From a virus: a stretch of 64,000 bases of DNA. Positions 1 to 64,000 of the stretch are shown piece after piece (position 1 is the first letter of the stretch; each line of letters begins with the position of its first letter). The stretch lies in IMG/VR virus record IMGVR_UViG_3300025000_000053, positions 185,854 to 249,853 of that record; one strand, written 5' to 3'. A model generated the notes under the pieces. The model was not told where the DNA came from. It did no database searches and saw only the letters and a list, made by a program, of their open reading frames with translations. The position numbers and the translations under genes are program-made.

Positions 1-16
1 TATTAAGAGATCTGAA

Positions 17-3000
17 ATGTATATTACAGGTGGTGTTATTGATGTAGTTAGAAGGATTGGTGATAATACCTCTGACTTTACACAAAAACCAAAAGATGAT
101 AATAGAAGTAATATATTTGATAATTCAGATAATGTTGTTATGCCAGTAAGAGTAGATGGTGTTACTTCAGTTAGAATTGTTGGTTCGGATAGACCAATTC
201 CTATTTATTTTAATATGAATATGAATCAAAATCAACGTAGAAGTAATTCATTTAATAATAATATATCAGGATTGCCTAATTCAATTAATACGGGAAATAA
301 TAATTATTTAGTTTCTTCATTAACGAATGCACTTGATATATTTGATACAGAAAATGATAAAGAAGAAGAAAATAAACGAATAGAAAAAGAAAGAGAAAAA
401 GAATTATATCAAAACCAACTCGAAGTTTCTAAAAAAACATCAGGGTTCTTAATAGCTCAAAATAATTTAAGAAATGAAAAAGATTTTACTAGAAATAATG
501 AAATAAGACAGACATCATTATTGCAACAAATTGCAAATATATCAAAAAATCAACATGAAAGTTGGTTATCACTATTTGGTAAGAAAGGTATTTTAACAGT
601 TGCCTTTTTATTAACACTACCATATTTAGAAAAAATATTTAAATGGATTAAGGGATTTTTTGGTGGTGATGATGATACTGGTATTGGAGGTGGTATATCT
701 ACTGTTGTTAAAAAGGCATTAGGTTTAATAGAAAAAAACGATGGTAGTCGTAAAGATGCTGAAGATAAAGATATTATAAATGCTCAGGGTAGAGAAAGTT
801 ATATTAAAGGTACCGCTGTTTTAGCAAGAAGATATAGTCCTAAGTTAGTAAAAGCAATAGAAAAAGGTAAAGATAAAATAGCGAATTCTAATATTGTAAA
901 AAATGTTACTAGATATGGTTCAAATTTAAAAAATGCTTTTAATCCATCAAGTACTGTCAGAGGTGGAACTATTGATGCATCTTTCAAGGTTACTGATGAT
1001 ACTGGTAAAATAATTAAAGAAGTTACTGTAAATGATTCAAATAAAATTATTCAAGCTATTAAGAATACTTTTGAGAGATTTTTTAATAATTCATTTGTTA
1101 AGAAACTATTAGGTTCATCTGCTGGTAAAATAGCTAGTAAAATAATAAATGAAGTTACTAAAGTATTAAATTATAAGACTATGTTTAATAATATGGCTAA
1201 ATTATCAAAGGCTTTTTTAAGAACAGGTGTTATTATGTTTGCTGCCCCTGTAATAATATCTTGGGATTTAGCTACAGGTGCCTATGAAGCATCAAGAATA
1301 TTTAAAGTTGCAAATGAATCTGTTGATGGTAAAATGCAAATAGCTTCTTCTGTAACTAAAGCATTAATAGGATTCTTCCCAGTAATTGATATTTTATCAG
1401 AAATATTTAATGAGCAGACTGGTATGAGTTTAAAACAATATGTTGCAACAACTATTTATTCAATGTTAGCATCAACAGAAGAAATTAAAAAATTAGAAGT
1501 AGATAAAAAAGCTTTTGAGCAAGATAAAAATGAGTATAATGAAAAAAATAAAACTAAACTATCATTAAATGCATATAATGATATGAAAAATAAAACGTTC
1601 TTCCAGAAATTTATTAGTAATCCCTTATCAAAAACTAAAGATTTTATTGTGAAAACAGGAAGCAGTATCAGTAATAGTCTATCTGAAAATTGGGATAATT
1701 TTAAAGGTGGTTTTAGTAAAGGTTTTAAAATGATGGGTGATGATGTTTCTAATGCAATGTCTAAAACACCTGAAATGATTAAAACATTTAAGGATACATT
1801 ATCTAAAAATTGGAAAGAACTAAAAGATAATAGCGAAAAACAATGGAATAATATGAAAGGCTTTGTTTCTAAATCTTTAAAGGATACTAATAATACGTTG
1901 GGTATATTATTTGGATATAAAGATGAAGAAGGAAATGATGTTAGTTTTACAGAAGGATTTAATAAAGGATTTAAAGGACTTATAAAAAGCATTAGAGATA
2001 GTTGGAAAGATATTGGTGATGGTGCTAAATTTTATTGGGATAATACAAAAGCATTCACAGAAAGAAAATGGAAAGAATTAAGTGAGAAATTACCAAAGGC
2101 ATTTGAAAGTTTAGATAACTGGTTAGGTGAACTATTAGGATTTAAAGATAATGATGGTAATACATTATCTCTATCTGATTTTGCTAGTAAGCAATTTAAT
2201 ACTATTAAGAAATACTTATCCAATGGAAAAGGTTCATCGACATATTCTAGTGGAAAGGGTGGTAATGGAAACGGTGGGTTTGGTGAAGAACCTAATCAAC
2301 TTAATAATTTCACTTATTATTCACAATATGATGATAGATGGGGAAAAACAACATATGATTTAAGTAAAGGACATTCATCACAACCCACATTATCAGCCAG
2401 AGGTTGTGGTCCAACTTCTATGGCTATGGTTGTGAGTCAATTAACAGGTAAGAGATATGAACCACCTCAATTAGCTAAGATAGCTCAAGAAGGTGGATAC
2501 AGTACAAATGATGGAACAACCTGGGGATATTTTAATAAAGTTGCTAAAGATTTTAGTTTAGATACATCAACTGTTAATCCATCTAATACAATAAATTATC
2601 TTAATAATGGTATGCCTGTAATTCTATCTGGTAAAAGAGATAAATATTCATTTAATGATTCTCCATTTACGCCTGGTGGACATTATGTTGTTGCTGTTGG
2701 AAGAGATGAAAAGGGAAATATTTTAATAAATGATCCTAGAGGTTCTAAATTTTCTAAACCATATAATTATAATAAAGTAATTAAAGAAGCTCGACAAGGT
2801 TGGGCTTTTAGTTATAATGGTGGAATATTACCACCTAATATAGTTTCTTCTGATAATTCAAATAGTTCTAATAAAAAACTATCTACACTAGATTTATTTG
2901 CAAAAATGATAGAAGCATTTACATTATATGAGGAAAATAAAAGATTAGGGACAAATAAAAAATTATCATGGGATGATATTGAGGGTACTAGTAATGATTT

Positions 3001-4234
3001 TAATGTTTCAGTAACTACAACTAATGATTCTAATAGTTTAACTAATTTTGTACCTAAAACTTTACAAGAATCTATTTTAAAGAAAACATTAGAATTATCA
3101 ATAGGTTCAGAATCATCAGGTGATTATACTAGTTCTAATAATGATATTAATGCATCAACAGGCAAAAAAATTTCTCCATCAATAGGTATTTTACAATGGA
3201 GAGGTAATAATGCTAAAACTTTAATGCAAAAAATGTATGAACAACTACCTGGTAATAGTGAGGCGAATTATTTTGCCAATCAAGTAGATTGGGGTAATAA
3301 AAGTCCTTGGAATGATATTCAAAGAGCAAGATTGAAAAAATACCTTGGAGATAATTTAAGTGTAAGTCAAAAAGTTCAAAATGAAATGGCATTATCACAT
3401 ATTAGAGATACAAATTTAGCACCAGTTTATAAATATGGTGTTAATACCAATAAAATAAAAGATCCGAGATCAATAGCATTTCTTGCTGATTTTGCTAATA
3501 CAGGACCAGCTCTTGTTAAACCATTTTTAGATAAATATAATCCAAATAATGGTGGAAAACCTGAATTTGAACATTTTATGGATGAATTTAAGAATAAGAG
3601 TTATTGGGGTAATAAAGGGATTTATGCTAGTAGAATAAAAAACACTTATTCTAAATTATCTGGATGGACTCCTGAAGTTGGTGGTAATGGTAGTTTTAAT
3701 ATATCATCTAATTTTGATAAAACTGCTGGTGGTTTTGGTGGAGAAGAACAAATTATACTCAATAGTAATAAAATTAATTTAGAAAGATTTACAGGTGGAT
3801 TAGGTGATTTATCAACATCTATTTCTAATAAATATAAAGGTGAAAACCTCGGAATTAATCGTAATATATTTGAAAGTTTAAATAATGGAACAGGTGAATA
3901 TATTACTAATAATAGTAATAATACACAAAGTTCAAATATATCAATAAATGAAATTGTTACTGTTTTAAAAGAAATTGCAATAAATACTAACACTACATCA
4001 AAAGGTATTAATGAATTAACTAATAAAGAAATAATAATTAATGTAGAAAATAAACCAAGTATAAATGATAATAACCAAAATAATACTATTAATCTAAATT
4101 CACAACAACCTAAAAACGCAACATTTGTCAGTCCGTTTTTTCAATCTATGAATGAAAGAAGTAATACTGGAAATAGTAAGGAACAACGAGAATATACAAT
4201 AGCTAAAAAAATAGCCGGTGGGAGAGTTAATTAA
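17..4234 (+). CDS. Tail-associated lysin / tape-measure-like protein with C39-like peptidase and lysozyme-like domains
   Basis: 1405 residues. The N-terminal half is Asn/Lys-rich and helical with hydrophobic segments near residues 190-215 and 395-415, as in tape-measure proteins. At about 755-940 lies a C39-like cysteine peptidase domain: GCGPTSM with the nucleophile near Cys798, GGHYVVAVG (His near 888) and NDPRG (Asp near 905). At about 1030-1210 a lysozyme/transglycosylase-like domain carries ESSGDY and SIGILQWRG. Such pairs usually cut peptide cross-links and glycan during DNA entry. The role as tail lysin is inferred from domains plus the following structural gene. The reading frame stays open upstream to the window edge and no ribosome site precedes the ATG at 17, so the real start may lie outside the window. 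Confidence 0.8.
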   Translation: MYITGGVIDVVRRIGDNTSDFTQKPKDDNRSNIFDNSDNVVMPVRVDGVTSVRIVGSDRPIPIYFNMNMNQNQRRSNSFNNNISGLPNSINTGNNNYLVSSLTNALDIFDTENDKEEENKRIEKEREKELYQNQLEVSKKTSGFLIAQNNLRNEKDFTRNNEIRQTSLLQQIANISKNQHESWLSLFGKKGILTVAFLLTLPYLEKIFKWIKGFFGGDDDTGIGGGISTVVKKALGLIEKNDGSRKDAEDKDIINAQGRESYIKGTAVLARRYSPKLVKAIEKGKDKIANSNIVKNVTRYGSNLKNAFNPSSTVRGGTIDASFKVTDDTGKIIKEVTVNDSNKIIQAIKNTFERFFNNSFVKKLLGSSAGKIASKIINEVTKVLNYKTMFNNMAKLSKAFLRTGVIMFAAPVIISWDLATGAYEASRIFKVANESVDGKMQIASSVTKALIGFFPVIDILSEIFNEQTGMSLKQYVATTIYSMLASTEEIKKLEVDKKAFEQDKNEYNEKNKTKLSLNAYNDMKNKTFFQKFISNPLSKTKDFIVKTGSSISNSLSENWDNFKGGFSKGFKMMGDDVSNAMSKTPEMIKTFKDTLSKNWKELKDNSEKQWNNMKGFVSKSLKDTNNTLGILFGYKDEEGNDVSFTEGFNKGFKGLIKSIRDSWKDIGDGAKFYWDNTKAFTERKWKELSEKLPKAFESLDNWLGELLGFKDNDGNTLSLSDFASKQFNTIKKYLSNGKGSSTYSSGKGGNGNGGFGEEPNQLNNFTYYSQYDDRWGKTTYDLSKGHSSQPTLSARGCGPTSMAMVVSQLTGKRYEPPQLAKIAQEGGYSTNDGTTWGYFNKVAKDFSLDTSTVNPSNTINYLNNGMPVILSGKRDKYSFNDSPFTPGGHYVVAVGRDEKGNILINDPRGSKFSKPYNYNKVIKEARQGWAFSYNGGILPPNIVSSDNSNSSNKKLSTLDLFAKMIEAFTLYEENKRLGTNKKLSWDDIEGTSNDFNVSVTTTNDSNSLTNFVPKTLQESILKKTLELSIGSESSGDYTSSNNDINASTGKKISPSIGILQWRGNNAKTLMQKMYEQLPGNSEANYFANQVDWGNKSPWNDIQRARLKKYLGDNLSVSQKVQNEMALSHIRDTNLAPVYKYGVNTNKIKDPRSIAFLADFANTGPALVKPFLDKYNPNNGGKPEFEHFMDEFKNKSYWGNKGIYASRIKNTYSKLSGWTPEVGGNGSFNISSNFDKTAGGFGGEEQIILNSNKINLERFTGGLGDLSTSISNKYKGENLGINRNIFESLNNGTGEYITNNSNNTQSSNISINEIVTVLKEIAINTNTTSKGINELTNKEIIINVENKPSINDNNQNNTINLNSQQPKNATFVSPFFQSMNERSNTGNSKEQREYTIAKKIAGGRVN

Positions 4235-4244
4235 AAATAAAACC

Positions 4245-4294
4245 AAAAAAACATAATGATAAGATATTTAATTATATCTTCCATTATGTTTTTT
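4245..4294 (+). terminator. Hairpin terminator after the tail lysin gene
   Basis: AAAAAACATAATG pairs with CATTATGTTTTTT around an inner AAGATAT/ATATCTT stem. The T-run follows the 3' arm. It lies between the stop at 4234 and the ribosome site of the next gene. Confidence 0.75.
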
Positions 4295-4318
4295 AGATAT
4301 TTGAGGAGGTAAAAAATA

Positions 4319-6076
4319 ATGCGACAAGAAGTTAAAGTAGTAACTAAATCAAATTTAAATATACGTTCCGCAGCCGGAACAACTAACTCAGTAGTTGGTT
4401 CATTGACTCCTGGTTCAATAGTTATGGTTACAGGGATAGTCGATATTGGTACTCAAACATGGTATAAGCTAGACGATGGTAGAGGATGGATTTGTGGATA
4501 TAACCCAGGTGGTGGTGGAAATGGTGTTTATCTTGAATTAATTAGAGATTTAAATAATTTACCAGAAGTATCAATAACACCAGTACCGAATGATTCATCT
4601 ACCGGAACAGTTAGTGAAACTAGTAGTACTGCAACTAGTTTAGGTTTAGATCAAGCAATAATTACAATGTTATATAATCAGGAAAGAAGTAAAATTAAAA
4701 AAATATCTGCATCGACTAGATTATTTGGTTCACCCTTTCAATTTATTAAACAAACTGATTTTAGAATTAATGAATTAGATTTAGGTAGAAAATATTTAGA
4801 AAATATAATAGCTGAATCACCAATTGTTTTTTTTACTCCTGGTAGACCAAACTATTTACCTAATGTGTCATCCTCACAAAAAGAAGCACTACAAAAGTTT
4901 TTTACTAATATGCAAACTAATGAATCTACTTCTAAAAACATACTGAATGAAATAACTGGTAGTGATGATGTACGTTATTTTGATTTTATTAATGATTTTG
5001 CTGAATATATGAGATATGCTAATTTATTATGTAGAATGTGTGCTATATATCTAGGTATTGAAGATAAAAAAGCCTTTGGAACAAGCACAACATATAAGTA
5101 TTATGACTGGACTGATTATAAATATAAAACAGGCTATGTATCTAAAAATACCGAAGGTTCTAATAAATCTGTATTTTCTCTAGAATCTGTATCTGATGAT
5201 GCATTTGAATTAATGTTTGGTAACTATAACTATATACAATTTTATGTAGAACCAAACACTTCATTTAGTGAATCTATGGGAAGTAATACAACTAGTTCTA
5301 AATTAGAGTCTATGTTTGAAACGGGACAGGGTATAATGAAAGAACTTTCTTTCTTAACAAATGCTGCCGCTTTATCAGGTGTTGATGAAGCAACTAAATC
5401 TTTTGGTGTAAATATGGAAGAAATAACACAAAAAATGGTTAATAATAATGGTGAAGGTTTCTTTTCTAGATTACTAGGAATGTCTTCAGCTGTTTTAAAA
5501 GGTTCAAATATTTTATTTCCAGAAATTTGGCAAGATTCAAATTATAATAAATCATATAATGTAACTATTAATCTAGTTTCACCTTATGGTGATAAAGAAA
5601 GTTTATATTTAAATATTTTAGTTCCATTAATGCATATATTAGCTTTAAGTTTACCCCGTCAATCTACAGCAAATAGTTTCTCTCACCCTTTCTTAGTTAA
5701 AGCTTTTAGTAAAGGTTGGTTCTCATGTGAGATGGGAATAATTGATTCAGTTCAAATTGATAAAGGTGGTAGTGGGGATGCCTGGACTGTTGATGGTTTA
5801 CCATCAGAAATGAAAGTTACTATTGGTATAAAAGATCTTTATTCTAACTTAATGATAACACCTACAACTAAACCAACTTTATTTTTTGAAAACCAAGGGA
5901 TGATAGATTTCTTAGCTGTAATGTGTGGTATAGATTTAACTAAACCTAACTTCTTAATTAAATTAGAATCGATGTTTTCAGTATTTTTTGGTAAAGTTAT
6001 AAACTTACCTCAAGAGGCTTACAACGATGTTATTCAAAACCTTAGGGAAAAAATTTTACCATTATTCCGTATTTAA
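4319..6076 (+). CDS. Virion structural protein with N-terminal SH3b domain
   Basis: 585 residues behind a strong GAGGAGGT ribosome site. Residues 1-75 are a bacterial SH3 domain (NLNIRSAAGT, then TWYKLDDGRGWICG). A Thr/Ser/Pro-rich linker of about 40 residues follows, then about 450 residues I do not recognise. The SH3b segment is nearly the same as the N-terminus of the protein encoded at 11066-12487 on the other strand, down to the GYNPGGGGNGVYLE end. SH3b domains bind cell wall, and the neighbour is a tail lysin, so a tail or baseplate protein that contacts peptidoglycan is likely. The exact position in the virion is unknown. Confidence 0.7.
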   Translation: MRQEVKVVTKSNLNIRSAAGTTNSVVGSLTPGSIVMVTGIVDIGTQTWYKLDDGRGWICGYNPGGGGNGVYLELIRDLNNLPEVSITPVPNDSSTGTVSETSSTATSLGLDQAIITMLYNQERSKIKKISASTRLFGSPFQFIKQTDFRINELDLGRKYLENIIAESPIVFFTPGRPNYLPNVSSSQKEALQKFFTNMQTNESTSKNILNEITGSDDVRYFDFINDFAEYMRYANLLCRMCAIYLGIEDKKAFGTSTTYKYYDWTDYKYKTGYVSKNTEGSNKSVFSLESVSDDAFELMFGNYNYIQFYVEPNTSFSESMGSNTTSSKLESMFETGQGIMKELSFLTNAAALSGVDEATKSFGVNMEEITQKMVNNNGEGFFSRLLGMSSAVLKGSNILFPEIWQDSNYNKSYNVTINLVSPYGDKESLYLNILVPLMHILALSLPRQSTANSFSHPFLVKAFSKGWFSCEMGIIDSVQIDKGGSGDAWTVDGLPSEMKVTIGIKDLYSNLMITPTTKPTLFFENQGMIDFLAVMCGIDLTKPNFLIKLESMFSVFFGKVINLPQEAYNDVIQNLREKILPLFRI

Positions 6077-6096
6077 TAATAAAGGATGTTTTGATA

Positions 6097-6756
6097 ATGA
6101 AAAAAAAGTTAAATGAATATTTAATAAAATATGGATTGATACCAAAAAATTTTAATGAAAGATTTTTATATCTTATTAAAGAATTAAAGTTATCAATAGA
6201 TGATATAAATGATATAAAAAAGAAGATACGAAAGATTATTAATGCTAAATGGGAGACAATAGATTTAGTATTTTATTTTTATCCAAAAGCTACACCAAGG
6301 GCACGTTATACAAGCTTTACTAAAACATTTTATGTTAAAGACGCATTTAATTATAGTATTTTATTTAAAGAATTTGTAGAGCAATCTGAAGATTTAGAAA
6401 AATTAATAACAACCCCTTGTAAATTTTATTGTGATCTATTTATACCAATGCCTTCTCAAATGAGTAAGAAAGAAAAAATATTATCTGAATTAAAATTATT
6501 ATATGCTTTACCAAGACCTGATTGGGATAATGCTGGTAAGACATATTCCGATATGGTTCAAAAGCATTTAATAATAGAAGATTGTCTTATAATTGATGGG
6601 AGAGTTAGAAAATTTTATTCAATTAAACCGAGGATAGAAATGAGAATAGAATATATGGAAAAGTATGATTGTTTATTTAATAAGAAAAGAGTAGAAAAAT
6701 GGAAAGTTTATAAGGATAATGAAGATAAAATAATACAAAAAGATAATATATGCTAA
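6097..6756 (+). CDS. rusA: RusA-family Holliday junction resolvase
   Basis: 219 residues from the ATG at 6097, which has AAAGGATG at good spacing; the in-frame TTG at 6091 lies too close to it. After a helical N-terminal extension of about 55 residues the RusA fold is recognisable: ATPRARYTSF, then RPDWDNAGKTY with the paired Asp of the active site, then IEDCLIIDGRVRK with the third acidic position. RusA enzymes are dimeric, metal-dependent endonucleases that resolve four-way DNA junctions, and in phages they debranch DNA before packaging. The extension is longer than in the E. coli protein (120 residues). Confidence 0.85.
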   Translation: MKKKLNEYLIKYGLIPKNFNERFLYLIKELKLSIDDINDIKKKIRKIINAKWETIDLVFYFYPKATPRARYTSFTKTFYVKDAFNYSILFKEFVEQSEDLEKLITTPCKFYCDLFIPMPSQMSKKEKILSELKLLYALPRPDWDNAGKTYSDMVQKHLIIEDCLIIDGRVRKFYSIKPRIEMRIEYMEKYDCLFNKKRVEKWKVYKDNEDKIIQKDNIC

Positions 6757-6816
6757 ATAAAAATTAATTATTATGTAAACAACCAATTAGTGAATAAAAT
6801 AAAGGGGGGTATAAGA

Positions 6817-7155
6817 ATGAATCTAACATCATTAGCTTTTATAGATGATGAAAATGTAACAGGAAATATTAAATCTGAACTAAAAAAAATAAAACAAAAT
6901 AAAAGATTTATTAATACAAATAATATTTTAGATAATTTATTTATAGTATTAAGTCAAAAATATCAACAGAATATACAAAGAACAGAATATGGTGTTACAA
7001 TAAAATTGAATAGTATCATTAAATCAAATAATATTATTCAAGAAATAAGAAATATTATTGAATCATTTATTAATATAGATATAAATATTGATCTTTTATT
7101 TAAATTTATAGTTGAAAATAAAAATATTAGAGTTAAAATAAAACGAAATGTATAA
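6817..7155 (+). CDS. Hypothetical protein, 112 residues
   Basis: The start is the ATG at 6817, directly after a GGGGGG ribosome site; a GTG nine codons upstream has no such site. The product is Lys/Ile/Asn-rich with predicted alternating helices and strands and no motif I recognise. It is the last gene of the leading plus-strand block and runs into a bidirectional terminator that overlaps its 3' end. Confidence 0.65.
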   Translation: MNLTSLAFIDDENVTGNIKSELKKIKQNKRFINTNNILDNLFIVLSQKYQQNIQRTEYGVTIKLNSIIKSNNIIQEIRNIIESFINIDINIDLLFKFIVENKNIRVKIKRNV

Positions 7156-7184
7156 TAGATAGTATATACTATCTATTATACATT
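7147..7184. terminator. Bidirectional terminator between convergent genes
   Basis: A perfect inverted repeat, AATGTATAATAGATAGT against ACTATCTATTATACATT, with a T-run on the plus side. It serves the plus gene ending at 7155 and the minus gene ending at 7192. Confidence 0.85.
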
Positions 7185-7191
7185 TTTTTTG

Positions 7192-8373
7192 TTAATGAAT
7201 TAGTTTTTCAGAAATTTTACGAATTGTATCATGAGAATATTGTTCAAGTTGAACAGTATATAATAATTCCATTAATGTATACTTAGTGATAGCTTCAGCT
7301 AGAACTAAATCCATATTAATATTATACTCTTCATCTTTTATAAAGCCTTCGTCAGGTTTAGTTTGATTTATTTCATCTTCAAGACTATATTCTCCTTTAG
7401 AAACATCCTTAGTAGTAGTTCTGACTTTAAAATCATCATAGTATTCTTTTTCTCTTTTTTCTTCGTCTGCAAACCCAGGTATTAAACTAGAAATTGATTC
7501 TAAAATTTCCTTATAAGAGTGTCTTAATAAAGCATTGAATAAGGTTGTTTCTTCAATGGGGTTTTTATTAACTATAATTTTATTTAAACATTCTTTAACA
7601 TCTTGTTCATTTGGAGTGTTACCATCTGTATCGGCAAGTTTATCACTAACATCATCTTCAATGTCTTTAATTAATTCTTCTTCTTTTTCCTGCCTTTGTT
7701 TTTCATCTTGTACAACAGTTAATACTTTATTTTTAACTAAATTAGATAATTCATCAATACCCAATTTAGATTTATCTAAATCAAAAGTTTCTTTTTCCTC
7801 ATCATCTAATTCAAAGTTTAAAATATTTAAACTATTTTCTTTATCCGCATTACTGTTACATTCTTTAATTTTCCTTTTACATGTCCGTTTAGTTGTTGTT
7901 TCACATAAAGAACGAATTGATTTTAATATAGGTGAATCTGTTTTGATAATTGAATTTTCAAGTAGTTTATATCCTCCATTGTTATCAATATATTTATCAG
8001 TTACAAATTTGAGATTTTCATAATTCTCCATAATAAATTTATCGTCTATATGGAGCGATTTTTTAAATAATTCAAATAAAATTTCTTTAAAAATTATATC
8101 TTTACCAGTACGACTAAGTGAATCTATTTTATTTAAAATTTGCGACTCAAGGATTTGTCTTTTAACTACAGGCTCATAGGATTTTCTTTGATTAAATAAC
8201 TCCTCTGATTTTTTAGCTCTATTATTAATTAATTCACAATGCTCATGAATAATACGATTTTCTAAAAAATCAAAAACACACATATTATTAGCTTTTTTAG
8301 AAATATCTGAAGATTCTTTAATACCAATAGAAAAAGGTTCTACTTTTCTTTCAGCCTTATTAAAAATACTCAT
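7192..8373 (-). CDS. Hypothetical acidic protein, 393 residues
   Basis: The start MSIFNK at 8373 is preceded by AAAGGAGT at 9 nt; an ATG six codons earlier lies upstream of that site. The protein is rich in Glu/Asp/Lys, with a strongly acidic stretch near residues 185-280 and predicted long helices. I recognise no enzyme motif. It is the last gene of a minus-strand block with a baseplate-like protein and an SH3b protein, so a structural or assembly (scaffold-like) role is possible but unproven. Confidence 0.65.
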   Translation of the reverse strand: MSIFNKAERKVEPFSIGIKESSDISKKANNMCVFDFLENRIIHEHCELINNRAKKSEELFNQRKSYEPVVKRQILESQILNKIDSLSRTGKDIIFKEILFELFKKSLHIDDKFIMENYENLKFVTDKYIDNNGGYKLLENSIIKTDSPILKSIRSLCETTTKRTCKRKIKECNSNADKENSLNILNFELDDEEKETFDLDKSKLGIDELSNLVKNKVLTVVQDEKQRQEKEEELIKDIEDDVSDKLADTDGNTPNEQDVKECLNKIIVNKNPIEETTLFNALLRHSYKEILESISSLIPGFADEEKREKEYYDDFKVRTTTKDVSKGEYSLEDEINQTKPDEGFIKDEEYNINMDLVLAEAITKYTLMELLYTVQLEQYSHDTIRKISEKLIH

Positions 8374-8426
8374 ATTGATAACTCCTTTCATATACCCGTT
8401 AATTTTTATTATATTGTTTTTAGTAT

Positions 8427-11060
8427 CTATATTATTTCTATATTGATATCATCAATATCAATAGTTAAATACTCTGGTATAAAATTCATTAGTTCTTCTT
8501 TAGATAAAGTTGACATATCAACAGTTTTATTTTCTATAACCTGTATAGAAGAATCATAATCATTTATTTTAACAAATTTAAGATAATTAACTTCTCTAAT
8601 ATTTGTTTGTATTGCTGTAATTAAATTAGATATATATAGTGAATTATTACCTTTGATATTTATACTTTCAATATATTTCTTAATATAAGTTTTTAATTTT
8701 TTTATTAAACCATCATCATCATTATCAATAATCGGGTTTACTTTAAACCAAATCTTACAATTAACTTTATCTAATAAAATTTTTTCTTCTCCTGCTACAA
8801 AATTTTTAGAAAACCCATAAGTATTATAAAATTTAACATCAATCGAATAATTATTTGTAATTAAATTAATTACATCATCCATATTTTTATATTGTAAAAA
8901 TAATCTGTGAATAAAATCATTATATTTATCGGTATCTTTCATTGTATCAGCTTTTACAAGAGGGATAAAGTTTAAAAGCATATAATAATTTAATTCATCT
9001 ATTTGAACATATTTCATTCTACTTCTAATTAGACTTAGAGGTTTTATAAAATCAATTTTTTCATCTATAGTTGAATACATATTTGTTAATGAAAAATCTT
9101 GTAAATCTAGTATATGATTAAATTTATGATTCATGTTAACATCTGTATATTTATAAAACACATATATATTCATATTTGAATTATTCATCGGAATTATTTT
9201 TATTGATGGTTGACCCGTTAATATATCTTTAACATTAAGTACTCTAAACTTCTGATCTACTGTTATATAATCATCTGTTTGTAATAAAGTTTCGAAAGTA
9301 AATAAATTTAATTCTTCATCATATTTAGATAAAGTAAAATCAACATAACAAACTTCATTAATATCTGTAAAAACACCTATTACTTTAATAATTTGTGATA
9401 CCGCTGTAATAATATCAGTAAATTCATCAGTAACTATATTTAAATCAAATGTCGGTATTATAGTAGTAGATAATTTATATTCATCCTCTCCAATTAAAGC
9501 ATTTCTACCTATATTTAAATTATTACATATAAATTGAACTATAGAATTACTATTAACATACGAATAATCTAATTGTATTGTTTTTATTATAGAATTTAAA
9601 AAGAATCCCACTATAGCTGGTCTTTTTGTAACTGTTATTAAAAATGGATTCGTATATATGAAATCATAATTTAAAATTGTTAAATCATCATTAATTGTTT
9701 TTAATGGTATTATTTCACCAGTATCTATACTTTCATCAATATATTTAAATAAATGACCAGGTTTTAATAAAAGTCTATTCCCTTGTTCATATTCTAAATC
9801 AAAATCTAAAGGTTTTATTTTTAAATGTAATGTATTTGTACTATATATATTTTCATCTATTCCTTTACTTAGTATAAAAGAACCAAATAATCTTTCAAAT
9901 GGATCATTTCTTCGTTTAGTGAATAATATATCTGCTCCATATTTATATTTTAAGTTATCAAAATATAACTGTAAATCGTTCTCAGTAGTTAATGATTCTA
10001 CAGTTGAAAATTTTTTTACTGTATTTTGTTGTAATTCAGTTCTTGGTAAAATATCTAAACCTAATTTACTTTCAGTTTGTGTGATAGCGAATAAAATTAT
10101 ATTATTATTGTATTCATATTTCTCAGACTTAGGTATTACTGATATATTATTACCTTGATATAATGGAAAATTACCTTTACTCCCAATTGTATTAAATATA
10201 TAGATTTTTATCTCTGAATTAAATTTTGGTTGGAAATAATTTTCCAACGGTGTGAATGATATGTTAATTAGTTGACTATCTTTAGAAGAGTAATAACAGA
10301 ATGGTTCTTTTAAAGGAGGGGTATTAATTAATTTTTTTTGTAATTGAATAAATTGAGTAGAATCCGGTGATTTATAAAATATTTCAAAATTTGCCAGATA
10401 ATCACTAAATTCTATTGGGATTGTTGGATAATTTATTTTATCATTAGTTATAATATGTTCTGTTTTAATAAATTTATTCATTTGTTTAACCTTAACTGAT
10501 AAACATAAATATTTACTACCACTATAATTAATTCTTTTTATTTTAATATATGGATTATTAATATTACTAAGTGTATTATTGAAATCTAAATTATAATAAG
10601 CTACATAAATATATTCCCCAAGTTGTTTTGTAGCAATAATTTTAATATCATAATCTAACATGAACTGTATACCTTCTACATCTATAATCATATTTGAATC
10701 TAATATGAATTCAATAAATGTACCTTTATTTGTTCCTAATCTAATAACATCGTCTTCATTTACAAATAATACAATTCCCATTTCTGATGGTGTTGCAAAA
10801 ATATTATCTATTTGAAATAATGACGCATAATTATAAATTGACTCGGGTAAATCTGCTTTATTAGGAAAAATTTCAGGTATAAGTGTAGCTAAAGTATTGA
10901 AAGAGTCTTCACTAATTGTAGTTATCATTTCAGTTGCATATCCTAACAAACCGACATTGAGTTGATTAACATCATCTAAATTAAAATATTTTTTAATTAA
11001 ATTAAGAGAGAACTCTTTTATTGTATATCCACTACTATAATCCCTAATATTTTTAGCCAT
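8427..11060 (-). CDS. Probable baseplate/tail structural protein, 877 residues
   Basis: The start MAKNIRDYSSG at 11060 has GGGAG at suitable spacing; a GTG three codons upstream overlaps the previous stop. The protein is mostly beta-rich with no catalytic motif and looks like a large phage baseplate wedge protein: the N-terminal 90 residues are helical (IKEFSLNLIKKYFNLDD) and the rest is an extended beta region. The preceding gene, an SH3b virion protein, ends 5 nt upstream, so the two are probably co-translated. The baseplate assignment rests on size, composition and neighbours. Confidence 0.55.
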   Translation of the reverse strand: MAKNIRDYSSGYTIKEFSLNLIKKYFNLDDVNQLNVGLLGYATEMITTISEDSFNTLATLIPEIFPNKADLPESIYNYASLFQIDNIFATPSEMGIVLFVNEDDVIRLGTNKGTFIEFILDSNMIIDVEGIQFMLDYDIKIIATKQLGEYIYVAYYNLDFNNTLSNINNPYIKIKRINYSGSKYLCLSVKVKQMNKFIKTEHIITNDKINYPTIPIEFSDYLANFEIFYKSPDSTQFIQLQKKLINTPPLKEPFCYYSSKDSQLINISFTPLENYFQPKFNSEIKIYIFNTIGSKGNFPLYQGNNISVIPKSEKYEYNNNIILFAITQTESKLGLDILPRTELQQNTVKKFSTVESLTTENDLQLYFDNLKYKYGADILFTKRRNDPFERLFGSFILSKGIDENIYSTNTLHLKIKPLDFDLEYEQGNRLLLKPGHLFKYIDESIDTGEIIPLKTINDDLTILNYDFIYTNPFLITVTKRPAIVGFFLNSIIKTIQLDYSYVNSNSIVQFICNNLNIGRNALIGEDEYKLSTTIIPTFDLNIVTDEFTDIITAVSQIIKVIGVFTDINEVCYVDFTLSKYDEELNLFTFETLLQTDDYITVDQKFRVLNVKDILTGQPSIKIIPMNNSNMNIYVFYKYTDVNMNHKFNHILDLQDFSLTNMYSTIDEKIDFIKPLSLIRSRMKYVQIDELNYYMLLNFIPLVKADTMKDTDKYNDFIHRLFLQYKNMDDVINLITNNYSIDVKFYNTYGFSKNFVAGEEKILLDKVNCKIWFKVNPIIDNDDDGLIKKLKTYIKKYIESINIKGNNSLYISNLITAIQTNIREVNYLKFVKINDYDSSIQVIENKTVDMSTLSKEELMNFIPEYLTIDIDDINIEII

Positions 11061-11065
11061 AATTA

Positions 11066-12487
11066 TCACTCCCTAAATCTTAATTTAAATACATAATCAC
11101 CATTTGCATTTTTAACAGTTTCTATAAAAGGAGACCCTGTAAATGTTTTTCCTGTAGATAATAAACCAGGTTCATAAGTTTTTTTATAAGTGAATCCACC
11201 TCTACTATTCATATTAAATTCTGCTAATGACAAAGGACTAAAATCTTCTTTAAATGAATACGCAAAACTAATAGAATACTCCGGCATTTTAAGTAAATTA
11301 TTTTTAGACCAACTTGATGTACTGGATGGAATATTAGTTGGAAATAGTCCAAAATATTTAGACCAGAATAAAATAGTTTCATTATCAGGTCCACATAGAA
11401 TATAATATAAACTGCAAGCATAATCTAATATTTTTTTATATATGAATTCAGCTTTAGATACTAACTCTCCTCTATAAATCTTTGAAATATAATCAACCCA
11501 TGCTTTAATAGTTTTATATATATATAACTTATCATTGTCTGTAAATGAAATAGAAATATTACCAGCAGTTTTAGATTCAATATTACTTCTACCATATTGA
11601 AGTTTATATCCTGTAAATGTTTCACCATGTTCTATAGTTTTAATATATTCATCTGATAATTCAAAAGATTGTGCTGTATTTGATAGAAATGGGTTGAAAT
11701 CATGTTCTGATGAAAAACTAGATGTTAGTGATATTAATAAATCAGGATTATTTTTAAAAAGATAATAATAAACAGATTCATTCTGTAATTGTGAATGTAA
11801 TGAATAATTCTTATTACCTTCATAGTTAATTATATTAAGATCAGGTCTTGTAAAAAATACATGGGCAAAAGTTTTAGATAAATGGTAATCTGGGAAAGCT
11901 ATTTTAAATCTATTAAAATTATGAAATAGTGAATAATTTAATTCATTAGATCCTTTATAACCAATAAGATTTAAGTTATTTTTTATTCTTTTTAAATTCT
12001 CGTCTATAAAAGAATAATCTGTTAAATAAGAATAAGTATTAACATCATCATTATTAATAATACGTTTTAATGAATCGATATCGGTAACACCAGTACCTGT
12101 TTTATTTAATTGTGAAGAAAAGGTTGTTGTATTTAAAGTATTATCATTTTGACCTTCATTAAGTGTATTACTGCTACTACTACTAATTGTAATAGATTTT
12201 GGTATTATAAATACATCAGTAGGTGTTGTTGGTGAGGTTTGTGTACCTGAATCTTCAAAATCTTGAACCATTTCAAGATAAACACCATTTCCACCACCAC
12301 CTGGGTTATATCCACAAACCCAACCCCTACCATCCTCTAGTTTATACCACGTTTGAGTACCAACATCTTTAATACCGTTAATTATTATTAAAGCACCTTT
12401 ATTTAATGAACCGACTATTTGATAAGATGTGCCAGCACCTTGACGAATATTTAATGTAAGAACTACCACTCTAAGTTCTTGTCTCAT
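11066..12487 (-). CDS. Virion structural protein with N-terminal SH3b domain (second copy)
   Basis: 473 residues starting at MRQELRVVV (12487), preceded by GGTGA at 7 nt and matching the MRQEVKVV start of its paralogue at 4319. Residues 1-75 form an SH3b domain ending in GYNPGGGGNGVYLE; a Thr/Pro/Ser linker follows. Beyond residue 150 it does not visibly resemble the paralogue. The stop codon overlaps a GTG of the next gene. It probably belongs to a cell-wall-contacting tail part. Confidence 0.7.
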   Translation of the reverse strand: MRQELRVVVLTLNIRQGAGTSYQIVGSLNKGALIIINGIKDVGTQTWYKLEDGRGWVCGYNPGGGGNGVYLEMVQDFEDSGTQTSPTTPTDVFIIPKSITISSSSSNTLNEGQNDNTLNTTTFSSQLNKTGTGVTDIDSLKRIINNDDVNTYSYLTDYSFIDENLKRIKNNLNLIGYKGSNELNYSLFHNFNRFKIAFPDYHLSKTFAHVFFTRPDLNIINYEGNKNYSLHSQLQNESVYYYLFKNNPDLLISLTSSFSSEHDFNPFLSNTAQSFELSDEYIKTIEHGETFTGYKLQYGRSNIESKTAGNISISFTDNDKLYIYKTIKAWVDYISKIYRGELVSKAEFIYKKILDYACSLYYILCGPDNETILFWSKYFGLFPTNIPSSTSSWSKNNLLKMPEYSISFAYSFKEDFSPLSLAEFNMNSRGGFTYKKTYEPGLLSTGKTFTGSPFIETVKNANGDYVFKLRFRE

Positions 12488-12586
12488 TTTTTTCATCACC
12501 AACTTTCATATTATTAATTGTTAATTTAATGTTCAAGACAGAAAAAATAATGGTTTTTTTATTTATATATTATTTATCTAGAAAAT

Positions 12587-12907
12587 AAAAATAATCATCT
12601 GATCTAATAATAAATATACTTAAAAATAACATCCCCGCAAAATAATATTACTTATATAAAAAATAGATATAAGTTATTTTAAAAATTAAGGGAGAGTGTT
12701 ATTTTTATGTTAGACATAATATTTACTATTGTTCCTATGATTAATGCTATTACTACATTTACTAATATTGAAGAGGTAAGAAAAAATAAAAAAAAGAAAG
12801 AAACAGAATATAATAATCTATCTGACAAAGATCAACATAAACTTATTATGAGAAAATTTAATAAAAGTATGTCTAGTTAAAAACATAATAGTCAGATGAT
12901 TATTTTT
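12587..12907. repeat. 16-bp inverted repeat flanking a small gene
   Basis: AAAAATAATCATCTGA at 12587-12602 is the exact reverse complement of TCAGATGATTATTTTT at 12892-12907. The arms flank the 57-residue gene at 12707. The right arm also belongs to a local AATAGTC/GATTATT hairpin with a T-run and probably acts as terminator. The role of the left arm is unclear. Confidence 0.5.
12707..12880 (+). CDS. Small protein of 57 residues with hydrophobic N-terminus
   Basis: An ATG at 12707 follows GGGAGAG. The product begins MLDIIFTIVPMINAITTF, hydrophobic enough for one membrane-associated helix, and continues with a highly basic and polar tail (RKNKKKKE...). It is the first plus-strand gene after the divergent minus block and is followed by a hairpin with a T-run. 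Function unknown; a small membrane peptide is the most one can say. Confidence 0.5.
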   Translation: MLDIIFTIVPMINAITTFTNIEEVRKNKKKKETEYNNLSDKDQHKLIMRKFNKSMSS

Positions 12908-12965
12908 TTTGTTTATAAAACATATAAATAAAATAAATGTGTACGAAAGGAAGTGTAAAAATTCA

Positions 12966-14414
12966 ATGGGAGTTTTAAAAGATATAATGGATACACTTAG
13001 GGACATAGATATACATGGTAGTTTAGATGAATATTTTAAAAAAAAGAAATATTCATCTATAGCTAAACAATCCCAAGAAGGTACTCTTCAGTTCCCTGTT
13101 ATAGTTTCCAGAACATCACTTGATATAGAAAATCTTCAAACTATTTCCAGATCTTTAGAACGTCAATTTAGTTCTTTTGTTCAAATAGTTTTAACTATGA
13201 ATCCAGTTCTTAATATTGAAACTGAAAAGAACTTAGCAACATATTTAAGAAAGTTTCATCAAAATTCAGATAGTAAAACAGATATGAATGATATTACTAA
13301 TTTTTTTGTAGATATTGATAATTTGAAAGAAAATTATTTATTGTTGACAGATGAATATGATAACATTGCAATATTAACAGGTACATTTGAAGGTTGCTCT
13401 ACAAAACAAATTGTTGAAACCAATAGAGAGCAACTTAAAGTTATTTTAGAATATTTAAAATTAGATTTATTAAATGATAAGTTTACTCCAAATAATCAGT
13501 CATTGTATAAATTTAGTAATAATAATTTAACAAAATTTCATAATAGAAATGTTTTATTAGAAGCACCTAATAAACCACCTCAAGGTGGAGGGACAAAACC
13601 CCCACAACGTCCACCATATAAACCATCAGCACAAATAATTAGTAGTGTTGGAACTGTTAATAACACTTTTGTTAATAACACTAGTAAAGATAAAATTTAT
13701 AACGGTGGTGGTAGTGAATCAAAAAGATTGTCTGAATTTAATTTACCTAATAAAACATTAGTTGATAATGATGTTAAAAAATCAAATGAGTTAGTACCAA
13801 CTATGTTACACCTTCGTTTAAAATTGATAGATAAAAAAGGTGATAATCATGGTACACATGATTATTTAATAGGTATTAAAGCTGTTATTCATCCTGTAAA
13901 TTCTGAAGAAATGATAAGTAATGTTGTTAATGCTTGTAAAAACAATAATAAACTTTTTGATTTCATTAGATGGACTTCTGGTGAAATTAATTTCTTACAG
14001 GATTTTGTATTAAATATTAAAGAAATTAAAACCGATGTTAATAATAGAGGGAATGGTTCTTCTCCTTGGTGGATTACTTTAAAGAGAAGAAAAGCTTTAT
14101 CTAAAGTAAAAAATACATTACTTTTAGGTAATCAATTATTACCAAATACAACTTTAGTTCTATCTATGCAGGAAGTTGAATTAATTAAAGCGACATATGG
14201 ATATGATTTAATGAATACAACCTTTATTAATAAGGTTATGTTAGAATATTTCTTATTATGTGTTGTAATTGTTGATACTTCATCTCAATTAGCTCATTTT
14301 TTATTTGATGGGCAAAATTCTTATCAAACTAGTACATTTATTGGTTTGGAGAGAGAAAGTGGTTCGGATGAAAAGAAATTTAAAGAAATGCTTAAACTAA
14401 TTAATAGGGTTTAA
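12966..14414 (+). CDS. Hypothetical, probable virion protein with Pro-rich linker, 482 residues
   Basis: The start MGVLKDIMDTL at 12966 has AGGAAG about 13 nt upstream. Residues up to about 200 are helical. NVLLEAPNKPP then leads into a Pro/Gly-rich linker (QGGGTKPPQRPPYKPS), followed by a C-terminal domain of about 250 residues containing a hydrophobic stretch (LEYFLLCVVIVDTSSQLAHF). The LLE|A just before the linker fits a T4-type prohead protease site, as discussed for the multidomain protein at 32832. It sits directly before a probable membrane protein and four tandem paralogues, so an internal head or virion protein is plausible. Confidence 0.55.
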   Translation: MGVLKDIMDTLRDIDIHGSLDEYFKKKKYSSIAKQSQEGTLQFPVIVSRTSLDIENLQTISRSLERQFSSFVQIVLTMNPVLNIETEKNLATYLRKFHQNSDSKTDMNDITNFFVDIDNLKENYLLLTDEYDNIAILTGTFEGCSTKQIVETNREQLKVILEYLKLDLLNDKFTPNNQSLYKFSNNNLTKFHNRNVLLEAPNKPPQGGGTKPPQRPPYKPSAQIISSVGTVNNTFVNNTSKDKIYNGGGSESKRLSEFNLPNKTLVDNDVKKSNELVPTMLHLRLKLIDKKGDNHGTHDYLIGIKAVIHPVNSEEMISNVVNACKNNNKLFDFIRWTSGEINFLQDFVLNIKEIKTDVNNRGNGSSPWWITLKRRKALSKVKNTLLLGNQLLPNTTLVLSMQEVELIKATYGYDLMNTTFINKVMLEYFLLCVVIVDTSSQLAHFLFDGQNSYQTSTFIGLERESGSDEKKFKEMLKLINRV

Positions 14415-14443
14415 TTTTTTTATAAGGGAGGTTGAAAAAATAA

Positions 14444-15436
14444 ATGTTTACATTGAATGAAGTTTCTAAAATATTAATTGAAAATGCAATTACTCTTAAA
14501 GAAAAAAATCAAATATATTCTCTTAAAGAATCAGATCAAAATATTGTTAATAATACAATGATATCCAATTTATATAAATCAGCTATAGAAAAAGCTCATG
14601 TAGATTTTAATGATATTCCTAATAGTAAAGGGGACTTAACTAAATTTTCAGGTTTTAAATCAATGTTAGATAGTGTTGATTTGTTACATCAATTATCTAA
14701 TAAAACTAATGTTAAAATTGATGAATTAGATATTTTAGATAAAGCTATAAACAATATTATTAATTATAAAGAATCTTTTGAAAAAGGATTTAAATTAGAA
14801 AAAGAATTTATTATTTTACAATATAATATTCTTGTTTGTGCATGTATAGAAGGTTTAAGTTCTATTATTTCATCTTATGTTGATTTTATAAAAAGACCTG
14901 ATAGAATAGAATTTACTTTAATTAAATCTCCTCAATTGACAGGTCGAATTTGTATTATGAATCTCGAAAAATTTAATTCTTGTGTACGTAGTGGTGAATT
15001 TGGTAAAGTTATTAAATCTGTTATCGATAGTGGTAAAGAAGGTTTTGTTGGAACCGAAACATTAATGATTGGTACTTTAATAGTCGGTGGAGTTTTAGTT
15101 TTAGTTCCATTAATGAGAGAATTAATTTTTTATTTTTATTATTCTAGATTAAAAATTTCAGAATATTTAAAAACTCAAGCCTTATTTTTAGAAATTAATA
15201 AAAATAATATTAATATGAATTCATCTTTAAATTCCAAAAATAAGAAACAAATTTTGGATAGACAACAAACTGTTATTAGGAATTTACAAGCATTATCTGA
15301 TAAAATCCGTGTTGACGATACAACTTCAACAACACAAACTTATAAAAATATGAATACGGAAAATAAAGGTTGGTCACTTGGTAGTGTTAAAACTCAATCT
15401 GCATCTGTAGATGGAAATGGGTTTAAGTTACTATAA
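14444..15436 (+). CDS. Hypothetical membrane-type protein, 330 residues
   Basis: A good AAGGGAGG site precedes the ATG. The N-terminal two thirds are helical. Residues about 205-228 (MIGTLIVGGVLVLVPLMREL) form a clear hydrophobic segment followed by aromatic and basic residues and a polar C-terminus. Near the N-terminus, ILIENA and SLKESD resemble the I/L-x-E cleavage pattern seen in neighbouring proteins. Function not recognised. It lies in one operon with the gene before (29 nt) and the four tandem paralogues after it. Confidence 0.6.
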   Translation: MFTLNEVSKILIENAITLKEKNQIYSLKESDQNIVNNTMISNLYKSAIEKAHVDFNDIPNSKGDLTKFSGFKSMLDSVDLLHQLSNKTNVKIDELDILDKAINNIINYKESFEKGFKLEKEFIILQYNILVCACIEGLSSIISSYVDFIKRPDRIEFTLIKSPQLTGRICIMNLEKFNSCVRSGEFGKVIKSVIDSGKEGFVGTETLMIGTLIVGGVLVLVPLMRELIFYFYYSRLKISEYLKTQALFLEINKNNINMNSSLNSKNKKQILDRQQTVIRNLQALSDKIRVDDTTSTTQTYKNMNTENKGWSLGSVKTQSASVDGNGFKLL

Positions 15437-15511
15437 AAAAATAACTTTATTAAATTGACAATATAAACATATTTATAAAAAATCCTAATACTGAAAGGTG
15501 GTAAAATAATA

Positions 15512-16573
15512 ATGGCTATTTTTAATAGAGTAGGAAGAGGAATTACCATACCTTCATATAGTGGGTATGATTGTTTGGTTAATGGGGATTTGTTAGCAAT
15601 TCAAGAAGGTTATGAAGACCAATTGGCAATCATTGAGTCCATTCATGAAATGGATATAGAAGAAATTAATATGGAAAGTGATGTTAAAACTTTACGGGAA
15701 TCCGGTGCTGATGAAGTTAAAATTCAAACTCGTATTAATGAATTTGAATCTGTGGTTGAAAGTGCCATGGGTGGAGTCTGGGAAAACATTAAAGCGTTCT
15801 TCAGCAAAATGTGGGGTAAATTACAGCAGTTTTTTGCTTCTGTTATTCGTTTCTTTGACGGGTTGTTTAAAAGTGGTAAAGATTTTGCCACTAAATATGA
15901 GAAAGAACTTAGAAGGCTTAGTTTATCCGGTTATAAGCATAAAATGTTCAACTATAGTGAATTGGATGGTAACAATCATGTATCCAACGGTATCACTGTA
16001 GCAATGGAAATTGTAAATCAAACTGGAGCTTTAAAGAATTTCTCTTCTGACACTGAGGCTAAAAAATGTTTGGAAGATATGGAAGAAAATAAAGAAGAAA
16101 CCATTAATAAAGTTCGTGGAGCTTTTGTTGGCGGTGGTTCTAAAGATAGTGATGATTTTAAAAAAGGTCTATTCTCACACTTTAGGAGCGGTGCTAAAGA
16201 TAGTGAAGATATTGAAGAGCAATCCGTTAATATTGGAACCATTATTAATGCTTTAATAAGTGATAAATATGCTAAAATGGCAAAAGATTCTGAATCAGCC
16301 GCTGAGAAATCATTTACCACTATTATTAAAACTGTTAATGATAGGGAAAAAGAGTTTGGTAAATCTGTCGATGACAAGAATAAATCTGACGATAAGAGGA
16401 AACTTGCTTCTGTTCAAATTTCTATTATGCAAAAATATTCATCTTTGTTCAGTGAAGCCAAGACCATTGCCCTTGAATATTTTAGTGCATGGAAACAAGC
16501 TATTACTGAACGTGAGTCTGTATATAAGCAAGTATGTGTAAGTGCGTTTAGATATAAGGAAGAAAAAAAATAA
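15512..16573 (+). CDS. Tandem paralogue 1 of 4: amphipathic aromatic-core protein, probably packaged
   Basis: 353 residues. The central signature GVWENIKAFFSKMWGKLQ (about 88-105) is an aromatic/basic amphipathic helix, followed by a phrase on the model of F-D-G-L-F-K-S-G-K, then YEKELRRL and YKHKMFNYS. The same order recurs in the next three genes. Before the helix are four [I/L/V/N]xES motifs, the last VVE83|S84, matching a T4-type prohead protease signal; this would remove an acidic N-terminal propeptide. Codon use is visibly less AT-rich than most neighbours, which suggests high expression. Function unknown; an internal head protein delivered with the DNA is the inference. Confidence 0.65.
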   Translation: MAIFNRVGRGITIPSYSGYDCLVNGDLLAIQEGYEDQLAIIESIHEMDIEEINMESDVKTLRESGADEVKIQTRINEFESVVESAMGGVWENIKAFFSKMWGKLQQFFASVIRFFDGLFKSGKDFATKYEKELRRLSLSGYKHKMFNYSELDGNNHVSNGITVAMEIVNQTGALKNFSSDTEAKKCLEDMEENKEETINKVRGAFVGGGSKDSDDFKKGLFSHFRSGAKDSEDIEEQSVNIGTIINALISDKYAKMAKDSESAAEKSFTTIIKTVNDREKEFGKSVDDKNKSDDKRKLASVQISIMQKYSSLFSEAKTIALEYFSAWKQAITERESVYKQVCVSAFRYKEEKK

Positions 16574-16621
16574 TTGAATAATAAGAATATAAGTTAAAAA
16601 ATCAAAGGGGGATACATTCAA

Positions 16622-17707
16622 ATGGTTATTTTTGGACATAAGAGAACTAATGATGTAAATGTCGATTTTGATATTTCAAAATATGACCACATCCAACCTA
16701 CTACTGAAGCATTGGAACAAATCATAACAGAATCAGCTAAAGATTCTTATAAAATCCGTGCAAGTATATATATTTCGGATGTACTGATGGAGCAAGCTGT
16801 ACTGACTGAATCAGCTGATCCTCAAGTTCTTCTTGAGGTATTTGGTAAAGGTTTCTTTACCAAAATAAAAGACATGTTCGTAAGAATGTGGAATGCTATA
16901 AAAGCTTTCTTTGAAAAAATGAAAAGACAACTTATTTTGTTTTTCTCTTCCGGTAAAACTTTTGTAGAAAAGTTTGAAAATGAATTACGCAGTAAGAATG
17001 CAAAAGATTATAAGTACAAATCATTTAAATATACTCCGAGTAAAGGTGATAGTTATGGTAGTAAAGTACTTGATGCAATTAATTCAACTGAAAATGAATA
17101 TGAAAATAAACTTAGTAGTTTAGATGTAAGAGACGTTTCTAAACACAAGAGTGCAATGGATTCTAAAAAAGATAATATGAAGGATTCATATGATACCGGT
17201 GAGGAAAAAGAAGGTATATTTAAAAGTTTAAATGTTGATTCTATTTCTGAATTACAGGAAGAATCATATAAAGAGTACAGGAATGGTTCAAAAGAAAAAG
17301 AAGAATTTAAAGATTTTGAAAACAACAGTAAAGAAGACATGATTAAATTCATTAAAGACAAGGATAAAAATATAACTGACCTTGATAGATATCAGAAAGA
17401 TTTGGATTCTCATTTCAGTAAAGTAATTAAGGCTATTGAAGCCGCCGGAAGTAAGTATAAGAATGAGGAATTATCTAAGGTATCACCTTATGTTTCTCAT
17501 AGCGTTGAAATGTTGAGATTCTGTATGTCGATTCGTTCAGCATTAGTTAAGATGCATATCGATTATATAAAAGATGCAGCCAGTGATTTCGAATCTATTT
17601 TAAAAGGTTTTTTAAGATTTAAAGTAGTTAAAGAAAGTTTTGAAGGTAATTATGATGATGATAAAGGTATTACCAATATCTTTGAAGCAGCAATGAAATT
17701 AGTTTAA
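16622..17707 (+). CDS. Tandem paralogue 2 of 4
   Basis: 361 residues with AAAGGGGG before the start. It follows the same plan as its upstream neighbour: an acidic N-terminus with ITE37|S, LTE63|S and LLE72|V, then KIKDMFVRMWNAIKAFF, SSGKTFVEKFENELR and YKYKSFKYT, then a long charged helical region. The end (VVKESF and IFEAAMKLV) holds another VKES-type site. It is followed by a strong hairpin. Probably co-expressed with paralogue 1 and also packaged; no biochemical function is evident. Confidence 0.65.
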   Translation: MVIFGHKRTNDVNVDFDISKYDHIQPTTEALEQIITESAKDSYKIRASIYISDVLMEQAVLTESADPQVLLEVFGKGFFTKIKDMFVRMWNAIKAFFEKMKRQLILFFSSGKTFVEKFENELRSKNAKDYKYKSFKYTPSKGDSYGSKVLDAINSTENEYENKLSSLDVRDVSKHKSAMDSKKDNMKDSYDTGEEKEGIFKSLNVDSISELQEESYKEYRNGSKEKEEFKDFENNSKEDMIKFIKDKDKNITDLDRYQKDLDSHFSKVIKAIEAAGSKYKNEELSKVSPYVSHSVEMLRFCMSIRSALVKMHIDYIKDAASDFESILKGFLRFKVVKESFEGNYDDDKGITNIFEAAMKLV

Positions 17708-17715
17708 TATATTAA

Positions 17716-17755
17716 TACATTAGATGAATAGTAAATAAACTATTCATCTAATGTA
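17716..17755 (+). terminator. Strong hairpin terminator after paralogue 2
   Basis: A 17-bp stem TACATTAGATGAATAGT/ACTATTCATCTAATGTA with loop AAATAA is followed by TTTTAT. It separates paralogues 1-2 from 3-4. Confidence 0.85.
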
Positions 17756-17815
17756 TTTTATATTTTCTTTGAAAACAAATAAATAAGAAAAAAGAAAAGG
17801 AGTTGACTTTTATTT

Positions 17816-18895
17816 ATGAATTTAAAGAATATTTTCAATAAGAATAATTCTAATAATAAATCAATAAAAACCTTATTAACAACTGATGATATTGATTTTG
17901 ATACAAGTCAATCTTGTCTAGAATACTTTATATTACTAGAAGAAGATTATTTTAATATTAATAAGGAACATTTACAATCAGCACATATCGCTAATAAGGA
18001 TAAAAATATGGAAATAATACGAGAAGGTTTTAATGATTTTATTAATTCGGTTATTTCATTTTTTAAAAATCTTTTGGATAAATTCAAAGAATTTATGAAA
18101 AGAATATTTATGATAATATATGCTTATCTTGGTGATTTCGAAAAGTTCTTAGATAAGTATAAAGAACAGTTAAGAGGTTTAGACCCTAAATTTAATGTTA
18201 AAGGATTTAAATATTCTTTTAAATCAAATATACCTAATTTGGATATTATTAATAATATTATTAACTCATATAATAGTGAATTAAATGATATTGATAATAT
18301 GACAAAAGATAAAATTATAGAACAAAGAGAAAAATTTATGGCAACTGCTAATCTAAATAAAATTAGAGCTAATATTATTAGTGTATCAGGTGAAGTAAGT
18401 TCAGAGGATTATTTAAAAGATGTTAAAAAAATATTTAGAGATGGTAATGAAGAAAAAATAGATATAGAAGTAAATAAATCATTCTTAACAACAGTTATAG
18501 CAGATTACCCATTTCTAAAGAAAAATTATTCAGATGCTATTAAAGAAAGAGATGATATAATTGCAGTTATAGAAAAAATTAAATCATTCTTTGAAAAAAA
18601 TGCATCAGTTTATTATAAAGGTAAGGATAAAACTATTGGTACTAAATTATTAAATAGAAGTGGTAATAAAATTCAAACTGGAGATAATGTTGAAAAAAAT
18701 TATAGTGAAAGTAAAATTAATTTAATTAATACATTCTTTAGTTTTAAATTTGCACAATCAAAAGAAATTGGTAGTATGTGTACCATAGCATGTATTGAAA
18801 AGGTTAATGCACTAAAAGAATGCTTATCCTTTTATAGAGAAATTATTAAAAGATGTGCTTTTAAAGGACCTAAAAGTTCAACTGAAGTTAATTAA
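17816..18895 (+). CDS. Tandem paralogue 3 of 4
   Basis: 359 residues behind AAAGGAG. It diverges most at the N-terminus (Asn/Lys-rich) but keeps the core: INSVISFFKNLLDKFKEFMK, then KFLDKYKEQLRGL and VKGFKYSF. EIIRE70|G71 stands directly before the amphipathic helix, in the same place as the I/V/L-x-E motifs of the other copies. It is more AT-rich than copies 1 and 2. Function as for the family: unknown, probably a packaged head protein. Confidence 0.6.
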   Translation: MNLKNIFNKNNSNNKSIKTLLTTDDIDFDTSQSCLEYFILLEEDYFNINKEHLQSAHIANKDKNMEIIREGFNDFINSVISFFKNLLDKFKEFMKRIFMIIYAYLGDFEKFLDKYKEQLRGLDPKFNVKGFKYSFKSNIPNLDIINNIINSYNSELNDIDNMTKDKIIEQREKFMATANLNKIRANIISVSGEVSSEDYLKDVKKIFRDGNEEKIDIEVNKSFLTTVIADYPFLKKNYSDAIKERDDIIAVIEKIKSFFEKNASVYYKGKDKTIGTKLLNRSGNKIQTGDNVEKNYSESKINLINTFFSFKFAQSKEIGSMCTIACIEKVNALKECLSFYREIIKRCAFKGPKSSTEVN

Positions 18896-18918
18896 AAAAT
18901 AATACGAGGTGAAAAACT

Positions 18919-20007
18919 ATGGACTATTGTTTGGAAACAAGTATATTCCATTTAGAAACTGACAAACAATTCTTTTCTACATTATTGGAAAGAATGGAAC
19001 AAGAATCACAATCTATTAATAAATCAATAGATGATAATTTTATTGTATTAGAGGCTGATACTACAAATAATAATCAAGGGATATGGGAGAAAATTAAAGC
19101 TTTCTTTAAACGTATCTTCGGTGTATTTTCAACTAAAACTAAAACACTTTTTGATTCAAATAAAAAATGGATGGATGAAAATTTTAATAAATTAGATAAA
19201 ATTAATTATGATAAGTTAAAAATAGTCATGTTACCATTTTGGTCAATGACTATTAATGATATTAAAGGTGTTCTTAATACAATTCAAGGAATAGCTGATA
19301 ATGAATTAAATAATCCTAAAAGATTAGAAAAATATAAAGATGTAGATGAAATGAAGAATACTTTATTTAAGGAATATTTTAATGAAGACAATGATTTAAC
19401 TTTAGGGTTAAAAAATAAATTTAGGAGTAATAATCCTAAAGGTCCTATTAAAACACAAGAATTATCTGGAGGAGAGTTAAAAAATAAGGTTGCTGAATTT
19501 AAAGATTATTGTTACAATTATGGTAAAGATATAACACCTATGATTCAAGCTTTGATTAATAAAGCTGAACAATCTTTAAATCGTATAGAAAGAGTTCTAA
19601 AAGAATCTATAAATTTTTGTTTAGTTGAAAGTGCCTTTTATTCTCAAACTGAACTATTTTATTGTAGTAATTTTGAAGCTGTGTTTGAAGCTGATGAAAC
19701 AAATAAAGATGATAAAAAGAAAGATGAAAAAAAACCTGGTGATGCTTCAACTAAACCAACCGAAGTATCAGTGGTTAATACAGATGATAAGAGTAAAGTT
19801 GATGAACACGAAGAAAATAAGAAATACTCTAATGTGAGTAATTCACAACTTACTATGTATAAAAATATAGCCCAAATTATTCAATTAGCTATAACTTCAG
19901 CAATGACAGTTTTAGAAGAAAGATTTAGTGCTTATTTAAATGCTTTAAAGAAAATTGTTGCTGAAGCTGGTGGAAATATAAATAATAATCCTGATGATAA
20001 AAAATAA
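18919..20007 (+). CDS. Tandem paralogue 4 of 4
   Basis: 362 residues with GAGGTG before the ATG, 23 nt after paralogue 3. FIVLE45|A46 precedes GIWEKIKAFFKRIFGVF, which repeats the GVWENIKAFF signature of copy 1. A second set of LKES/LVES/FEAD motifs occurs near residues 225-260, followed by a Lys/Asp-rich linker, so the C-terminal part may be released as a separate piece. The block ends in a bidirectional terminator. Function unknown. Confidence 0.6.
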   Translation: MDYCLETSIFHLETDKQFFSTLLERMEQESQSINKSIDDNFIVLEADTTNNNQGIWEKIKAFFKRIFGVFSTKTKTLFDSNKKWMDENFNKLDKINYDKLKIVMLPFWSMTINDIKGVLNTIQGIADNELNNPKRLEKYKDVDEMKNTLFKEYFNEDNDLTLGLKNKFRSNNPKGPIKTQELSGGELKNKVAEFKDYCYNYGKDITPMIQALINKAEQSLNRIERVLKESINFCLVESAFYSQTELFYCSNFEAVFEADETNKDDKKKDEKKPGDASTKPTEVSVVNTDDKSKVDEHEENKKYSNVSNSQLTMYKNIAQIIQLAITSAMTVLEERFSAYLNALKKIVAEAGGNINNNPDDKK

Positions 20008-20040
20008 AATATAGGTAGAGATTATTTCTCTACCTATATT
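20008..20040. terminator. Bidirectional terminator between convergent blocks
   Basis: AATATAGGTAGAG pairs with CTCTACCTATATT and is followed by a T-run on the plus side. The 3' arm overlaps the end of the minus gene that stops at 20034. Confidence 0.85.
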
Positions 20041-21281
20041 TTTTTAAATTCACATACCCCACTCATAATAAATTCAGTACCTTCTAACTTAAATTGAATA
20101 ACACGTTTAGTTAATCTATATGAACCACTATAAGTTGAATTAATCTTAGAGTTATCAAATATAAAAACAAATTCTTTATTTGGTGTTACTGCTTCCATAT
20201 CAAAATCTGATATATTTATATTTATAACTGTATTATTTTCAATTTTTCTATTTTTCACATCATTGTTACTATATTCATTTCCGTAGTTATTAACTAATAC
20301 CTGATATGTTCCTACACCTCTTTGAACAGTTTCAGGTTTAATATTTTGAACAGAACCTTGTTTTGGATCTATTATAATAAAATTATTACCAATTATCTGA
20401 TCTGCTACAACAGAATTACTATATATATTTATGTTATCTGGAGTTATATTTATATAATTTTCTTTTTCAATATCTGATACAAAACTACCAGGTGTAAAAA
20501 TATTAGGATCTGTTAATTCTTTAATAGTAAATATAGTACGTTTATATTCTTCTTTTTGAAAGGCTGTGCATTTTGAATTACAGTCAATTATATACATAGC
20601 CATTAAATCAAAAAATATTAAGGCTCCTTTAGTATAAAATCCATATTGTTGATTCAAATAAAGCAAATTATTTAATAATGTTAATGGAGGTAATAGAATT
20701 TCCTTAAAAACCTTTTTGTTCTCTAATGGAGTCATTAAAACATTTCTCATACCACATGTTGATAATAAATAAACTACGGTATCAATTAAAGTACTACTAG
20801 TTATAACATTATTCACTATTTTTTTAGAATTATCTAAATCACTTTCTTTAAATAAATAAAATGAATATATATTTGATAAATCTCTAGGTGTAATTTCACT
20901 TCTTTCAACCTTCTTACTTTCATTATAACTTTTTTCATCAAAATAAGGTGTATCCTCATCCATAAAAACACAAAAAACAGTATTAAAGACATCTTTTTTA
21001 AATTGAAAATCTTTATTTACATCATACGAATATTTTTGCATCCTAATCCTAAATCTTACTTTTAATTTATTTGATAATATTTTAAAATAAACTTTTGGTT
21101 CTATAGAAACTGATAATTTAAATACTGGGAAGTAATCATTATCAAAATCATGTTCTAATAAAATCCCTTTTATAAAATTAGGGTTTATTTTAGTTGGTTC
21201 AATTTCTTCTGGAAATAAAATATCCATTGATTCAATCGTATATTTATATGTTCTCATATTATTTGGTATATTGTTAGCCAA
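20034..21281 (-). CDS. Probable tail/baseplate protein, 415 residues
   Basis: It starts with TTG at 21281, 8 nt after AAGGAGG. The protein (MANNIPNNMRTYKYTIESMD) is beta-rich, with a tail-like N-terminal domain (VFKLSVSIEPKVYFKIL, then LKVRFRIRMQKY) and no catalytic motif. Its general layout, in which a ligand-free beta domain is followed by a mid-protein helical region, resembles phage tail-hub and baseplate proteins; the gene at 44593 encodes a protein of similar size and style. The assignment is by overall character, not by a diagnostic motif. Confidence 0.5.
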   Translation of the reverse strand: MANNIPNNMRTYKYTIESMDILFPEEIEPTKINPNFIKGILLEHDFDNDYFPVFKLSVSIEPKVYFKILSNKLKVRFRIRMQKYSYDVNKDFQFKKDVFNTVFCVFMDEDTPYFDEKSYNESKKVERSEITPRDLSNIYSFYLFKESDLDNSKKIVNNVITSSTLIDTVVYLLSTCGMRNVLMTPLENKKVFKEILLPPLTLLNNLLYLNQQYGFYTKGALIFFDLMAMYIIDCNSKCTAFQKEEYKRTIFTIKELTDPNIFTPGSFVSDIEKENYINITPDNINIYSNSVVADQIIGNNFIIIDPKQGSVQNIKPETVQRGVGTYQVLVNNYGNEYSNNDVKNRKIENNTVININISDFDMEAVTPNKEFVFIFDNSKINSTYSGSYRLTKRVIQFKLEGTEFIMSGVCEFKKI

Positions 21282-21333
21282 AAAAAAACCTCCTTATTAA
21301 AAACTTCTTTAATAATTTGTATTAAAAGAAAAA

Positions 21334-21364
21334 AATAAACTAGAGAGATATTCTCTAGTTTATT
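21334..21364 (-). terminator. Hairpin terminator of the 21370-21927 gene
   Basis: AATAAACTAGAGA/TCTCTAGTTTATT with a 5-nt loop; read on the minus strand it is followed by T-rich sequence. Confidence 0.75.
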
Positions 21365-21369
21365 AGTTA

Positions 21370-21927
21370 TTAAAAGATTTTTCTAGTTTTATTATTTATA
21401 ATTCTTTCTCTCCAAAATTTACGGTCAAAACATTCCTCCATTATTAGTGTTGCTAGGTTATTAGCAAATATTTCTTCAGGGTTTTCTTCATGTGCTTCAT
21501 CAGATGTGTTTAATTCAGTATTTTCGTAAAATTCTTGAAGAGTTAAATTAAATTTTTCTTTAACCCAATTTTGTTGGGATAAATTAAAATACCAACATAA
21601 TATTTTACTATTTAAAATACCATGGTGAGCTAATTCATGTAATAATAACCACATTATACTGTTAGTATGTTCATATTTATCGACAAATATAAATATTTCA
21701 TTAGTAACCGGTTGATAAAAAGCACGAAAAGCATTATCACTAGGATATTTTCTATTTTTATAATATGGATCTCTTTCAAAAAAGAATTTCTTATATTTTG
21801 AATTTATAATAAAAACATTGACATCTATTTCTTTTCCCCAAAATTTATCTGAATTAAGTTGATTAAATTCTTTTTTAATACCACTAATGTCAATACCTTT
21901 AACGTCAAAATCAATAAAGTTTATCAT
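21370..21927 (-). CDS. Zincin-like metallopeptidase domain protein, 185 residues
   Basis: The helix MWLLLHELAHHGIL (residues 92-105) holds an HExxH zinc motif (His97, Glu98, His101). A downstream acidic helix, HEENPEEIFANNLAT (about 146-160), is placed to supply the third ligand. The rest of the small protein is a beta/alpha N-terminal domain. Known proteins with this layout are phage or toxin-antitoxin-linked zinc peptidases, but the substrate cannot be read from sequence. Start at ATG 21927 behind AGGAGGG. Confidence 0.65.
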   Translation of the reverse strand: MINFIDFDVKGIDISGIKKEFNQLNSDKFWGKEIDVNVFIINSKYKKFFFERDPYYKNRKYPSDNAFRAFYQPVTNEIFIFVDKYEHTNSIMWLLLHELAHHGILNSKILCWYFNLSQQNWVKEKFNLTLQEFYENTELNTSDEAHEENPEEIFANNLATLIMEECFDRKFWRERIINNKTRKIF

Positions 21928-21973
21928 AATAACTCAACCCTCCTATAATAAAAAATATATTTATTAATATTTC

Positions 21974-22318
21974 CTAATGAAGCTCTTCAAATTTTTCATC
22001 ATAAAATAAATTAAAATTCTTTTCATTACAAGTTAAAGAATATAAGAAAGTTTCTCCACTATTATCATCATTAAGACTATTTTTAAAAGTACCATTGAAT
22101 TTACAGCTATATAACTCATTTTTAATTATCAGTGTAGCTTCTTCAATAACTTCACCATTAATAATAAAAGGCTGGAAATACCTTTTTGGAAATAAAATAT
22201 TAATATGCTGACCATGTAAATCTACAAATTCAATTTCATAATCAATATCTGCATATTCATCATTCGAAGGATATTTACCACTTACATCAATAATATTAAT
22301 AACTCTTAACTGTTTCAT
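21974..22318 (-). CDS. Hypothetical protein, 114 residues
   Basis: Start ATG at 22318 with AGGGGG upstream. The sequence alternates short strands (LRVINIIDVSGK, YEIEFVDLHGQHINILF, ATLIIKNELYSCKFNG), suggesting a small beta-barrel. I do not recognise a family. It lies in a minus-strand run of small genes with normal spacing. Confidence 0.6.
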   Translation of the reverse strand: MKQLRVINIIDVSGKYPSNDEYADIDYEIEFVDLHGQHINILFPKRYFQPFIINGEVIEEATLIIKNELYSCKFNGTFKNSLNDDNSGETFLYSLTCNEKNFNLFYDEKFEELH

Positions 22319-22367
22319 TATTTAACCCCCTATTATTTTTATCAATCCAATTAAATAACCCTTAATA

Positions 22368-22805
22368 CTAAAATAACTCAGCAAATATCTTTTTATTAAT
22401 AACAATATTTGACAAATCTAATTTTAGTTTTTTATTAACTAACCATTTTAAGGCGTCTATTTTATTTTCATCAGTCCAGTAATTTTGTGGTATTAAACCA
22501 AATTGCCAAGGTTTAAATATATTAGGATATACGCTGTTAATAGTATAAAAAAGTGAAAGTTTATGAATAACTATATAAATATAATTAATTTTATACTCTG
22601 TAAAGATATCTTTATTTAGTTTTTCAATTATATCTTCTTTTGTCCATCCTAAAAGTTCTTCAAATAAAAACTTCAATATTATATCACTAATAATTTTATT
22701 TACTTCAAAACTATTTTGCCAAAAACCTCTTGGAAATTGTTTTCTTTTTTTACCACCTAAAACTTCTTTATAAATTTTAATTACTTGTAATTTATCTATT
22801 TCCAT
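22368..22805 (-). CDS. DUF4046-like protein, 145 residues
   Basis: The start MEIDKLQVIKIYKEVLG at 22805 has GGGGAG at 9 nt; a GTG three codons upstream overlaps that site. The pattern FPRGFW ... LFEELLGWTKEDI ... YPNIFKPWQFGLIPQNYW ... ALKWLVNKKLKLD resembles a Bacillus-type domain of unknown function in which the FPxGFW and KPWxF blocks and the W-L-I-x-x-K repeats are conserved (DUF4046, from memory). Function unknown. An AT-rich promoter-like motif lies about 33 nt upstream. Confidence 0.6.
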   Translation of the reverse strand: MEIDKLQVIKIYKEVLGGKKRKQFPRGFWQNSFEVNKIISDIILKFLFEELLGWTKEDIIEKLNKDIFTEYKINYIYIVIHKLSLFYTINSVYPNIFKPWQFGLIPQNYWTDENKIDALKWLVNKKLKLDLSNIVINKKIFAELF

Positions 22806-22838
22806 ATTTTTCACTCCCCATTTATTTTTATCTAATAC

Positions 22839-22853
22839 GATAATATATATTTA
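22839..22853 (-). promoter_or_regulatory. AT-rich promoter-like motif
   Basis: On the minus strand this reads AAATATATATTATCG-like, a variant of the AATTATATATTATTA motif, about 33 nt before the start at 22805. It overlaps the 3' end of the upstream gene. Confidence 0.4.
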
Positions 22854-23927
22854 TATTTTCTTTTTAGATAAAGTAATACTGCTTGTTAATTCCAATAATT
22901 GGATTGGGTATTGTGTAAAATACTTATCATTTAAATTTTTTAAAGATAAATTATCAAATCTATCAATAACTTGTTCAGTTATAGTATATATATCTTTTAT
23001 TGTTAATGCTTTAAATTGAATATCCAAACTAGTTGTATAGTAATTAATTAATAATTGATTTCTAAATTCTTCTTTAATGATATTAGAAAGAATGTTTATA
23101 CTATTAGTATTATTGTTAATAATACCTTTTTTAATAGCTTTATCTAAAGTTTTTATAATAGTTAATAAACCTAAATTTTTAATCTTTTCTATGTTCCGAT
23201 ATTTATCACCTAAAATAGATTTAATAAATGGATATAGATTTGAATCTATATCTATATTATTCACTATCTTATCTTCAAATTTTATTGTTTCAATAACATT
23301 TTCCTTACTTACTATATAACTATCCTGTTTCTTTGGATTTAATATATAAAAATTATTGTTAACATATTGATATTCATATTTATCATTAGATAAAATAAGA
23401 TTCAATGAATTGTCTTTATACCCATTTGTTAATACATATGGTACCAATGAACTTTCTATATTATTACTTTTAATTAAATAAACTCCTTCTATATATTCAG
23501 TTATTACTGATAATAGAGGAATTATTGTAGATAATGTTTGAAATAAAACAAATGTCTTAGGGTTATTAGCATATTTATCCTCATAATATTTTCTATAATT
23601 AACATTTATCATTCTATTTTTATATGTATTCTTTAGTATTGGATAAGAAAAATATATATAAATTTTAGAATATAATTTATTCTTTGAAAAGAATGATCTA
23701 TAATGAGATGTTAAATTTAGAATATTGCTCATTAATTCAATTGCTCGTTCTTCTTTTTTTACCTTTAAATATTCCTCAATATTAGCAGACACTAATTTTT
23801 TTAAAATAGGTTCAAAGTTTATAAACATATTTATTGTAGAATTTGGTGTTAATTCTTTACATTGTTTAGTAAGTAATTCATCTAATAATTTAAATCTAAT
23901 TTTAAATAAATTAAATATTATTTCCAT
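22851..23927 (-). CDS. Hypothetical protein, 358 residues
   Basis: ATG at 23927 after AAAGGTG. A mostly helical protein with a short hydrophobic segment (LFQTLSTIIPLLSVITEY, about 125-142) and a central beta region (YEYQYVNNNFYILNPKK). No motif recognised. Gene order (small conserved genes, one structural protein downstream) suggests a virion or assembly protein, but this is weak. Confidence 0.55.
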   Translation of the reverse strand: MEIIFNLFKIRFKLLDELLTKQCKELTPNSTINMFINFEPILKKLVSANIEEYLKVKKEERAIELMSNILNLTSHYRSFFSKNKLYSKIYIYFSYPILKNTYKNRMINVNYRKYYEDKYANNPKTFVLFQTLSTIIPLLSVITEYIEGVYLIKSNNIESSLVPYVLTNGYKDNSLNLILSNDKYEYQYVNNNFYILNPKKQDSYIVSKENVIETIKFEDKIVNNIDIDSNLYPFIKSILGDKYRNIEKIKNLGLLTIIKTLDKAIKKGIINNNTNSINILSNIIKEEFRNQLLINYYTTSLDIQFKALTIKDIYTITEQVIDRFDNLSLKNLNDKYFTQYPIQLLELTSSITLSKKKI

Positions 23928-23933
23928 AATAAA

Positions 23934-24299
23934 TCACACCTTTATATTAATTATAAATTGACCTTTTAACTGTGAATTAACTTTATCATTTATAGTAAAT
24001 CTTTTTCTTTTTTTATTAATTGCTTTTTCTAGTGATTCTAATGAACCATAATCACATTCTAATAAAATATCAATTAAATTATTAGTTTCTTCATCTGATA
24101 AACTTATACCCTTACCAATACGATTATTATTCATATTAATATTACGGATGTCTAACGTTGTAGGATTATCTCCCCATGTTATTTTAGTAATAGCTTTACA
24201 CCAGTCATGTTTAGTACTTTCTTTAATAACACCTAAAACTTCTTCTATTGAAAATTTAAAATCTTCATTTGGTTTTTTATTTTTTTTATTTTTAGTCAT
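23934..24299 (-). CDS. PC4/YdbC-like single-strand nucleic acid-binding protein
   Basis: 121 residues. After a basic N-terminal tail, residues 31-82 follow the PC4/YdbC plan: DWCKAITKITWGDNPTTLDI, then IRNINMNNNRIGKGISLSDE, then a C-terminal helix. The GKGIxLx(D/E)EE turn before the helix is characteristic. Family members bind single-stranded DNA or RNA as dimers and act in transcription or replication. A Lys/Arg-rich C-terminal stretch (KRKRFT) follows. Start ATG behind AAAGGGA. Confidence 0.6.
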   Translation of the reverse strand: MTKNKKNKKPNEDFKFSIEEVLGVIKESTKHDWCKAITKITWGDNPTTLDIRNINMNNNRIGKGISLSDEETNNLIDILLECDYGSLESLEKAINKKRKRFTINDKVNSQLKGQFIINIKV

Positions 24300-24345
24300 T
24301 TTTTATCAATCCCTTTCTTTTAAATTTATTATAAAAAAATAAATT

Positions 24346-24377
24346 ATTGGAATACACCTAAAAAAGTGTATTCCAAT
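24346..24377 (-). terminator. Hairpin terminator of the 24382-24972 gene
   Basis: ATTGGAATACAC/GTGTATTCCAAT with an A-rich loop; on the minus strand it is followed by AATTTATTTTTTT. Confidence 0.8.
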
Positions 24378-24381
24378 ATAG

Positions 24382-24972
24382 TTAATCCTGAATGTTGTGA
24401 ATGATATTGGAATATTTGTCATTCCCACCATCATCATCTTTACTGAAAAATTTACTGTTTTTGATAACTGTAAGAATAGATTTACCTTTTTTCAGTCTTA
24501 CTATTTCCGGTATTGCTATAGAATGAATTCTGGTATCTACAGCAAACATTAGACCTAGTACTTTAAAAATGTTACATTCTGTATAAACAATATTTTCACC
24601 CATAGCTGTACCAATCTTAAAATCCTTGGTAACACTATATAATGTATTTCTTAATTTTTCACTTACACGATAATTTTCCCCATCCATCTTTCTTCTAAGC
24701 TGTTTAGGCACATCTGCTAAGTTAGAAGTAATATCACTAGAATCCATATGAAACATAGCATAAACTTTAAGTTCTGGTTTAGCTGAACCATCACGAATTA
24801 CACGTGTTCTAATGGCAGCCACACCATCAATTTTTTTAATATCTTTTAAATAATTAAATAAAAAGCTTTCAATATCATCTGATAAAACATTGTATATTAC
24901 ACCTATTGCTTCTATTGGTACAGACCTATCTAATAATCCAAATCCTTTTTGACTCGCATTACCATTATTCAT
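24382..24972 (-). CDS. Hypothetical protein, 196 residues, less AT-rich than neighbours
   Basis: ATG at 24972 after AGGAGGAG. Codon use is visibly richer in G/C third positions than adjacent genes, as in the tandem paralogues at 15512, suggesting high expression. The protein looks alpha/beta (IEAIGVIYNVLSDDIESFLF, IRDGSAKPELKVYAMFHMD, VDTRIHSIAIPEIVRLKKG) with an acidic, flexible C-terminus. It stands alone between a terminator and a promoter-like motif at 25041. A structural or nucleic acid-associated role is possible; I do not recognise the family. Confidence 0.6.
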   Translation of the reverse strand: MNNGNASQKGFGLLDRSVPIEAIGVIYNVLSDDIESFLFNYLKDIKKIDGVAAIRTRVIRDGSAKPELKVYAMFHMDSSDITSNLADVPKQLRRKMDGENYRVSEKLRNTLYSVTKDFKIGTAMGENIVYTECNIFKVLGLMFAVDTRIHSIAIPEIVRLKKGKSILTVIKNSKFFSKDDDGGNDKYSNIIHNIQD

Positions 24973-25040
24973 GTAAATATCTCCTCCTAATTAATTTTAA
25001 TTTTTTGTTTAACTAGATATAAAAATCTATTTAGATATTT

Positions 25041-25055
25041 TAATAATATATAATT
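25041..25055 (-). promoter_or_regulatory. AT-rich promoter-like motif (exact copy)
   Basis: The minus strand reads AATTATATATTATTA, identical to the copies at 28006 and 28586. It is about 68 nt before the start at 24972. Confidence 0.5.
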
Positions 25056-25061
25056 AAAATT

Positions 25062-25937
25062 TTAATCTAATTTCTTAACCTCTTGATAATCACTTAACAT
25101 AATATTATTAATTTTATTAGACCATTTATCACTAGAAGAATATATTGTATTGATTTGTTCAATTGTATTTAAACCTTTGTTAACATAATATTTTTTAATT
25201 ATATTTGTAAAACTATCAACACTTTCTGATTTGGTGTTATAATTGTATGCTTTGTTATAAGGATCTTTATCTATAGCATTTAAACCAAATAGATTATTTT
25301 TTTCTCTTGCAATTTGAGATGTACCGTTACCACTTTCTAATCTAGCTACAGCTAGAATAAAGAAACTATTTATATTATAGTCTCTTTCAGCTTTTAGAAT
25401 AGCTTCCTCAATTCCTTCTAATTTTGTACCAGATAAAAGAGTCTTTAAGTCATTTATATGTAAATTAGATTTTGAATTAACTATATTTATGGGTTTTCTT
25501 ATTAACCCCCTAGAACTTAATTTTCTTTTATTGATATATTCCTGTAAACTACTATTACTATCAATTTTCTTTAGATAATTTTTATTAATATAATTATTAT
25601 TTTTATTCTTATACCATTCACCATCATTCTTAGATATTATTTCAACTATATCCCCTTTAGATAATATTCCAACTCTTTCGGAATTAATACTGTTAGATTT
25701 TCTTATATTCAGAAATTCACTTATAACCACATAATATTCTAATTTTTCTTGAATGAATAATGTTGGTTCTTTACTGGTATTTTTTTGTTGTTGAATATTT
25801 AATAATTCTCTATTCTTCTTTTCAACTTCTTTTATTGTCTGATTATAAATATGATTAATATGCAATCCTTGCACTAATAATAAAATAAGTATACAAATAA
25901 TTAATTTATTCTTCTTTGAAATAAATTCTTTAAACAT
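25062..25937 (-). CDS. Membrane-anchored SH3b glucosaminidase (lysin)
   Basis: 291 residues. Residues 10-30 (KLIICILILLLVQGLHI) form a signal anchor, followed by a coiled Glu/Asn linker. An SH3b domain at about 68-122 (EFLNIRKSNSINSERVGIL, then GEWYKN) is followed by a GH73-type N-acetylglucosaminidase domain at about 165-285: EGIEEAILKAERDYNIN, AVARLESGNGTSQIA with the expected catalytic Glu, and NNLFGLNAID. The enzyme cuts glycan strands of the host wall. With a signal anchor it may be exported and act in lysis, or be a virion enzyme. ATG follows AAAGGAGG. Confidence 0.8.
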   Translation of the reverse strand: MFKEFISKKNKLIICILILLLVQGLHINHIYNQTIKEVEKKNRELLNIQQQKNTSKEPTLFIQEKLEYYVVISEFLNIRKSNSINSERVGILSKGDIVEIISKNDGEWYKNKNNNYINKNYLKKIDSNSSLQEYINKRKLSSRGLIRKPINIVNSKSNLHINDLKTLLSGTKLEGIEEAILKAERDYNINSFFILAVARLESGNGTSQIAREKNNLFGLNAIDKDPYNKAYNYNTKSESVDSFTNIIKKYYVNKGLNTIEQINTIYSSSDKWSNKINNIMLSDYQEVKKLD

Positions 25938-25987
25938 TTTAAAACCTCCTTTAATTATAATAATGTTTTATATATGATAAATAACTA

Positions 25988-26019
25988 ATAATGAGATAAC
26001 CTTAAGGTTATCTCATTAT
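25988..26019 (-). terminator. Hairpin terminator of the 26022-27944 gene
   Basis: A perfect palindrome ATAATGAGATAACC-TTAA-GGTTATCTCATTAT lies immediately downstream of the minus gene ending at 26022. Confidence 0.8.
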
Positions 26020-26021
26020 CT

Positions 26022-27944
26022 TTATCCAAACATAATTATTTGAAATAATTTTTTCACACCTAATATAGACTTTGTATTTATATTATAAACAAAAGTATCA
26101 TATCCACCATTTTCAAAATATTTAGTAAAATCAAAATCTTTTTCATTCTTTTGAATCTCTTTTAAATAAGTTTTAAAATCATTGATTGCAAATGCTCTGG
26201 CTTTTTGAGCATCTTTTAATTTTTCACTATTAATATTTTTTTTCTTATAAATCACATCTCTTTCTATAGAATTTATTAAAGCAAATAAATAGGCTAAATT
26301 ATGTTTCATTGCTTCATAATTTTTAGATTTAAAGTTTTCAATTAATAACTTATGGTTTTCTGAATAATCATCCATATATGATTTTTTGGGTTTAAAAGAA
26401 AATTTAATATCACCTGTTTCTTCTATTGAAATACCTTCAGTTAGTATTTTATTATTATATTGATTATCAAGACCCTGTTTATTTATATACACAATCTTCA
26501 TATCCATAGTTTTCAAATCTCTCACATCACCTGTTACTAATGAATTTATATTAATTTCTACAGACGAACCATATAATTTTATTAAAATAATCTCGTTACT
26601 ATCAATTTTATTTTTAGCTAATAAATATAAACGATTTTCTCCTATACCATAATATATTATATCACCATTTATATCAGTAGAATTATATATCCCTGTAAAT
26701 ATATCTTTTAATTTATTTATAAATAATAAATCAGTATCATCTAACTTTAATGTATAATTTTTATCATAGTATTTAATAAATTTTGGATTTAAAGAACCTT
26801 CTAGATATCCTATTATAAATGAAATTTCTTTATTATTTCTCGGTAATTCTTGTAAGAAGAATTCTTTCATATCGTTAAAAAAGTTTATACCAAGTGAAAG
26901 ATTAAATTTAGTTAACATTGAACGAGACAAATCCTTTAATTCAACTGACTTTTTCCTAAGAAATTCTTCAGTATTTTTCATATTTAAATCTAAAAATTGT
27001 TCATAATCTAATTCTCTATCATTACTAGAATCAAAAGAATGTTTATAAGCACTTCTTAAATCATTATCACTAATAAAATCTCTTAATAATGAATTTAAAA
27101 TTTCAGTTTGATTTCTTAAATTCTTTGTTATATTTTTAATATCAACTTCAGTTATTAATTTTAATCCATCAATATATAATAAATAAATACGTCTTATAAC
27201 TAGAAAGAAATTATCTGAATTTTGTATTAACATATCTTTCAATAATGATAAATACTTCTCATTTTCTTCAATACTGTTTTCACTATAAATCATAAAACAA
27301 AAATCTTCAATCATACTCTTTTGTAATTTAATTGACTCAATATAATTAAATCCTTTTCCTCCTATGAATAATATATATTCAAATCCTCTTTCATATATTA
27401 TTTTTTCAATAAAATTATTCAAAATTTGTATAAAATATAATGTATTATTATTTAATGAATTAATTACAACTTCATTTATAAAAGGTCTATATAAATTATC
27501 ATAGAATTTTTTTTCAAAGTCATAAACTTCATCTAATGAAGATGGTATAAATGTATTTAGTTCTTTTATCATCTGTTTTAAATAATTATTTATTGAAGCA
27601 TATTTCAAAAATTCTTCAGGTAATTCCATATCAGTTAACGAGCACTCATCTGACGAACAACTAACACATTCTTTTATTATACTTTTATCAGCTAATTTAT
27701 AAAAAGGGTTTTTTTCACTAATATTTATTTTTAGATTATACTCTTTAGATTTTTTATTTATATTTTTAGCTAATGTGAATTTTTTAGATGCAGGACAGTA
27801 TCTAAAAAATCTAATAGCTTGAATTATATGTTCCTCATCAATTAGTGGGAACTTTCTATCTTTGGGTAAACCAAAATCTTCCGAATCTAGGGTTTTCCGG
27901 TCCTTAGCTTTTAATTTATTTTCTAACAATATATTAAAATCCAA
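26022..27944 (-). CDS. Probable virion protein with head-protease-associated N-terminal domain, 640 residues
   Basis: The start is a TTG at 27944 behind AAAGGAG. Residues about 20-75 carry a phrase common in phage head and tail proteins, DFGLPKDRKFPLIDEEH then AIRFFRYCPASKKFTLAKNI, close to the conserved F-G-(I/L)-P..RK(F/Y)P(L/M)xD..H...AI+FF motif. Next come two Cys pairs (CVSCSSDEC), then long helices and a beta-rich C-terminal domain. ILLENKL near the N-terminus fits a prohead-protease-like site. I read it as a structural or head-associated protein; the exact role is unknown. Confidence 0.55.
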   Translation of the reverse strand: MDFNILLENKLKAKDRKTLDSEDFGLPKDRKFPLIDEEHIIQAIRFFRYCPASKKFTLAKNINKKSKEYNLKINISEKNPFYKLADKSIIKECVSCSSDECSLTDMELPEEFLKYASINNYLKQMIKELNTFIPSSLDEVYDFEKKFYDNLYRPFINEVVINSLNNNTLYFIQILNNFIEKIIYERGFEYILFIGGKGFNYIESIKLQKSMIEDFCFMIYSENSIEENEKYLSLLKDMLIQNSDNFFLVIRRIYLLYIDGLKLITEVDIKNITKNLRNQTEILNSLLRDFISDNDLRSAYKHSFDSSNDRELDYEQFLDLNMKNTEEFLRKKSVELKDLSRSMLTKFNLSLGINFFNDMKEFFLQELPRNNKEISFIIGYLEGSLNPKFIKYYDKNYTLKLDDTDLLFINKLKDIFTGIYNSTDINGDIIYYGIGENRLYLLAKNKIDSNEIILIKLYGSSVEININSLVTGDVRDLKTMDMKIVYINKQGLDNQYNNKILTEGISIEETGDIKFSFKPKKSYMDDYSENHKLLIENFKSKNYEAMKHNLAYLFALINSIERDVIYKKKNINSEKLKDAQKARAFAINDFKTYLKEIQKNEKDFDFTKYFENGGYDTFVYNINTKSILGVKKLFQIIMFG

Positions 27945-28005
27945 TATAATTCACTCCTTTATATTAGTTACTTTAAGTAATTGTTTTTTATTTAAAGAGA
28001 AAATC

Positions 28006-28020
28006 AATTATATATTATTA
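28006..28020 (+). promoter_or_regulatory. AT-rich promoter-like motif (exact copy)
   Basis: AATTATATATTATTA, 43 nt before the ATG at 28064. The same 15-mer occurs at 28586 (+) and 25041 (-). Confidence 0.5.
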
Positions 28021-28063
28021 AGGAGTAGATTAAATAATAAGTTAAAAATGGAGGCCGAACATA

Positions 28064-28363
28064 ATGAAAACTAATAAAATTGGAATTGAAAAATCTAAAG
28101 ATGTGAAAATTAATAATGCATTGTCATTAAAGTTTAGGAGATATATAGAAAGAATTAAAGAGGATAATGGATATGTTATCGATAGAACCTTAAACTGTGT
28201 AATAAAGATCATCGGCATAGTAATATGTAAAGATGAAAATATTTATCCAATATTAAAAGATGAGAAAATATCCTTTAATGAACTTTCTAGAAGGAATGGA
28301 GTTATGCATATAATGGATATATATAATAAACCTTCTGAAATTTTAGCAACCTATAAATTATAG
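28064..28363 (+). CDS. Hypothetical protein, 99 residues
   Basis: ATG after ATGGAGG. A small basic alpha/beta protein (LSLKFRRYIERIKEDNGYV; CVIKIIGIVICKDENIYPIL). No family recognised. It is the first gene of a short plus-strand island with its own promoter-like motif and two downstream hairpins. Confidence 0.6.
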   Translation: MKTNKIGIEKSKDVKINNALSLKFRRYIERIKEDNGYVIDRTLNCVIKIIGIVICKDENIYPILKDEKISFNELSRRNGVMHIMDIYNKPSEILATYKL

Positions 28364-28374
28364 ATTTAATAATT

Positions 28375-28402
28375 AATGGAGTTAATTTATATTAACTCCA
28401 TT
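28375..28402 (+). terminator. Hairpin after the 99-residue gene
   Basis: AATGGAGTTAAT-TTAT-ATTAACTCCATT begins 12 nt after the stop at 28363. The 3' flank is only weakly T-rich, so it may be an incomplete terminator. Confidence 0.55.
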
Positions 28403-28491
28403 ATTCAGAACCAAAAAGATATTAAATTAACTGATATATCTAAAGTTATTGTGTTCTTTCATACATTTGATACAGAAGAATAAAATATAAT

Positions 28492-28527
28492 AAATTATAC
28501 TGAGATAAATTTATCTCAGTATAATTT
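28492..28527 (+). terminator. Strong palindromic terminator
   Basis: A 36-nt perfect palindrome centred on 28509/28510 (arms AAATTATACTGAGATAAA and complement) is followed by a T-run. The roughly 90 nt between this and the previous hairpin hold no convincing gene. Confidence 0.75.
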
Positions 28528-28585
28528 ATTTTTTTATATTCTTAATAGTTTTCAACATTATACGTTCCGTAAATTAACTCAATTA

Positions 28586-28600
28586 AATTATATATTATTA
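28586..28600 (+). promoter_or_regulatory. AT-rich promoter-like motif (exact copy)
   Basis: AATTATATATTATTA, 34 nt before the ATG at 28635 and directly after a strong terminator, which supports independent transcription of the next gene. Confidence 0.55.
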
Positions 28601-28634
28601 CTTTAAGATTAAATAGAAAAGAGGTTTTTAAAAT

Positions 28635-29171
28635 ATGAGAATTTGGAATGATGGACAAAGAAGATTTTTATCTTTTTCCAAGGAGGAAAAAACACTTATA
28701 CAGAATAATATCAAGACTAAATCTAGATGGATTGATATTGATGAATATGATTCTATACAAAAAAGTCTTTTTAAATTATTTCCTGTAATTAATCAAGAAT
28801 TGGACTCATATTATCTTGCTAAAGCCTTCAGTTTAAATGATACTTTTGAATTCCATCCATTAAATCCTATAAGAATTAATTTAGAAATTGGAACACCCCT
28901 GTATCATCTAACAACAAAATTAGATGATATAAAAAAATCTGGTTATTTAATCGGAACAGATAAATCAGGAGATAATATTAAATATTCGGAAAAAAGAGTT
29001 TATTTAGCAATAAATCTTAATGAACTTAATAGAGTTGGTGGGACTTATTTAAAAAATAGAGAAAAAATAGAGTTAATTTATAATGGAAAGTATGAGTTAT
29101 TTATTGACCCTGAATACGATGGAACTAATAACTTTGTTTATGTTAAAACAGAAAAATTATCTATATTTTAA
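28635..29171 (+). CDS. Putative ADP-ribosyltransferase-like protein, 178 residues
   Basis: The C-terminal half carries a pattern seen in small phage ART-like proteins: TPLYHLTTKLDDIKKSGYLI (an H-x-T followed by a helix and a G turn), EKRVYLAINLNEL, then KYELFIDPEYDGTNNFVYV and a final KTEKLS. Related folds include Tpt1/KptA and DarT-like proteins, where the early His-x-Thr block binds NAD. The usual catalytic Glu cannot be assigned with confidence. The N-terminal 90 residues are not recognised. The gene has its own promoter-like motif and terminator, which fits an independently expressed accessory gene acting on the host. Confidence 0.4.
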   Translation: MRIWNDGQRRFLSFSKEEKTLIQNNIKTKSRWIDIDEYDSIQKSLFKLFPVINQELDSYYLAKAFSLNDTFEFHPLNPIRINLEIGTPLYHLTTKLDDIKKSGYLIGTDKSGDNIKYSEKRVYLAINLNELNRVGGTYLKNREKIELIYNGKYELFIDPEYDGTNNFVYVKTEKLSIF

Positions 29172-29206
29172 AATACCATATAAAAAATAATTTTTATATG
29201 GTATTT
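29171..29206 (+). terminator. Hairpin terminator after the ART-like gene
   Basis: AAATACCATATAAAAA/TTTTTATATGGTATTT begins at the stop codon and is followed by ATTTTTTTA. Confidence 0.8.
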
Positions 29207-29334
29207 ATTTTTTTAGTATATTCAATATTACTATTTATATATTATATTGGTAGATAACTAGTAATTCTACCCACCGATCTAGGGTTATATATAATCGGGT
29301 TGTATATAAAATTATACAAATAAGGAGGTGGTAA

Positions 29335-29676
29335 ATGATGAAACCACAGCGAGGATTTACAGTAATAGTTAAAAGGAACTGTTATGAAGGGACTTTGGGA
29401 TGTAGATACCGATCCAGATACCGACCCTTGATTGTAGAAACCGTTACCAATTATACTAATATTAACGGTCATAGCGAATTGACTTTCTTAATTCGGTTTC
29501 GACCATATCAAATCCAGCAGGGCGGTGAACACTGTTTGAACCAAATATTCGAACCAGCTATTGAAAGAAGTCTCAATACTGATGAAAGGAGGCTTTCGAG
29601 GTCTGTTTATCATAACATTCCTAAAACTTCAATGAAACCTCAAGTGGTTTCATTAATCGATAAAAAAATAATATGA
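29335..29676 (+). CDS. Hypothetical basic protein, 113 residues, higher GC
   Basis: A very strong AAGGAGGTG precedes tandem ATGs at 29335 and 29338. The sequence is Arg-rich (GCRYRSRYRPL, FLIRFRPYQIQQGG, ERRLSRSVYHNI) and the gene is clearly less AT-rich than its surroundings. A terminator follows. The antisense reading of this region lacks a ribosome site, which favours the plus frame. Function unknown; the base composition suggests either high expression or recent arrival. Confidence 0.5.
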   Translation: MMKPQRGFTVIVKRNCYEGTLGCRYRSRYRPLIVETVTNYTNINGHSELTFLIRFRPYQIQQGGEHCLNQIFEPAIERSLNTDERRLSRSVYHNIPKTSMKPQVVSLIDKKII

Positions 29677-29684
29677 TATTTTAT

Positions 29685-29724
29685 AAAAAATAGAGATGGG
29701 GTAATCCCCCGTTTCTATTTTTTT
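29685..29724 (+). terminator. Hairpin terminator of the 29335 gene
   Basis: AAAAAATAGAGATGGGG pairs with CCCCCGTTTCTATTTTTTT (one imperfect position) just after the stop at 29676. Confidence 0.8.
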
Positions 29725-29740
29725 ATATATTTAAATAAAA

Positions 29741-29780
29741 AAATATAATGTAATGGATTAAATACCATTACATTATATTT
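29741..29780 (-). terminator. Hairpin terminator of the 29787-30341 gene
   Basis: AAATATAATGTAATGG/CCATTACATTATATTT with an 8-nt loop ends 6 nt from the minus stop at 29787. Confidence 0.8.
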
Positions 29781-29786
29781 TTTATA

Positions 29787-30341
29787 TTATGTGTTAATTC
29801 TATGTTTTTTTCCTTTTGGACATCTACTTTTTGCCTTTAACAGTTTATGGGCTTCTTTTCTAATATTGATTTTTGTCCCGTCCTGGATATTGGTATATTC
29901 ACCAACAAACTCGGCGACATCTTTCAGAACGATTGAACCATTGAAGTCTGCTTTAGGAATAAAGTCAAACTTCCTTCCGGTATCGGCGTATTTATAGATT
30001 ATTTCGGAACATACTTCATAGAAACCATCAGTGTTTCTGAATTCATATGACTCAACAACTCGCTGAGCCTCCTGAGCATCGACACCGAAATCCAACAGAA
30101 TAGTTTTAATCATATTACGGAATAATTGTACCGGAAATACCTCTTTTGTTACAATTTCATTTGCTTTATTTGATACAGTTTCAACTTTATAGTTGATTTC
30201 ATTCAAAAAAGCTTTGGTTAATTTATCAAAATCACCACGACTGAATGAAACAATTGGTTTACCTTTCTTAGATAGAGTAATACTGTTTTTAATTTCCTCG
30301 AATACCTCTGTAAAAGATTTGTTAATTGTAACCTTTGTCAT
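29787..30341 (-). CDS. Hypothetical protein with basic C-terminus, 184 residues, higher GC
   Basis: ATG at 30341 after CGGAGGTAGG. The protein is alpha/beta, MTKVTINKSFTEVFEEIKNS, with KGKPIVSFSRGDFDKL and a middle part DFGVDAQEAQRVVESYEF. It ends in a basic tail (KLLKAKSRCPKGKKHRINT). Codon use is less AT-rich than neighbours, as in other genes here that look strongly expressed. The single-gene unit has a promoter-like motif at 30410 and its own terminator. A DNA-associated or structural role fits the basic tail, but I do not recognise the family. Confidence 0.6.
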   Translation of the reverse strand: MTKVTINKSFTEVFEEIKNSITLSKKGKPIVSFSRGDFDKLTKAFLNEINYKVETVSNKANEIVTKEVFPVQLFRNMIKTILLDFGVDAQEAQRVVESYEFRNTDGFYEVCSEIIYKYADTGRKFDFIPKADFNGSIVLKDVAEFVGEYTNIQDGTKINIRKEAHKLLKAKSRCPKGKKHRINT

Positions 30342-30409
30342 TTTAATCCTACCTCCGTTTAATAGTTTATTTTTACTTTATTAGTTCAATTAATTATTAA
30401 TTAATCACT

Positions 30410-30424
30410 TAATAATATATACTT
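30410..30424 (-). promoter_or_regulatory. AT-rich promoter-like motif
   Basis: The minus strand reads AAGTATATATTATTA, about 68 nt before the start at 30341, the same distance as at 25041 relative to 24972. Confidence 0.45.
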
Positions 30425-30469
30425 AAAAATGTATTTCAAAGAAATGTTTAATACATAATAAATAATTAT

Positions 30470-30596
30470 TTATTTTTTAGCTTTATTTTTAGATCTACCC
30501 ATTTTATAACCAATAAATCCAGATATAATACATACGGTCAAAACAGATATTAATACTGAAAATAATATAGCTAAATTATTAATTTCATCTACCATA
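30470..30596 (-). pseudogene. Small membrane-protein gene with probable 1-nt frameshift
   Basis: ATG at 30596 follows AGGGGGG. Read as given it encodes 30 residues, MVDEINNLAILFSVLISVFD and so on to a stop at 30504. Dropping one T from the TTTTT run at 30540-30544 (minus sense) gives a 41-residue protein with a full membrane helix and a basic end (GYKMGRSKNKAKK), typical for a small phage membrane protein. So the given sequence carries either a true frameshift or a homopolymer error. Holin-like size, function unknown. Confidence 0.4.
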
Positions 30597-30767
30597 TTTT
30601 TTCCCCCCTATAAATAATTTTATTTTTTTAGCTATTTCTTTAGATGCTTGATATATAAAAACTGATATGTAAAATAATAATATAGCTAAAAATATATACT
30701 GTAAATTTTCTATTAGCAAGATTAGAATTAATATTATGAATACAAAAATCATTGCTTCTAACATCAT
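30585..30767 (-). CDS. Small membrane protein, 60 residues
   Basis: ATGATG behind GAGGAGATGAG. Almost entirely hydrophobic between residues 5 and 42 (MIFVFIILILILLIENLQYIF...FYISVFIY), enough for two membrane helices, with a basic C-terminus (KKIKLFIGGKKYGR). This shape fits a small holin or accessory membrane protein, but position far from the lysin gene at 25062 gives no support for lysis. Confidence 0.55.
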   Translation of the reverse strand: MMLEAMIFVFIILILILLIENLQYIFLAILLFYISVFIYQASKEIAKKIKLFIGGKKYGR

Positions 30768-30830
30768 CTCATCTCCTCATTATTTTATAGTAAACCATTC
30801 ACCAACATTAAAAATATAATACTTACTATA

Positions 30831-31070
30831 CTATCCAATTTTTTCACCTATTTTTTCATATGTCATAATTTCGTCTTCATCTATAGTTAATTCTTTATAT
30901 TTATGGAGTTTAACTATATCACCGACAGTATATTTTTTTCTTTCTTCTTTTGAAATATAGACAACAAATGATTCACCTTGAGCATTATTTAAATAAACTG
31001 TAGAACCTTCTCCTGGGTTTATACTTTTTAATATTCTTCTTATTGTCGCACAGAGAGTATTTATTATCAT
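30831..31070 (-). CDS. Hypothetical protein, 79 residues
   Basis: A small protein with a helical start (CATIRRILKSI) and a beta-rich body (STVYLNNAQGESFVVYIS; YTVGDIVKLHKYKELTID). It could be a small beta-barrel. The nearest AAAGGAGT lies about 15 nt from the ATG, further than usual. No family recognised. Confidence 0.5.
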   Translation of the reverse strand: MIINTLCATIRRILKSINPGEGSTVYLNNAQGESFVVYISKEERKKYTVGDIVKLHKYKELTIDEDEIMTYEKIGEKIG

Positions 31071-31102
31071 ATATTTATTTCATACTCCTTTTAAAAATAT
31101 TT

Positions 31103-31536
31103 TTATTCAGGTTTAATTTTATTAAATAAATTTAAAGCATCTTTCAATAACAAAAGTTGTTTTTTTATAAAATCACTAACATTTTCTTTATTAGACATAT
31201 CTATATATTCGTCTATATTTTCTTTAGTTATTTTTAAATCATCTTCTAATACAAATAAATTATTCGTATTAATTAAAATAAATAAATCTAATGCAGATAA
31301 TAAGTTATGATAAATTAAACTATACGCAAATTCATCCTTTATTTGTTCATCAACTTCATTAAAACTTTCAACTTCATCAATAATACTTTGAAACATTGAG
31401 AAAAATATTCCATCTCTTGCACCTGCAAAATCATTATATACTTCACATAATTTATTATGCTTTAAAATAAATGTTTTTATTTTATTAAATTCATCCTTTT
31501 TTCTTTCAGTTTCTTATTTAAATCAATGATATTCAA
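31103..31536 (-). pseudogene. Frameshifted member of a three-gene paralogous family
   Basis: From a TTG at 31536 behind AGGAGG the frame reads NIIDLNKKLKEK and then stops, but shifting by one base in the AAAAAA run at 31495-31500 continues into DEFNKIKTFILKHNKLCEVYNDFAGARDG and on into the 97-residue frame (FQSIIDEVESFNEVDEQ ... NIDEYIDMSNKENV). The joined product matches the intact paralogue at 31553 (YNDFAGARD against LVNDARDY; NIDEYI in both). One lost A, or a -1 shift at A-AAA-AGG, explains it. Confidence 0.55.
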
Positions 31537-31552
31537 TATAAATAAACCTCCT

Positions 31553-32026
31553 TTAACTAATATTATTTAATAAATCATCATAGATAATCATAATGTTTTT
31601 TAAATGTTTTACCTGTTCTAATAAAACTTTATTTTCTTCAATTTTTTCTTTAGTAATATTTTTCTCTAAAATTTTTATATATTCATCTATATTGTCTTTA
31701 TTTAATTCACAATTTCTTAAAATACATTCAACATTCATATCAATAAAAAGCTTTAATGCGCCTAACAAATTTTTGTAAATTAATCCATAGACAAATGAAT
31801 CCATAAATAAAGGAATATTTTCTTTATCTGAAAATGTTTCACACTCTTTTACTATATCAGGAATAAAACCATAAAAAGAATAATCCCTAGCATCATTAAC
31901 TAAATTAAAACCTGGTAATAAGAAATCATATTTATTAAAAAAGTCAAATACTATTTGACCTTTTTCTTCAATTTGCTTATCTCTCAACTTATCATTTAAA
32001 TCTAGTAACTTACCATATTTACTCAA
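31553..32026 (-). CDS. Helical paralogue family member, 157 residues
   Basis: TTG start at 32026 preceded by AGGTGAT. A helical acidic protein: KIVFDFF-like segment, FNLVNDARDYSFYGFIPDIV, then SFVYGLIYKNLLGALKLFID and KDNIDEYIKILEKN. The same order (a VNDA/VNAED block, a YGLL(T/I)Y block, a coiled C-terminus) appears in 31103-31536 and 32278-32742. Function unknown; three adjacent copies suggest local duplication. Confidence 0.6.
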   Translation of the reverse strand: MSKYGKLLDLNDKLRDKQIEEKGQIVFDFFNKYDFLLPGFNLVNDARDYSFYGFIPDIVKECETFSDKENIPLFMDSFVYGLIYKNLLGALKLFIDMNVECILRNCELNKDNIDEYIKILEKNITKEKIEENKVLLEQVKHLKNIMIIYDDLLNNIS

Positions 32027-32035
32027 CTATATCAC

Positions 32036-32242
32036 CTATCCTTTTTTTAAAATTATTTTTTTATTTTCAATTATAACAGTATGTCCGTCAATTTCATTAA
32101 TTTCTTCAATAGATTCTATTTCTTCTAGAAATGAAAGAAGTTCCTTTTCTACTTTTTCTTTAGCTTCATTTTCATTACTAGCTATAATTAAAAAACATGT
32201 TCTATCACCAAAATACATAGTATAAATTTTGAATAATTTCAT
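32036..32242 (-). CDS. Hypothetical protein, 68 residues
   Basis: ATG after GGAGATG. Alpha/beta with an N-terminal strand (MKLFKIYTMYFGDRTCFLII) and a Glu-rich helix (NEAKEKVEKELLSFLEEIESIEEI). It is inserted between two paralogues of the family at 31103-32742. No function recognised. Confidence 0.6.
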   Translation of the reverse strand: MKLFKIYTMYFGDRTCFLIIASNENEAKEKVEKELLSFLEEIESIEEINEIDGHTVIIENKKIILKKG

Positions 32243-32277
32243 AAAATCACATCTCCATATTCATATATTAAGTACTA

Positions 32278-32742
32278 TTAAAGTTTACGGACTATACGAA
32301 TTAACTGTTTAATTAATTCACACTGTTCTATATCAAATTTTTTTTGCTCTGAATCTAATTTTTTATCTTTTTTTGTTTCTTCTATTTGTTTATTTATTAT
32401 ATCAATATCAAATTTATTATCTTTGTTGATATAATCTAAATTTACTGCACCGATGAAATGTTTTATAGCTATCTTTAAGTTATATCTGGTTAAAAGACCA
32501 TAAAATAAATGTTTTAACCTATTTCTTTCTTCTTCGTCAACTTCTAGATTGTTATTATTTTCTTCTATAAATCTAATAGCATCTCTAATTGTCATAGTTA
32601 AAAAACTATCTTCTGCATTTACAAAGTCATTAAATGTTTCTACTAAAAACTCATTTTCATCAAAAAAACCATCTATTTGTTTTTCAGCATTTATTAAATC
32701 CTTTTCAAATAATCTTACATTAACATCAATAATATTACTCAT
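32278..32742 (-). CDS. Helical paralogue family member, 154 residues
   Basis: ATG after TAGGAGGG. Contains FNDFVNAEDSFLTMTIRDAI and LFYGLLTRYNLKIAIKHF, matching the blocks of the two downstream paralogues, then a long Lys/Glu coiled C-terminus. It heads the operon, with an AT-rich promoter-like motif 28 nt upstream. Function unknown. Confidence 0.6.
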   Translation of the reverse strand: MSNIIDVNVRLFEKDLINAEKQIDGFFDENEFLVETFNDFVNAEDSFLTMTIRDAIRFIEENNNNLEVDEEERNRLKHLFYGLLTRYNLKIAIKHFIGAVNLDYINKDNKFDIDIINKQIEETKKDKKLDSEQKKFDIEQCELIKQLIRIVRKL

Positions 32743-32770
32743 AAAATCACCCTCCTAAAATTTATTATAT

Positions 32771-32785
32771 TAATAATATATATTT
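32771..32785 (-). promoter_or_regulatory. AT-rich promoter-like motif
   Basis: The minus strand reads AAATATATATTATTA, 28 nt before the start at 32742 and just after the terminator of the upstream giant gene. Confidence 0.5.
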
Positions 32786-32796
32786 ATAATAATATT

Positions 32797-32827
32797 AAAG
32801 AATGGATATGAATCATATCCATTCTTT
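32797..32827 (-). terminator. Hairpin terminator of the multidomain gene
   Basis: AAAGAATGGATATG-AAT-CATATCCATTCTTT is placed just beyond the stop at 32832. Confidence 0.85.
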
Positions 32828-32831
32828 ATAT

Positions 32832-35800
32832 TCATTTTTTAATATTTAGACAAAATAATATATATGAATTTAAATCTAAACCATAATCGATTTCATTAGG
32901 TACAGCACTCCATACTAATAATGGATATTTTTTATTCGATTCTATTTTAGAATGTATACTCTCAATATATTGTTTCAGATGTATTAAAGAATTAAAAGGA
33001 CCATGAATTCCTAATTGTTCACCCCAAGAAGTTTCAATCCAATAAATCTTTTCATTTTTAATATAATAACATAAAGTATGATTAAAACCACCAGTATTTT
33101 CTTTTTCATTATATTCAATAAAGAATAAACAATTAGCTTTATATATCTTATTATTATTAAATAAATTACGAATAAAAATTGCTTGTTCATGTGATGAGCC
33201 ATTTTGAGATTCAATAAGTTCATCATCATTTTTTAATATAGTAAAGTCAGAATTCTTAATATTATTTCTCATAAAATTATATACATCTTCATCACCATTA
33301 AAATTAGGTAAATCAGTTAGATATAATTCAGTAACAATATTACTTTCATATTGCTTTATTATTGTTAATGTATTTTTATCAACTGCATCTTTATTATAAT
33401 TCTCTAATTTACCCCTAGTTACAAAATGAGTTTTTTTATGTTTAGCAAAGTCATACGGTTTATATAAACTAGGATGTTTATCAATCATACCATTATTAGA
33501 AGCCTTCAATATTTCAGCTACAAATTGACTACAAAAATATTCATTTTGTCTATCAGTTTCTTTACCAATAGAAATATTAAATAATCCAATAAAACTAAAT
33601 TTTAATTTGTCTTTTTTCTTTTTAAAATCTTCTAATCTATTTATCATTAATTCTTTTTGTTCTTTAGTAACAAATAATACATAGAGTGAATAAATTGTAT
33701 CTTTAGTAACATCTTTAAGTAAACCATCTTTTATATCTTCATTAATAAATGTCATATTGGAATCTTTAAATTTTCTACCAAAACTATACATATCATTCAT
33801 ACTACTATCAAAAGAGATACTTACATGACTATATACATCACCAGTAACAAATTTAATTACTTTAGCCATATTAGTACTAGTGAAAGTTAATAGAATAAAT
33901 ACTGGATATAAATTATTATTATCGTAAGATTCCTTAATAATTTCCCCTATTCTTGCCTTATAATTAATAGTTAATTCTTCACCTTTATTGATATTTTTTA
34001 TACTATAAAGATGATATTTACCATTATCATTAACTATTTTTAAATTAGGAGTATCTGAATGATTAAAATAATTATCAAAATTATTAATATCATCTTTTTT
34101 TATTGAAGTTTCACCTATTATATTATTCATATTAATATCTTTTTTAACAAATGAACCTTTAGCTAATTTACTAGTTATTATAAAAGATTCCTTAACAAAA
34201 TCTCTTTCACCTTCAAAATCAAATTGTTTATAATCTATAGTTAGTTCTTCACCTTTTTTAATTTTATTTTTAGATTTATAAAAATAAACTTTCTTTCCAT
34301 TTCTAATAGTTTGAACTAATACTAAATTAGGATTATTTGAATGATTAACAAATTGACCCGCTTTAGTTCGTTTATAATCTTTATCCGGATTATCAGTATC
34401 ATTAACTTTCTTTATAGCTAATAATTTAGTATTAGAATCAATATTTTTATTTGCAAATATACCTTTACCTGATATTTTTGAATCTTTAACATTATAGTAT
34501 GTTTCATTTATATGAATTAATTTAACACCTGTTGTATAATTATGATTTATTTTAATACCATTTTTATTTATATAGTTCATAAATTCAATAGTAGTTAAAT
34601 TATATTTATCAATTTTATATTCATATATACTAAATTTAAAAGACTCACCTTCATCTTCAAACATATTTTTCAATATAAAGTTAAATATATCTTTTAAAGA
34701 ATTTGATTCATATATCCCTTGAATTTTTTTATATGATGATTCAAAATAATAAAATTTATTATTATTTATATAAACTAAAAAAGTATGTGTTGAAGAATTT
34801 TTATTTTTTAATTCAATATAATAAGTTTTAAATTTAAAATTGAATTTTTTATTAAATATATTTCTTTCAAATTCAGTATAATCCCAACATACACCAACCT
34901 TATATTTATAAAAATCCTTTGGAGAAATAGTTTTGTATAAATTAAAAAATTCATCACCTGATAAATTATCAGCTAATATTTTTTTATCTTTAGTTAATAT
35001 ACCATATTTAAAATCATTAAGGATTTTATTTAATTCTAAAGGATTATTTATTTTAGAGATTTCATCTATATATGATTCCTTTAAAACATCTTCTATTCCA
35101 GCTTCTTTTTCCATTTTAACCAACCTAGTATAATAATCAGGGATTTCATCTAAATGGTCTTTAGCTATCATTCTAGCTTTATCTAAATTTTTAGTATGTT
35201 CCTGTTCAATTTCTATACCAATTTTTAATTGTTCAGAATCATAATCAGAATCTGGTCTTATATCATAACTAAGGTCAATAGCTTTTTCATCTTTATTTTC
35301 TTCTATAAAAGATTCTTTAATAAATTCATCAAGAGATTTAATAAACCTTATATGAGTTTTATTAACCATATCACTTTTTTGTTCTTTAAATCCATATTTT
35401 TTAGCTAATTTGATAGATATATTATTAGTCTTTTTTATATTTAGAACAATTGATGTTATATCTCTTTTAGATCGATGGCAGAATTGAATACCTTCATTCA
35501 TTAAAGCATGAGAAATACCTTTTCCACGAAATTCTTCTTTAATAAATATATTAAAGAAAGCATACCCTCTTTTAACCTTTACTTCAATAAATCCAGCATT
35601 TTTATTACCAACTTTATAAATATATCTAAAAGCTACTTTATTATAAAATTCCCTTGGTCCTAATTTTTCATTATTATCATTATCTCCTAATATTCTTAAT
35701 GCACGATGATATTCAGCTTCTATTATAATATCAACATTATTATAACTTTCAGATATTAAATACTCAATTTCTTTATTTTTTAAAAAATTTATCCACTCAT

Positions 35801-37367
35801 CTTCAACTTGTTCAATTTTTAATCCAAATATATTAAAGAAATATTTCTTCATTGTATTTAAAGAATTCATTTTTGGTAAACTATCAATAAATTCTTTTAT
35901 TTTTTTTATTAAAATTAGATTTAACTGTCCTTGACCAAGAAGATATGTTATAAATGAACCAGCTATAGAATATGAAACAATAGTTTGTAATTTACTAAAT
36001 TCATTATTATCATAAATAATATTTTCGAGTTTACTAAATCCTCGTTCCATAATTAATTTAGCATTATCGTGAATGGAATATTTTCCAAACCACCCTATAT
36101 CATTTTTATATTTTTCATCTAAAAATCTCGGCCATGAATAATACATAGCTATTCCCTCAGTCCAAAACATTCCAGAAATTTTAAACCCTTTCCAAATATT
36201 TTCTATTCCTGATATATTAAACATAGTTACAATATGTGCAACTTCATGAGTATCAGATGAATGAATACTTTGTACTACAAGTTCATGGGGAAATGCTCTA
36301 CCCTTACCTTTCATTCCAGTAAGTTGAATATAATTATGTTCTGGTAATTTGTAATATGTTATTTTTTTCCCAATAGGAAAATTCCAATTTGATGCCACTA
36401 TAGACATAAAGTTTTCTAATCGTTTAATAGCTTTTTTAATTTCATAAAAGTTTTCATCTTTTGAATATTTATATATAAAATGTTTTGATTCTTCAGTATC
36501 CCATTCGAATATTGGGTGAATGATTATATCTTTTTGTTTATACAAACTTTTTTCAGTTAATACTTCCGTATTATTATTAATATCATTAAAAGATTCCATT
36601 AAAACAAATATGGGTCTGTTATCTTCACCATTAGATTCAATATATCTATCTTTAGCTTGTTTTAAAAATTCAAATATAGAATCATAATTCTTATTAGTAA
36701 CTTTTATATAGCTAAAAGTTGTTTGACTCATTAATACCTTATCCTTTAATCTTTCTTTAACTTTATCTACTGCTTGAATTTTACCATGTTTATTTTCATT
36801 ATCCCCACCATCTTTAACCTCTATTTCTAATCCTAAAGAAGCTATAAATGCATCTGGTATATAAAATTTTTCTTCACCTTCATATTCATAATAATAAACA
36901 TGAGGTGATGGTGTCATTACATCGTCTGAATCAAATTGTAAAAATATATCTAAGAATTTTAATAAATCTAATTCATATGAACCAGTATATGTTTTTTTAG
37001 CTCCATCTGACCATATATACTCACCTGAAATTTTTCTATTAGCTAACATTTTCTTTTGTTGTTCAGGGTTACTTAATAAATGAATTTTACCATATTTACC
37101 AATCATTCTTTTTTTAAATATTTCCCTATATATATCTTTACATTTAGGATTTTCACAAAATCTTTTATACTTATTAGTTACATTACACCATTTAGTAGGT
37201 TTTTTACAAATAATACATCTACCTTTATCTTTACCTGTTTTTAAAAAATAAAAATATTGTGATGACGTAAAATTTTTAGGTATCAGTCCATTATGTTCAT
37301 CTTCAAGATGTTGATATAAATCTTCAATATGATTAAATTTATCATTACATATAGTACATTTAATCAA
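32832..37367 (-). CDS. Giant multidomain protein: nuclease, zinc peptidase, GNAT, transglutaminase-like, SET and C92-like domains; candidate packaged polyprotein
   Basis: Numbering is from a GTG at 37379 (1515 residues); the TTG at 37367 has better spacing to GAGAGGG. In order: zinc finger (CTICNDKF, 8-30) and Cys cluster; PD-(D/E)xK nuclease (PD 175-176, EVK 187-189); gluzincin peptidase (HEVAH 378-382, WTEG Glu408); GNAT (RGKG 618-621); DUF5661-like (GIEIEQEHT near 721); transglutaminase-like (Cys831, His865, Glu880); SET (GKGIFA 971, NHSNNPN 1012, GEELTIDY 1043); short second SET (NHSDTPN 1106, GEELTINY 1133); C92/YiiX-like amidase (His1185, Cys1283); a degenerate transglutaminase-like domain with Ser1396 in the Cys place. 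VLMESF, LISESY, FIKESF, VLKESY, FVKESF and IIKESY stand at the borders (Glu262, 544, 689, 768, 1064, 1150), like prohead protease sites. Confidence 0.75.
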   Translation of the reverse strand: MIKCTICNDKFNHIEDLYQHLEDEHNGLIPKNFTSSQYFYFLKTGKDKGRCIICKKPTKWCNVTNKYKRFCENPKCKDIYREIFKKRMIGKYGKIHLLSNPEQQKKMLANRKISGEYIWSDGAKKTYTGSYELDLLKFLDIFLQFDSDDVMTPSPHVYYYEYEGEEKFYIPDAFIASLGLEIEVKDGGDNENKHGKIQAVDKVKERLKDKVLMSQTTFSYIKVTNKNYDSIFEFLKQAKDRYIESNGEDNRPIFVLMESFNDINNNTEVLTEKSLYKQKDIIIHPIFEWDTEESKHFIYKYSKDENFYEIKKAIKRLENFMSIVASNWNFPIGKKITYYKLPEHNYIQLTGMKGKGRAFPHELVVQSIHSSDTHEVAHIVTMFNISGIENIWKGFKISGMFWTEGIAMYYSWPRFLDEKYKNDIGWFGKYSIHDNAKLIMERGFSKLENIIYDNNEFSKLQTIVSYSIAGSFITYLLGQGQLNLILIKKIKEFIDSLPKMNSLNTMKKYFFNIFGLKIEQVEDEWINFLKNKEIEYLISESYNNVDIIIEAEYHRALRILGDNDNNEKLGPREFYNKVAFRYIYKVGNKNAGFIEVKVKRGYAFFNIFIKEEFRGKGISHALMNEGIQFCHRSKRDITSIVLNIKKTNNISIKLAKKYGFKEQKSDMVNKTHIRFIKSLDEFIKESFIEENKDEKAIDLSYDIRPDSDYDSEQLKIGIEIEQEHTKNLDKARMIAKDHLDEIPDYYTRLVKMEKEAGIEDVLKESYIDEISKINNPLELNKILNDFKYGILTKDKKILADNLSGDEFFNLYKTISPKDFYKYKVGVCWDYTEFERNIFNKKFNFKFKTYYIELKNKNSSTHTFLVYINNNKFYYFESSYKKIQGIYESNSLKDIFNFILKNMFEDEGESFKFSIYEYKIDKYNLTTIEFMNYINKNGIKINHNYTTGVKLIHINETYYNVKDSKISGKGIFANKNIDSNTKLLAIKKVNDTDNPDKDYKRTKAGQFVNHSNNPNLVLVQTIRNGKKVYFYKSKNKIKKGEELTIDYKQFDFEGERDFVKESFIITSKLAKGSFVKKDINMNNIIGETSIKKDDINNFDNYFNHSDTPNLKIVNDNGKYHLYSIKNINKGEELTINYKARIGEIIKESYDNNNLYPVFILLTFTSTNMAKVIKFVTGDVYSHVSISFDSSMNDMYSFGRKFKDSNMTFINEDIKDGLLKDVTKDTIYSLYVLFVTKEQKELMINRLEDFKKKKDKLKFSFIGLFNISIGKETDRQNEYFCSQFVAEILKASNNGMIDKHPSLYKPYDFAKHKKTHFVTRGKLENYNKDAVDKNTLTIIKQYESNIVTELYLTDLPNFNGDEDVYNFMRNNIKNSDFTILKNDDELIESQNGSSHEQAIFIRNLFNNNKIYKANCLFFIEYNEKENTGGFNHTLCYYIKNEKIYWIETSWGEQLGIHGPFNSLIHLKQYIESIHSKIESNKKYPLLVWSAVPNEIDYGLDLNSYILFCLNIKK

Positions 37368-37436
37368 ATTAAAACACACCCTCTCATTATTCTATTATTT
37401 AAATGTTAATTATATATAAAAGATATAACTAAATAA

Positions 37437-37471
37437 AAAAATCAAGTAGATATAATATCTACTTGATTTTT
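37437..37471 (-). terminator. Hairpin terminator of the 37459-37860 gene
   Basis: ATCAAGTAGATAT pairs with ATATCTACTTGAT, extended by A/T runs. It overlaps the stop codon region of the minus gene. Confidence 0.8.
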
Positions 37472-37860
37472 AATTTTTTCTCCTTTATGAATTCCATTAA
37501 CATAATTTGAATAGTTTTAGTTACATAACCTATTATATATTCCTTGCTATAATAATATTCTAAATTTGTCATAAAAGGTTTATTAAATGACATTATGACC
37601 GCATGAGTTAATTGATTTAAATCTTTTTCAAAATCTTTAATCATTGTCATATTTCTTAATTCATACTCTAGTTTATATTTTTCTAAGAATGTTCGTTTTA
37701 TAGTAGTATCTATGATATTCATTAAAGTATCTAAATCTTGAACATTGATATGAAGGTCATGCTTAATTTTATATAAAAAAATACTACTAGCAATAATCAA
37801 AGATGTTGTTAGAAAAAGTATAAGTGTACTTACTATGATTATAATATTGTTAATCTCCAT
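37459..37860 (-). CDS. Membrane protein with cytoplasmic helical domain, 133 residues
   Basis: One N-terminal membrane helix (IIIIVSTLILFLTTSLIIASSIFL, residues 6-29) is followed by a helical, mixed-charge domain (LHINVQDLDTLMNIIDTTIKR; YKLEYELRNMTMIKDFEKDL). ATG after AGGAGG. Single transmembrane proteins of this size are common in phages (spanin or accessory inner-membrane proteins); nothing here decides which. Confidence 0.55.
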   Translation of the reverse strand: MEINNIIIIVSTLILFLTTSLIIASSIFLYKIKHDLHINVQDLDTLMNIIDTTIKRTFLEKYKLEYELRNMTMIKDFEKDLNQLTHAVIMSFNKPFMTNLEYYYSKEYIIGYVTKTIQIMLMEFIKEKKLKIK

Positions 37861-37902
37861 ATTAACCTCCTATTATTTATATTTTTTTAAATTATTGTTT
37901 TA

Positions 37903-37915
37903 AGTATATTATTAA
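37903..37915 (+). promoter_or_regulatory. AT-rich promoter-like motif
   Basis: AGTATATTATTAA, 55 nt before the ATG at 37971, at the head of the plus-strand baseplate/RNA polymerase block and divergent from the gene at 37860. Confidence 0.45.
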
Positions 37916-37970
37916 TTTACTTATAATACATTTTAGTAATAATTGTTATTATTTTGAGGTGATGAGAAAT

Positions 37971-38390
37971 ATGGATACTTTTAAAAAAGAACTTGATTTT
38001 GGGGTTGATAATTTTCAAAAACAAAAGGTTCTTGATAATAATCAGTCTATTGCTCAAATTATAGTTAATTTATTTTTTATGAGACCTGGAAATTTACCAA
38101 GTTTACCTCATATAGGAATTAATATACATCAATATTTATATACACTTGATGATCAAGTTGATGTCGATAAACTTAAAGAAAATATATATAAACAATGTCC
38201 TGCTTTAATTCCATATTTAAATATGGGTGAAGTAAAAGTATTTGTTGCTGAATATAAAGGCAATGGCATTTTAATGGTAGTAATTCCATTATTAACTGAT
38301 AGTAATACTTTGATAATTGGTTTTACTAAAGATAAATCCGGTGACATACTCTTCAATTATACTGTTGAAGAAGGTTTAAATAATATTTAA
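37971..38390 (+). CDS. gp25-like baseplate wedge protein
   Basis: 139 residues from MDTFKKELDFG; the ATG at 37971 has GAGGTGA at 8 nt, while an in-frame GTG at 37959 overlaps that site. The pattern NNQSIAQIIVNLFFMRPGNL, then PSLPHIGINIHQYLYTLDD, then DVDKLKENIYKQCPALIPYL follows the T4 gp25/IraD-like fold: a helix, the R-P/G loop, a conserved G-x-(N/D)-(I/L)...L(Y/F) strand-turn, a helix, and a paired beta end. T4 gp25 is a baseplate wedge component that starts sheath polymerisation. The next gene, which encodes a tail-assembly-like protein, supports this. Confidence 0.65.
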   Translation: MDTFKKELDFGVDNFQKQKVLDNNQSIAQIIVNLFFMRPGNLPSLPHIGINIHQYLYTLDDQVDVDKLKENIYKQCPALIPYLNMGEVKVFVAEYKGNGILMVVIPLLTDSNTLIIGFTKDKSGDILFNYTVEEGLNNI

Positions 38391-38406
38391 GGAGGAGATT
38401 TTAGGT

Positions 38407-39909
38407 ATGGAAGAAGTTAAATTTGATAAGGCTATTGATTTAAAGGCAATTGTTAAACAGAATAAAGAAGATAATTTAGTAAAAGAAGAAGTCGATGAAA
38501 CCGAATTAACTAAGGTTATTGGAAATGATTGGTTAAAAAATATTAATTCTGAAAAAAATAATGAACCAATCATACCAGATGATTCTATTAATTTATCTAG
38601 TTCGGTTCAAACTGAAAATAATACTTATGCTGGACCAGGAATGATAATTGAAAATAGTGAAATAGCAAAAGAAAAAGACGGTGTTAAATTACAACAACCT
38701 GGTTTATCAAAAGAAACAATGAATAATTTAGATTCATATATGAAAGAATTTGAAGAGGATTTTACTAAAATTAAAGAAATAGTCGAGGAAAAAAAATCTG
38801 AACAAGAAAAAGATAATGATGAAGAAACAATAATGACTAAAGATGAATTCGATAGAGTTTATTCTGAAGCTGTTGTAGTTATTGATAAAACTGGTATGGG
38901 TACTATTATTAATTTCACTGAAGAAGAAAGACAGAAATTAGAAAGTGTGAAAAAAATTAGATTGGAAGAAATAGAAACTGTTAATCTAGAAGTTCTTAAA
39001 ACTAAAAAGAAAAAAGGTAAAGTCGATACAATTCTTAAAAAATTTGTTAATATTCACACAACGCCTATTATTGCAGTAAATTCGGGATATGCAGCTATGA
39101 TGAAAGGATGTTCAGCTTATGAATTAATGTCTATAATGGCAGATACTAAAAATCCTCTTGTAGATGCACAAACAAAATGGACATTAATCCATAGTAAAAT
39201 TGAATCAACCAGTATTGGTATATTAACATATGAAGATTTTCTAATTAAAACAGCGGCATTAGATTACAGTATGTTTATTTATGGTATTCTTTGTGCTACA
39301 TATCCTAATGATGATATGATTCCTTTAACATGTGAAAAATGTAATAAAGATTTTAAACATAAGTATTCTATTAGGTCTTTAATTAGAGCTGAGAAGATGA
39401 GTGATAAACTTAAACAAGAAGTAGCTTCTATTGTAGATGCTTCGTTTAGTTTAGACACAGCTAAATTTAAACATAATAATAGTCCTCTATCTCAAGTTAA
39501 AGCTATTAGATTACCCGATAGTAGTTTCATTGTTCAATTATATATTCAATCAGTATACGATCATATTAATAAATCTATTAAAGAATTATCTGAAAATAAA
39601 GATAGTAAATATAATCAGGCTTCTGTTTTATCATCAGTAGTAAATAAAATTCTCATTCCTGATTCTGATAATGATGAATACTTCGAATTTGATTCTGTTA
39701 CAGATATAACTAAGATTATTTATTCTTTAAGTGATACTGATATTTTAATATTGAGTAAGCAAGCTGAAAGTATTATGGATGGGTTTGAATTTGGATTGAT
39801 GAATATTACATGTCCTAATTGTAAACATCATAACAATACAGTTAATATGGAGATTGAACAAATACTTTTTCTCAAATATCAACAGGCGATGACTACCAAA
39901 ATAGAATAA
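38407..39909 (+). CDS. Zinc-ribbon tail/baseplate assembly protein (T4 gp26/gp51-like), 500 residues
   Basis: Behind AAGGAGGAG, 16 nt after the gp25-like gene. The first 180 residues are acidic and disordered. The remainder contains two Cys pairs, LTCEKCNKDFKHKYSI and ITCPNCKHHNNTVNMEIEQI, that make a treble-clef or zinc ribbon. T4-like baseplate hub assembly proteins and tail chaperones beside gp25 have this organisation. Near the stop, CTTTTTCTC at 39865-39873 allows a -1 shift into an 86-codon frame (39870-40130), giving a 574-residue product. The zero-frame end is only 12 residues beyond this point. Confidence 0.55.
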   Translation: MEEVKFDKAIDLKAIVKQNKEDNLVKEEVDETELTKVIGNDWLKNINSEKNNEPIIPDDSINLSSSVQTENNTYAGPGMIIENSEIAKEKDGVKLQQPGLSKETMNNLDSYMKEFEEDFTKIKEIVEEKKSEQEKDNDEETIMTKDEFDRVYSEAVVVIDKTGMGTIINFTEEERQKLESVKKIRLEEIETVNLEVLKTKKKKGKVDTILKKFVNIHTTPIIAVNSGYAAMMKGCSAYELMSIMADTKNPLVDAQTKWTLIHSKIESTSIGILTYEDFLIKTAALDYSMFIYGILCATYPNDDMIPLTCEKCNKDFKHKYSIRSLIRAEKMSDKLKQEVASIVDASFSLDTAKFKHNNSPLSQVKAIRLPDSSFIVQLYIQSVYDHINKSIKELSENKDSKYNQASVLSSVVNKILIPDSDNDEYFEFDSVTDITKIIYSLSDTDILILSKQAESIMDGFEFGLMNITCPNCKHHNNTVNMEIEQILFLKYQQAMTTKIE

Positions 39910-40130
39910 ATGATTTCTATGTATTTCTTGATGAGATGTTAGAATTATTTAAAGGGCAACTTGATATTGAATATATTAAATATGGTATGTCATATAAAGA
40001 AACCCTCTTATTAAGAGATACTAGAATCAAAAGGTTAAAAAAAGAAAGAGAAGAAATTGAAAAAGAAAGAGAAGCTGAAGCTGCCAAGATGAAACAACAA
40101 CAATTTCAAAAATCTTTCATGAAAAAATAA
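39870..40130 (+). CDS. -1 frame extension of the zinc-ribbon tail assembly protein
   Basis: The -1 frame continues from the T-run at 39866-39870 as SQISTGDDYQNRINDFYVFL, then DEMLELFKGQLDIEYIKYGM, SYKETLLLRD and a Lys/Glu coil to 40130. The internal ATG at 39936 has no good ribosome site (it stands inside the frame), so this piece is better explained as a frameshifted tail-chaperone-type extension than as a separate gene. The GMSYKE...RDTRIK phrase resembles C-terminal ends of chaperone frameshift products in other phages. A one-base loss in the T-run would give the same picture. Confidence 0.5.
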   Translation, partial: SQISTGDDYQNRINDFYVFLDEMLELFKGQLDIEYIKYGMSYKETLLLRDTRIKRLKKEREEIEKEREAEAAKMKQQQFQKSFMKK

Positions 40131-40173
40131 ACCCATCCTGTTGATATAAACCTTGAAAGGGGTTTATTAAGTT

Positions 40174-40554
40174 ATGTTGAATGATATTATTTCTGTATTC
40201 AATCAGCTTACTCGTAATGAGTTGGCTGATTGTTCATTATTTGAAAATATTATTAATAGACATTATGAAAAATTTAAATATTTTTACTTTATTATAGATA
40301 ATATTAGCTTAAAGAATATAATAGACATTAAATGTCAGGAAGAATCAACACGATTAAATATTTCCATCTCATTTAAAACAAAAAAAGAAAGAGATTTATT
40401 TTTTAATATATTTAATAATAAGATTAATAATAATTGTAATTTTAAATATAAAGATTATTTTATTTTCAAAATTATAAAAGATACTAAATCTATTAATGTA
40501 ACAATAGAAAATAATGATATTATAGTAGAAGAGGTGTTGTATGGATGCAAATAG
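40174..40554 (+). CDS. Hypothetical protein, 126 residues
   Basis: ATG after GAAAGGGG. N-terminal helix (LNDIISVFNQLTRNELADC) then a beta-rich domain (FKYFYFIIDNISLKNIIDI; INVTIENNDIIVEEV). Its end overlaps the start of the RNA polymerase gene by 10 nt, implying translational coupling. No family recognised. Confidence 0.6.
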   Translation: MLNDIISVFNQLTRNELADCSLFENIINRHYEKFKYFYFIIDNISLKNIIDIKCQEESTRLNISISFKTKKERDLFFNIFNNKINNNCNFKYKDYFIFKIIKDTKSINVTIENNDIIVEEVLYGCK

Positions 40555-42803
40555 AACTCTTTGATACTAAGAAATTTATCGAAGTGAATAACTTAAGAGA
40601 GGTAACAAATTTAATATTATTTGAAAAAGGAAATATCCCAACTGTTGATGGTTTATTATCAACAGATATATTTGGGGTATCATCTAGAGAAAGAAAAGAA
40701 ACATATGCTTATATTGATTTACACGGACATTTCTTACATCCATTTATATTTAAGACATTAAAACGAATGAATAGAAAATTTGAATCTGCTATATATGGGA
40801 ATATAAATTTTATAATTAAAGATGGTGAATTAGTTGAAGATGAAAACGGAGAAAGTGGAATAGACTTTTTATATAAAAATTGGGAAAAATTTAATTTTGA
40901 ACGAAATAATAGTATGATGCGTAATGAAAGAATTTCTGTTTTAGAATCATATAAAAAAAATGTTTTATTTACTAAGTATTGGATTGTTATGCCAGCTTTT
41001 TTTAGAGATGTGAATTTACAATTTGCAGCTGAAGGAAGAGTATCTCACCATGAGATAAATGATAAATATTCTAAGTTAATTAGGTTTGCTTCTATAATTA
41101 TTAATAACAATTTTGATTTTGTTCTAAATACAACTAAAGCAAAAATTCAAGAAACTCTTGTTGAAATCTACGATTTACTTAAAGGTAAGATAGAAAAGAA
41201 ACAAGGGTTGATTCGTAAATCATTATTAGGTAAATCAATAGATTTTGGCGTTAGGAGTGTAAATTTACAATGCACGTGATTCTTTAATTGTCGGGGAAGC
41301 CCTTTAAATCTCTTACTACCAAACTATAATAGCAATATTATAGTGGCGAAGGGTAATGCCTTAGGTATGGTAACAAGGTAAGAAATTAGGTAATCCGCAG
41401 CTAAGATTCTAATATATTAATATTATTAGAATAAAGTTCAACGACTATCTGATGACGCTACTTTTAGTAGAGTAGGAGTAGACTCACAAGTCAATTAATG
41501 GTGAGTTGAAATGGGAAACCATCAAAAAGATGAAGATATAGTCTAGTATCCTAGTGAAAACTAGGGAAGTTCATTAGAGAACTGCATAGTCTGACGAACT
41601 ATGTGAATACAACGAATTTCTGCACCAATATTCAAAGCGAATAAATCAGAAGATATGAAAGTCGATTTTTATAATTGTGGTATACCATTATCACAATGCT
41701 GTTCATTATGCACACCATATATGATAACTTGGGTGAAAAGATTCTTTCAGAGGGAATTAGAAAGACTTTATATGAAATATCCGGTTAAATTAAAAACAGA
41801 AGAGATTATTTATGTTAAATTAAAATCACCTGAGTTATTTTTTAATGATGAATATATTGAAAAGCAAATTAATAAATTTATTTCTAGTTATGGTGATAGA
41901 TTTGAAAAAATCAAATTACCTATAGATGATCCTAAATATGAAAAAAATATTTATTTAAGTTTTATTGGAAGAGAATTTATTAAAGGTGTTCCAGAAACAG
42001 AATCACCTTTAATACAAAGACCTGCTACATGGTGTGATATTTTATATCAAGCAGCAGTTGAAATTACTTCTGATAAACATGTTTATGTAACACGATATCC
42101 TGTTTTAGATTATTTCGGTACTTTTCCTAATAAAATTCATGTTTTATCAACTCATGAAACTATTCCAATGTTTGTTGGTTCTAGGGTATATGAGCACTAC
42201 CCTAAAATAGATATTAAAATGCCTAAAGAAAAAGTTTCTATTACCTTTGCTGATACAGTAACAATGTCAAACCTGTATTTAACAGGTCTTGGTGGAGACT
42301 ACGATGGTTCTTTAAATGCCCACTTATATGGTGACATATATGTGAATCTTCTTTAATTGTCGGGGAGGCTCTTAGAGCTTTTTATTATATAATAAAAAGA
42401 TTGGGTAATCCGCAGCTAAGATTCTAATATATTAATAATATATTAGAATAAAGTTCAACGACTATCCCTAGGTACTGAAATGTACAACAGGAGTAGGGCT
42501 CAAGTGAGTGGGTGAAAATCCCTTAAATCGAAATAGGAAGCACCTCCTATAAGGTGATGATATAGTCTAGTATCCTAGTGAAAGCTAGGGAAGTTCATAA
42601 GAGAACTGCATAGAATAACGACCTATGTGAATATATCGGATCAAGTATCTTTAAAGGTTTTATTTTCACAAGAAGCTAATCTTGAGGCAGATAGAATTAT
42701 GAAATCAAAAGGTCATATTCTTAATATCTATGGACAAAATATGAGAAAGACAACAAATGAAGGTGCTCATACTTTATTTATGTTAACAAAGTTTAATAAA
42801 TAA
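40545..42803 (+). CDS. rpoC: RNA polymerase beta' subunit, N-terminal part, interrupted by two group I introns
   Basis: Three exons, 40545-41260, 41615-42308 and 42639-42803, join to 524 residues. Exon 1 shows IPTVDGLLSTDIFG, AYIDLHGHFLHP, VMPAFFRDVNLQ (cf. bacterial VxPPxxRP) and IRKSLLGKSIDFGVRSV (cf. RxxLLGKRVDYSGRSV). Exon 2 continues ISAPIFKANKSEDM, NCGIPLSQCC and ends GLGGDYDG; exon 3 starts DQVSLKVLF, restoring the Mg-binding D-x-D-G-D-Q loop (bacterial NADFDGDQ). The phage enzyme (phiKZ/AR9-like) has beta' in two pieces; the partner lies at 59065-62102. The unspliced frames stop soon after each exon, so splicing is needed for activity. Overlaps the upstream gene by 10 nt. Confidence 0.85.
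41261..41614 (+). other. Group I intron 1 (in rpoC N-terminal gene)
   Basis: 354 nt. Exon 1 ends in U (AGTGT) and the intron ends in G (ATACAACG), as group I rules require, and joining gives RSV-ISAPIF in frame. Core elements: AATTGTCGGGG, GTAATCCGCAGCTAAG, GTTCAACGACTATC and GATATAGTCTAG, in the normal P-Q-R-S order. It has no open reading frame. It shares its core with introns at 42309, 56676 and 59771. Confidence 0.85.
42309..42638 (+). other. Group I intron 2 (splits the catalytic DxDGD codons)
   Basis: 330 nt. Exon end GATGGT (U) and intron end ATATATCG (G). The same core as intron 1: TTAATTGTCGGGG, GTAATCCGCAGCTAAG, GTTCAACGACTATCCC, GATATAGTCTAG, and the P9-like AGTATCCTAGTGAAA...GAACTGCATAG end. 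No open reading frame. Joining restores GGDYDG-DQVSL. Confidence 0.85.
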
Positions 42804-42807
42804 ATTT

Positions 42808-42846
42808 AAGATATAGATAGAATATATTAGTTTCTATCTATATCTT
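42808..42846 (+). terminator. Hairpin terminator after the split beta' gene
   Basis: AAGATATAGATAGAA/TTCTATCTATATCTT with a 9-nt loop, 4 nt after the stop at 42803. Confidence 0.8.
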
Positions 42847-42892
42847 ATTTATATATTATATAAGAGATATTAACGTTTTAGATATAAATATT

Positions 42893-42923
42893 AAAATATA
42901 TGTGAATAAATCACATATATTTT
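42893..42923 (+). terminator. Second hairpin with T-run
   Basis: AAAATATATGTGA-ATAAA-TCACATATATTTT followed by TTTT. It lies between two expression units; 42847-42892 holds no gene. Confidence 0.7.
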
Positions 42924-42945
42924 TTTTCGTATTTTTAACAATAAT

Positions 42946-42960
42946 AGATATATATTATTT
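42946..42960 (+). promoter_or_regulatory. AT-rich promoter-like motif
   Basis: AGATATATATTATTT, 45 nt before the ATG at 43006 and directly behind the terminator at 42893. Confidence 0.5.
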
Positions 42961-43005
42961 TAGTGTATGAAATTTAAATAATATAAATTTAAGGGGGATT
43001 TTATA

Positions 43006-43329
43006 ATGAAAATAACATTTGATTATTCTATGAGAGAAGCTAATTCCATTAATAATTTAATAACCGAGATTAATAATGTTAACAAAATAGCTGAAACAAA
43101 ACAGGTTGTTTTACCATTTGAAAACAAATATGCTTCATTAACTATCAACAGGGGTGAGAAAGCTATATTGATGATTAATGAAGATTTCTTTATTGATTCT
43201 TTATCATACTTAACAGTTGTTTATAATCGAATTGCACCGCTGGTTTTAGCATGGAAAAACCTTATTAAAGACATAACACCTTTTGGAAAAGAATATTACA
43301 TTAAATGGTTTCAGAAGAAAGATAAATAA
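43006..43329 (+). CDS. Hypothetical protein, 107 residues
   Basis: ATG after AAGGGGGA. Helical N-terminus (MREANSINNLITEINNVNKI), a short beta segment (KQVVLPFENKYASLTINRG) and a helical aromatic C-terminus (ITPFGKEYYIKWFQKK). Single-gene unit with its own promoter-like motif and terminator. No family recognised. Confidence 0.6.
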   Translation: MKITFDYSMREANSINNLITEINNVNKIAETKQVVLPFENKYASLTINRGEKAILMINEDFFIDSLSYLTVVYNRIAPLVLAWKNLIKDITPFGKEYYIKWFQKKDK

Positions 43330-43361
43330 TTTTCAGTCATTATATTTTAGTTATATTAATG

Positions 43362-43381
43362 AAGGTGTAATAATCCACCTT
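43362..43381 (+). terminator. Hairpin terminator of the 43006 gene
   Basis: AAGGTG-TAATAATC-CACCTT followed by TATTTTTT. Confidence 0.65.
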
Positions 43382-43448
43382 TATTTTTTATATACACAGC
43401 TGGCTTACCGCTATTTTTAATTTTATTATCTAATAATGTATAGATACC

Positions 43449-43821
43449 CACCACCCGTTTCATTAATTGGGAAAAAGAAATGGGGTGATTAAAAAAGATA
43501 ATGTAACAATAAATAGATATATTTATCAAAGATACCGACAATAATTTTAACTCAAATAATTTATATCTTCTATCTTAGTAAAATAACATATAGAAGGGAG
43601 GGATGCCTATATACATGACGATGTATATGGGATAACCTCTAATTATTTATGAGTTTAAATTATTATTAGGTATATGAGTTTATTTATAAAATTCGCCTAC
43701 TAAAATTTCCCCATAGACACACATGTGTATAGGCAATCTATGATGGATGGGGACACTATCGGTTTAGAATACGATGAAGAATAATTTGTTACCTATTTGT
43801 TACAATATAATTAGATAGTGT
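43449..43821 (+). ncRNA. Candidate structured RNA in a gene-free interval
   Basis: 43330-43914 contains no credible gene but several GC-richer helices in a very AT-rich setting. CACC.CC..GTTTC (43449-43461) pairs with GAAATGGGGTG (43477-43487). CCTATATACA (43606-43615) pairs with TGTATATGGG (43622-43631) around loop TGACGA, framed by GAGG (43598-43601) and CCTC (43636-43639). CCCCAT (43709-43714) pairs with ATGGGG (43747-43752), enclosing two small hairpins. ACACTATC (43753-43760) pairs with GATAGTGT (43814-43821). It matches no RNA family I can name. The strand is assumed plus; promoter and ends are unknown. Confidence 0.4.
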
Positions 43822-43869
43822 GATAATATGTGTTTATTTCATTAAATATATATGGTGAATTTATTTATA

Positions 43870-43916
43870 AAATAGAATAAAGCTCTGTATAAAAACAACA
43901 GAGCTTTATTCTATTT
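43870..43916. terminator. Bidirectional terminator
   Basis: AAATAGAATAAAGCTCTGT/ACAGAGCTTTATTCTATTT with T-rich flanks. It ends the minus gene stopping at 43915 and any plus-strand transcript from the structured region. Confidence 0.85.
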
Positions 43917-44262
43917 ATTTTTTTTCAATAAGATCAGGTATAATTTCTTCTGTTTTTACAGAAGGATTAATAATTTTTTTTCCTTTAAGTTCCTGTTCTT
44001 TATTAATCAAATTAACAGGCTTAGTACTATCATTATAGAAATCAATAGTATTATTAATATTTTCATTATCTTTATCAAAATTAATAGTGGTTAATTTTAC
44101 TTCAGTACCATCTTTAAGTACTTCAACAACATCAACCCCTTGTGTAATCATAGCAAAAATAATAGATGTTTTTTCTGTATATGGTGTTAAAATTGGACCA
44201 TATATTCCACCCTTAGCTCTAATAGGGGTTCTACTGAGAATTTTAATATTTTTAGTTTTCAT
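43915..44262 (-). CDS. Hypothetical protein, 115 residues
   Basis: ATG at 44262 behind TGGAGG. An N-terminal part RTPIRAKGGIYGPILTPYTE, then SIIFAMITQGVDVVEVLKDG with TEVKLTTINFDKDN, and a charged disordered C-terminus. The compact conserved-looking N-terminus suggests a small structural or capsid-associated protein, but this is only an impression. The last gene of a 14-kb minus-strand block. Confidence 0.55.
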   Translation of the reverse strand: MKTKNIKILSRTPIRAKGGIYGPILTPYTEKTSIIFAMITQGVDVVEVLKDGTEVKLTTINFDKDNENINNTIDFYNDSTKPVNLINKEQELKGKKIINPSVKTEEIIPDLIEKK

Positions 44263-44292
44263 AATTTCTCAAGCCTCCATTTTATTCATTTA

Positions 44293-44547
44293 TTAATAAT
44301 TGGTTTCTGGGATAAAATTTTCTTTGATATGTTTTAATTTTTCTTCCATATCCTTTTCCTCATCAAATTCCGGTATTTGCTCAGCAAGTTTTTTAATTTC
44401 AGCATCGTCTTCATCCATTAATAATAGACCACTATCGTCTAAAATGGAATCACGAATATCTCCACTAATACTAGTTTCACTTACAGCTTCTGATAAAAAT
44501 TGTTCTTGTTCATTTCTACGAATAGTTCTTTTAAGACCAGATAACAT
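44293..44547 (-). CDS. Hypothetical acidic protein, 84 residues
   Basis: ATG after TTGGGGG. After a basic first 15 residues (LSGLKRTIRRNEQ) it is strongly acidic with SGDIRDSILDDSGLLLMDED and a Glu/Lys coil. Probably partly disordered. Function unknown. Confidence 0.55.
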   Translation of the reverse strand: MLSGLKRTIRRNEQEQFLSEAVSETSISGDIRDSILDDSGLLLMDEDDAEIKKLAEQIPEFDEEKDMEEKLKHIKENFIPETNY

Positions 44548-44592
44548 AATATAAATACCCCCAATCTTTTTATTAAATTGTTTAAATGAAAA

Positions 44593-45783
44593 TTAGTTAT
44601 TCGATACAAATTTATTATAATAAAAGCGAAGAATAAATAGTAATATAGGTATTTTAATAAATGAATTAAATGAATATTCTATAAATTCATATTCTTCTAA
44701 TTGTTCTAAGTTTATATTATAAATAGAATCAATATGTTTATTAAAGTAATCCACCATTAGATTTTCAATAATAAATTCATCACTAAGTTTAATATCTGTT
44801 AATATAGCATTTAAAATATTATCTTCAATATATTCTATACCATCAGTACTAAATACTATTGAATTAACATTATCTAAAAAATATAAGAATATAGAATTAT
44901 GATTTTTAATAATTGTATTACTATATTTAATACTTAGAGGTAAATTCTTTTTATTTTTTTCTAAAAATCTATAAATTGATTTTTCATATTCTATTACAAA
45001 TGTTGAACTATCGTCCTCATTAACTAAACAAATAGTATTAAAGTTATATTTCTCATTAAATAAAATATTGTTATTAATAAAATAATTTAAATATTTATCA
45101 TAAAACTTACTACCAAGTTCATTATTAAACATAAAACAATTATATTTCTTATTAAAAAAAAATATCTTGTACTTATCAGCTATATATCTATAAATCTCAT
45201 TTAATTTAAGTATTTTATAATAATCATCTTCTCGTATTAAACATTTTTCCTGTGTTCCGATATTTCTTAACACACAGTTATATATTTCATTAATTTGATT
45301 ATTTAAATCAGTAACTAATTCACCATAAGCTGATTTTAATGTAAAAGAAATTTTATAATAATTGTTACTTTTTATTGTATCATACTTAACTTCTGTTACC
45401 ATAAATAAATAATTTTTATCTAAATAAGATATAGTAAAAAAATCATTTGGTAAGGGTTTAAGTGTATTAGGTAAAATTATAAGTTCACTATCAAAATTAG
45501 TTGTTAAACCTTCCTCTTCTTCACTTAATTCTAACATAATAGATTCTAGACCATATACAGGAAAATCATTTATCTTTTTAAACTTTAATGGGGAATTTTC
45601 TCCTAGTAAATCCTCAATATTAATAAATCCACTATCTGTAATACTATTAATATTATCAATATTATAATATGTGACAAATGTTGGATTTTTATCTAAAAAT
45701 CTAGAATATTGAGAATTCATTCTTTCTTCGTATTTAAAAATATTTTCATTAATAAAAGTCTTATCATCTATTAAATAACCCAA
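44593..45783 (-). CDS. Probable tail/baseplate protein, 396 residues
   Basis: The start is taken as the TTG at 45783 (MGYLIDDKTFINENIFKYEE), with GGTGAT just upstream; an ATG four codons earlier abuts GGGGG. The N-terminal 150 residues look like a beta-rich tail adaptor (FVTYYNIDNINSITDSGFIN; DFFTISYLDKNYLFMVTEVK; SNNYYKISFTLKS) and the rest is helical. The protein is of the same size and style as the 20034-21281 product. It is followed in the block by a propeller protein. Assignment by character only. Confidence 0.5.
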   Translation of the reverse strand: MGYLIDDKTFINENIFKYEERMNSQYSRFLDKNPTFVTYYNIDNINSITDSGFINIEDLLGENSPLKFKKINDFPVYGLESIMLELSEEEEGLTTNFDSELIILPNTLKPLPNDFFTISYLDKNYLFMVTEVKYDTIKSNNYYKISFTLKSAYGELVTDLNNQINEIYNCVLRNIGTQEKCLIREDDYYKILKLNEIYRYIADKYKIFFFNKKYNCFMFNNELGSKFYDKYLNYFINNNILFNEKYNFNTICLVNEDDSSTFVIEYEKSIYRFLEKNKKNLPLSIKYSNTIIKNHNSIFLYFLDNVNSIVFSTDGIEYIEDNILNAILTDIKLSDEFIIENLMVDYFNKHIDSIYNINLEQLEEYEFIEYSFNSFIKIPILLFILRFYYNKFVSNN

Positions 45784-45817
45784 TAAAATCACCATCCCCC
45801 TTTATTTATATAATAAT

Positions 45818-46837
45818 TTAACTTCTTTTATATATAGTTATATAAGGTGATGTACTATGTGCTACAACTAGATAAATACTATCTGGTGAGAAAGAACATC
45901 CATTACCAGTACCTGTAGGTAATATATCCGGATCAGATAATTTAGTAAATGTATCTCCACTTCTTTTATATATAGTTATATAAGGTGATGTACTATGTGC
46001 TACAACTAGATAAATAATATCTGGTGAGAAAGAACAACCATAACCAACACCTGTGGGTAATATACTAGGATTAGCCAATTTAGTAAATGTATCACCACTT
46101 CTTTTATATATAGTTATATATGGTGATGTATTATGTGCCACAGCTAGATAATTATTATCTGGTGAGAAAGAACAACCATAACCAACACCTGTGGGTAATA
46201 TATCTGGATCAGGTAATTTAGTAAAAGTATCTCCACTTCTTTTATATATAGTTATATATGGACTATTGTTATGTCCTACAACTAAATAATTATTATCTGG
46301 TGAGAAAAAACAACCATAACCAGTACCTATAGGTAGTACACTAGGATTATCTAATTTAGTAAAAGTATCACCAGATCTTTTATATATAGTTATATATGGA
46401 CTATTTTTATGTGATATAGCTAAATAATTATTATCTGATGAAAAAGAACAATCAAAACCTTGTCCTGTAGGTAATATACTAGGATCAGGTAATTTAGTAA
46501 ATGTATCACCACTTCTTTTATATATAGTTACATATGGTGAAATATAATGTGCTACAGTTAAATAATTATTATCTGGTGAGAAAGAACAACCATAACAATA
46601 CCCTGGAGGTAATACACTTGGATCAGGTAATTTAGTAAAGGTATCACCATCTCTTTTATATATAGTTATATAAGGTGATGTATCATGTCCTACAGCCAAA
46701 TAATTATTATCTGATGAAAAAAAACTTTCATAAGCATTGTTAGTAGGTAATATACTAGGATTATCTAATTTAGTAAATATACCACCAATATTACTATTAT
46801 TTTTAAAACTACTCATTAATATTAAGTTACTTAACAT
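45818..46837 (-). CDS. Seven-bladed beta-propeller protein, probable tail adhesin
   Basis: 340 residues from MLSNLILMSS at 46837, preceded by AAAGG at good spacing; an in-frame ATG 19 codons upstream has no such site. After 20 residues it is seven repeats of about 46 residues, each reading like TFTKLPDPSVLP, then GYGCSFSPDNNYL, then AHNTSPYITIYKRSGD. Seven repeats with an SPDNNYLAV core match a seven-bladed propeller (WD40/lactonase-like). No catalytic pattern is visible; propellers in phage virions usually bind ligands or receptors. Its place behind a tail-like gene fits an adhesin. The last repeat is cut at KRS, so blade closure by the N-terminus is expected. Confidence 0.75.
   Translation of the reverse strand: MLSNLILMSSFKNNSNIGGIFTKLDNPSILPTNNAYESFFSSDNNYLAVGHDTSPYITIYKRDGDTFTKLPDPSVLPPGYCYGCSFSPDNNYLTVAHYISPYVTIYKRSGDTFTKLPDPSILPTGQGFDCSFSSDNNYLAISHKNSPYITIYKRSGDTFTKLDNPSVLPIGTGYGCFFSPDNNYLVVGHNNSPYITIYKRSGDTFTKLPDPDILPTGVGYGCSFSPDNNYLAVAHNTSPYITIYKRSGDTFTKLANPSILPTGVGYGCSFSPDIIYLVVAHSTSPYITIYKRSGDTFTKLSDPDILPTGTGNGCSFSPDSIYLVVAHSTSPYITIYKRS
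45822..46770 (-). repeat. Tandem DNA repeats of 138 bp within the propeller gene
   Basis: Seven units of 138 bp, for example the CTTCTTTTATATATAGTTAT segment recurring at 45822 and 45960. Neighbouring units near the 3' end of the gene are almost identical at DNA level, while the 5' ones differ more, so recent duplication or gene conversion is likely. Confidence 0.8.
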
Positions 46838-46900
46838 ATTAATCAACCTTTCTTTATAAGTATTTAATATAATGTTGAAAAGTATTAGAAACATAAAAAT

Positions 46901-46943
46901 AAATAAATCAGTATGTTAAAATAAAATACATACTGATTTATTT
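46901..46943 (-). terminator. Hairpin terminator after the four-paralogue block
   Basis: AAATAAATCAGTATGT/ACATACTGATTTATTT just beyond the minus stop at 46951. It separates this block from the propeller gene. Confidence 0.8.
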
Positions 46944-46950
46944 ATTAAAT

Positions 46951-47235
46951 CTATTTATTAACTGATTTTATAATTCTTTCTTTAAATTTTTCAATTTGAT
47001 TATTTATACTTATTATTCGTGCTTCCAATAATTTAATATGTTCTCTAGGATCTCTTAATATCCAATTGGATGGAACCCAAATAAATTTTCCCCCCATTAT
47101 GTTTTTTCTTAATTCATCAGGAGCTACCCATTCATCAATATCATCTAAATAAAACCATAAACCTTTTTCTTTAGCCTCTTTAAACATAGGCTCCAAAGAT
47201 TCTAAAATAGCATCCGTACTCATTGAATTAACCAT
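46951..47235 (-). CDS. Small tandem paralogue D, 94 residues
   Basis: ATG after GGAGGATG. Plan: helix (MFKEAKEKGLWFYLDD), IDEWVAPDELRKNI, SNWILRDPREHIKLLEARI, then a coiled C-terminus. The same order of an aromatic LW(F/Y) turn, a W...P-E-(L/I) helix, and a W-(I/R)-L-R/E-(D/N/S)-P block appears in the three upstream genes. Function unknown; the block may act as an oligomer through the coil. Confidence 0.6.
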   Translation of the reverse strand: MVNSMSTDAILESLEPMFKEAKEKGLWFYLDDIDEWVAPDELRKNIMGGKFIWVPSNWILRDPREHIKLLEARIISINNQIEKFKERIIKSVNK

Positions 47236-47239
47236 TTTT

Positions 47240-47503
47240 TCATCCTCCTTTATTGATATCTTTTTTAATTTTTTCTAAGCGTTTTTCAATATCATCTTTT
47301 TCCGATTCCAGTATTTCAATTAAAGTACTAGGTGAACGTAACAACCATCTAATTGAAGGATTCGAATACATTCCAGAACGATGTACAGCTTCTATCTCAC
47401 CAGGAGTAAACCAATGACCAGTTTCAGTATCATAAAAATACATTTTGTCTTTTTTAGCTTGACCAATCAAAGATTTTGAAATTTCTTTTTTCTTATGTTG
47501 CAT
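47240..47503 (-). CDS. Small tandem paralogue C, 87 residues
   Basis: Start MQHKKKEISKSL at 47503, with AAGGAAG at 9 nt. Contains LIGQAKKDKMYFYDTETGHW, FTPGEIEAVHRSGMY, RWLLRSPSTLIEIL and a Glu/Lys coil. It fits the family pattern of its neighbours at a stop-to-start distance of a few nt. Function unknown. Confidence 0.6.
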   Translation of the reverse strand: MQHKKKEISKSLIGQAKKDKMYFYDTETGHWFTPGEIEAVHRSGMYSNPSIRWLLRSPSTLIEILESEKDDIEKRLEKIKKDINKGG

Positions 47504-47519
47504 ATTATACACTTCCTTT

Positions 47520-47807
47520 TTATAAAAAATCAACTATTATTCGTTTATCAGAGGGATTATCAATTAAATCTCTAACATTACTAATTATTTCTTCAATTTT
47601 TATTTTCCTAGATTCTAACCTTTTAATTAATTTTTCAGGTGATTCAAGTCTCCAATTCGTAGATTTAATAAGTTTTCTTTCTATTAAAGATTTAAATTCA
47701 GGTACGTTGTACCAACATCCATTATTAAAACCAACGAACCATAATCCATTTTTTTCAGCATCTTTAATCATTTCATTTAATATTTCTTGATTTTTGTCAT
47801 TTAACAT
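47520..47807 (-). CDS. Small tandem paralogue B, 95 residues
   Basis: Start MLNDKNQEILNEM at 47807, with GGGGTGA 9 nt before. Contains KDAEKNGLWFVGFNNGCWYN, VPEFKSLIERKLI and NWRLESPEKLIKRLESRK plus a coil. Family member of the four-gene array. Function unknown. Confidence 0.6.
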   Translation of the reverse strand: MLNDKNQEILNEMIKDAEKNGLWFVGFNNGCWYNVPEFKSLIERKLIKSTNWRLESPEKLIKRLESRKIKIEEIISNVRDLIDNPSDKRIIVDFL

Positions 47808-47841
47808 ATCAATCACCCCTAAAATTTATTATTCATTATTT

Positions 47842-47856
47842 TAATAATATATATTT
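47842..47856 (-). promoter_or_regulatory. AT-rich promoter-like motif
   Basis: The minus strand reads AAATATATATTATTA, 34 nt before the start at 47807, overlapping the end of paralogue A. Confidence 0.45.
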
Positions 47857-48166
47857 AATTTTTTATATAACTTTCAATTTCATTTATCCTTAGTTTTATT
47901 ATTTCTTTTTTGTTATATAAAGAATTAAGTAATTCTATAGGATTACGTAATATCCATTTTGTTTTACACATAATATATTCAATATTATTATAATAATTTA
48001 TTATTTCACTAGGAGTGAAATAAATTTTAAAAAATTCATCATAAAATAATAACTTTTCATTACTAGCTTTATCAATTAAAGGTTCTAATAATTTAAGATA
48101 ATTAATTATTTCATCTTTACTAGAAATAGATTTATTATTAAATAAAATATTTTCATAATTGAACAT
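47855..48166 (-). CDS. Small tandem paralogue A, 103 residues
   Basis: ATG after AGAGGTGAT. Contains LIDKASNEKLLFYDEFFKIY, FTPSEIINYYNNIEYI, TKWILRNPIELLNSLYNKKE and a coil. First of the four tandem paralogues and the most diverged. Function unknown. Confidence 0.6.
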   Translation of the reverse strand: MFNYENILFNNKSISSKDEIINYLKLLEPLIDKASNEKLLFYDEFFKIYFTPSEIINYYNNIEYIMCKTKWILRNPIELLNSLYNKKEIIKLRINEIESYIKN

Positions 48167-48215
48167 ATAATCACCTCTTTATTTTTTTATTATAATTTAT
48201 TATGTTTCTTTGATT

Positions 48216-49247
48216 TCACTTAAATTTAACCTCCTTTTTAATTAAATTAATCTCATTCTTTTTAACACCATAATCTTTTCCTAAAGTATTATAATATAGC
48301 TTTATCTTATTAACGAAAGGACTTAATTCTTCAAATAGATTTTTATAAAACCATGGTTTTTTATCTTTATCTGAAAATATATTAATATCCACATTTCCTA
48401 TTATACCAGATTGAATATAAAATTTTAATACATTAACAAATCCACATCCACATACTGCCGTATATATTTTATTATTTTTTTCTTTATCAAATATATTATA
48501 ATATAAGCCTAAAACATCAAATACACCTTCAGCTATATTAATAGTAATAGTTTTAGGTGTTAATAAATCAATAGTATTAGGAATTGAATAAAACTTCCTA
48601 GTATTATCTAAATTTTTATATATACTGTATTTAAAGTATCTTTTATACTTTCCACTTGTATCTCTAAATACAATATGTTCATTTTTAGCTGATAAAAATC
48701 CCACATATTTGTTATGTAATAAACTAGCTTGTTCTTTATTAGTTGTTATAGTTTTTATATTATTATGTCTAAGAAATTCTCCAAAATTAAATACCACTTT
48801 TAATTTAATAAATTCTTCTTCAGTAATATTAATACCTAGTCTATTTTCAATATATTCTTTCTTCTCTTTTACTAATTCTTTTAATACTGATATTGGAATT
48901 TTAAAATCAAAAATATTATTTTTTATACCTAATTTCTTATTAATTTTTCCTATAGTTTCTTTATTATAAGATAATAATTTACTATTGATTTGTAAATCAT
49001 TAATCCTAAATGTTCTTAATATAGACGGAGTCAATACTCCTGATATATCACATAAGAAACAATGAAATATAATTGGTGTATTTATTTTTAATTCAATTTT
49101 TATAAAGAAATGAGCACTTGTACTGTTTTTTACACTATCACCACAAAAAGGACAACGAATCACTATTTGTGATTCGTTGATATTTTTTGAAGAAGTAACA
49201 TTAAGTAATTTATTTTTTATCTTTAATTTAAAAGAATAGTTGTCCAT
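48216..49247 (-). CDS. dnaG: DnaG-type DNA primase
   Basis: 343 residues. An N-terminal zinc-binding domain with CPFCGDS (about 33) and HCFLCDISG (about 62); a primase core; then a Toprim-like region with INIAEGVFDVLGLYY (Glu near 239) and NIFSDKDKK (the acidic DxD near 287). DnaG enzymes make RNA primers on single-stranded template DNA. The protein is shorter than bacterial DnaG (about 600) and lacks a helicase-binding C-terminal domain, as is usual for phage primases. ATG after AAAGGA. It neighbours other replication genes. Confidence 0.75.
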   Translation of the reverse strand: MDNYSFKLKIKNKLLNVTSSKNINESQIVIRCPFCGDSVKNSTSAHFFIKIELKINTPIIFHCFLCDISGVLTPSILRTFRINDLQINSKLLSYNKETIGKINKKLGIKNNIFDFKIPISVLKELVKEKKEYIENRLGINITEEEFIKLKVVFNFGEFLRHNNIKTITTNKEQASLLHNKYVGFLSAKNEHIVFRDTSGKYKRYFKYSIYKNLDNTRKFYSIPNTIDLLTPKTITINIAEGVFDVLGLYYNIFDKEKNNKIYTAVCGCGFVNVLKFYIQSGIIGNVDINIFSDKDKKPWFYKNLFEELSPFVNKIKLYYNTLGKDYGVKKNEINLIKKEVKFK

Positions 49248-49261
49248 GTTAACATTCCTTT

Positions 49262-50773
49262 TTATAGTTGATTTAAGAAACTTAAAAATTCATCAGATAC
49301 AACATCTTGATTGACTTCAAGTTTTTCTCCAAGCTTATCTGGATGGTCATAATCAACGATTGTAAATGTTGAATTTAAAATTGTTGATAATAAATTCAAA
49401 ATTAAATTTGACTTTTTTACTTCACTAAGAGTTGAGTATTTATCTTGTATTAATGATTGATATATTGGAGTTTCTTCTAATTTATTTAAAAATTTTGTAT
49501 TTTGAATAGTACGAGTATTTAATCTTCCTTCAATATTACCACTTATAATCTGAGGAAGATATAAAGCACCCTGAATTTGTAATCTTCTTTTCAATAATAT
49601 AACAAGAGTTATATATTGCTTTCTTGTTAATAAATTTAAATCTCTATATCCACCAAAATATTTAGCATAAAAATAGTGTATTAACTGTACTTGAAATTTA
49701 TTTATCTTATGAAATTTCTTATAAAAGTTAATTTCATCTTTAGTAATTTCAACACCAATATTTTTCCTGATGTTTTTAATTGTACTTTTAATATTTACTT
49801 CAGATAATATTATCAATGACTCATCTATTTTATTAGAATTCATTTCAAATTTATCTAAACCGCTTAAACCATCTTCACCACTTTTATCTGCACTTAATTC
49901 TACTAAATTAACTTTATAATTCTTTTTAATAATAAAATATAATTGTTTCTCTAGTATAAAAGAATTGAAGTTAACAATATTTTTATTGAAAACATATTTA
50001 AACATAGTTTCAGTTATAATATTTTTTTTCAATAAACCGTTGAGATGTATTAGTGGATCAACACCGAATATTTCTTGTTGTTCCCACATTGGTTTATTTG
50101 TAGCTAAGTTTTTATTTATCTTAGCAGACACTGTCACCATTAATTTATTATAAATATTAATTCCATCACCATACAAATCAAATAAACCTTTATAAAAATT
50201 ATAGATATAATCAATATCTTTCTTAACATTATTCACATTAATATATTGAAATACTACTGGAATCATTATTTTAATAGACATTGATATCATCATCATTATT
50301 TTAGCATGTTCATTTGTTATCTCTAATGATTCACTATATTTCTTTTTATCATTACTTGTCAAATCTATATAGTAATTATCTTCAACCATTTTAATAATCT
50401 TTTCTTTCATGGTATCTGTAAATAAAATACCATATAGAAATTTAATAAAGGTTTTAGGTTTTTTAATAGGTTTACTCTTATTATCAATGAAATATTTAAG
50501 TTTAAAATATGACATTAATAACTCATTATTAATATCATAAAATTTAATAAAATAATTTAGATAATGAATTATTCCCTTTCCTTTGTCATTATCCTCAAGT
50601 TGATTAACATATGATTCTTTCTTAATAATGAAAACATTTAATGTGCTAGTACTATCCTTTTTAAAGATTTTATCAAATGGGATTATTATTATTTTCCCAT
50701 CAGATTTAATAATCTTATCTTTTTCTTCGGGCACCCACTCATCTACTCGTATTATTTCGGTAACAGAAATCAT
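49262..50773 (-). CDS. Hypothetical protein, 503 residues
   Basis: Start MISVTEIIRVDEWVPEEKDK at 50773, preceded by GGGGGGGG and GGGA; a GTG 13 codons upstream lies before that run. N-terminal 60 residues are beta-rich, then a long helical protein with a hydrophobic block (AKIMMMISMSIKIMIPVVFQYI). It lies between primase and chaperonin genes in the replication block, so a replication or assembly role is possible. No family recognised. Confidence 0.55.
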   Translation of the reverse strand: MISVTEIIRVDEWVPEEKDKIIKSDGKIIIIPFDKIFKKDSTSTLNVFIIKKESYVNQLEDNDKGKGIIHYLNYFIKFYDINNELLMSYFKLKYFIDNKSKPIKKPKTFIKFLYGILFTDTMKEKIIKMVEDNYYIDLTSNDKKKYSESLEITNEHAKIMMMISMSIKIMIPVVFQYINVNNVKKDIDYIYNFYKGLFDLYGDGINIYNKLMVTVSAKINKNLATNKPMWEQQEIFGVDPLIHLNGLLKKNIITETMFKYVFNKNIVNFNSFILEKQLYFIIKKNYKVNLVELSADKSGEDGLSGLDKFEMNSNKIDESLIILSEVNIKSTIKNIRKNIGVEITKDEINFYKKFHKINKFQVQLIHYFYAKYFGGYRDLNLLTRKQYITLVILLKRRLQIQGALYLPQIISGNIEGRLNTRTIQNTKFLNKLEETPIYQSLIQDKYSTLSEVKKSNLILNLLSTILNSTFTIVDYDHPDKLGEKLEVNQDVVSDEFLSFLNQL

Positions 50774-50859
50774 TACTAATATCCCACCCCCCCCTAATAA
50801 AAATACCTCCACTAAGGTCTACTATATCTTTTACTAAATTAAAAATCTTATCTATACTT

Positions 50860-50874
50860 TTATAATATATACTT
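50860..50874 (-). promoter_or_regulatory. AT-rich promoter-like motif
   Basis: The minus strand reads AAGTATATATTATAA, about 86 nt before the start at 50773. Confidence 0.4.
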
Positions 50875-50904
50875 CATTTTATTTATACTTTATCTGGGTG
50901 GGTA

Positions 50905-51666
50905 TTATATTTTTGGTTTCTTCATTTTAACTATAATTTTAGATTTAGGTTGTATCTTATTAATAACAGATTTTTTTACACCTGAAATCTTTTCAATTAT
51001 ATTATTATTTTTAGTTCGGTCCTTCTTTTCAACTATTTTCTTCTTACGTTTGATTTCATTATTAGCATTTTTTATATCTATTTTAATCTGATTAATATCT
51101 CTAATAGATTTAAATAAATCACCTTTATTTAATTTTTTAGAATGAGAATTAAGAAATGATTTTGATAAATACTTACTTCTATTCAGTAATATATGAAAAC
51201 CAATAAAATAAATTGATTTCTCAAAACTTATAATTTCTCCTGGATTTCTAACTATAGGATTTGCTTTAATAACATCAACAGTAAATTTCTTATTGAGAAA
51301 ATCTATTAATAAATCATACTGGTTAAAAGCATATGCATAAGTAAAAGTAAAATTAGGAGAATTTGAAAAGAATTTAACATAATAGTTTTCTAGAGTGACT
51401 TCTCTTTTTAAATCATCATCACCCATAGTAAATAATATTAATACATCATAAGTGTTATTTCTTTCAGTTTCACTTGGTAATAAAAAATGAAAAAGATAAT
51501 CGTCTTTATCCCTATAAATAATAGGTTCAGATATTTTTTTCTTTTTTATTAAACTATAATATCGTTTATTAAGATCGTCTCTAATAAGTTGTCTATTATG
51601 AATTGCAGTACTACCTTTACCCATAGGATTATCAATGTAATCTTTTAACGTTTGAAGTATAAACAA
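50905..51666 (-). CDS. Hypothetical protein with basic C-terminus, 253 residues
   Basis: TTG start at 51666 behind GGGGG. The N-terminal part LQTLKDYIDNPMGKGSTAI, then YLFHFLLPSETERNNTYDVL and YYVKFFSNSPNFTFTYAYAF, followed by PIVRNPGEIISFEKSIYF, gives a compact domain with well-spaced conserved-looking turns that I associate with uncharacterised phage proteins of the same style. The C-terminal 60 residues are Lys-rich. Function unknown. Confidence 0.55.
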   Translation of the reverse strand: MFILQTLKDYIDNPMGKGSTAIHNRQLIRDDLNKRYYSLIKKKKISEPIIYRDKDDYLFHFLLPSETERNNTYDVLILFTMGDDDLKREVTLENYYVKFFSNSPNFTFTYAYAFNQYDLLIDFLNKKFTVDVIKANPIVRNPGEIISFEKSIYFIGFHILLNRSKYLSKSFLNSHSKKLNKGDLFKSIRDINQIKIDIKNANNEIKRKKKIVEKKDRTKNNNIIEKISGVKKSVINKIQPKSKIIVKMKKPKI

Positions 51667-51707
51667 AAGATAATAACCCCCTGTTAGTAATTTTTAAAAT
51701 CTTATCT

Positions 51708-51736
51708 AGGAATGGTTGCTATTAGCAACCATTCCT
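51708..51736 (-). terminator. Hairpin terminator of the chaperonin gene
   Basis: AGGAATGGTTGCT-ATT-AGCAACCATTCCT, just beyond the minus stop at 51753. Confidence 0.8.
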
Positions 51737-51752
51737 TTAGTAATTATAAAAA

Positions 51753-53432
51753 TTATTGTTCTCTATTACTGGTCATAATAGATATATATTGATTACTTGA
51801 TAATAACAAAGATACTATAGATGTTACTGCTTTTAAAATTTCAATATCTGTTTGACATGAATTAATAATATCTTTAGAAAAACAATCATCAATTAAATTC
51901 CAACATTCTTTTTTTTCAATACACTCATTAATTAAGTCGTTAACAACAAAATCAGTTGACTCACCTTTAAACTTATTATATATTACTTTTGAGAATACTT
52001 CAACAAAGGTTTGTCTTAATAATTCAAAGAATTTCTTCTCATTATCAGTAAATTTAATACCTTCATTTAATAATTCATCTATTACAATTGGAATAATTAA
52101 ATTACCACCAATATTATATCCGTATTTAAATGCAGACTCACATGCTTTAACCGCATCTTCAACTAAATCATAATTAGTAGTTTTCATTAGAGATGAGTTA
52201 CCACCAACATTAATTATACCCATTTTACATTTCAATTTTGATACCCTCTGTTTTAAATCATAAATCTGACTATTAACAATATTTAAATTTTGATTCACTT
52301 CTTCAATTTCCTTAAGTTTAGTAATAGCATCATTTAAATATACATCGTAAGTACTTTGTTTCATAGAATTGAAACCTTTAATAATACTCGTTTTAGGACC
52401 AATTGAAATTTTATCTACCTGACCAATATAATGACTAATATAACCATCATTTTCTTTCTCTAAATCATATAAAGTATTTTCACTAATAAGCATACCACCA
52501 GTTAACATACAGAAATCATTATAAAACAGTTGTTGTAAATTATTAAATAGTGCAATTCGTGTATAAACAGTTGAACAAAAACCTGATTTTCTAAATTCTA
52601 TATTTGCTGTTTGTTTTATATGATTTAATAATAAATTGTCATAATGTGGAGCTATTACAACAACTCGTCTATTAGTTGAAATGCCTAATTCAATTATTTT
52701 AGATATAATTTTATCAAAATGAATTTTTTCAATTTTATGATCAAACATAATAATTAACGGATTATCAATTTCACAAATACCAATATCATTTTCTGCAAAT
52801 ATACTATCAAGATAAGTAATATTAGCTCTATAACCTTCAATTATTTCACATGAAGTGATACTTGTCTTAGATGGAGAGAATTCAATATTTGGATTTTCTG
52901 TTTCTTTATATATTTTACGGATTATATCAGATAGGATATGATCTCCATTAGTTGCAATCATTGCCAATTGATATATCTCTTGATAGTCATTGTCTTTAGT
53001 GATTTTTGTAGAAGATTGTAATATTCTATCTGTAATCATTTTAACACAAATAGATAGAATATCAGAAAAATTTCTAGATCTTATCTTTTTCAATTCTTTA
53101 TCAGAATCTAATAATATTAATAATGAATTAGCAGCAACTAAAGAAGAAGAACTACCGTCACCAACCTTAATAACAACTTGTGCGGCTATATTGATTAATA
53201 ACTGTTTAATATTATTATCAATACTATTATTGGAATTAATATTCTTTAATATTTGCCAGCCATCTTTAGTAATGTGCATTTGTCCAAATTGCTCAATTAT
53301 TGTGTTGGACCCATAAGGACCTAAACTTTTTTGTATAGCAGATGAAACTTTATTAAAAATCATATGAATACGTTGTTTAAATTCCTCTTCACTAATAATA
53401 TTCCAATCATTTTTTTCTTCAAAACTAAGCAT
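51753..53432 (-). CDS. groEL: Phage chaperonin, GroEL-like
   Basis: 559 residues. ATP site signatures line up with GroEL: SLGPYGSNTIIEQFG (36-50, GroEL LGPKGRNVVLE), ITKDGWQIL (54-62) and KVGDGSSSSLVAANSLL (89-105, GroEL GDGTTTATVLA). The apical region is divergent. The C-terminal equatorial part shows NVGGNSSLMKTTNYDLVEDA and SAFKYGYNIGGN, in the place of the GroEL [21 protein letters not shown] block. Threonines after GDG are replaced by serines. A few jumbo phages encode such chaperonins, thought to fold virion or replication proteins without a host co-chaperonin. No groES-like gene is in the window. ATG behind AGGGGGTAGG. Confidence 0.8.
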   Translation of the reverse strand: MLSFEEKNDWNIISEEEFKQRIHMIFNKVSSAIQKSLGPYGSNTIIEQFGQMHITKDGWQILKNINSNNSIDNNIKQLLINIAAQVVIKVGDGSSSSLVAANSLLILLDSDKELKKIRSRNFSDILSICVKMITDRILQSSTKITKDNDYQEIYQLAMIATNGDHILSDIIRKIYKETENPNIEFSPSKTSITSCEIIEGYRANITYLDSIFAENDIGICEIDNPLIIMFDHKIEKIHFDKIISKIIELGISTNRRVVVIAPHYDNLLLNHIKQTANIEFRKSGFCSTVYTRIALFNNLQQLFYNDFCMLTGGMLISENTLYDLEKENDGYISHYIGQVDKISIGPKTSIIKGFNSMKQSTYDVYLNDAITKLKEIEEVNQNLNIVNSQIYDLKQRVSKLKCKMGIINVGGNSSLMKTTNYDLVEDAVKACESAFKYGYNIGGNLIIPIVIDELLNEGIKFTDNEKKFFELLRQTFVEVFSKVIYNKFKGESTDFVVNDLINECIEKKECWNLIDDCFSKDIINSCQTDIEILKAVTSIVSLLLSSNQYISIMTSNREQ

Positions 53433-53498
53433 AATTTCCTACCCCCATTTATTTTTAGTCTTTAGAACTATGTTTAACACATAATTATTTTTTAATAT

Positions 53499-54185
53499 TT
53501 ACTTAAAATTATAAGGTGAGAATGTTGCAAATTTAAATATTTTTTCTATTAATAAATCTTCTACATTAAACCTTGGTACTAATAAATCTTTTTCATCTAA
53601 AGTAAAATTATACCCATAATTAGCTACAATTATATTAGTATATTCAGATTTATTTAATTCAATAATAATACCAACATCTAAAATATTTCTAAGAATATAA
53701 GTAGTAATACCTGATAAACTTTTAATAACATTAAATAAATTACCAGTAATATATTTAATTTTATCCATATCTTTAAATTCATTCTGTATATCCATATGAA
53801 CTCTTTTATCATATTTTTCAGTATGAATATAAATTTTTTCAGTGAACCTTTGTTTTAACATTACATGTATACTAGAACTTATTATAAGTGGTTCTGACAT
53901 AACAAACATATCATCGAATTTATAAAAAATATCATTTAATGTTTTATTATAATCAAATTCTTTTTTAGATAGATGCTCAATTACATTTATTGTCCTACGT
54001 TCAATACAAAACTTAAGTAAATCCTTCATATTAAATTTATCTATTAATGAAAAATTAATAAAGTCTTCATAAATTTTTCTATATGTAGTTCTCATTTGAT
54101 GTATAATAAAAGGATAAGGGTTTTTAATAATTTCATCATAACATATGAAAATTATTTCAGGTCTTTTAACAAACTCAGTACTCAT
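53499..54185 (-). CDS. Hypothetical protein, 228 residues
   Basis: ATG after AAAGGATGA. Helical and beta segments alternate: FVKRPEIIFICYDEIIKNPY, FCIERRTINVIEHLSKKEFD, MSEPLIISSSIHVMLKQRFT, VGIIIELNKSEYTNIIV. No family recognised. It lies between chaperonin and probable SSB genes. Confidence 0.55.
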   Translation of the reverse strand: MSTEFVKRPEIIFICYDEIIKNPYPFIIHQMRTTYRKIYEDFINFSLIDKFNMKDLLKFCIERRTINVIEHLSKKEFDYNKTLNDIFYKFDDMFVMSEPLIISSSIHVMLKQRFTEKIYIHTEKYDKRVHMDIQNEFKDMDKIKYITGNLFNVIKSLSGITTYILRNILDVGIIIELNKSEYTNIIVANYGYNFTLDEKDLLVPRFNVEDLLIEKIFKFATFSPYNFK

Positions 54186-54216
54186 TTATAATCATCCTTT
54201 ATTTTAAAGTATAAAA

Positions 54217-54251
54217 AAAGAATATAATGAAAAAATCATTATATTCTTTTA
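54217..54251 (-). terminator. Hairpin terminator of the SSB-like gene
   Basis: AAAAGAATATAATGA/TCATTATATTCTTTT with an A-rich loop, beside the minus stop at 54257. Confidence 0.8.
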
Positions 54252-54256
54252 ATAAT

Positions 54257-55042
54257 TTACATAAATTGCTCAATGTCATTAATACCTTCTATATTACTGA
54301 TATCTGGTGGTATTTGAGTATTTGAAGATGAATTAGTATTACTATTAGAGAAAATGTTATTTTGTTTTCCATAGCTACGACCTTCAATACCATGTTTCTT
54401 TGCAATACCTTCCAGATACTTCATAGAAGCTTCTCTATATCCTCTATCAGCATATCTAATAGAATGTGCAACCCCATTCGATATAGTATCCCGACTACTT
54501 TTTAGTAATTTCATAAAAGTAAGTAATTCGGAATGAAGACCAGATGTGATTTCAAATGTTCCTTCTTCTTCATTATAATCATCTACTCGATATGATCTGT
54601 TAAATTCATAACATATACTCATTTCGGGCTTTTTCGTTTCCTCATTCAAATTTTTATATATAGCAACATAAGGTCTGTTACTACCAATAGTTTTATTTCC
54701 CGTTGCAATAACAAATAGAGAACTTGCACCAACAGGAACTCCAATAGATTTAATTTTATTTTCTTTAAGAGCAGGAATAAGTATTTCGACAAAATCATTT
54801 AAAAGAATTGTTACTTTTTCCACCGTAAGTGCTGTTGAAACAGTTGTTTCATAATCAAATACTTTCGACTCAGTTTGTTTATTTTTCTCTAAAGCTGGAT
54901 TCATTTTAATAGAAATTAATTCATTCCAAAATCCAAATGATAAAGCAGATGGGTCGAATCCATCCTTATTTCTAAATTGAATACTTTTAGTATTTACATT
55001 AACAACATTTTTTGAATTATTTTGAGAATTATTATTAAACAT
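54257..55042 (-). CDS. Probable single-stranded DNA-binding protein
   Basis: 261 residues. After a polar N-terminus, a compact domain: LSFGFWNELISIKMNPALEK, VEKVTILLNDFVEILIPALK, IKSIGVPVGASSLFVIATGN, YVAIYKNLNEETKKPEMSIC and a helical stretch to about residue 210. A Ser/Asn linker and an acidic end (INDIEQFM) follow, the form SSB tails take for partner binding. The gene is less AT-rich than most, suggesting abundance, and sits beside the DNA polymerase and primase. The fold is not diagnostic from motifs, so this is a probable, not firm, call. Confidence 0.5.
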   Translation of the reverse strand: MFNNNSQNNSKNVVNVNTKSIQFRNKDGFDPSALSFGFWNELISIKMNPALEKNKQTESKVFDYETTVSTALTVEKVTILLNDFVEILIPALKENKIKSIGVPVGASSLFVIATGNKTIGSNRPYVAIYKNLNEETKKPEMSICYEFNRSYRVDDYNEEEGTFEITSGLHSELLTFMKLLKSSRDTISNGVAHSIRYADRGYREASMKYLEGIAKKHGIEGRSYGKQNNIFSNSNTNSSSNTQIPPDISNIEGINDIEQFM

Positions 55043-55089
55043 GTTCTAACCTCCAATATTTTTTACTTATAATAAAGTTCACTATGTTT

Positions 55090-55596
55090 TTAATTATTAA
55101 TAATTTCATATACTTTAGAGTATGATTTTTTTTCTTCTGTCAATACAACTTTATTAAATAAAAAATCTTTTTTCATAGTTATACTGCTTAGAATAAAGTG
55201 CTTAAACCATTTACTGTCTTTCGGATGTTCTAATAAGTTTCTAATAATTGAATATATTGAATATTTGTGACCATTTCTATTAGTCCTTTCAAAAGTAAAA
55301 ATACTTTTATCAGAAAAATCTGGATTTTTACCAAAAACTCGATGTATTTCTTTTAGAAATCTTTTTGACCTCTTTTTTAATAATAAAAATTCCCTACGTG
55401 AACAGTTAGAACCTAATATGCTTTTCTTTCGATTACCTTGTAAAACAATAGTTTTAGCTACCTTATAGATAAAATGACAAGTTTTTTCATTGAGTATATT
55501 AAAAAATCCTACTAAACCTTTTGAGAATTTTGTTAAAACCTCTTTAAGATTATTAGTAGCTTTAACTAATATTTCACTATCAATATTTAAATTCAT
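55090..55596 (-). CDS. Duplicated protein, downstream copy, 168 residues
   Basis: ATG after AAGGAGGA. It opens MNLNIDSEILVKATNNLKEV, nearly identical to the protein of the next gene (55618), then diverges but keeps the KKRSKRFLKEIHRVFGKNPD block. Basic, Cys-containing and helical. No function recognised. Placed directly after the DNA polymerase gene. Confidence 0.6.
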   Translation of the reverse strand: MNLNIDSEILVKATNNLKEVLTKFSKGLVGFFNILNEKTCHFIYKVAKTIVLQGNRKKSILGSNCSRREFLLLKKRSKRFLKEIHRVFGKNPDFSDKSIFTFERTNRNGHKYSIYSIIRNLLEHPKDSKWFKHFILSSITMKKDFLFNKVVLTEEKKSYSKVYEIINN

Positions 55597-55617
55597 TAAT
55601 TTTTCCTCCTTATATTT

Positions 55618-56055
55618 TTAATTAGTTTTAGGATGATCAAATTCACCATACCAGATGTTATTAAATTTTTCTATATTATTTTTTAATCTATTTATACCAT
55701 AACACCTATTATTCCTATTTAACCATGTAAGATTCCCGTCTAAAAAAGATGGATGTTTCCCATATACCTTATGGATAAATTTTAAAAATCTCTTAGCTCG
55801 TTTTTTCATTAATAAAAATTTTTTACGAGAATGAAATTTTCCACAAAATCCAAATTTGCGATTATGTTTTATTATTTTAATAGCCATATTATAGTAAAAT
55901 CTTAAAGTTAAATCAGATTTTCTAATAAAAAAAGCATTATGAAAATTCATTAATTTTTCAGTAAAATCACAAAATGAATATTTTAGTTTTAATAAAACCT
56001 CTTTAAGATTATTAATAGCTTTAACTAATATTTCACTATCAATATTTAAATTCAT
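55618..56055 (-). CDS. Duplicated protein, upstream copy, 145 residues
   Basis: ATG after AGGGGGTG. Opens MNLNIDSEILVKAINNLKEV and contains HSRKKFLLMKKRAKRFLKFI with HKVYGKHPSFLDG, matching the downstream copy. Twenty-one nt separate the two genes. The DNA encoding the first 20 residues and the leader is almost the same in both. Function unknown. Confidence 0.6.
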   Translation of the reverse strand: MNLNIDSEILVKAINNLKEVLLKLKYSFCDFTEKLMNFHNAFFIRKSDLTLRFYYNMAIKIIKHNRKFGFCGKFHSRKKFLLMKKRAKRFLKFIHKVYGKHPSFLDGNLTWLNRNNRCYGINRLKNNIEKFNNIWYGEFDHPKTN

Positions 56056-56069
56056 TAATTTTCACCCCC

Positions 56070-58351
56070 TTATATTTTTAGAATATTACTATAGTAATCA
56101 TCTTCAGTTGTCTTAATAATTCCAATACCCAAACTATCTAATACACCATGGAACGTAGATAAATTATTATTTATAATTGTACTATAATCAATAAAAGGAA
56201 TTATCCAATTTGGTATCTTAGGTATATTTCTAGGCAAAGCTATAACTTTAACTCCTTTCTCTCTTATTTTCTTATCACTATTATTATATATATTTTCAAT
56301 TATCCTTTCATATATTTCAGGCTCAGATTGTTTTATTTTTTCAATAGAGTTTTCATCCATATTAACCTTAATAATATCAATGTGTTCAGGTAGTTCTATT
56401 GAATTATCAGGATAAGCATAATTCCATGCTAAAACAGCACGGACACCCATTTCTCTTAATGGATCTTTATATGCTTCTAATTCTTTTACTGATTTAGGAA
56501 TTAGAAAATCTTTTTGACCTGATTCTAGAGATATTCTAATTATATTTTCTAATTTTTCTAATTCTTTTAAAACATTAGATATATTAATTTCTTCAGTTGA
56601 TAATAAATGTTCTTTAATAAGATTTTTAAAGAATTTTTCTGTTGCTTCTCTTGTTGATGACTTAACAAAATCTAACGTAGTGTTCACATAGGTCGTTAAT
56701 CTATGCAGTTCTCTTATGAACTTCCCTAAGTTTCCCTAGGATACCAGACTATATCTTCATCCTTATTATATAACTAATAAGGAGCCTCCCATTTCGATTT
56801 AAGGGATTTTCACCCACTCACTTGAGCCCTACTCCTATTGATCATTTCAGATCCAAAGGGATAGTCGTTGAACCTTTCTCTTATATTAGAGACTTGGCTG
56901 CTGATTACCCAATATTTTAGTTTATTACCTTTATCTTAAGGTACTAAAATCTATAAGGATTTTCCAGCAGTTAAAGAGGTTTTCTTTATATATTACTATA
57001 TAAAGGAGCAATATTTATTACCCTTAATATCAACTTTTTCAGGATATATTTCATCTCCTTCTCTTAATCTAACACTACTTATATATCTTTTCTTTTTCTG
57101 TGTTAAAATAAGTCTAGTGAATAAAAATTCATTTTTCATATTTATTTTATGTCTATATCTTTTAGGTATATTTACATCTTTAGTATATTTCTTCAATGTA
57201 TTAGTAACCATATTAGTTATTATATAAGCCAATAAGTTGATAGAAATAAATTTTAATTCAGTTTTATCCTTATTTATTAATTTATCATTAACATCGATAA
57301 TATTATATTTAATAAATTTAACCCATTTATCAATAGTCATAATAGTTGAATCTGTATCTGAACCAACTACAGTTTTTCTTTCATCATATTTTAATCTACG
57401 AATCCTATTATATGGAGAAAAATTAAAGAAAACAAATTCTTTATATAGTTTCCATAATAGTTCTAAATCATCTTTTACGTTATTAGGTATCTTATTAGGA
57501 TTTTTAAATGTATCAATATTTTCTATAATATATGATAATAAGTTTCTTATTTTTCTTAATTTTGAAAATTCAAAAATGTTATTCTTATAGTAAATTCTAT
57601 TAATATCTTTTTGACTTAAAGATAATAAATAATTTAAAATAAAAGAATTATACTCTTTTTTATAATTAAAAAATCTTTTCTTTAAATATTTCATTAATTG
57701 TTTTGAACTAATATTTTCTAAAAAATTATCATTTAAATTTCTTTTTTCCTTAATTACATTAGTTAAAAAAAACACACATTCTTCAAGATTATTAAATGGA
57801 GCATTATTTTCTAAAAAAGTTTCAAAAGCCATTTCAGCTGTAGCTATTAATGATTGGCCGGAGTTTGTAATAGAACTGGCGGTGTATAAATTATAAAAAT
57901 TAGATGTTGGGGCTCCGTTGGACCCGAAGAACGAGTTTGCGTTGGTTTTCTCAGAACCTTGTAACCTATCAAATGTCCCATATTCATAATCATCTTTTGA
58001 ATATTTTTTTAATTGATTTTTATACTCTTTTCTTAACGACATAAAGTTTTCTAGCATAACAGCGGCTGGATTCAATGATTCATCTTGATTTTTAAAAAAT
58101 ACTCCGAATCCAGCAACTATAGGTTTAGTTTTTTTAACCCAATCATATACTGATATTAAATCTACATTAATAGATTTATGAATATAGTTATTATGAATTA
58201 TAGCTTTAGGGTTAATTAAGTTTTTATCTATAATATCATCTAAAACTTTTGATATATCTTTATTTGTTAGTTCAGGATACATTCTTTTAAATATCTCTAT
58301 ATTACTTTCTTTCCAATCTTTTATAAATAAACTTTTAATTTTTTTAGATAT
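56070..58351 (-). CDS. Family B-type DNA polymerase, interrupted by one group I intron
   Basis: Two exons, 58351-57020 and 56675-56070, give 645 residues. Motifs from the MYPEL methionine: a polymerase region NPAAVMLENFMSLRKEYKNQ, DRLQGSEKTNANSFFGSNGA (motif B, KxxxNSxYG type), AEMAFE, GSDTDSTIMTID (motif C, the catalytic acidic pair, near residue 313) and, across the splice, KVDIKG-LDFVKSST. ATG 58282 has no ribosome site, whereas AGGAGG stands 8-9 nt before an in-frame ATA at 58351 which adds 23 residues (ISKKIKSLFIKDWKESNIEI...). No exonuclease domain is visible; it may be encoded elsewhere. Starting from ATA is my inference; the ATG would give 622 residues. Confidence 0.7.
56676..57019 (-). 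other. Group I intron 4 (in DNA polymerase gene)
   Basis: 344 nt. The upstream exon ends in GGT (U), the intron ends in G (AACACTACG), and joining gives KG-LDFVK. Minus-strand core: GGGTAATCAGCAGCCAAG, GGTTCAACGACTATCCC, GATATAGTCTGG and the P9-like GTATCCTAGGGAAAC...GAACTGCATAG end. No open reading frame. Confidence 0.85.
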
Positions 58352-58486
58352 TGTATTTACCTCCTAACATAAAGTTTTTTAGTATAGAATTAATATTTTG
58401 TTATCCAATTTGTTAATTTTTATTTTAATTCAAAAATGCCTATAGAACAATTAATTAAAAAAATGGCATTGAAAGGTTGTGTTGTT

Positions 58487-58942
58487 ATGTTATTCAATAA
58501 GAATGGAAAACAAGATAATTATACTGAAGATTTAACTCCGGATTCATTATCTTTAATTACTGAATGTATGTTAAAAGATGAATTGAGTAAAGAAGAGTTG
58601 GAAGCTTTTTTAGAAGATTCATCTGAAATTAATTCGGCTATGAAAGATGAAGTGTTACTTGAAAAAACTATTGTTAGAATGGATAAGTATGCAAAATTAA
58701 ATAGGGGTCAGAAAATAGCAGTATTTACTATTGCTAGAGAAAAAAAAGACCCCAAGTTTAAGAAACTATTAACTATTTGGAGAATTGAAAGATTTTTGGA
58801 AGCCGAACTTATGAAAAAATATGGTAATGAAGGTATGCGTCGTGCCAAAGCAGCTATGAATAAAAGTAGAACATCAACCTCTAAAATTGTTAAAACAGTT
58901 GCTAATAAAGTTCATAATCAATTTAACACTGGAATTAAATAA
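58487..58942 (+). CDS. Hypothetical protein, 151 residues
   Basis: Start MLFNKNGKQDNYTEDLTPDS at 58487, with GAAAGG at 10 nt; two in-frame ATGs upstream (58436, 58463) have no site. Helical, with ECMLKDELSKEELEAFLED, then an alpha block LTIWRIERFLEAELMKKYG and a basic C-terminus (MRRAKAAMNKSRTSTSKIV). Compact and well-formed, possibly structural. Strong terminator follows. Function unknown. Confidence 0.6.
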   Translation: MLFNKNGKQDNYTEDLTPDSLSLITECMLKDELSKEELEAFLEDSSEINSAMKDEVLLEKTIVRMDKYAKLNRGQKIAVFTIAREKKDPKFKKLLTIWRIERFLEAELMKKYGNEGMRRAKAAMNKSRTSTSKIVKTVANKVHNQFNTGIK

Positions 58943-58946
58943 TTTA

Positions 58947-58980
58947 AATAATACTAGATGGATATCCATCTAGTATTATT
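58947..58980 (+). terminator. Palindromic terminator
   Basis: AATAATACTAGATGG-ATAT-CCATCTAGTATTATT followed by TTTT, 5 nt after the stop at 58942. Confidence 0.85.
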
Positions 58981-59005
58981 TTTTATTCTATGTTCCATGC
59001 CTTAA

Positions 59006-59019
59006 AATATATATTATTA
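59006..59019 (+). promoter_or_regulatory. AT-rich promoter-like motif
   Basis: AATATATATTATTA, 45 nt before the ATG at 59065, right behind a strong terminator. Confidence 0.5.
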
Positions 59020-59064
59020 ATACATGAAAAACAAATAAATAATTTAAACTAAAGAAAGGGTGTT

Positions 59065-62000
59065 ATGTTATTGGAAAATAATATAAAAGAAATTATTGGT
59101 TTATTAAGTAACAAAGTATTTATTATTTCAGAAATAATGGAAACTAGAAAAACTTTTAATGAGAATCTAGAGACAATTTATGATTATTTAAAACAAGGTT
59201 TTGAAATTAAAGAATTAAGAACATGTCCAACTTACTTTAGATTTAAAGAAGATGGTTATATACACACTTTACAATTAAGACATTTTCTTACCAACTTGAT
59301 GTTTTGGGAACCATTAATGAGATTTGATTGTTCAGATAAGTTAGATGAAACTTATATTGTTGATTGTACTAAAATGTCATCTAAATTAATTAAAAATTAT
59401 ATTGATAATAAAATTGTTATACCTTATAGAAGAATAATCGAAAATAAGAAAATGAATAAAGTTATTCATGATATGATTTATAATCTATCAAGAATATCAA
59501 CAGATTTTAATATTATATTAGGATTGTCTATTAATGTTGAGACATTTATTGATGTTGCAAAAAGAAATCCAAGATTTAATGAGATTATTAGGACTCAATT
59601 AAATGAAGATATGCAACCAACTGAGATTGAGGAATATTTAGATAAATTGATGCATGAACAAATAGAAATCTTAAAAAATGATGATAAAGATAATTTATTA
59701 AAACCAATACTTAAATCAGGTGCTGGTATTAAAAGTAAACAATTGTCAGAATTCTCAATATCTGGCGGGTTAAAAATTAGCCCCGTACATAGGCGACTAT
59801 GTGCGTAAACCTCTTTAATTGCTGGGACTCTCTTAAAATATTCTTCTACCAGAATATTAATAAAAGTTGGTGTTGATATTGAAGCTAGTTAATATCGATT
59901 ATGATAAAAAGAAGAAGTTATATATAGTTACCTTTTTTAAAAATAAGGGTGGTTATAAAATAAGAACTAAAAGATTTACTTATTCTGAAGATAGTCATGG
60001 ACCTTTCGCTAGGATTCTTGCTTTACATACAATGAAGACAGGTGAGAGACTTTATCATTGGTTTGTGACTGACGGTATATATACATCTATTTTTATATAT
60101 AATAAAAAATATGGTTTTAGACGTATGTTAATCGATAATGAATTTATTGACATCGTCAAAAATCATAGGATTAATATAATTAAAAATAAAACTGGTCAGA
60201 ATATATTTTATGCGACAATAAAAATAAACGGTAAGAATGTCCCTGTACATCGTCTTATTATGGGTCTAGGAGAATATAGAAATGATCCTGTAGATCATGT
60301 ATTTCATGATTCTTTAGATAATATGAAATTAAATCTACGTGTCTGTACTCCTAGTATTAATAATAGGAATTCAAGATTACGATGTGACAGTAAAACTGGT
60401 ATACAGGGAGTTTGTTTTAATAAAAATAAATGCTCGTATACCGCAGAAGTTAGAGATTTTAATGGTAGAAAAATTAGAAAAAGCTTTCCCATAAAACTTT
60501 ATGGTGAAAATAAAGCCATTGAATTAGCAAAACAATGGCGTGAAATTATGGTAGAAGAATATTATGAGAGACAATCAGCAGCGAAGCCTGATTATTAGTC
60601 AGGAACGTTCAACGACTATCCAAAGCATGTTCATTATTGATATAAAATATAATGAACATAAGCGAGTAGAGTAGGACTAGAAGCTAATGCTAGTTCCAAA
60701 CGGGAGGCATCTCACTGAGATGATGATATAGTCTAGTATCCTAAAGTGATTTAGGGAAGTTCATAAGAGAACTGTATAGGGGTTGCGTCCTATATGAATG
60801 ATCGTAAAACCAAATATTTCTGGTACTACTATCCCTATACCTATTAATAGTAATTATATCGTAGGTGGATTGAGGAATATAACTAATTATTATATAGATT
60901 CTCTCGGTGGTCGCAAATCATTGATTATGAGTAAGCTTGAGATGGGAAATTCTGGGCATTTCGCACGTACTGTGATGCTATTAGTTTCCAGTATTAATTT
61001 ATCTAAAACAGTCGAATCATGTAATACTGTACATCCAATAAAAATTGAATTAACAACTAAAGACCATTTAATAAGAATGCGGGGTAGATATTATCGAACC
61101 ATGTATTCTAGAAATTATCAATTATTAAAAGGTGATGAATATAATTTAATAGGGGAAACTATTTTTGTTAAATCACCAGTTACTTGTGCTTGTAAAGATG
61201 GGATATGTAAAATGTGTTATGGTGAATTATCATATATAAATAATGATATTTCAATAGGTGTATATGCTGGTACAAAAATCACAGAACCAGTTTCACAAAA
61301 TATTTTATCCTCTAAACATTTATTAACAACTAAATCAGAAAAAATACAATTTAATGAAGAATTCTATAGATTTTTTAATATAAGTGGTAATGAAATAATT
61401 ATTAATCCAAATGATGATTTAGATAATTTAGATGATTATAGTTTACTTATAATTAAAAGTAATATTAAAACAATAGCTGATTATGATGATAATGATATGG
61501 AATTTAATGAATATGTAAATCTATTCCATGTATATAATAAGAAAACTAATGAGATGATAGAAATAAAAGAAAGTAGAGATAAAGATTTATATATCTCTCC
61601 TGAATTAAGAAAATTATTTAAGAAAAAAAGTAAAAAGGAAGTTTATGAAATTGATTTTAAAAATATTGATGATGATAGAATTTTTGTTATAGAAGTAGTT
61701 AATAATGAGTTAACCCGTCCACTATATGATATTATGCGTTTAATTGATAGGGTTGACTATAGAATCATACATTGGAACTGTGTTACAATTGATCAAATGT
61801 GTCAAAAGATGTTAGATTTAATAATAGAGTCTGAAATTAATTCTGACTCTGTTCATGGTGAATTAATTTTAACACCATTATTAAGAGATAAAGATGATAT
61901 ATTAGAAAGACCTAAATTTAATAAGTACTTTAATGGTGATGAAGGATACCAAATTCTAACAGTTAAATCTGCTTTAGAAAAACATCCATCAGTATTAGTT

Positions 62001-62102
62001 GGTTTATCATTCCAAGCACTTGATAGACAATTAACAAACCCATTAACATTTAGAAAAAAGGAAAGTTCATTTATTGATCCTTTCTTTAAAGAAAGACCAT
62101 AA
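59065..62102 (+). CDS. rpoC: RNA polymerase beta' subunit, C-terminal part, interrupted by a group I intron
   Basis: Exons 59065-59770 and 60805-62102 join to 667 residues. Exon 1 ends LKSGAGIKSKQLSEFSISGG; joining gives GGL-KPNISGTTIPIPINSN. This aligns with bacterial beta' SGARG...QL.GMRGLMA.P.G..I..PI.SNF. Next come IDSLGGRKSLIMSKLEMGNS and GHFARTVMLLVSS (bacterial [25 protein letters not shown]), then the zinc-binding CACKDGICKMCYGEL and the TEPVSQNILSSKHL region. This completes beta' with the gene at 40545-42803, 16 kb away. ATG at 59065 follows AAAGGG. Unspliced, the reading frame fails shortly after 59770. Confidence 0.85.
59771..60804 (+). other. Group I intron 3 with homing endonuclease gene
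   Basis: 1034 nt. Exon end GGCGGGT (U), intron end GAATGATCG (G); joining gives GGL-KPNISG. Core elements CTTTAATTGCTGGGA, GCAGCGAAGCC, GTTCAACGACTATCC and GATATAGTCTAG. The endonuclease gene is placed between the first and second core blocks and its last codons run into the GCAGCGAAGCC core element. The P9 end (AGTATCCTAAAGTGATTTAGGG...GAACTGTATAG) resembles the other three introns. Confidence 0.85.
59879..60598 (+). CDS. HNH-AP2 homing endonuclease (intron-encoded)
   Basis: 239 residues; the start is taken as the TTG at 59879, with GGTG 6 nt upstream. Near residues 120-165 the HNH-type nuclease shows NGKNVPVHRLIMGLGEY, VDHVFHDSLDNMKLNLRVCT and PSINNRN, typical for HNH homing enzymes. The C-terminal part TGIQGVCFNKNKCSYTAEVR, then GENKAIELAKQWREIM is an AP2-like DNA-binding domain. 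It would cut intronless alleles to move the intron. The last residues (SAAKPDY) are encoded by conserved intron core sequence. Confidence 0.85.
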   Translation: MKLVNIDYDKKKKLYIVTFFKNKGGYKIRTKRFTYSEDSHGPFARILALHTMKTGERLYHWFVTDGIYTSIFIYNKKYGFRRMLIDNEFIDIVKNHRINIIKNKTGQNIFYATIKINGKNVPVHRLIMGLGEYRNDPVDHVFHDSLDNMKLNLRVCTPSINNRNSRLRCDSKTGIQGVCFNKNKCSYTAEVRDFNGRKIRKSFPIKLYGENKAIELAKQWREIMVEEYYERQSAAKPDY

Positions 62103-62137
62103 AAATATTATAAAAAAGAAAAAGGAGATGTTTTATA

Positions 62138-62724
62138 ATGAAAGGAAATTTTATAAAAGTAAAAGTTGATGAAAACTTAGATATTGAATATAAAGATACT
62201 GATGCAATCAAATTATACCCGATTGTTTTAATATTTTATATTCAAATATGATTATCAAAACTATTAATTTTAAGAATATCAATGAAACAGCTTTATTAAA
62301 AATAATTGAGATAAGATTAAAAGAAATTCAAAAAAAATCAATTAATTATCTTGAAAGTAAAGTTCTTATTCGATGTATTGAATCAGCATTAACCGTTATA
62401 CATGATATAGAAAGTTATAAAACAACTACAATTAAATCAATGAAACAGCGTTTAATAGAATGCTATGAAGATGCTGTTAAAAATAAAATGAAATATATTG
62501 GTTATATCACTACATTAACTACTGATGATGTATATAGTGATTATGTTATTTCATCAATAGAAAAATTTCAAGTTAATATACAATATCTAAATACTTTTAA
62601 TGATGATTTAGTTAAAATGACCAATAAACGATTTAAAATAACAGCATTTTGTTCTGGAGATTCATTTAGTGAAATAGAAGAAAAAATAAATAAATTTGAA
62701 AAGGGGGAGTTTATTAATGAATGA
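62138..62724 (+). pseudogene. Acb2/Tad1-like hairpin protein with probable frameshift
   Basis: ATG at 62138 after AAAGGAGATG. Frame 1 reads MKGNFIKVKVDENLDIEYKD to IKLYP and soon stops at 62251. The -1 frame at the CCC of 62218-62220 continues DCFNILYSNMIIKTINFKN and runs to 62724. The join resembles LPNQFDIISK...INTIKF of the protein at 63162. The hairpin region reads NINETALLKIIEIRLKEIQK then ESKVLIRCIESALTVIHD. One missing C (CCCC expected) or -1 frameshifting explains the break. Taken alone, the second frame starts at 62248 with no ribosome site. The function suggested for the family is discussed under 63162. Confidence 0.5.
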
Positions 62725-63160
62725 ATCTATTAAAAAAGAAACTTTTACTTTAAAATTAGCAAGAGAAATTGGAAAACCTAATGAAGATAATATATTCATT
62801 AGTAAAGATGTTTGGACTAGTTCTTTAAACGGATATATTAAAGAATTAATAGAAAAAAATAGTTTTTTCATTACTTTAGGTAAAGAAGAACTATTTCATA
62901 TTAATTTGCTAAAAGCTGTTGCTAGAATAAAAGAAATAAATGATAAATATGCTATTATTGAATTAATTAAAATTTCTAATTATATTGAAATTTTCGTTAA
63001 AAATATGGGAATTGATAATTTAAGATTAAATTTTAATGCTCATTTTAAATATGAACAAAAAAATAATTTAAAAATTGTAACTGAAATTAAATTAGGAACT
63101 TTTTATATAGATTATTATTCAGTACCAAGTCATACTAGAATAAAAAGAGGAGATGTATGA
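62717..63160 (+). CDS. Hypothetical protein, 147 residues
   Basis: Start MNESIKKETFTLKLAREIGK at 62717, with GGGGGAG at good spacing; it overlaps the stop of the previous gene. Mixed alpha/beta: NSFFITLGKEELFHINLLKA, YAIIELIKISNYIEIFVKNM, LKIVTEIKLGTFYIDYYSV. No family recognised. It stands between two hairpin-domain genes, so it may share their role. Confidence 0.6.
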   Translation: MNESIKKETFTLKLAREIGKPNEDNIFISKDVWTSSLNGYIKELIEKNSFFITLGKEELFHINLLKAVARIKEINDKYAIIELIKISNYIEIFVKNMGIDNLRLNFNAHFKYEQKNNLKIVTEIKLGTFYIDYYSVPSHTRIKRGDV

Positions 63161-63161
63161 A

Positions 63162-64000
63162 ATGAAAAAAACACTTGAACAACAACATCTTTCTGTACAA
63201 TATAAAAAGGAGTTAGGTTGTGTTTTACCAAATCAATTTGATATTATATCAAAAGTTGGTAATTATGATGATGTAAAAGTTATTAATACTATTAAATTTC
63301 AGGAAGGTTCTGTTGAGGAATTTGGAATTAATGGTGTTACTGAAGAGAGTTTATTATCTGTATTAATGATAAGATTTGAAGAACTTCAAAAAAGTCCTCT
63401 TTCTTGTGAAAAATATCAATTATCATTAGAATTAGTAAATACACTATTACAATTATTAACAAAAACCGATGAAAATTATCTAGTTCAAAATAATATAAGT
63501 AAAACAACTCTAAATCTTTTACTTGAAAAAAGAAAAGAAATTAAAGAAGAAATATTAACTAGAAAAATAACCCTAAAGCAGAGATTCCTTAATCTTATTG
63601 ATGAAGCTATTAAAAGGAATATTAATCGTATTGTAATTATTGTACAGCAAATAGATAATTGTGATTGTGAACCAATTCATAATTATTATGGAGGTATGAA
63701 TAATAATTGTTTTTCTGATAAATTAAGATATAAGCTGATTGATATTGAGACAGATGGGTTTAATATTTTAAAAAATGATATTATAGAAAATTTTGACGAT
63801 GAATTAAATCATAAAATATTTAGTAAAACATTAATATTTAGTTTTTGTTATAGTAATTATATTGATAATGAACTCAATGAAAACATTTGTAAGTTATTAA
63901 ATTTTAGACCATATAAACTCTATAATTCACCTAAAAAATGTTTATTAGATTATATTAAATACTCTGTTAGTATTCTTAGGAAATATATTGGTTATATTAT
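63162..64000 (+). CDS. Acb2/Tad1-like hairpin domain protein (partial, runs off the window)
   Basis: ATG at 63162 behind AGAGGAGATG. The first 279 codons are in the window and the frame is open at the end. VLPNQFDIISKVGN leads to KVINTIKFQEGSVEEFGING and VTEESLLSVLMIRFEELQKS, then PLSCEKYQLSLELVNTLLQL. This follows the phage helical hairpin known from Acb2/Tad1-type proteins (from memory: an I-x-FQ-x-G...E-x-G-x-NG lead, LL-x-x-(I/V)-x-x-R, FQ-x-GPFACRENALAL, LEEAL-x-WL). The Cys is kept; the following RENALAL is degenerate (EKYQLSL). Such hairpins form oligomers that bind cyclic nucleotides in Acb2, but many phage proteins with this fold are uncharacterised. Confidence 0.55.
   Translation, partial: MKKTLEQQHLSVQYKKELGCVLPNQFDIISKVGNYDDVKVINTIKFQEGSVEEFGINGVTEESLLSVLMIRFEELQKSPLSCEKYQLSLELVNTLLQLLTKTDENYLVQNNISKTTLNLLLEKRKEIKEEILTRKITLKQRFLNLIDEAIKRNINRIVIIVQQIDNCDCEPIHNYYGGMNNNCFSDKLRYKLIDIETDGFNILKNDIIENFDDELNHKIFSKTLIFSFCYSNYIDNELNENICKLLNFRPYKLYNSPKKCLLDYIKYSVSILRKYIGYI

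Follow-up and report, generated by a model that had tools for sequence, protein, structure and literature searches.

Tandem candidates for phiKZ-type internal head proteins, with prohead-protease-type sites, in an AR9/PBS1-related jumbo phage

Four neighbouring genes in a 64,000-nucleotide stretch of viral DNA (the window) encode proteins, here called P1–P4, that very probably represent phiKZ-type internal head precursors of an AR9/PBS1-related jumbo phage; judged from sequence, they would be cut by the prohead protease and their core ejected. All four are open reading frames on the plus strand: P1 (353 aa, 15512–16573), with orthologues in four other arrays; P2 (361 aa, 16622–17707), whose L021 orthologue passes the PF12699 cut-off; and P3 (359 aa, 17816–18895) and P4 (362 aa, 18919–20007), both assigned by profile comparison. 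Because gene order, profile comparison, the L021 match to PF12699 and a relative detected by virion mass spectrometry in phage BpSp all point the same way, P1–P4 are most likely divergent phiKZ-type internal head (ejection) proteins. The first-pass annotation had proposed them as candidate internal head proteins, a candidacy that gains in silico support from gene order, the BpSp virion relative, an encoded protease and the cleavage-type motif.

The array follows two head genes, both on the plus strand. The gene at 12909–14414 is a relative of AR9 gp213 and, remotely, of phiKZ gp89 and SPN3US gp50: its product matches phrog_23804 (2.6e-31) and phrog_3239 (0.003), the second being the group of phiKZ gp89 and SPN3US gp50. 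AR9 gp213 matches phrog_3239 at 1.7e-14, and phiKZ gp89 matches phrog_23804 at 6.9e-6. The next gene, at 14444–15436, encodes a relative of the AR9 virion structural protein gp214 (phrog_23545, 6.4e-29; tblastn to AR9, 26.5%, 8e-11). The position of the array after a gp89/gp50 homologue matches the head gene order upstream of the phiKZ and SPN3US internal head proteins. The description of P1–P4 as tandem paralogues was borne out by BLASTP, which connected P1 with P2 (E = 2e-11), with P3 (1.5e-5 or 4e-4, depending on direction) and with P4 (6e-4), and by profile comparison of P1+P2 with P3 (5e-11) and P4 (6e-5).

Kinship with PF12699 (phiKZ_IP) is clearest in the L021 orthologue of P2, which matches at 2.9e-6 and 27.2 bits, just above the cut-off of 27, and for which phiKZ_IP is the best Pfam score; L021 P1 scored 17.6 bits, and four of the ten proteins scanned matched at E ≤ 10. 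In a 25-protein set (A10), six matched, one of them SPN3US gp54 itself. None of the window proteins reached the 27-bit cut-off (P2, 10.1 bits, E = 0.43; P1, P3 and P4, no match), and searching this genome with the PF12699 model returned nothing at E ≤ 10. Against SPN3US-type profiles, P2 scored 2e-5 and P1+P2 1.3e-4, with the reversed decoys of both at 0.005 to 0.04; the P1+P2 score was reached by none of 200 block shuffles. P4 scored more weakly, at 0.0012, against the narrower SPN3US-type profile; P3 and the AR9 gp215 group gave no signal with these profiles, and P1 alone did no better than its own decoys against the wider one, an ambiguous outcome. Residues 88–136 of P1 align to residues 138–189 of SPN3US gp54, starting just past the measured gp54 cut, and the shared amphipathic helix region of P1 was placed by this profile alignment at residues 90–136 (15779–15919, plus strand). 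When P1+P2 were compared with the phiKZ gp93–95 profile, the helix was not aligned and other regions were, and direct tblastn of P1 and P3 against the phage collection gave no convincing relative.

Each protein carries a protease-type site just before this helix. The six sites listed in the first-pass annotation were all found in place, and they delimit candidate propeptides on the plus strand: residues 1–83 of P1 (15512–15760), ending at VVE83|S; residues 1–72 of P2 (16622–16837), ending at LLE72|V and containing ITE37|S and LTE63|S; residues 1–70 of P3 (17816–18025), ending at IRE70|G; and residues 1–45 of P4 (18919–19053), ending at VLE45|A. P1 has further sites beyond that list, IQE32|G, IIE42|S and LRE63|S. 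Alignment of the copies and their homologues, the check that the annotation had suggested, covered five orthologous arrays (the window and four other virus contigs, whose orthologues are not independent samples), and the pre-helix [VLI]xE is kept in all five genomes for each of P1–P4. The Glu is one of eight invariant columns among 12 aligned P1, P2 and P3 sequences. The P3 site reads IRE|G, LQE|S, LQE|G, LTE|G and LTE|G in the five genomes, and in P4 the residue after Glu is A, A, S, E and E. By the script's count, the gap from site to helix is 5 residues in P1–P3 and 7 to 14 in P4.

The motif is concentrated ahead of the helices. In the 289 pre-helix residues of P1–P4, [LIV]xE[SAG] occurs eight times against 1.24 expected, a count reached in none of 5000 shuffles; the four other arrays have 8 to 10 against 1.0 to 1.5 expected. 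The remainder of P1–P4 holds six against 3.2 expected, which 11% of shuffles reach. Expressed as density, the pre-helix segments have 27.7 sites per 1000 aa versus 3.0 over 56 window proteins, P1–P4 included. All four proteins had an [LIV]xE no more than 12 residues from the helix in 0.5% of shuffles, and an [LIV]xE[SAGV] at such a distance in none of 20,000. A scan over 15 residues at the cut position, 7 residue classes at subsite P3 and 6 at subsite P1' found only [LIV]xE[SAG] enriched. An S/A/G-x-E rule was rejected for this phage, with [SAG]xE[SAG] observed zero times against 0.92 expected.

These counts bear on an alternative that we consider improbable, in which P1–P4 still belong to the head interior or its core, but the Glu ahead of the helix has a structural role, capping or starting the helix, and the N-terminal segment is kept. 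The residue does stand directly before the helix, and acidic residues are common just before helices. Conservation of Glu alone is nothing special, since it was found for 11 of 16 Glu in [LIV]xE and 6 of 14 other Glu in the same region, a difference that is not significant (Fisher p = 0.145). When the spacing was varied as a control, [LIV]xE[SAG] gave 8 against 1.26 expected and [LIV]xxE[SAG] showed a mild excess (5, with 1.22 expected; 35 of 5000 shuffles), other spacings being unraised. A structural Glu would, however, leave unexplained a hydrophobic residue two positions before it and a small one after it around a variable middle, the lack of enrichment when Asp or Lys takes its place, and the enrichment of the motif away from the helix (P1 E42 and E63; P2 E37) and in the propeptide of the AR9 major capsid protein (MCP).

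The genome encodes a prohead protease of T4/phiKZ type (Peptidase_S77, 34.1 bits, Pfam cut-off 27; Peptidase_S80, 25.8 bits, cut-off 23.4) that is homologous to the AR9 head maturation protease (3.5e-26). Other probable substrates of the clade carry the same motif. The AR9 MCP has five [LIV]xE[SAG] within residues 1–84 against 0.39 expected (none of 5000 shuffles) and one in the rest, and a cut at LQE84|S would leave a computed 49.4 kDa. The PBS1 MCP, with 531 residues like that of AR9, is listed at 58.9 kDa and at ~50 kDa when processed, the latter an SDS-PAGE gel estimate and not an N-terminal sequence. The MCP of these relatives is consistent with the same motif and with the reported ~50 kDa mature size. 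The MCP of this genome has one site of this type in its N-terminus, IKE101|S, at the position equivalent to AR9 LQE84|S, and [IV]xE|[SA] is kept there in three relatives. According to the AR9 record, gp077 is present in virions as its RNAP domain only, and this domain begins where the gp077 sites IKE265|S and LLE273|A are located; the copy in this genome is a 175-aa ORF that starts at the domain and has no leading hydrolase domain.

Since a protease of the right families is encoded and the motif is specific and conserved, the idea of a common processing point is supported in silico in so far as a prohead-protease-type site precedes the conserved core; a single point is too simple, with several sites in P1 and P2. 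We infer that cleavage would follow these Glu residues. P1–P4 would be made as precursors whose first 45 to 83 residues form a flexible segment, which probably brings the protein into the prohead. There, the S77/S80-type protease would cut after Glu in [LIV]-x-E, usually with a small residue next, the longer segments being cut at several places and the last cut falling directly before the conserved amphipathic helix. The released peptides would exit the head, and the helical core would remain with the DNA and probably be ejected into the host.

The predicted structures agree with flexible segments. In the P2 model, pLDDT is under 50 in residues 1–74, 336–350 and 352–361, and the sites at 37, 63, 72, 338 and 355 all fall in these low-confidence predicted tails; in the P4 model, it is under 50 in residues 1–56, and the sites at 45, 229, 237 and 257 are in regions modelled with low confidence. 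By Foldseek, 7 of the 382 viral matches of the P2 model were at E ≤ 1e-3, one being an AR9 virion protein, and none of the 19 viral matches of the P4 model; comparison with solved structures returned generic helical bundles only (best Z 9.7). From protein length alone, the AR9 match A0A172JI05 (268 aa) would be gp95, and A0A141HSG3 (368 aa) would be BpSp gp272.

More tentatively, and in our view rather unlikely, P2 and P4 could be multi-part precursors. P2 would lose, beyond its N-terminal segment, a C-terminal tail (17633–17704, plus strand) in which VKE338|S and IFE355|A are candidate sites. In P4, a predicted disordered linker (residues 226–306; 19594–19836, plus strand) holds the candidates LKE229|S, LVE237|S and VFE257|A, and cuts there would free a second helical protein, residues 258–362. 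Since the end of this linker resembles the N-terminal segment of P4 itself (NFCLVESAF...VFEAD versus DYCLETSIF...VLEAD), P4 would in that case combine two ejected head proteins in one small polyprotein. A further P4 site, VAE349|A, lies within a predicted helix.

It is very unlikely that P1–P4 are instead prohead scaffold or core proteins that are broken down and do not remain in the particle. P1, P2 and P4 each have several candidate sites, which would suit this reading, as would T4 gp21, which cuts head-core proteins whose fragments mostly exit the head. Against it, the P1 and P3 cores have no [LIV]xE[SAG] site, the phiKZ and SPN3US counterparts stay in the head, and mass spectrometry of purified virions detected BpSp Gp272, a relative by position (11 peptides, 31.3% coverage). 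That P1–P4 are tape-measure-like or other tail proteins is hardly credible: P4 and P1 match a tape-measure PHROG (0.0018 and 0.039), but weak matches of this kind are typical of long helices, the AR9 tape measure is a separate gene, and an orthologue's top Pfam score is phiKZ_IP.

Taken as cleaved phiKZ-type internal head precursors, P1–P4 would extend this protein set to the branch of AR9 and PBS1, in which the cultured phages have Bacillus hosts; a protein type already described elsewhere appears to be carried into a phage branch where it was not previously recognised. A 2016 comparison reported that several SPN3US head proteins have no easily detectable AR9 homologue, and literature searches covering open-access papers listed none with a title or abstract on internal head or ejection proteins of AR9/PBS1-type phages. 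If true, the branch would also follow a T4-like [LIV]xE cleavage rule, so that prohead substrates would be predictable from sequence.

The nearest cultured relatives of the array are, by position, AR9 gp215 (annotated as virion structural) and gp216 and BpSp gp272 and gp273 and, by site and helix, AR9 gp95 (LLNE50|G) and gp165 (ILNE49|N); none of the six is annotated as an internal head protein. Beside the helix, no [LIV]xE[SAG] site occurs in AR9 gp215 or in its relative from BpSp, and a search of this genome for AR9 gp95 found no copy.

The first-pass annotation had compared P1–P4 with the T4 IP proteins. T4 IPI–III and Alt are internal, ejected and freed of an N-terminal targeting peptide by the prohead protease, and the cleavage sites of Alt, ITE and LTE, belong to the motif class of the P1–P4 sites. 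Kinship seems doubtful: the PHROG and Pfam hits of P1–P4 at E ≤ 1 include no T4 internal-protein family, and the relatives are most likely phiKZ-type (PF12699), so that the likeness to T4 is probably one of mechanism and cleavage motif, an analogy and not membership. T4 capsid targeting sequences are ~10 to 20 aa, whereas the candidate propeptides here have 45 to 83 aa. An earlier first cut within the latter is possible, for example at P2 E37 or P1 E32.

In phiKZ, gp93, gp94, gp95, gp162 and gp163 are PF12699 internal head proteins, with gp92–gp96 in tandem after gp89–gp91; the cleavage motif, as cited, is of S-x-E type, unlike [LIV]-x-E here. Linear bubbling of the inner body as in phiKZ is not shown by PBS1, and SPN3US, in which gp53 and gp54 are abundant, is also organised unlike phiKZ. 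SPN3US gp53 and gp54 (PF12699, paralogue family A) are tandem paralogues after gp50-51-52, as the array here is tandem, with two copies in SPN3US and four in this array. Their propeptides have several sites, as in P1 and P2, but they are longer (125 and 137 aa) and the protease motif is A-x-E. Among experimental results, the nearest parallel comes from SPN3US gp54, in which the measured cut falls immediately ahead of SLWDDIK, where the equivalent helix begins.

The four tandem plus-strand paralogues P1–P4 (353, 361, 359 and 362 aa; window 15512–20007) lie in the window, the final 64 kb of a 249,853-bp virus record, whose gene order matches that of AR9, PBS1 and BpSp, jumbo phages of Bacillus. 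Upstream of them are two head genes, relatives of AR9 gp213 and gp214, and the equivalent slot holds two genes in AR9 (gp215–gp216) and in BpSp (gp272–gp273). PhiKZ gp89–gp90–gp91 are followed by the internal head proteins gp92–gp96, and SPN3US gp50–gp51–gp52 by gp53–gp54. PhiKZ gp89 and SPN3US gp50 form a single PHROG, phrog_3239, which matches AR9 gp213 (1.7e-14) and the window's gp213-related gene (0.003); this relationship, with the phiKZ and SPN3US gene orders, places P1–P4 in the internal head protein slot. The TTG start listed for the ORF at window 12909–14414 is probably too early, as MGVLKD, at about residue 20 here, opens the ORFs of two relatives. Elsewhere, a 1405-aa protein (window 17–4234) carries a C39-like peptidase domain at 764–907, and a 358-aa protein (45818–46894, minus strand) has beta-propeller type matches scattered over short stretches. 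A 1515-aa protein (32832–37379, minus strand) combines an N-terminal endonuclease PHROG match with GNAT acetyltransferase (582–680), DUF5661 (714–759) and SET (best stretch 1091–1141) domains, a fusion that is unusual for phage.

All six Glu residues proposed as cleavage points by the first-pass annotation were found where it placed them. Orthologous arrays on four other virus contigs (L001, L018, L020 and L021) made a five-genome comparison possible. At the pre-helix site, which lies just N-terminal to the amphipathic helix common to the paralogues and has its putative cut after Glu, P1 has VVE|S once, VTE|G three times and VAE|G once; P2 always has LLE, followed by V, A, A, G and A; P3 has IRE|G, LQE|S, LQE|G and twice LTE|G; and P4 has VLE|A, LLE|A, VLE|S, LFE|E and LLE|E. 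This Glu is invariant across 12 aligned P1, P2 and P3 sequences, in one of only eight invariant columns. The motif is also retained in all five genomes at P1 E42, P1 E63 and P2 E37; at P2 E63 the aligned column lacks it in two, yet VFE|G or VLE|S occurs at a displaced position. The common processing point first proposed has a candidate site in all four proteins, but a single cut is too simple, and multi-site processing is predicted in at least P1 and P2. Near the P2 C-terminus (window 17678–17704), the peptide I[FL]E|AA[MI], conserved in all five arrays behind a variable linker, suggests C-terminal trimming. The P4 linker (residues 226–306, window 19594–19836) is predicted to be disordered, contains three candidate protease sites and ends in a stretch resembling P4's own N-terminal segment.

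AlphaFold modelling reached moderate confidence for P2 (12 input sequences, mean pLDDT 69.7) and P4 (5 input sequences, mean pLDDT 60.2), with helical cores between parts below 50 (P2 1–74 and 336–361, one residue excepted; P4 1–56 and 226–306). The candidate sites at P2 37, 63, 72, 338 and 355 and P4 45, 229, 237 and 257 all fall in these low-confidence parts, for which thin alignments may also account, and P4 VAE349|A sits in a predicted helix.

Chance explains the motif poorly. The pre-helix segments of P1–P4 contain eight [LIV]xE[SAG] sites against a shuffled mean of 1.24, and none of 5000 shuffles reached eight; the other arrays contain 10, 8, 9 and 9 against 1.0 to 1.5, although, the five genomes being related, these counts are not independent of one another. 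Density is 27.7 per 1000 residues pre-helix versus 3.0 in 56 window proteins (P1–P4 included). Other cut residues, P3 or P1' classes and spacings gave no enrichment, except [LIV]xxE[SAG] (5 versus 1.22). Glu conservation alone was not significant (11/16 motif Glu versus 6/14 other Glu, p 0.145).

A 276-aa prohead protease encoded by the same genome (G000:C1 31369–32199, minus strand), located via its AR9 homologue, exceeds the Pfam cut-offs for Peptidase_S77 (T4 gp21 type) and Peptidase_S80 (phiKZ type). The T4, phiKZ, 201phi2-1 and SPN3US proteases are all described as cleaving after Glu, with ITE and LTE as cut sites of T4 Alt (PMC5694885), and A-x-E is given as the cut motif of SPN3US proteins (PMC10052503). 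The AR9 major capsid protein (MCP) has five [LIV]xE[SAG] sites in its first 84 residues (0.39 expected) and one in the remaining 447. The product of a cut at LQE84|S, 49.4 kDa, would nearly match the ~50 kDa tabulated from gels for the PBS1 MCP (531 residues, 58.9 kDa; PMC5646251). The corresponding site in the MCP of the phage under study is IKE101|S, and three relatives have [IV]xE|[SA] there. According to the AR9 record, gp077 is present in virions as its RNAP domain alone. The start of that domain, where the homologue in the genome under study begins, is also where IKE265|S and LLE273|A lie. This virion RNAP subunit, proteolysed according to the record (AR9 sequence L010:12577–13845), has three [LIV]xE[SAG] sites between its hydrolase and RNAP domains.

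Profile comparison aligned P1 88–136 with SPN3US gp54 138–189. The peptide (E)SLWDDIK(A), observed experimentally (PMC10052503), puts the gp54 cut after residue 137, and the alignment begins at the next residue. Against SPN3US-type proteins, P2 scored 2e-5 and P1+P2 1.3e-4, versus 0.005 to 0.04 for reversed decoys; none of 200 P1+P2 block shuffles attained the real score of 41.1 (top shuffle 28.4). P3 and AR9 gp215 gave no signal in this comparison, and P1 alone against a wider SPN3US-type profile did no better than decoys. AR9 gp215 (L004:13022–14140) carries the acidic string EDVELDE at both ends, possibly a repeated signal. The L021 orthologue of P2 matches the phiKZ-type internal head protein family PF12699 (27.2 bits; cut-off 27), a threshold reached by none of P1–P4. 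Of the 382 viral matches that Foldseek gave for the P2 model, 7 had E <= 1e-3, one of them an AR9 virion protein; lower-ranked matches include jumbo-phage virion and internal head proteins.

The AR9 virion proteins gp95 (L010:29153–29959, minus strand; LLNE50|GLSNGLKKII) and gp165 (L009:15908–16717, plus strand; ILNE49|NLTDSILRVL) share the layout, with [LIV]xE about six residues ahead of an amphipathic helix, and are candidates for further internal head proteins. Their joint profile matches P3 at 2.3e-4 (28–91 to 48–122); judged by that range, residue 50 would face P3 E70 if the alignment is ungapped before it. No account of internal head proteins in AR9-type phages was found by title or abstract in the open-access papers searched.

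By analogy with T4, the N-terminal segment would bring the precursor into the prohead, an N-terminal route also hypothesised for SPN3US gp47. The protease would then chop this segment into small pieces, as shown for the SPN3US gp53 and gp54 propeptides (PMC10052503), and the core would be retained in the head. BpSp Gp272 is reported from virions (11 peptides, 31.3% coverage; PMC4870245). A phiKZ-like inner body was not observed in PBS1 (PMC5646251), and SPN3US is described as differing in internal arrangement although its internal protein is substantial (PMC7552025), which cautions against assuming an inner body. Motif, protease, gene order and profile comparison together support, at the level of sequence, the earlier proposal of processed internal head proteins. 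Its comparison with T4 holds for mechanism and cleavage motif but not for family: P1–P4 are most likely internal head proteins of the phiKZ type, with predicted cleavage, internal location and ejection.

Follow-up and report, generated by a model that had tools for sequence, protein, structure and literature searches.

Predicted capsid-type cut sites repeated between the modules of a late polyprotein, a likely substrate of the prohead protease in an AR9-type jumbo phage

The window, that is, the whole stretch of DNA that was analysed, comprises 64,000 nt of a virus (positions 185,854 to 249,853 of the IMG/VR record IMGVR_UViG_3300025000_000053). On its minus strand lies a long open reading frame (ORF) encoding a 175-kDa multi-module protein. 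The TTG codon at 37367, and not the GTG at 37379, is probably the true start, because it is preceded by a gagaggg Shine-Dalgarno sequence and, 40 nt upstream, by a late-promoter motif whose consensus was taken from AR9 (PMC5312081). The same motif is found about 40-54 nt before the major capsid protein (MCP), protease and vRNAP genes of the phage, as well as before orthologues of the polyprotein gene. Residue numbers are counted from GTG 37379, although the end coordinate in an earlier note on this sequence was 37367. The ORF, its promoter and its modules are the following (all on the minus strand):

32832..37379 (-): putative effector polyprotein ORF, 1515 aa; GTG 37379, stop 32832; likelier start TTG 37367
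37396..37407 (-): AR9-type late promoter AACA-N6-TA (AACATTTAAATA), 40 nt before the TTG start
36594..37379 (-): module 1, aa 1-262, zinc finger and PD-(D/E)XK-like endonuclease (phrog_15137, E 1.4e-62)
35748..36593 (-): module 2, aa 263-544, HEVAH zinc-peptidase-like (sequence motif only)
35313..35747 (-): module 3, aa 545-689, GNAT acetyltransferase (Pfam Acetyltransf_10, E 2.6e-9)
35076..35312 (-): module 4, aa 690-768, DUF5661 (Pfam, E 4.4e-13)
34503..35075 (-): module 5, aa 769-959, transglutaminase-like cysteine enzyme (Cys/His/Glu conserved)
34188..34502 (-): module 6, aa 960-1064, SET domain with NHSNNPN and GEELTIDY (phrog_28741, E 8e-20)
33930..34187 (-): module 7, aa 1065-1150, mini-SET with NHSDTPN and GEELTINY (Pfam search)
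33327..33929 (-): module 8, aa 1151-1351, C92-like permuted papain-fold enzyme (Pfam C92, E 0.0011)
32832..33326 (-): module 9, aa 1352-1515, second transglutaminase-like module (Cys/His/Glu pattern only)

The earlier note had listed a nuclease, a zinc peptidase, a GNAT, a DUF5661-like domain, a transglutaminase/SET stretch, a mini-SET and a C92-like domain, and had proposed about seven mature effectors. This list held in part: the nuclease, GNAT, DUF5661 and both SET assignments are solid, the C92 match is below the cut-off, and the zinc peptidase is supported by its motif only. The transglutaminase/SET stretch is in fact two modules, transglutaminase-like and SET, and a further C-terminal module had been left out, which brings the number of predicted products to about nine. 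Module 1 is 46% identical to AR9 g233, has phiR1-37 g237 among its other relatives, and is modelled by AlphaFold with a pLDDT mostly about 90 up to residue 250. The best Foldseek matches of module 3 are GNATs (E about 1e-5), the genes of cyanophage relatives of module 4 adjoin terminase genes, and module 6 is matched by Pfam SET in two stretches (E 2.6e-19). Module 5 gives a DUF553 match (E 0.00094), and the His and Cys of module 8 are invariant in its relatives. The assignment of module 2 rests solely on HEVAH and a downstream Glu; it had no family match in profile searches, and a scan for its relatives returned the same phage only. Module 9 likewise had no family match in profile searches and is conserved in the relatives L014 and L016; neither the C92 nor the module 9 alignment found a match in PDB profile searches. 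One AlphaFold model was reliable only over the nuclease and GNAT, and a second was mostly of low confidence (mean pLDDT 53.8), useful mainly for module 5, with weak Foldseek matches (CPR-C4, vasohibin and 3kw0, all E >0.001).

Eight borders separate the nine modules, six with a strict motif, [VLIFM][LIVMF]xES[FY], and two with a weaker form (the arrow marks the cut, which in the polyprotein is only predicted):

36588..36605 (-): VLME↓SF, E262; VLME↓SY in relatives L035 and L036
35742..35759 (-): LISE↓SY, E544; strict motif, in a linker
35307..35324 (-): FIKE↓SF, E689; FIKE↓SF in L035, FVKE↓SF in L036
35070..35087 (-): VLKE↓SY, E768; borders of swapped modules there, ISKE↓SFF in L036 and PCNE↓GFF in L035
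34497..34514 (-): INE↓TYY, E959, weaker, between modules 5 and 6; YISE↓TYY in L035 and L036
34182..34199 (-): FVKE↓SF, E1064; FVKE↓SY in L035, FVKE↓SSF in L036
33924..33941 (-): IIKE↓SY, E1150; in most phage relatives a site precedes the C92 domain
33321..33338 (-): IVTE↓LY, E1351, weaker, between modules 8 and 9

The claim of six motifs, between domains, held on both counts: all six stand at the glutamates that had been named (E262, E544, E689, E768, E1064 and E1150), and all are in linkers, at a distance of 9-20 residues from the closest edge of a domain core. Only 0.08 copies were expected, none of 2000 shuffles reached six, and the other ORFs of the phage (>=100 aa) contain just two (0.029 vs 3.96 per 1000 aa in the polyprotein). 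Linkers make up 20% of the chain, so the chance of finding six of six sites there is ~7e-5; the domain cores for this calculation were set mostly by independent evidence, i.e., PHROG/Pfam envelopes and homologue blocks. Against a linker cut site counts the first AlphaFold model, which puts E689 inside a short helix. The codons at the borders vary (GAA AGT TAT, GAA TCT TTT, GAA TCA TAT), and therefore conservation of the motif acts at the protein level; for the same reason, DNA-level recombination homology was rejected as the origin of the repeated sites.

The phage is a member of the AR9/PBS1/phiR1-37 clade of phiKZ-like jumbo phages, as its major capsid protein, protease, split RNA polymerase and nuclease orthologues are all present. 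The genome search for a prohead protease suggested in the earlier note was positive: a Peptidase_S77 is encoded at genome 31369-32223 (Pfam PF03420, 34.1 bits, cut-off 27), which also matches phrog_3014, the PHROG 'head maturation protease'. Its specificity, proposed there to be of the T4 gp21 type, is better read from the phage's own clade. The GenBank note on the phiR1-37 major capsid protein g135 reads 'mature N-terminus at Ser87', corresponding to MLQE↓SM, and the aligned site is LIKE↓SS in the phage under study, ILQE↓SV in AR9, ILME↓SS in S6 and ILLE↓SS in Machias, while relatives that carry polyproteins have LIKE↓S, IVRE↓S, ILRE↓S, MLTE↓S and LLRE↓S. The sites of the polyprotein fit this specificity, as seen in the annotated phiR1-37 site and the alignment, and the phage's own capsid site, LIKE↓SS, matches borders such as FIKE↓SF and VLKE↓SY. 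Genome-wide, head genes are also at the top for multiple sites: apart from the polyprotein (six), the ORFs with at least two hhxES sites are the protease (two), the gene between protease and MCP (two), and the gene at 16622-17707 of the window, listed below (three), the MCP itself having one.

16622..17707 (+): protein occupying the slot of an AR9 virion gene; its sites, of the same kind, are IITE↓SA, VLTE↓SA and VVKE↓SF

Among AR9 virion proteins, N-terminal sites are only weakly enriched (4/33 vs 7/218, p 0.04).

The second suggested check, conservation of the borders in homologues, was also passed, the motif being kept at borders despite different modules. Homologues gain or lose entire modules (M23, NUDIX, HAD, kinase, C92 and others) and mostly keep xE↓[STAG]-type borders; in L035 and L036, modules have been lost, gained or swapped and a site still stands at nearly every join. 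Module 2 is missing in both, as well as in L014 and L016. Twelve more divergent tails contain, when summed, 12 hhxES sites vs 3.7 expected and 28 hhxE[STAG] sites vs 11.6 expected. The tail of L040 has no hhxE[STAG] site, only a bare ILLERMD before C92, and in several other relatives the per-protein enrichment is not significant. The phage relatives of C92 are nearly all inside long ORFs, and 10 of 16 such modules have hxE[STA] within the 25 residues ahead of them. The cellular relatives of C92, from Bacillota, are free-standing and about 180 aa long; they give no information on a tag.

The evidence for packaging is only indirect, consisting of the late promoter and of phiR1-37 g237, the homologue of the module 1 nuclease, which is annotated 'phage structural protein'; no virion proteomics are available for the phage under study. 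The AR9 orthologue has no virion-protein annotation, and the nuclease was not in the examined part of the virion list of a Staphylococcus relative.

The best explanation, which we consider likely, is that this late product is a polyvalent effector polyprotein and that the phage's own S77 prohead protease cuts it. What is shown is the site, that it lies at borders and matches the capsid site, the presence of a protease gene and of a late-promoter motif, and that modules are swapped while the site is retained. The proposal of the earlier note that the chain is packed into the prohead and cut is thus supported, with packaging, cutting, entry into the cell and the roles of the enzymes remaining inference. 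According to this model, the gene of a virion endonuclease would have gained at its C-terminus a chain of modules (zinc-peptidase-like, GNAT, DUF5661, transglutaminase-like, two SET, C92-like and a second transglutaminase-like). At most of the borders stands the site of the prohead protease, (hydrophobic)(I/L/V)xE↓S, and at two its weaker form. Expressed late, the chain would enter the prohead together with the nuclease and be split by this protease, as the head matures, into some nine individual proteins; the freed enzymes may leave the head with the DNA and then modify proteins of the host or counteract its responses. A bolder reading, which we hold to be somewhat more probable than not, gives the capsid-maturation protease a second role as processor of polyproteins. 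The virion nuclease gene of AR9-type jumbo phages would then be a plug-in port to which effector genes are added, every one with its own cut site, and a single translation product would yield as many as about nine injected enzymes in equimolar amounts.

Other explanations deserve consideration. The protein might enter the virion and then the cell as an intact chain, and ES[FY] might mark nothing more than conserved linkers. In favor of this are the N4 virion RNAP, ArdC and TraC1, polyvalent proteins transferred unprocessed (PMC5512222), and the absence of cleavage data for this phage. Nevertheless, the linker agrees with the capsid maturation site at each residue, and head-assembly genes are where this motif clusters; the specificity of the capsid site is not what one would expect to find in a plain linker. 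We consider this alternative unlikely. Still harder to sustain is that the cuts are made by the chain's own zinc-peptidase module or by an enzyme of the host, either ahead of packaging or once the chain has been injected. Metallopeptidase-driven processing has been proposed for polyvalent proteins (PMC5512222) and module 2 has HEVAH, but L035 and L036 keep the sites without that module, which renders self-cleavage improbable, and in most other site-bearing polyproteins the Pfam matches include no recognised peptidase. Also remote is a late product that works within the cell that makes it without ever being packaged, in which case the motif would be left over from module swapping among genes of packaged proteins. 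Most of the enzyme modules lack direct virion evidence and the free-standing C92 relatives are cellular proteins; on the other hand, the late promoter is common to head genes, the site persists over many joins with different codons, and a relative of module 1 is a structural protein in phiR1-37.

If cleavage by the prohead protease is true, mature N-termini are predicted directly after the eight glutamates listed above, and this would be the first tailed phage known, in the literature searched, whose injected effectors are made as a polyprotein cut by the head-maturation protease, in the style of RNA viruses. It would also explain how phiKZ-like jumbo phages gain effectors without new promoters or packaging signals. 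As a search rule, a capsid-site motif between domains would mark packaged cargo in uncultured phages, and the SET methyltransferase, acetyltransferase, papain- and transglutaminase-like modules could act early to modify the host or to counter its defences.

The earlier note knew of no phage protein with such a combination; the general class, injected polyvalent proteins, had already been described in phages and conjugative elements, with 2-15 domains (Iyer et al. 2017, PMC5512222). The present protein resembles them in being large and multidomain, in its protein- and nucleic-acid-modifying enzymes, in its presumed injection with the DNA and in its strong module shuffling, and it meets two of their criteria, since domain combinations differ between relatives and the polypeptide has several unrelated enzymatic domains. 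However, processing in that class is by embedded zincin or assemblin-like peptidases, whereas here the site is that of a separate S77 prohead protease. Strings of SET, DUF5661 and C92 headed by an AR9-type nuclease were not found described in the literature searched, where the release of multiple effectors by a head protease at repeated sites also appears undescribed. AR9 g233 and phiR1-37 g237, 36-47% identical to module 1, are its orthologues, and the AR9 gene has a late-type promoter motif in front of it, but both are free-standing, about 238 aa long and without cargo modules. The related giant phages phiKZ and SPN3US have ejected proteins and a T4 gp21-like protease (gp175/gp245) that cuts after Glu, with Ser preferred at P1' (PMC10052503, PMC7411985); in SPN3US, however, the specificity is AxE↓, vs [ILV]xE↓S here, and 13 of 14 cuts take off N-terminal propeptides, not inter-enzyme linkers. 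P1 DarA, an anti-restriction head protein, is cut by the prohead protease Pro, but only one N-terminal fragment is removed (PMC12810830). The internal proteins (IPs) and Alt of T4 are packaged, injected effectors trimmed by the S77 protease gp21 after a Glu-ending motif, Alt being cut at both ends (ITE-6 and LTE-619; PMC9026906, PMC5694885). No T4-style N-terminal targeting tag (a 10-20 aa propeptide ending in a cleavage motif) was found at the start of the ORF, which opens with the nuclease and has its first strict site at residue 262; the polyprotein is therefore IP-like in its proposed action, but not an IP. In T4 each effector has its own gene and only terminal propeptides are removed, whereas in the phage described here a single chain is proposed to give rise to many effectors.

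The polyprotein is encoded in the final 64 kb of the phage record (249,853 bases in IMG/VR) by a single open reading frame:

32832-37379, minus strand: polyprotein ORF, 1515 aa

The six motif copies claimed by the earlier note are present at E262, E544, E689, E768, E1064 and E1150, reading VLME/SF, LISE/SY, FIKE/SF, VLKE/SY, FVKE/SF and IIKE/SY (the slash marks the proposed cut). In the strict form [VLIFM][LIVMF]xES[FY], 0.08 copies are expected and none of 2000 shuffles (0/2000) reached six; elsewhere in the phage, ORFs that reach 100 aa hold two in total. Their claimed position at domain borders also held: with cores set mainly from PHROG/Pfam envelopes and homologue blocks, all six lie in linker, which makes up 20% of the polyprotein, at 9-20 residues from the nearest core edge. 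Since two weaker borders, INE/TYY at E959 and IVTE/LY at E1351, add to these, about nine modules are delimited rather than the roughly seven effectors estimated earlier. The order is nuclease, HEVAH peptidase-like, GNAT, DUF5661, transglutaminase (TGase)-like, SET, mini-SET, C92-like (a permuted papain-like fold) and second TGase-like. The HEVAH zinc-peptidase-like and second TGase-like identities are tentative, motifs being their sole basis, and structure models of the C-terminal half are of low confidence. Against the NCBIfam model of the Legionella effector AnkI/LegAS4, the SET module (window 34188-34502) gives a weak match (E 1.9e-5); the score is far under that model's cut-off and reflects SET-domain resemblance only. 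In a near-identical contig (L013:3971-8508, metagenome 3300025010) the polyprotein is broken into two ORFs inside the zinc-peptidase module by a frameshift near aa 455, which may be natural or a sequencing error.

Module 1 is homologous to the AR9 'endonuclease fused to N-terminal Zn finger domain', which is free-standing in AR9, PBS1, BpSp, Staphylococcus jumbo phages, LPJP1 and phiR1-37; the phiR1-37 homologue (g237) is labelled 'phage structural protein', the label being read from GenBank rather than the underlying paper. As many further genes match AR9, including those for the capsid protein, prohead protease and split RNA polymerases, the phage belongs to the AR9/phiR1-37 group within the phiKZ-like jumbo phages. 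Window 42400-64000 repeats genome bases 1-21181 in largely the same order at 80-90% identity, carrying a second GroEL, DNA polymerase and RNAP gene set; a circular genome of ~228 kb, closed in assembly through a different strain, is the most probable explanation.

Should the prohead protease cut at the borders, capsid maturation in this clade is expected at a like site. For the phiR1-37 major head protein, a note read from the GenBank record rather than the underlying paper gives the 'mature N-terminus at Ser87', within MVMLQE/SMIGG. The aligned position reads LELIKE/SSDIG in the polyprotein phage, AILQE/SV in AR9, EILME/SS in S6, EILLE/SS in Machias, and EIVRE/SS, EILRE/SS, EMLTE/SG, ELLRE/SG and DMVTE/SM in relatives L038, L040, L042, L061 and L103; it departs in a few, e.g., EMVRE/GA (L045) and EIIYE/NYG (L058). 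The polyprotein borders agree with the capsid site from P4 to P1'. A prohead protease, the gene that the earlier note proposed looking for, is present as a Peptidase_S77 member over the Pfam threshold. Genome-wide, hhxES (h, hydrophobic) is most frequent in the polyprotein (six), followed by a protein in an AR9 virion-gene slot (window 16622-17707; three), the protease itself and the product of the gene flanked by the protease and capsid genes (two each); the capsid protein has one. The protease of the related phage SPN3US likewise cuts after Glu with Ser preferred at P1', but its specificity differs, being AxE (PMC10052503).

Most of the 80 nuclease loci found in IMG/VR are free-standing (about 235-275 aa); 14 distinct loci with C-terminal cargo were examined. 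In the two closest, L035 (1075 aa) and L036 (1482 aa), the zinc peptidase and first TGase-like module are missing and DUF5661 is followed by a different module; L036 has also gained an M23 peptidase. Border conservation in homologues, suggested beforehand as a check, mostly held: nearly every join in these two has a site, swapped modules included (ISKE/SFF, YISE/TYY, NLTE/SY, IVKE/SIG). More distant homologues carry NUDIX, HAD, Ham1-like, P-loop kinase, GNAT and C92 modules, with borders of VTE/S, VIE/S or LTE/G type. Summed over 12 divergent tails, hhxES occurs 12 times vs 3.7 expected and hhxE[STAG] 28 times vs 11.6; taken singly, several tails are not significantly enriched, and L040 has no site.

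The same layout occurs without the nuclease in three long proteins, with modules named from sequence motifs: L156 (phosphoesterase, TGase-like, C92), L162 and L174 (TGase-like, GNAT, others). The L162 phage protein (L162:3800-8570, 1583 aa) has two C92 modules, NUDIX, GNAT and an SNF2-type helicase, with ES-type borders. The N-terminal MGIFFNEAN of L174 (L174:3930-7700, 1251 aa) recurs near the C-terminal part as MGLFFSKAQ, which suggests that two proteins sharing an N-terminal tag were fused. hxE[STA] lies 25 residues or fewer before the C92 domain in 10 of 16 phage modules, and most of the others have a near miss, e.g., VTE/EA; C92 relatives in Bacillota cells are free-standing, about 180 aa. 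In loci L164 (3960-5390) and L165, C92 forms the N-terminal part of a longer fusion protein with no known function, and the phage nuclease is free-standing. In cyanophages S-SRM01 and B23 (L021:1354-3168; L022:1114-2244), DUF5661 lies in a long unannotated protein adjoining terminase genes, with other small repeated stretches; this might be another packaged-cargo protein.

The AR9 late promoter is AACA-N6-TA/G (here the slash denotes alternatives), and 41/43 AR9 virion proteins are products of late genes (PMC5312081). This type of motif precedes 61 of 248 ORFs (25%) in the polyprotein phage vs 10% of random stretches. The capsid, protease and vRNAP genes have it 40-54 nt upstream and the polyprotein's likely TTG start (37367) has it 40 nt upstream; it is similarly placed before most orthologues checked and the AR9 gene.

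The polyprotein thus has a late-promoter motif, border sites that agree with the capsid site and a protease gene in the same genome, and its modules are exchanged among homologues while sites are retained. The following steps are inferred, with no virion data from this phage behind them. Brought in by the nuclease, the whole chain would enter the prohead and be cut by the S77 protease at head maturation, and the pieces would leave with the DNA at ejection and then act on the host. If so, effectors joined to one packaged protein would have equal copy numbers and a single packaging signal would be enough. The SET, GNAT, papain- and transglutaminase-type folds point to host protein modification; individual targets are unknown.

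Multidomain, injected 'polyvalent proteins' are already known, and their processing by embedded peptidases has been proposed (PMC5512222). No description of an effector chain freed by a prohead protease was found in the literature searched, which did not cover most subscription journals. In T4, single packaged effectors are trimmed by an S77 protease, Alt being cut at both ends (PMC5694885), and DarA of P1 loses an N-terminal piece (PMC12810830); what would be new here, as inferred without virion data, is a chain of effectors joined at prohead-protease sites.
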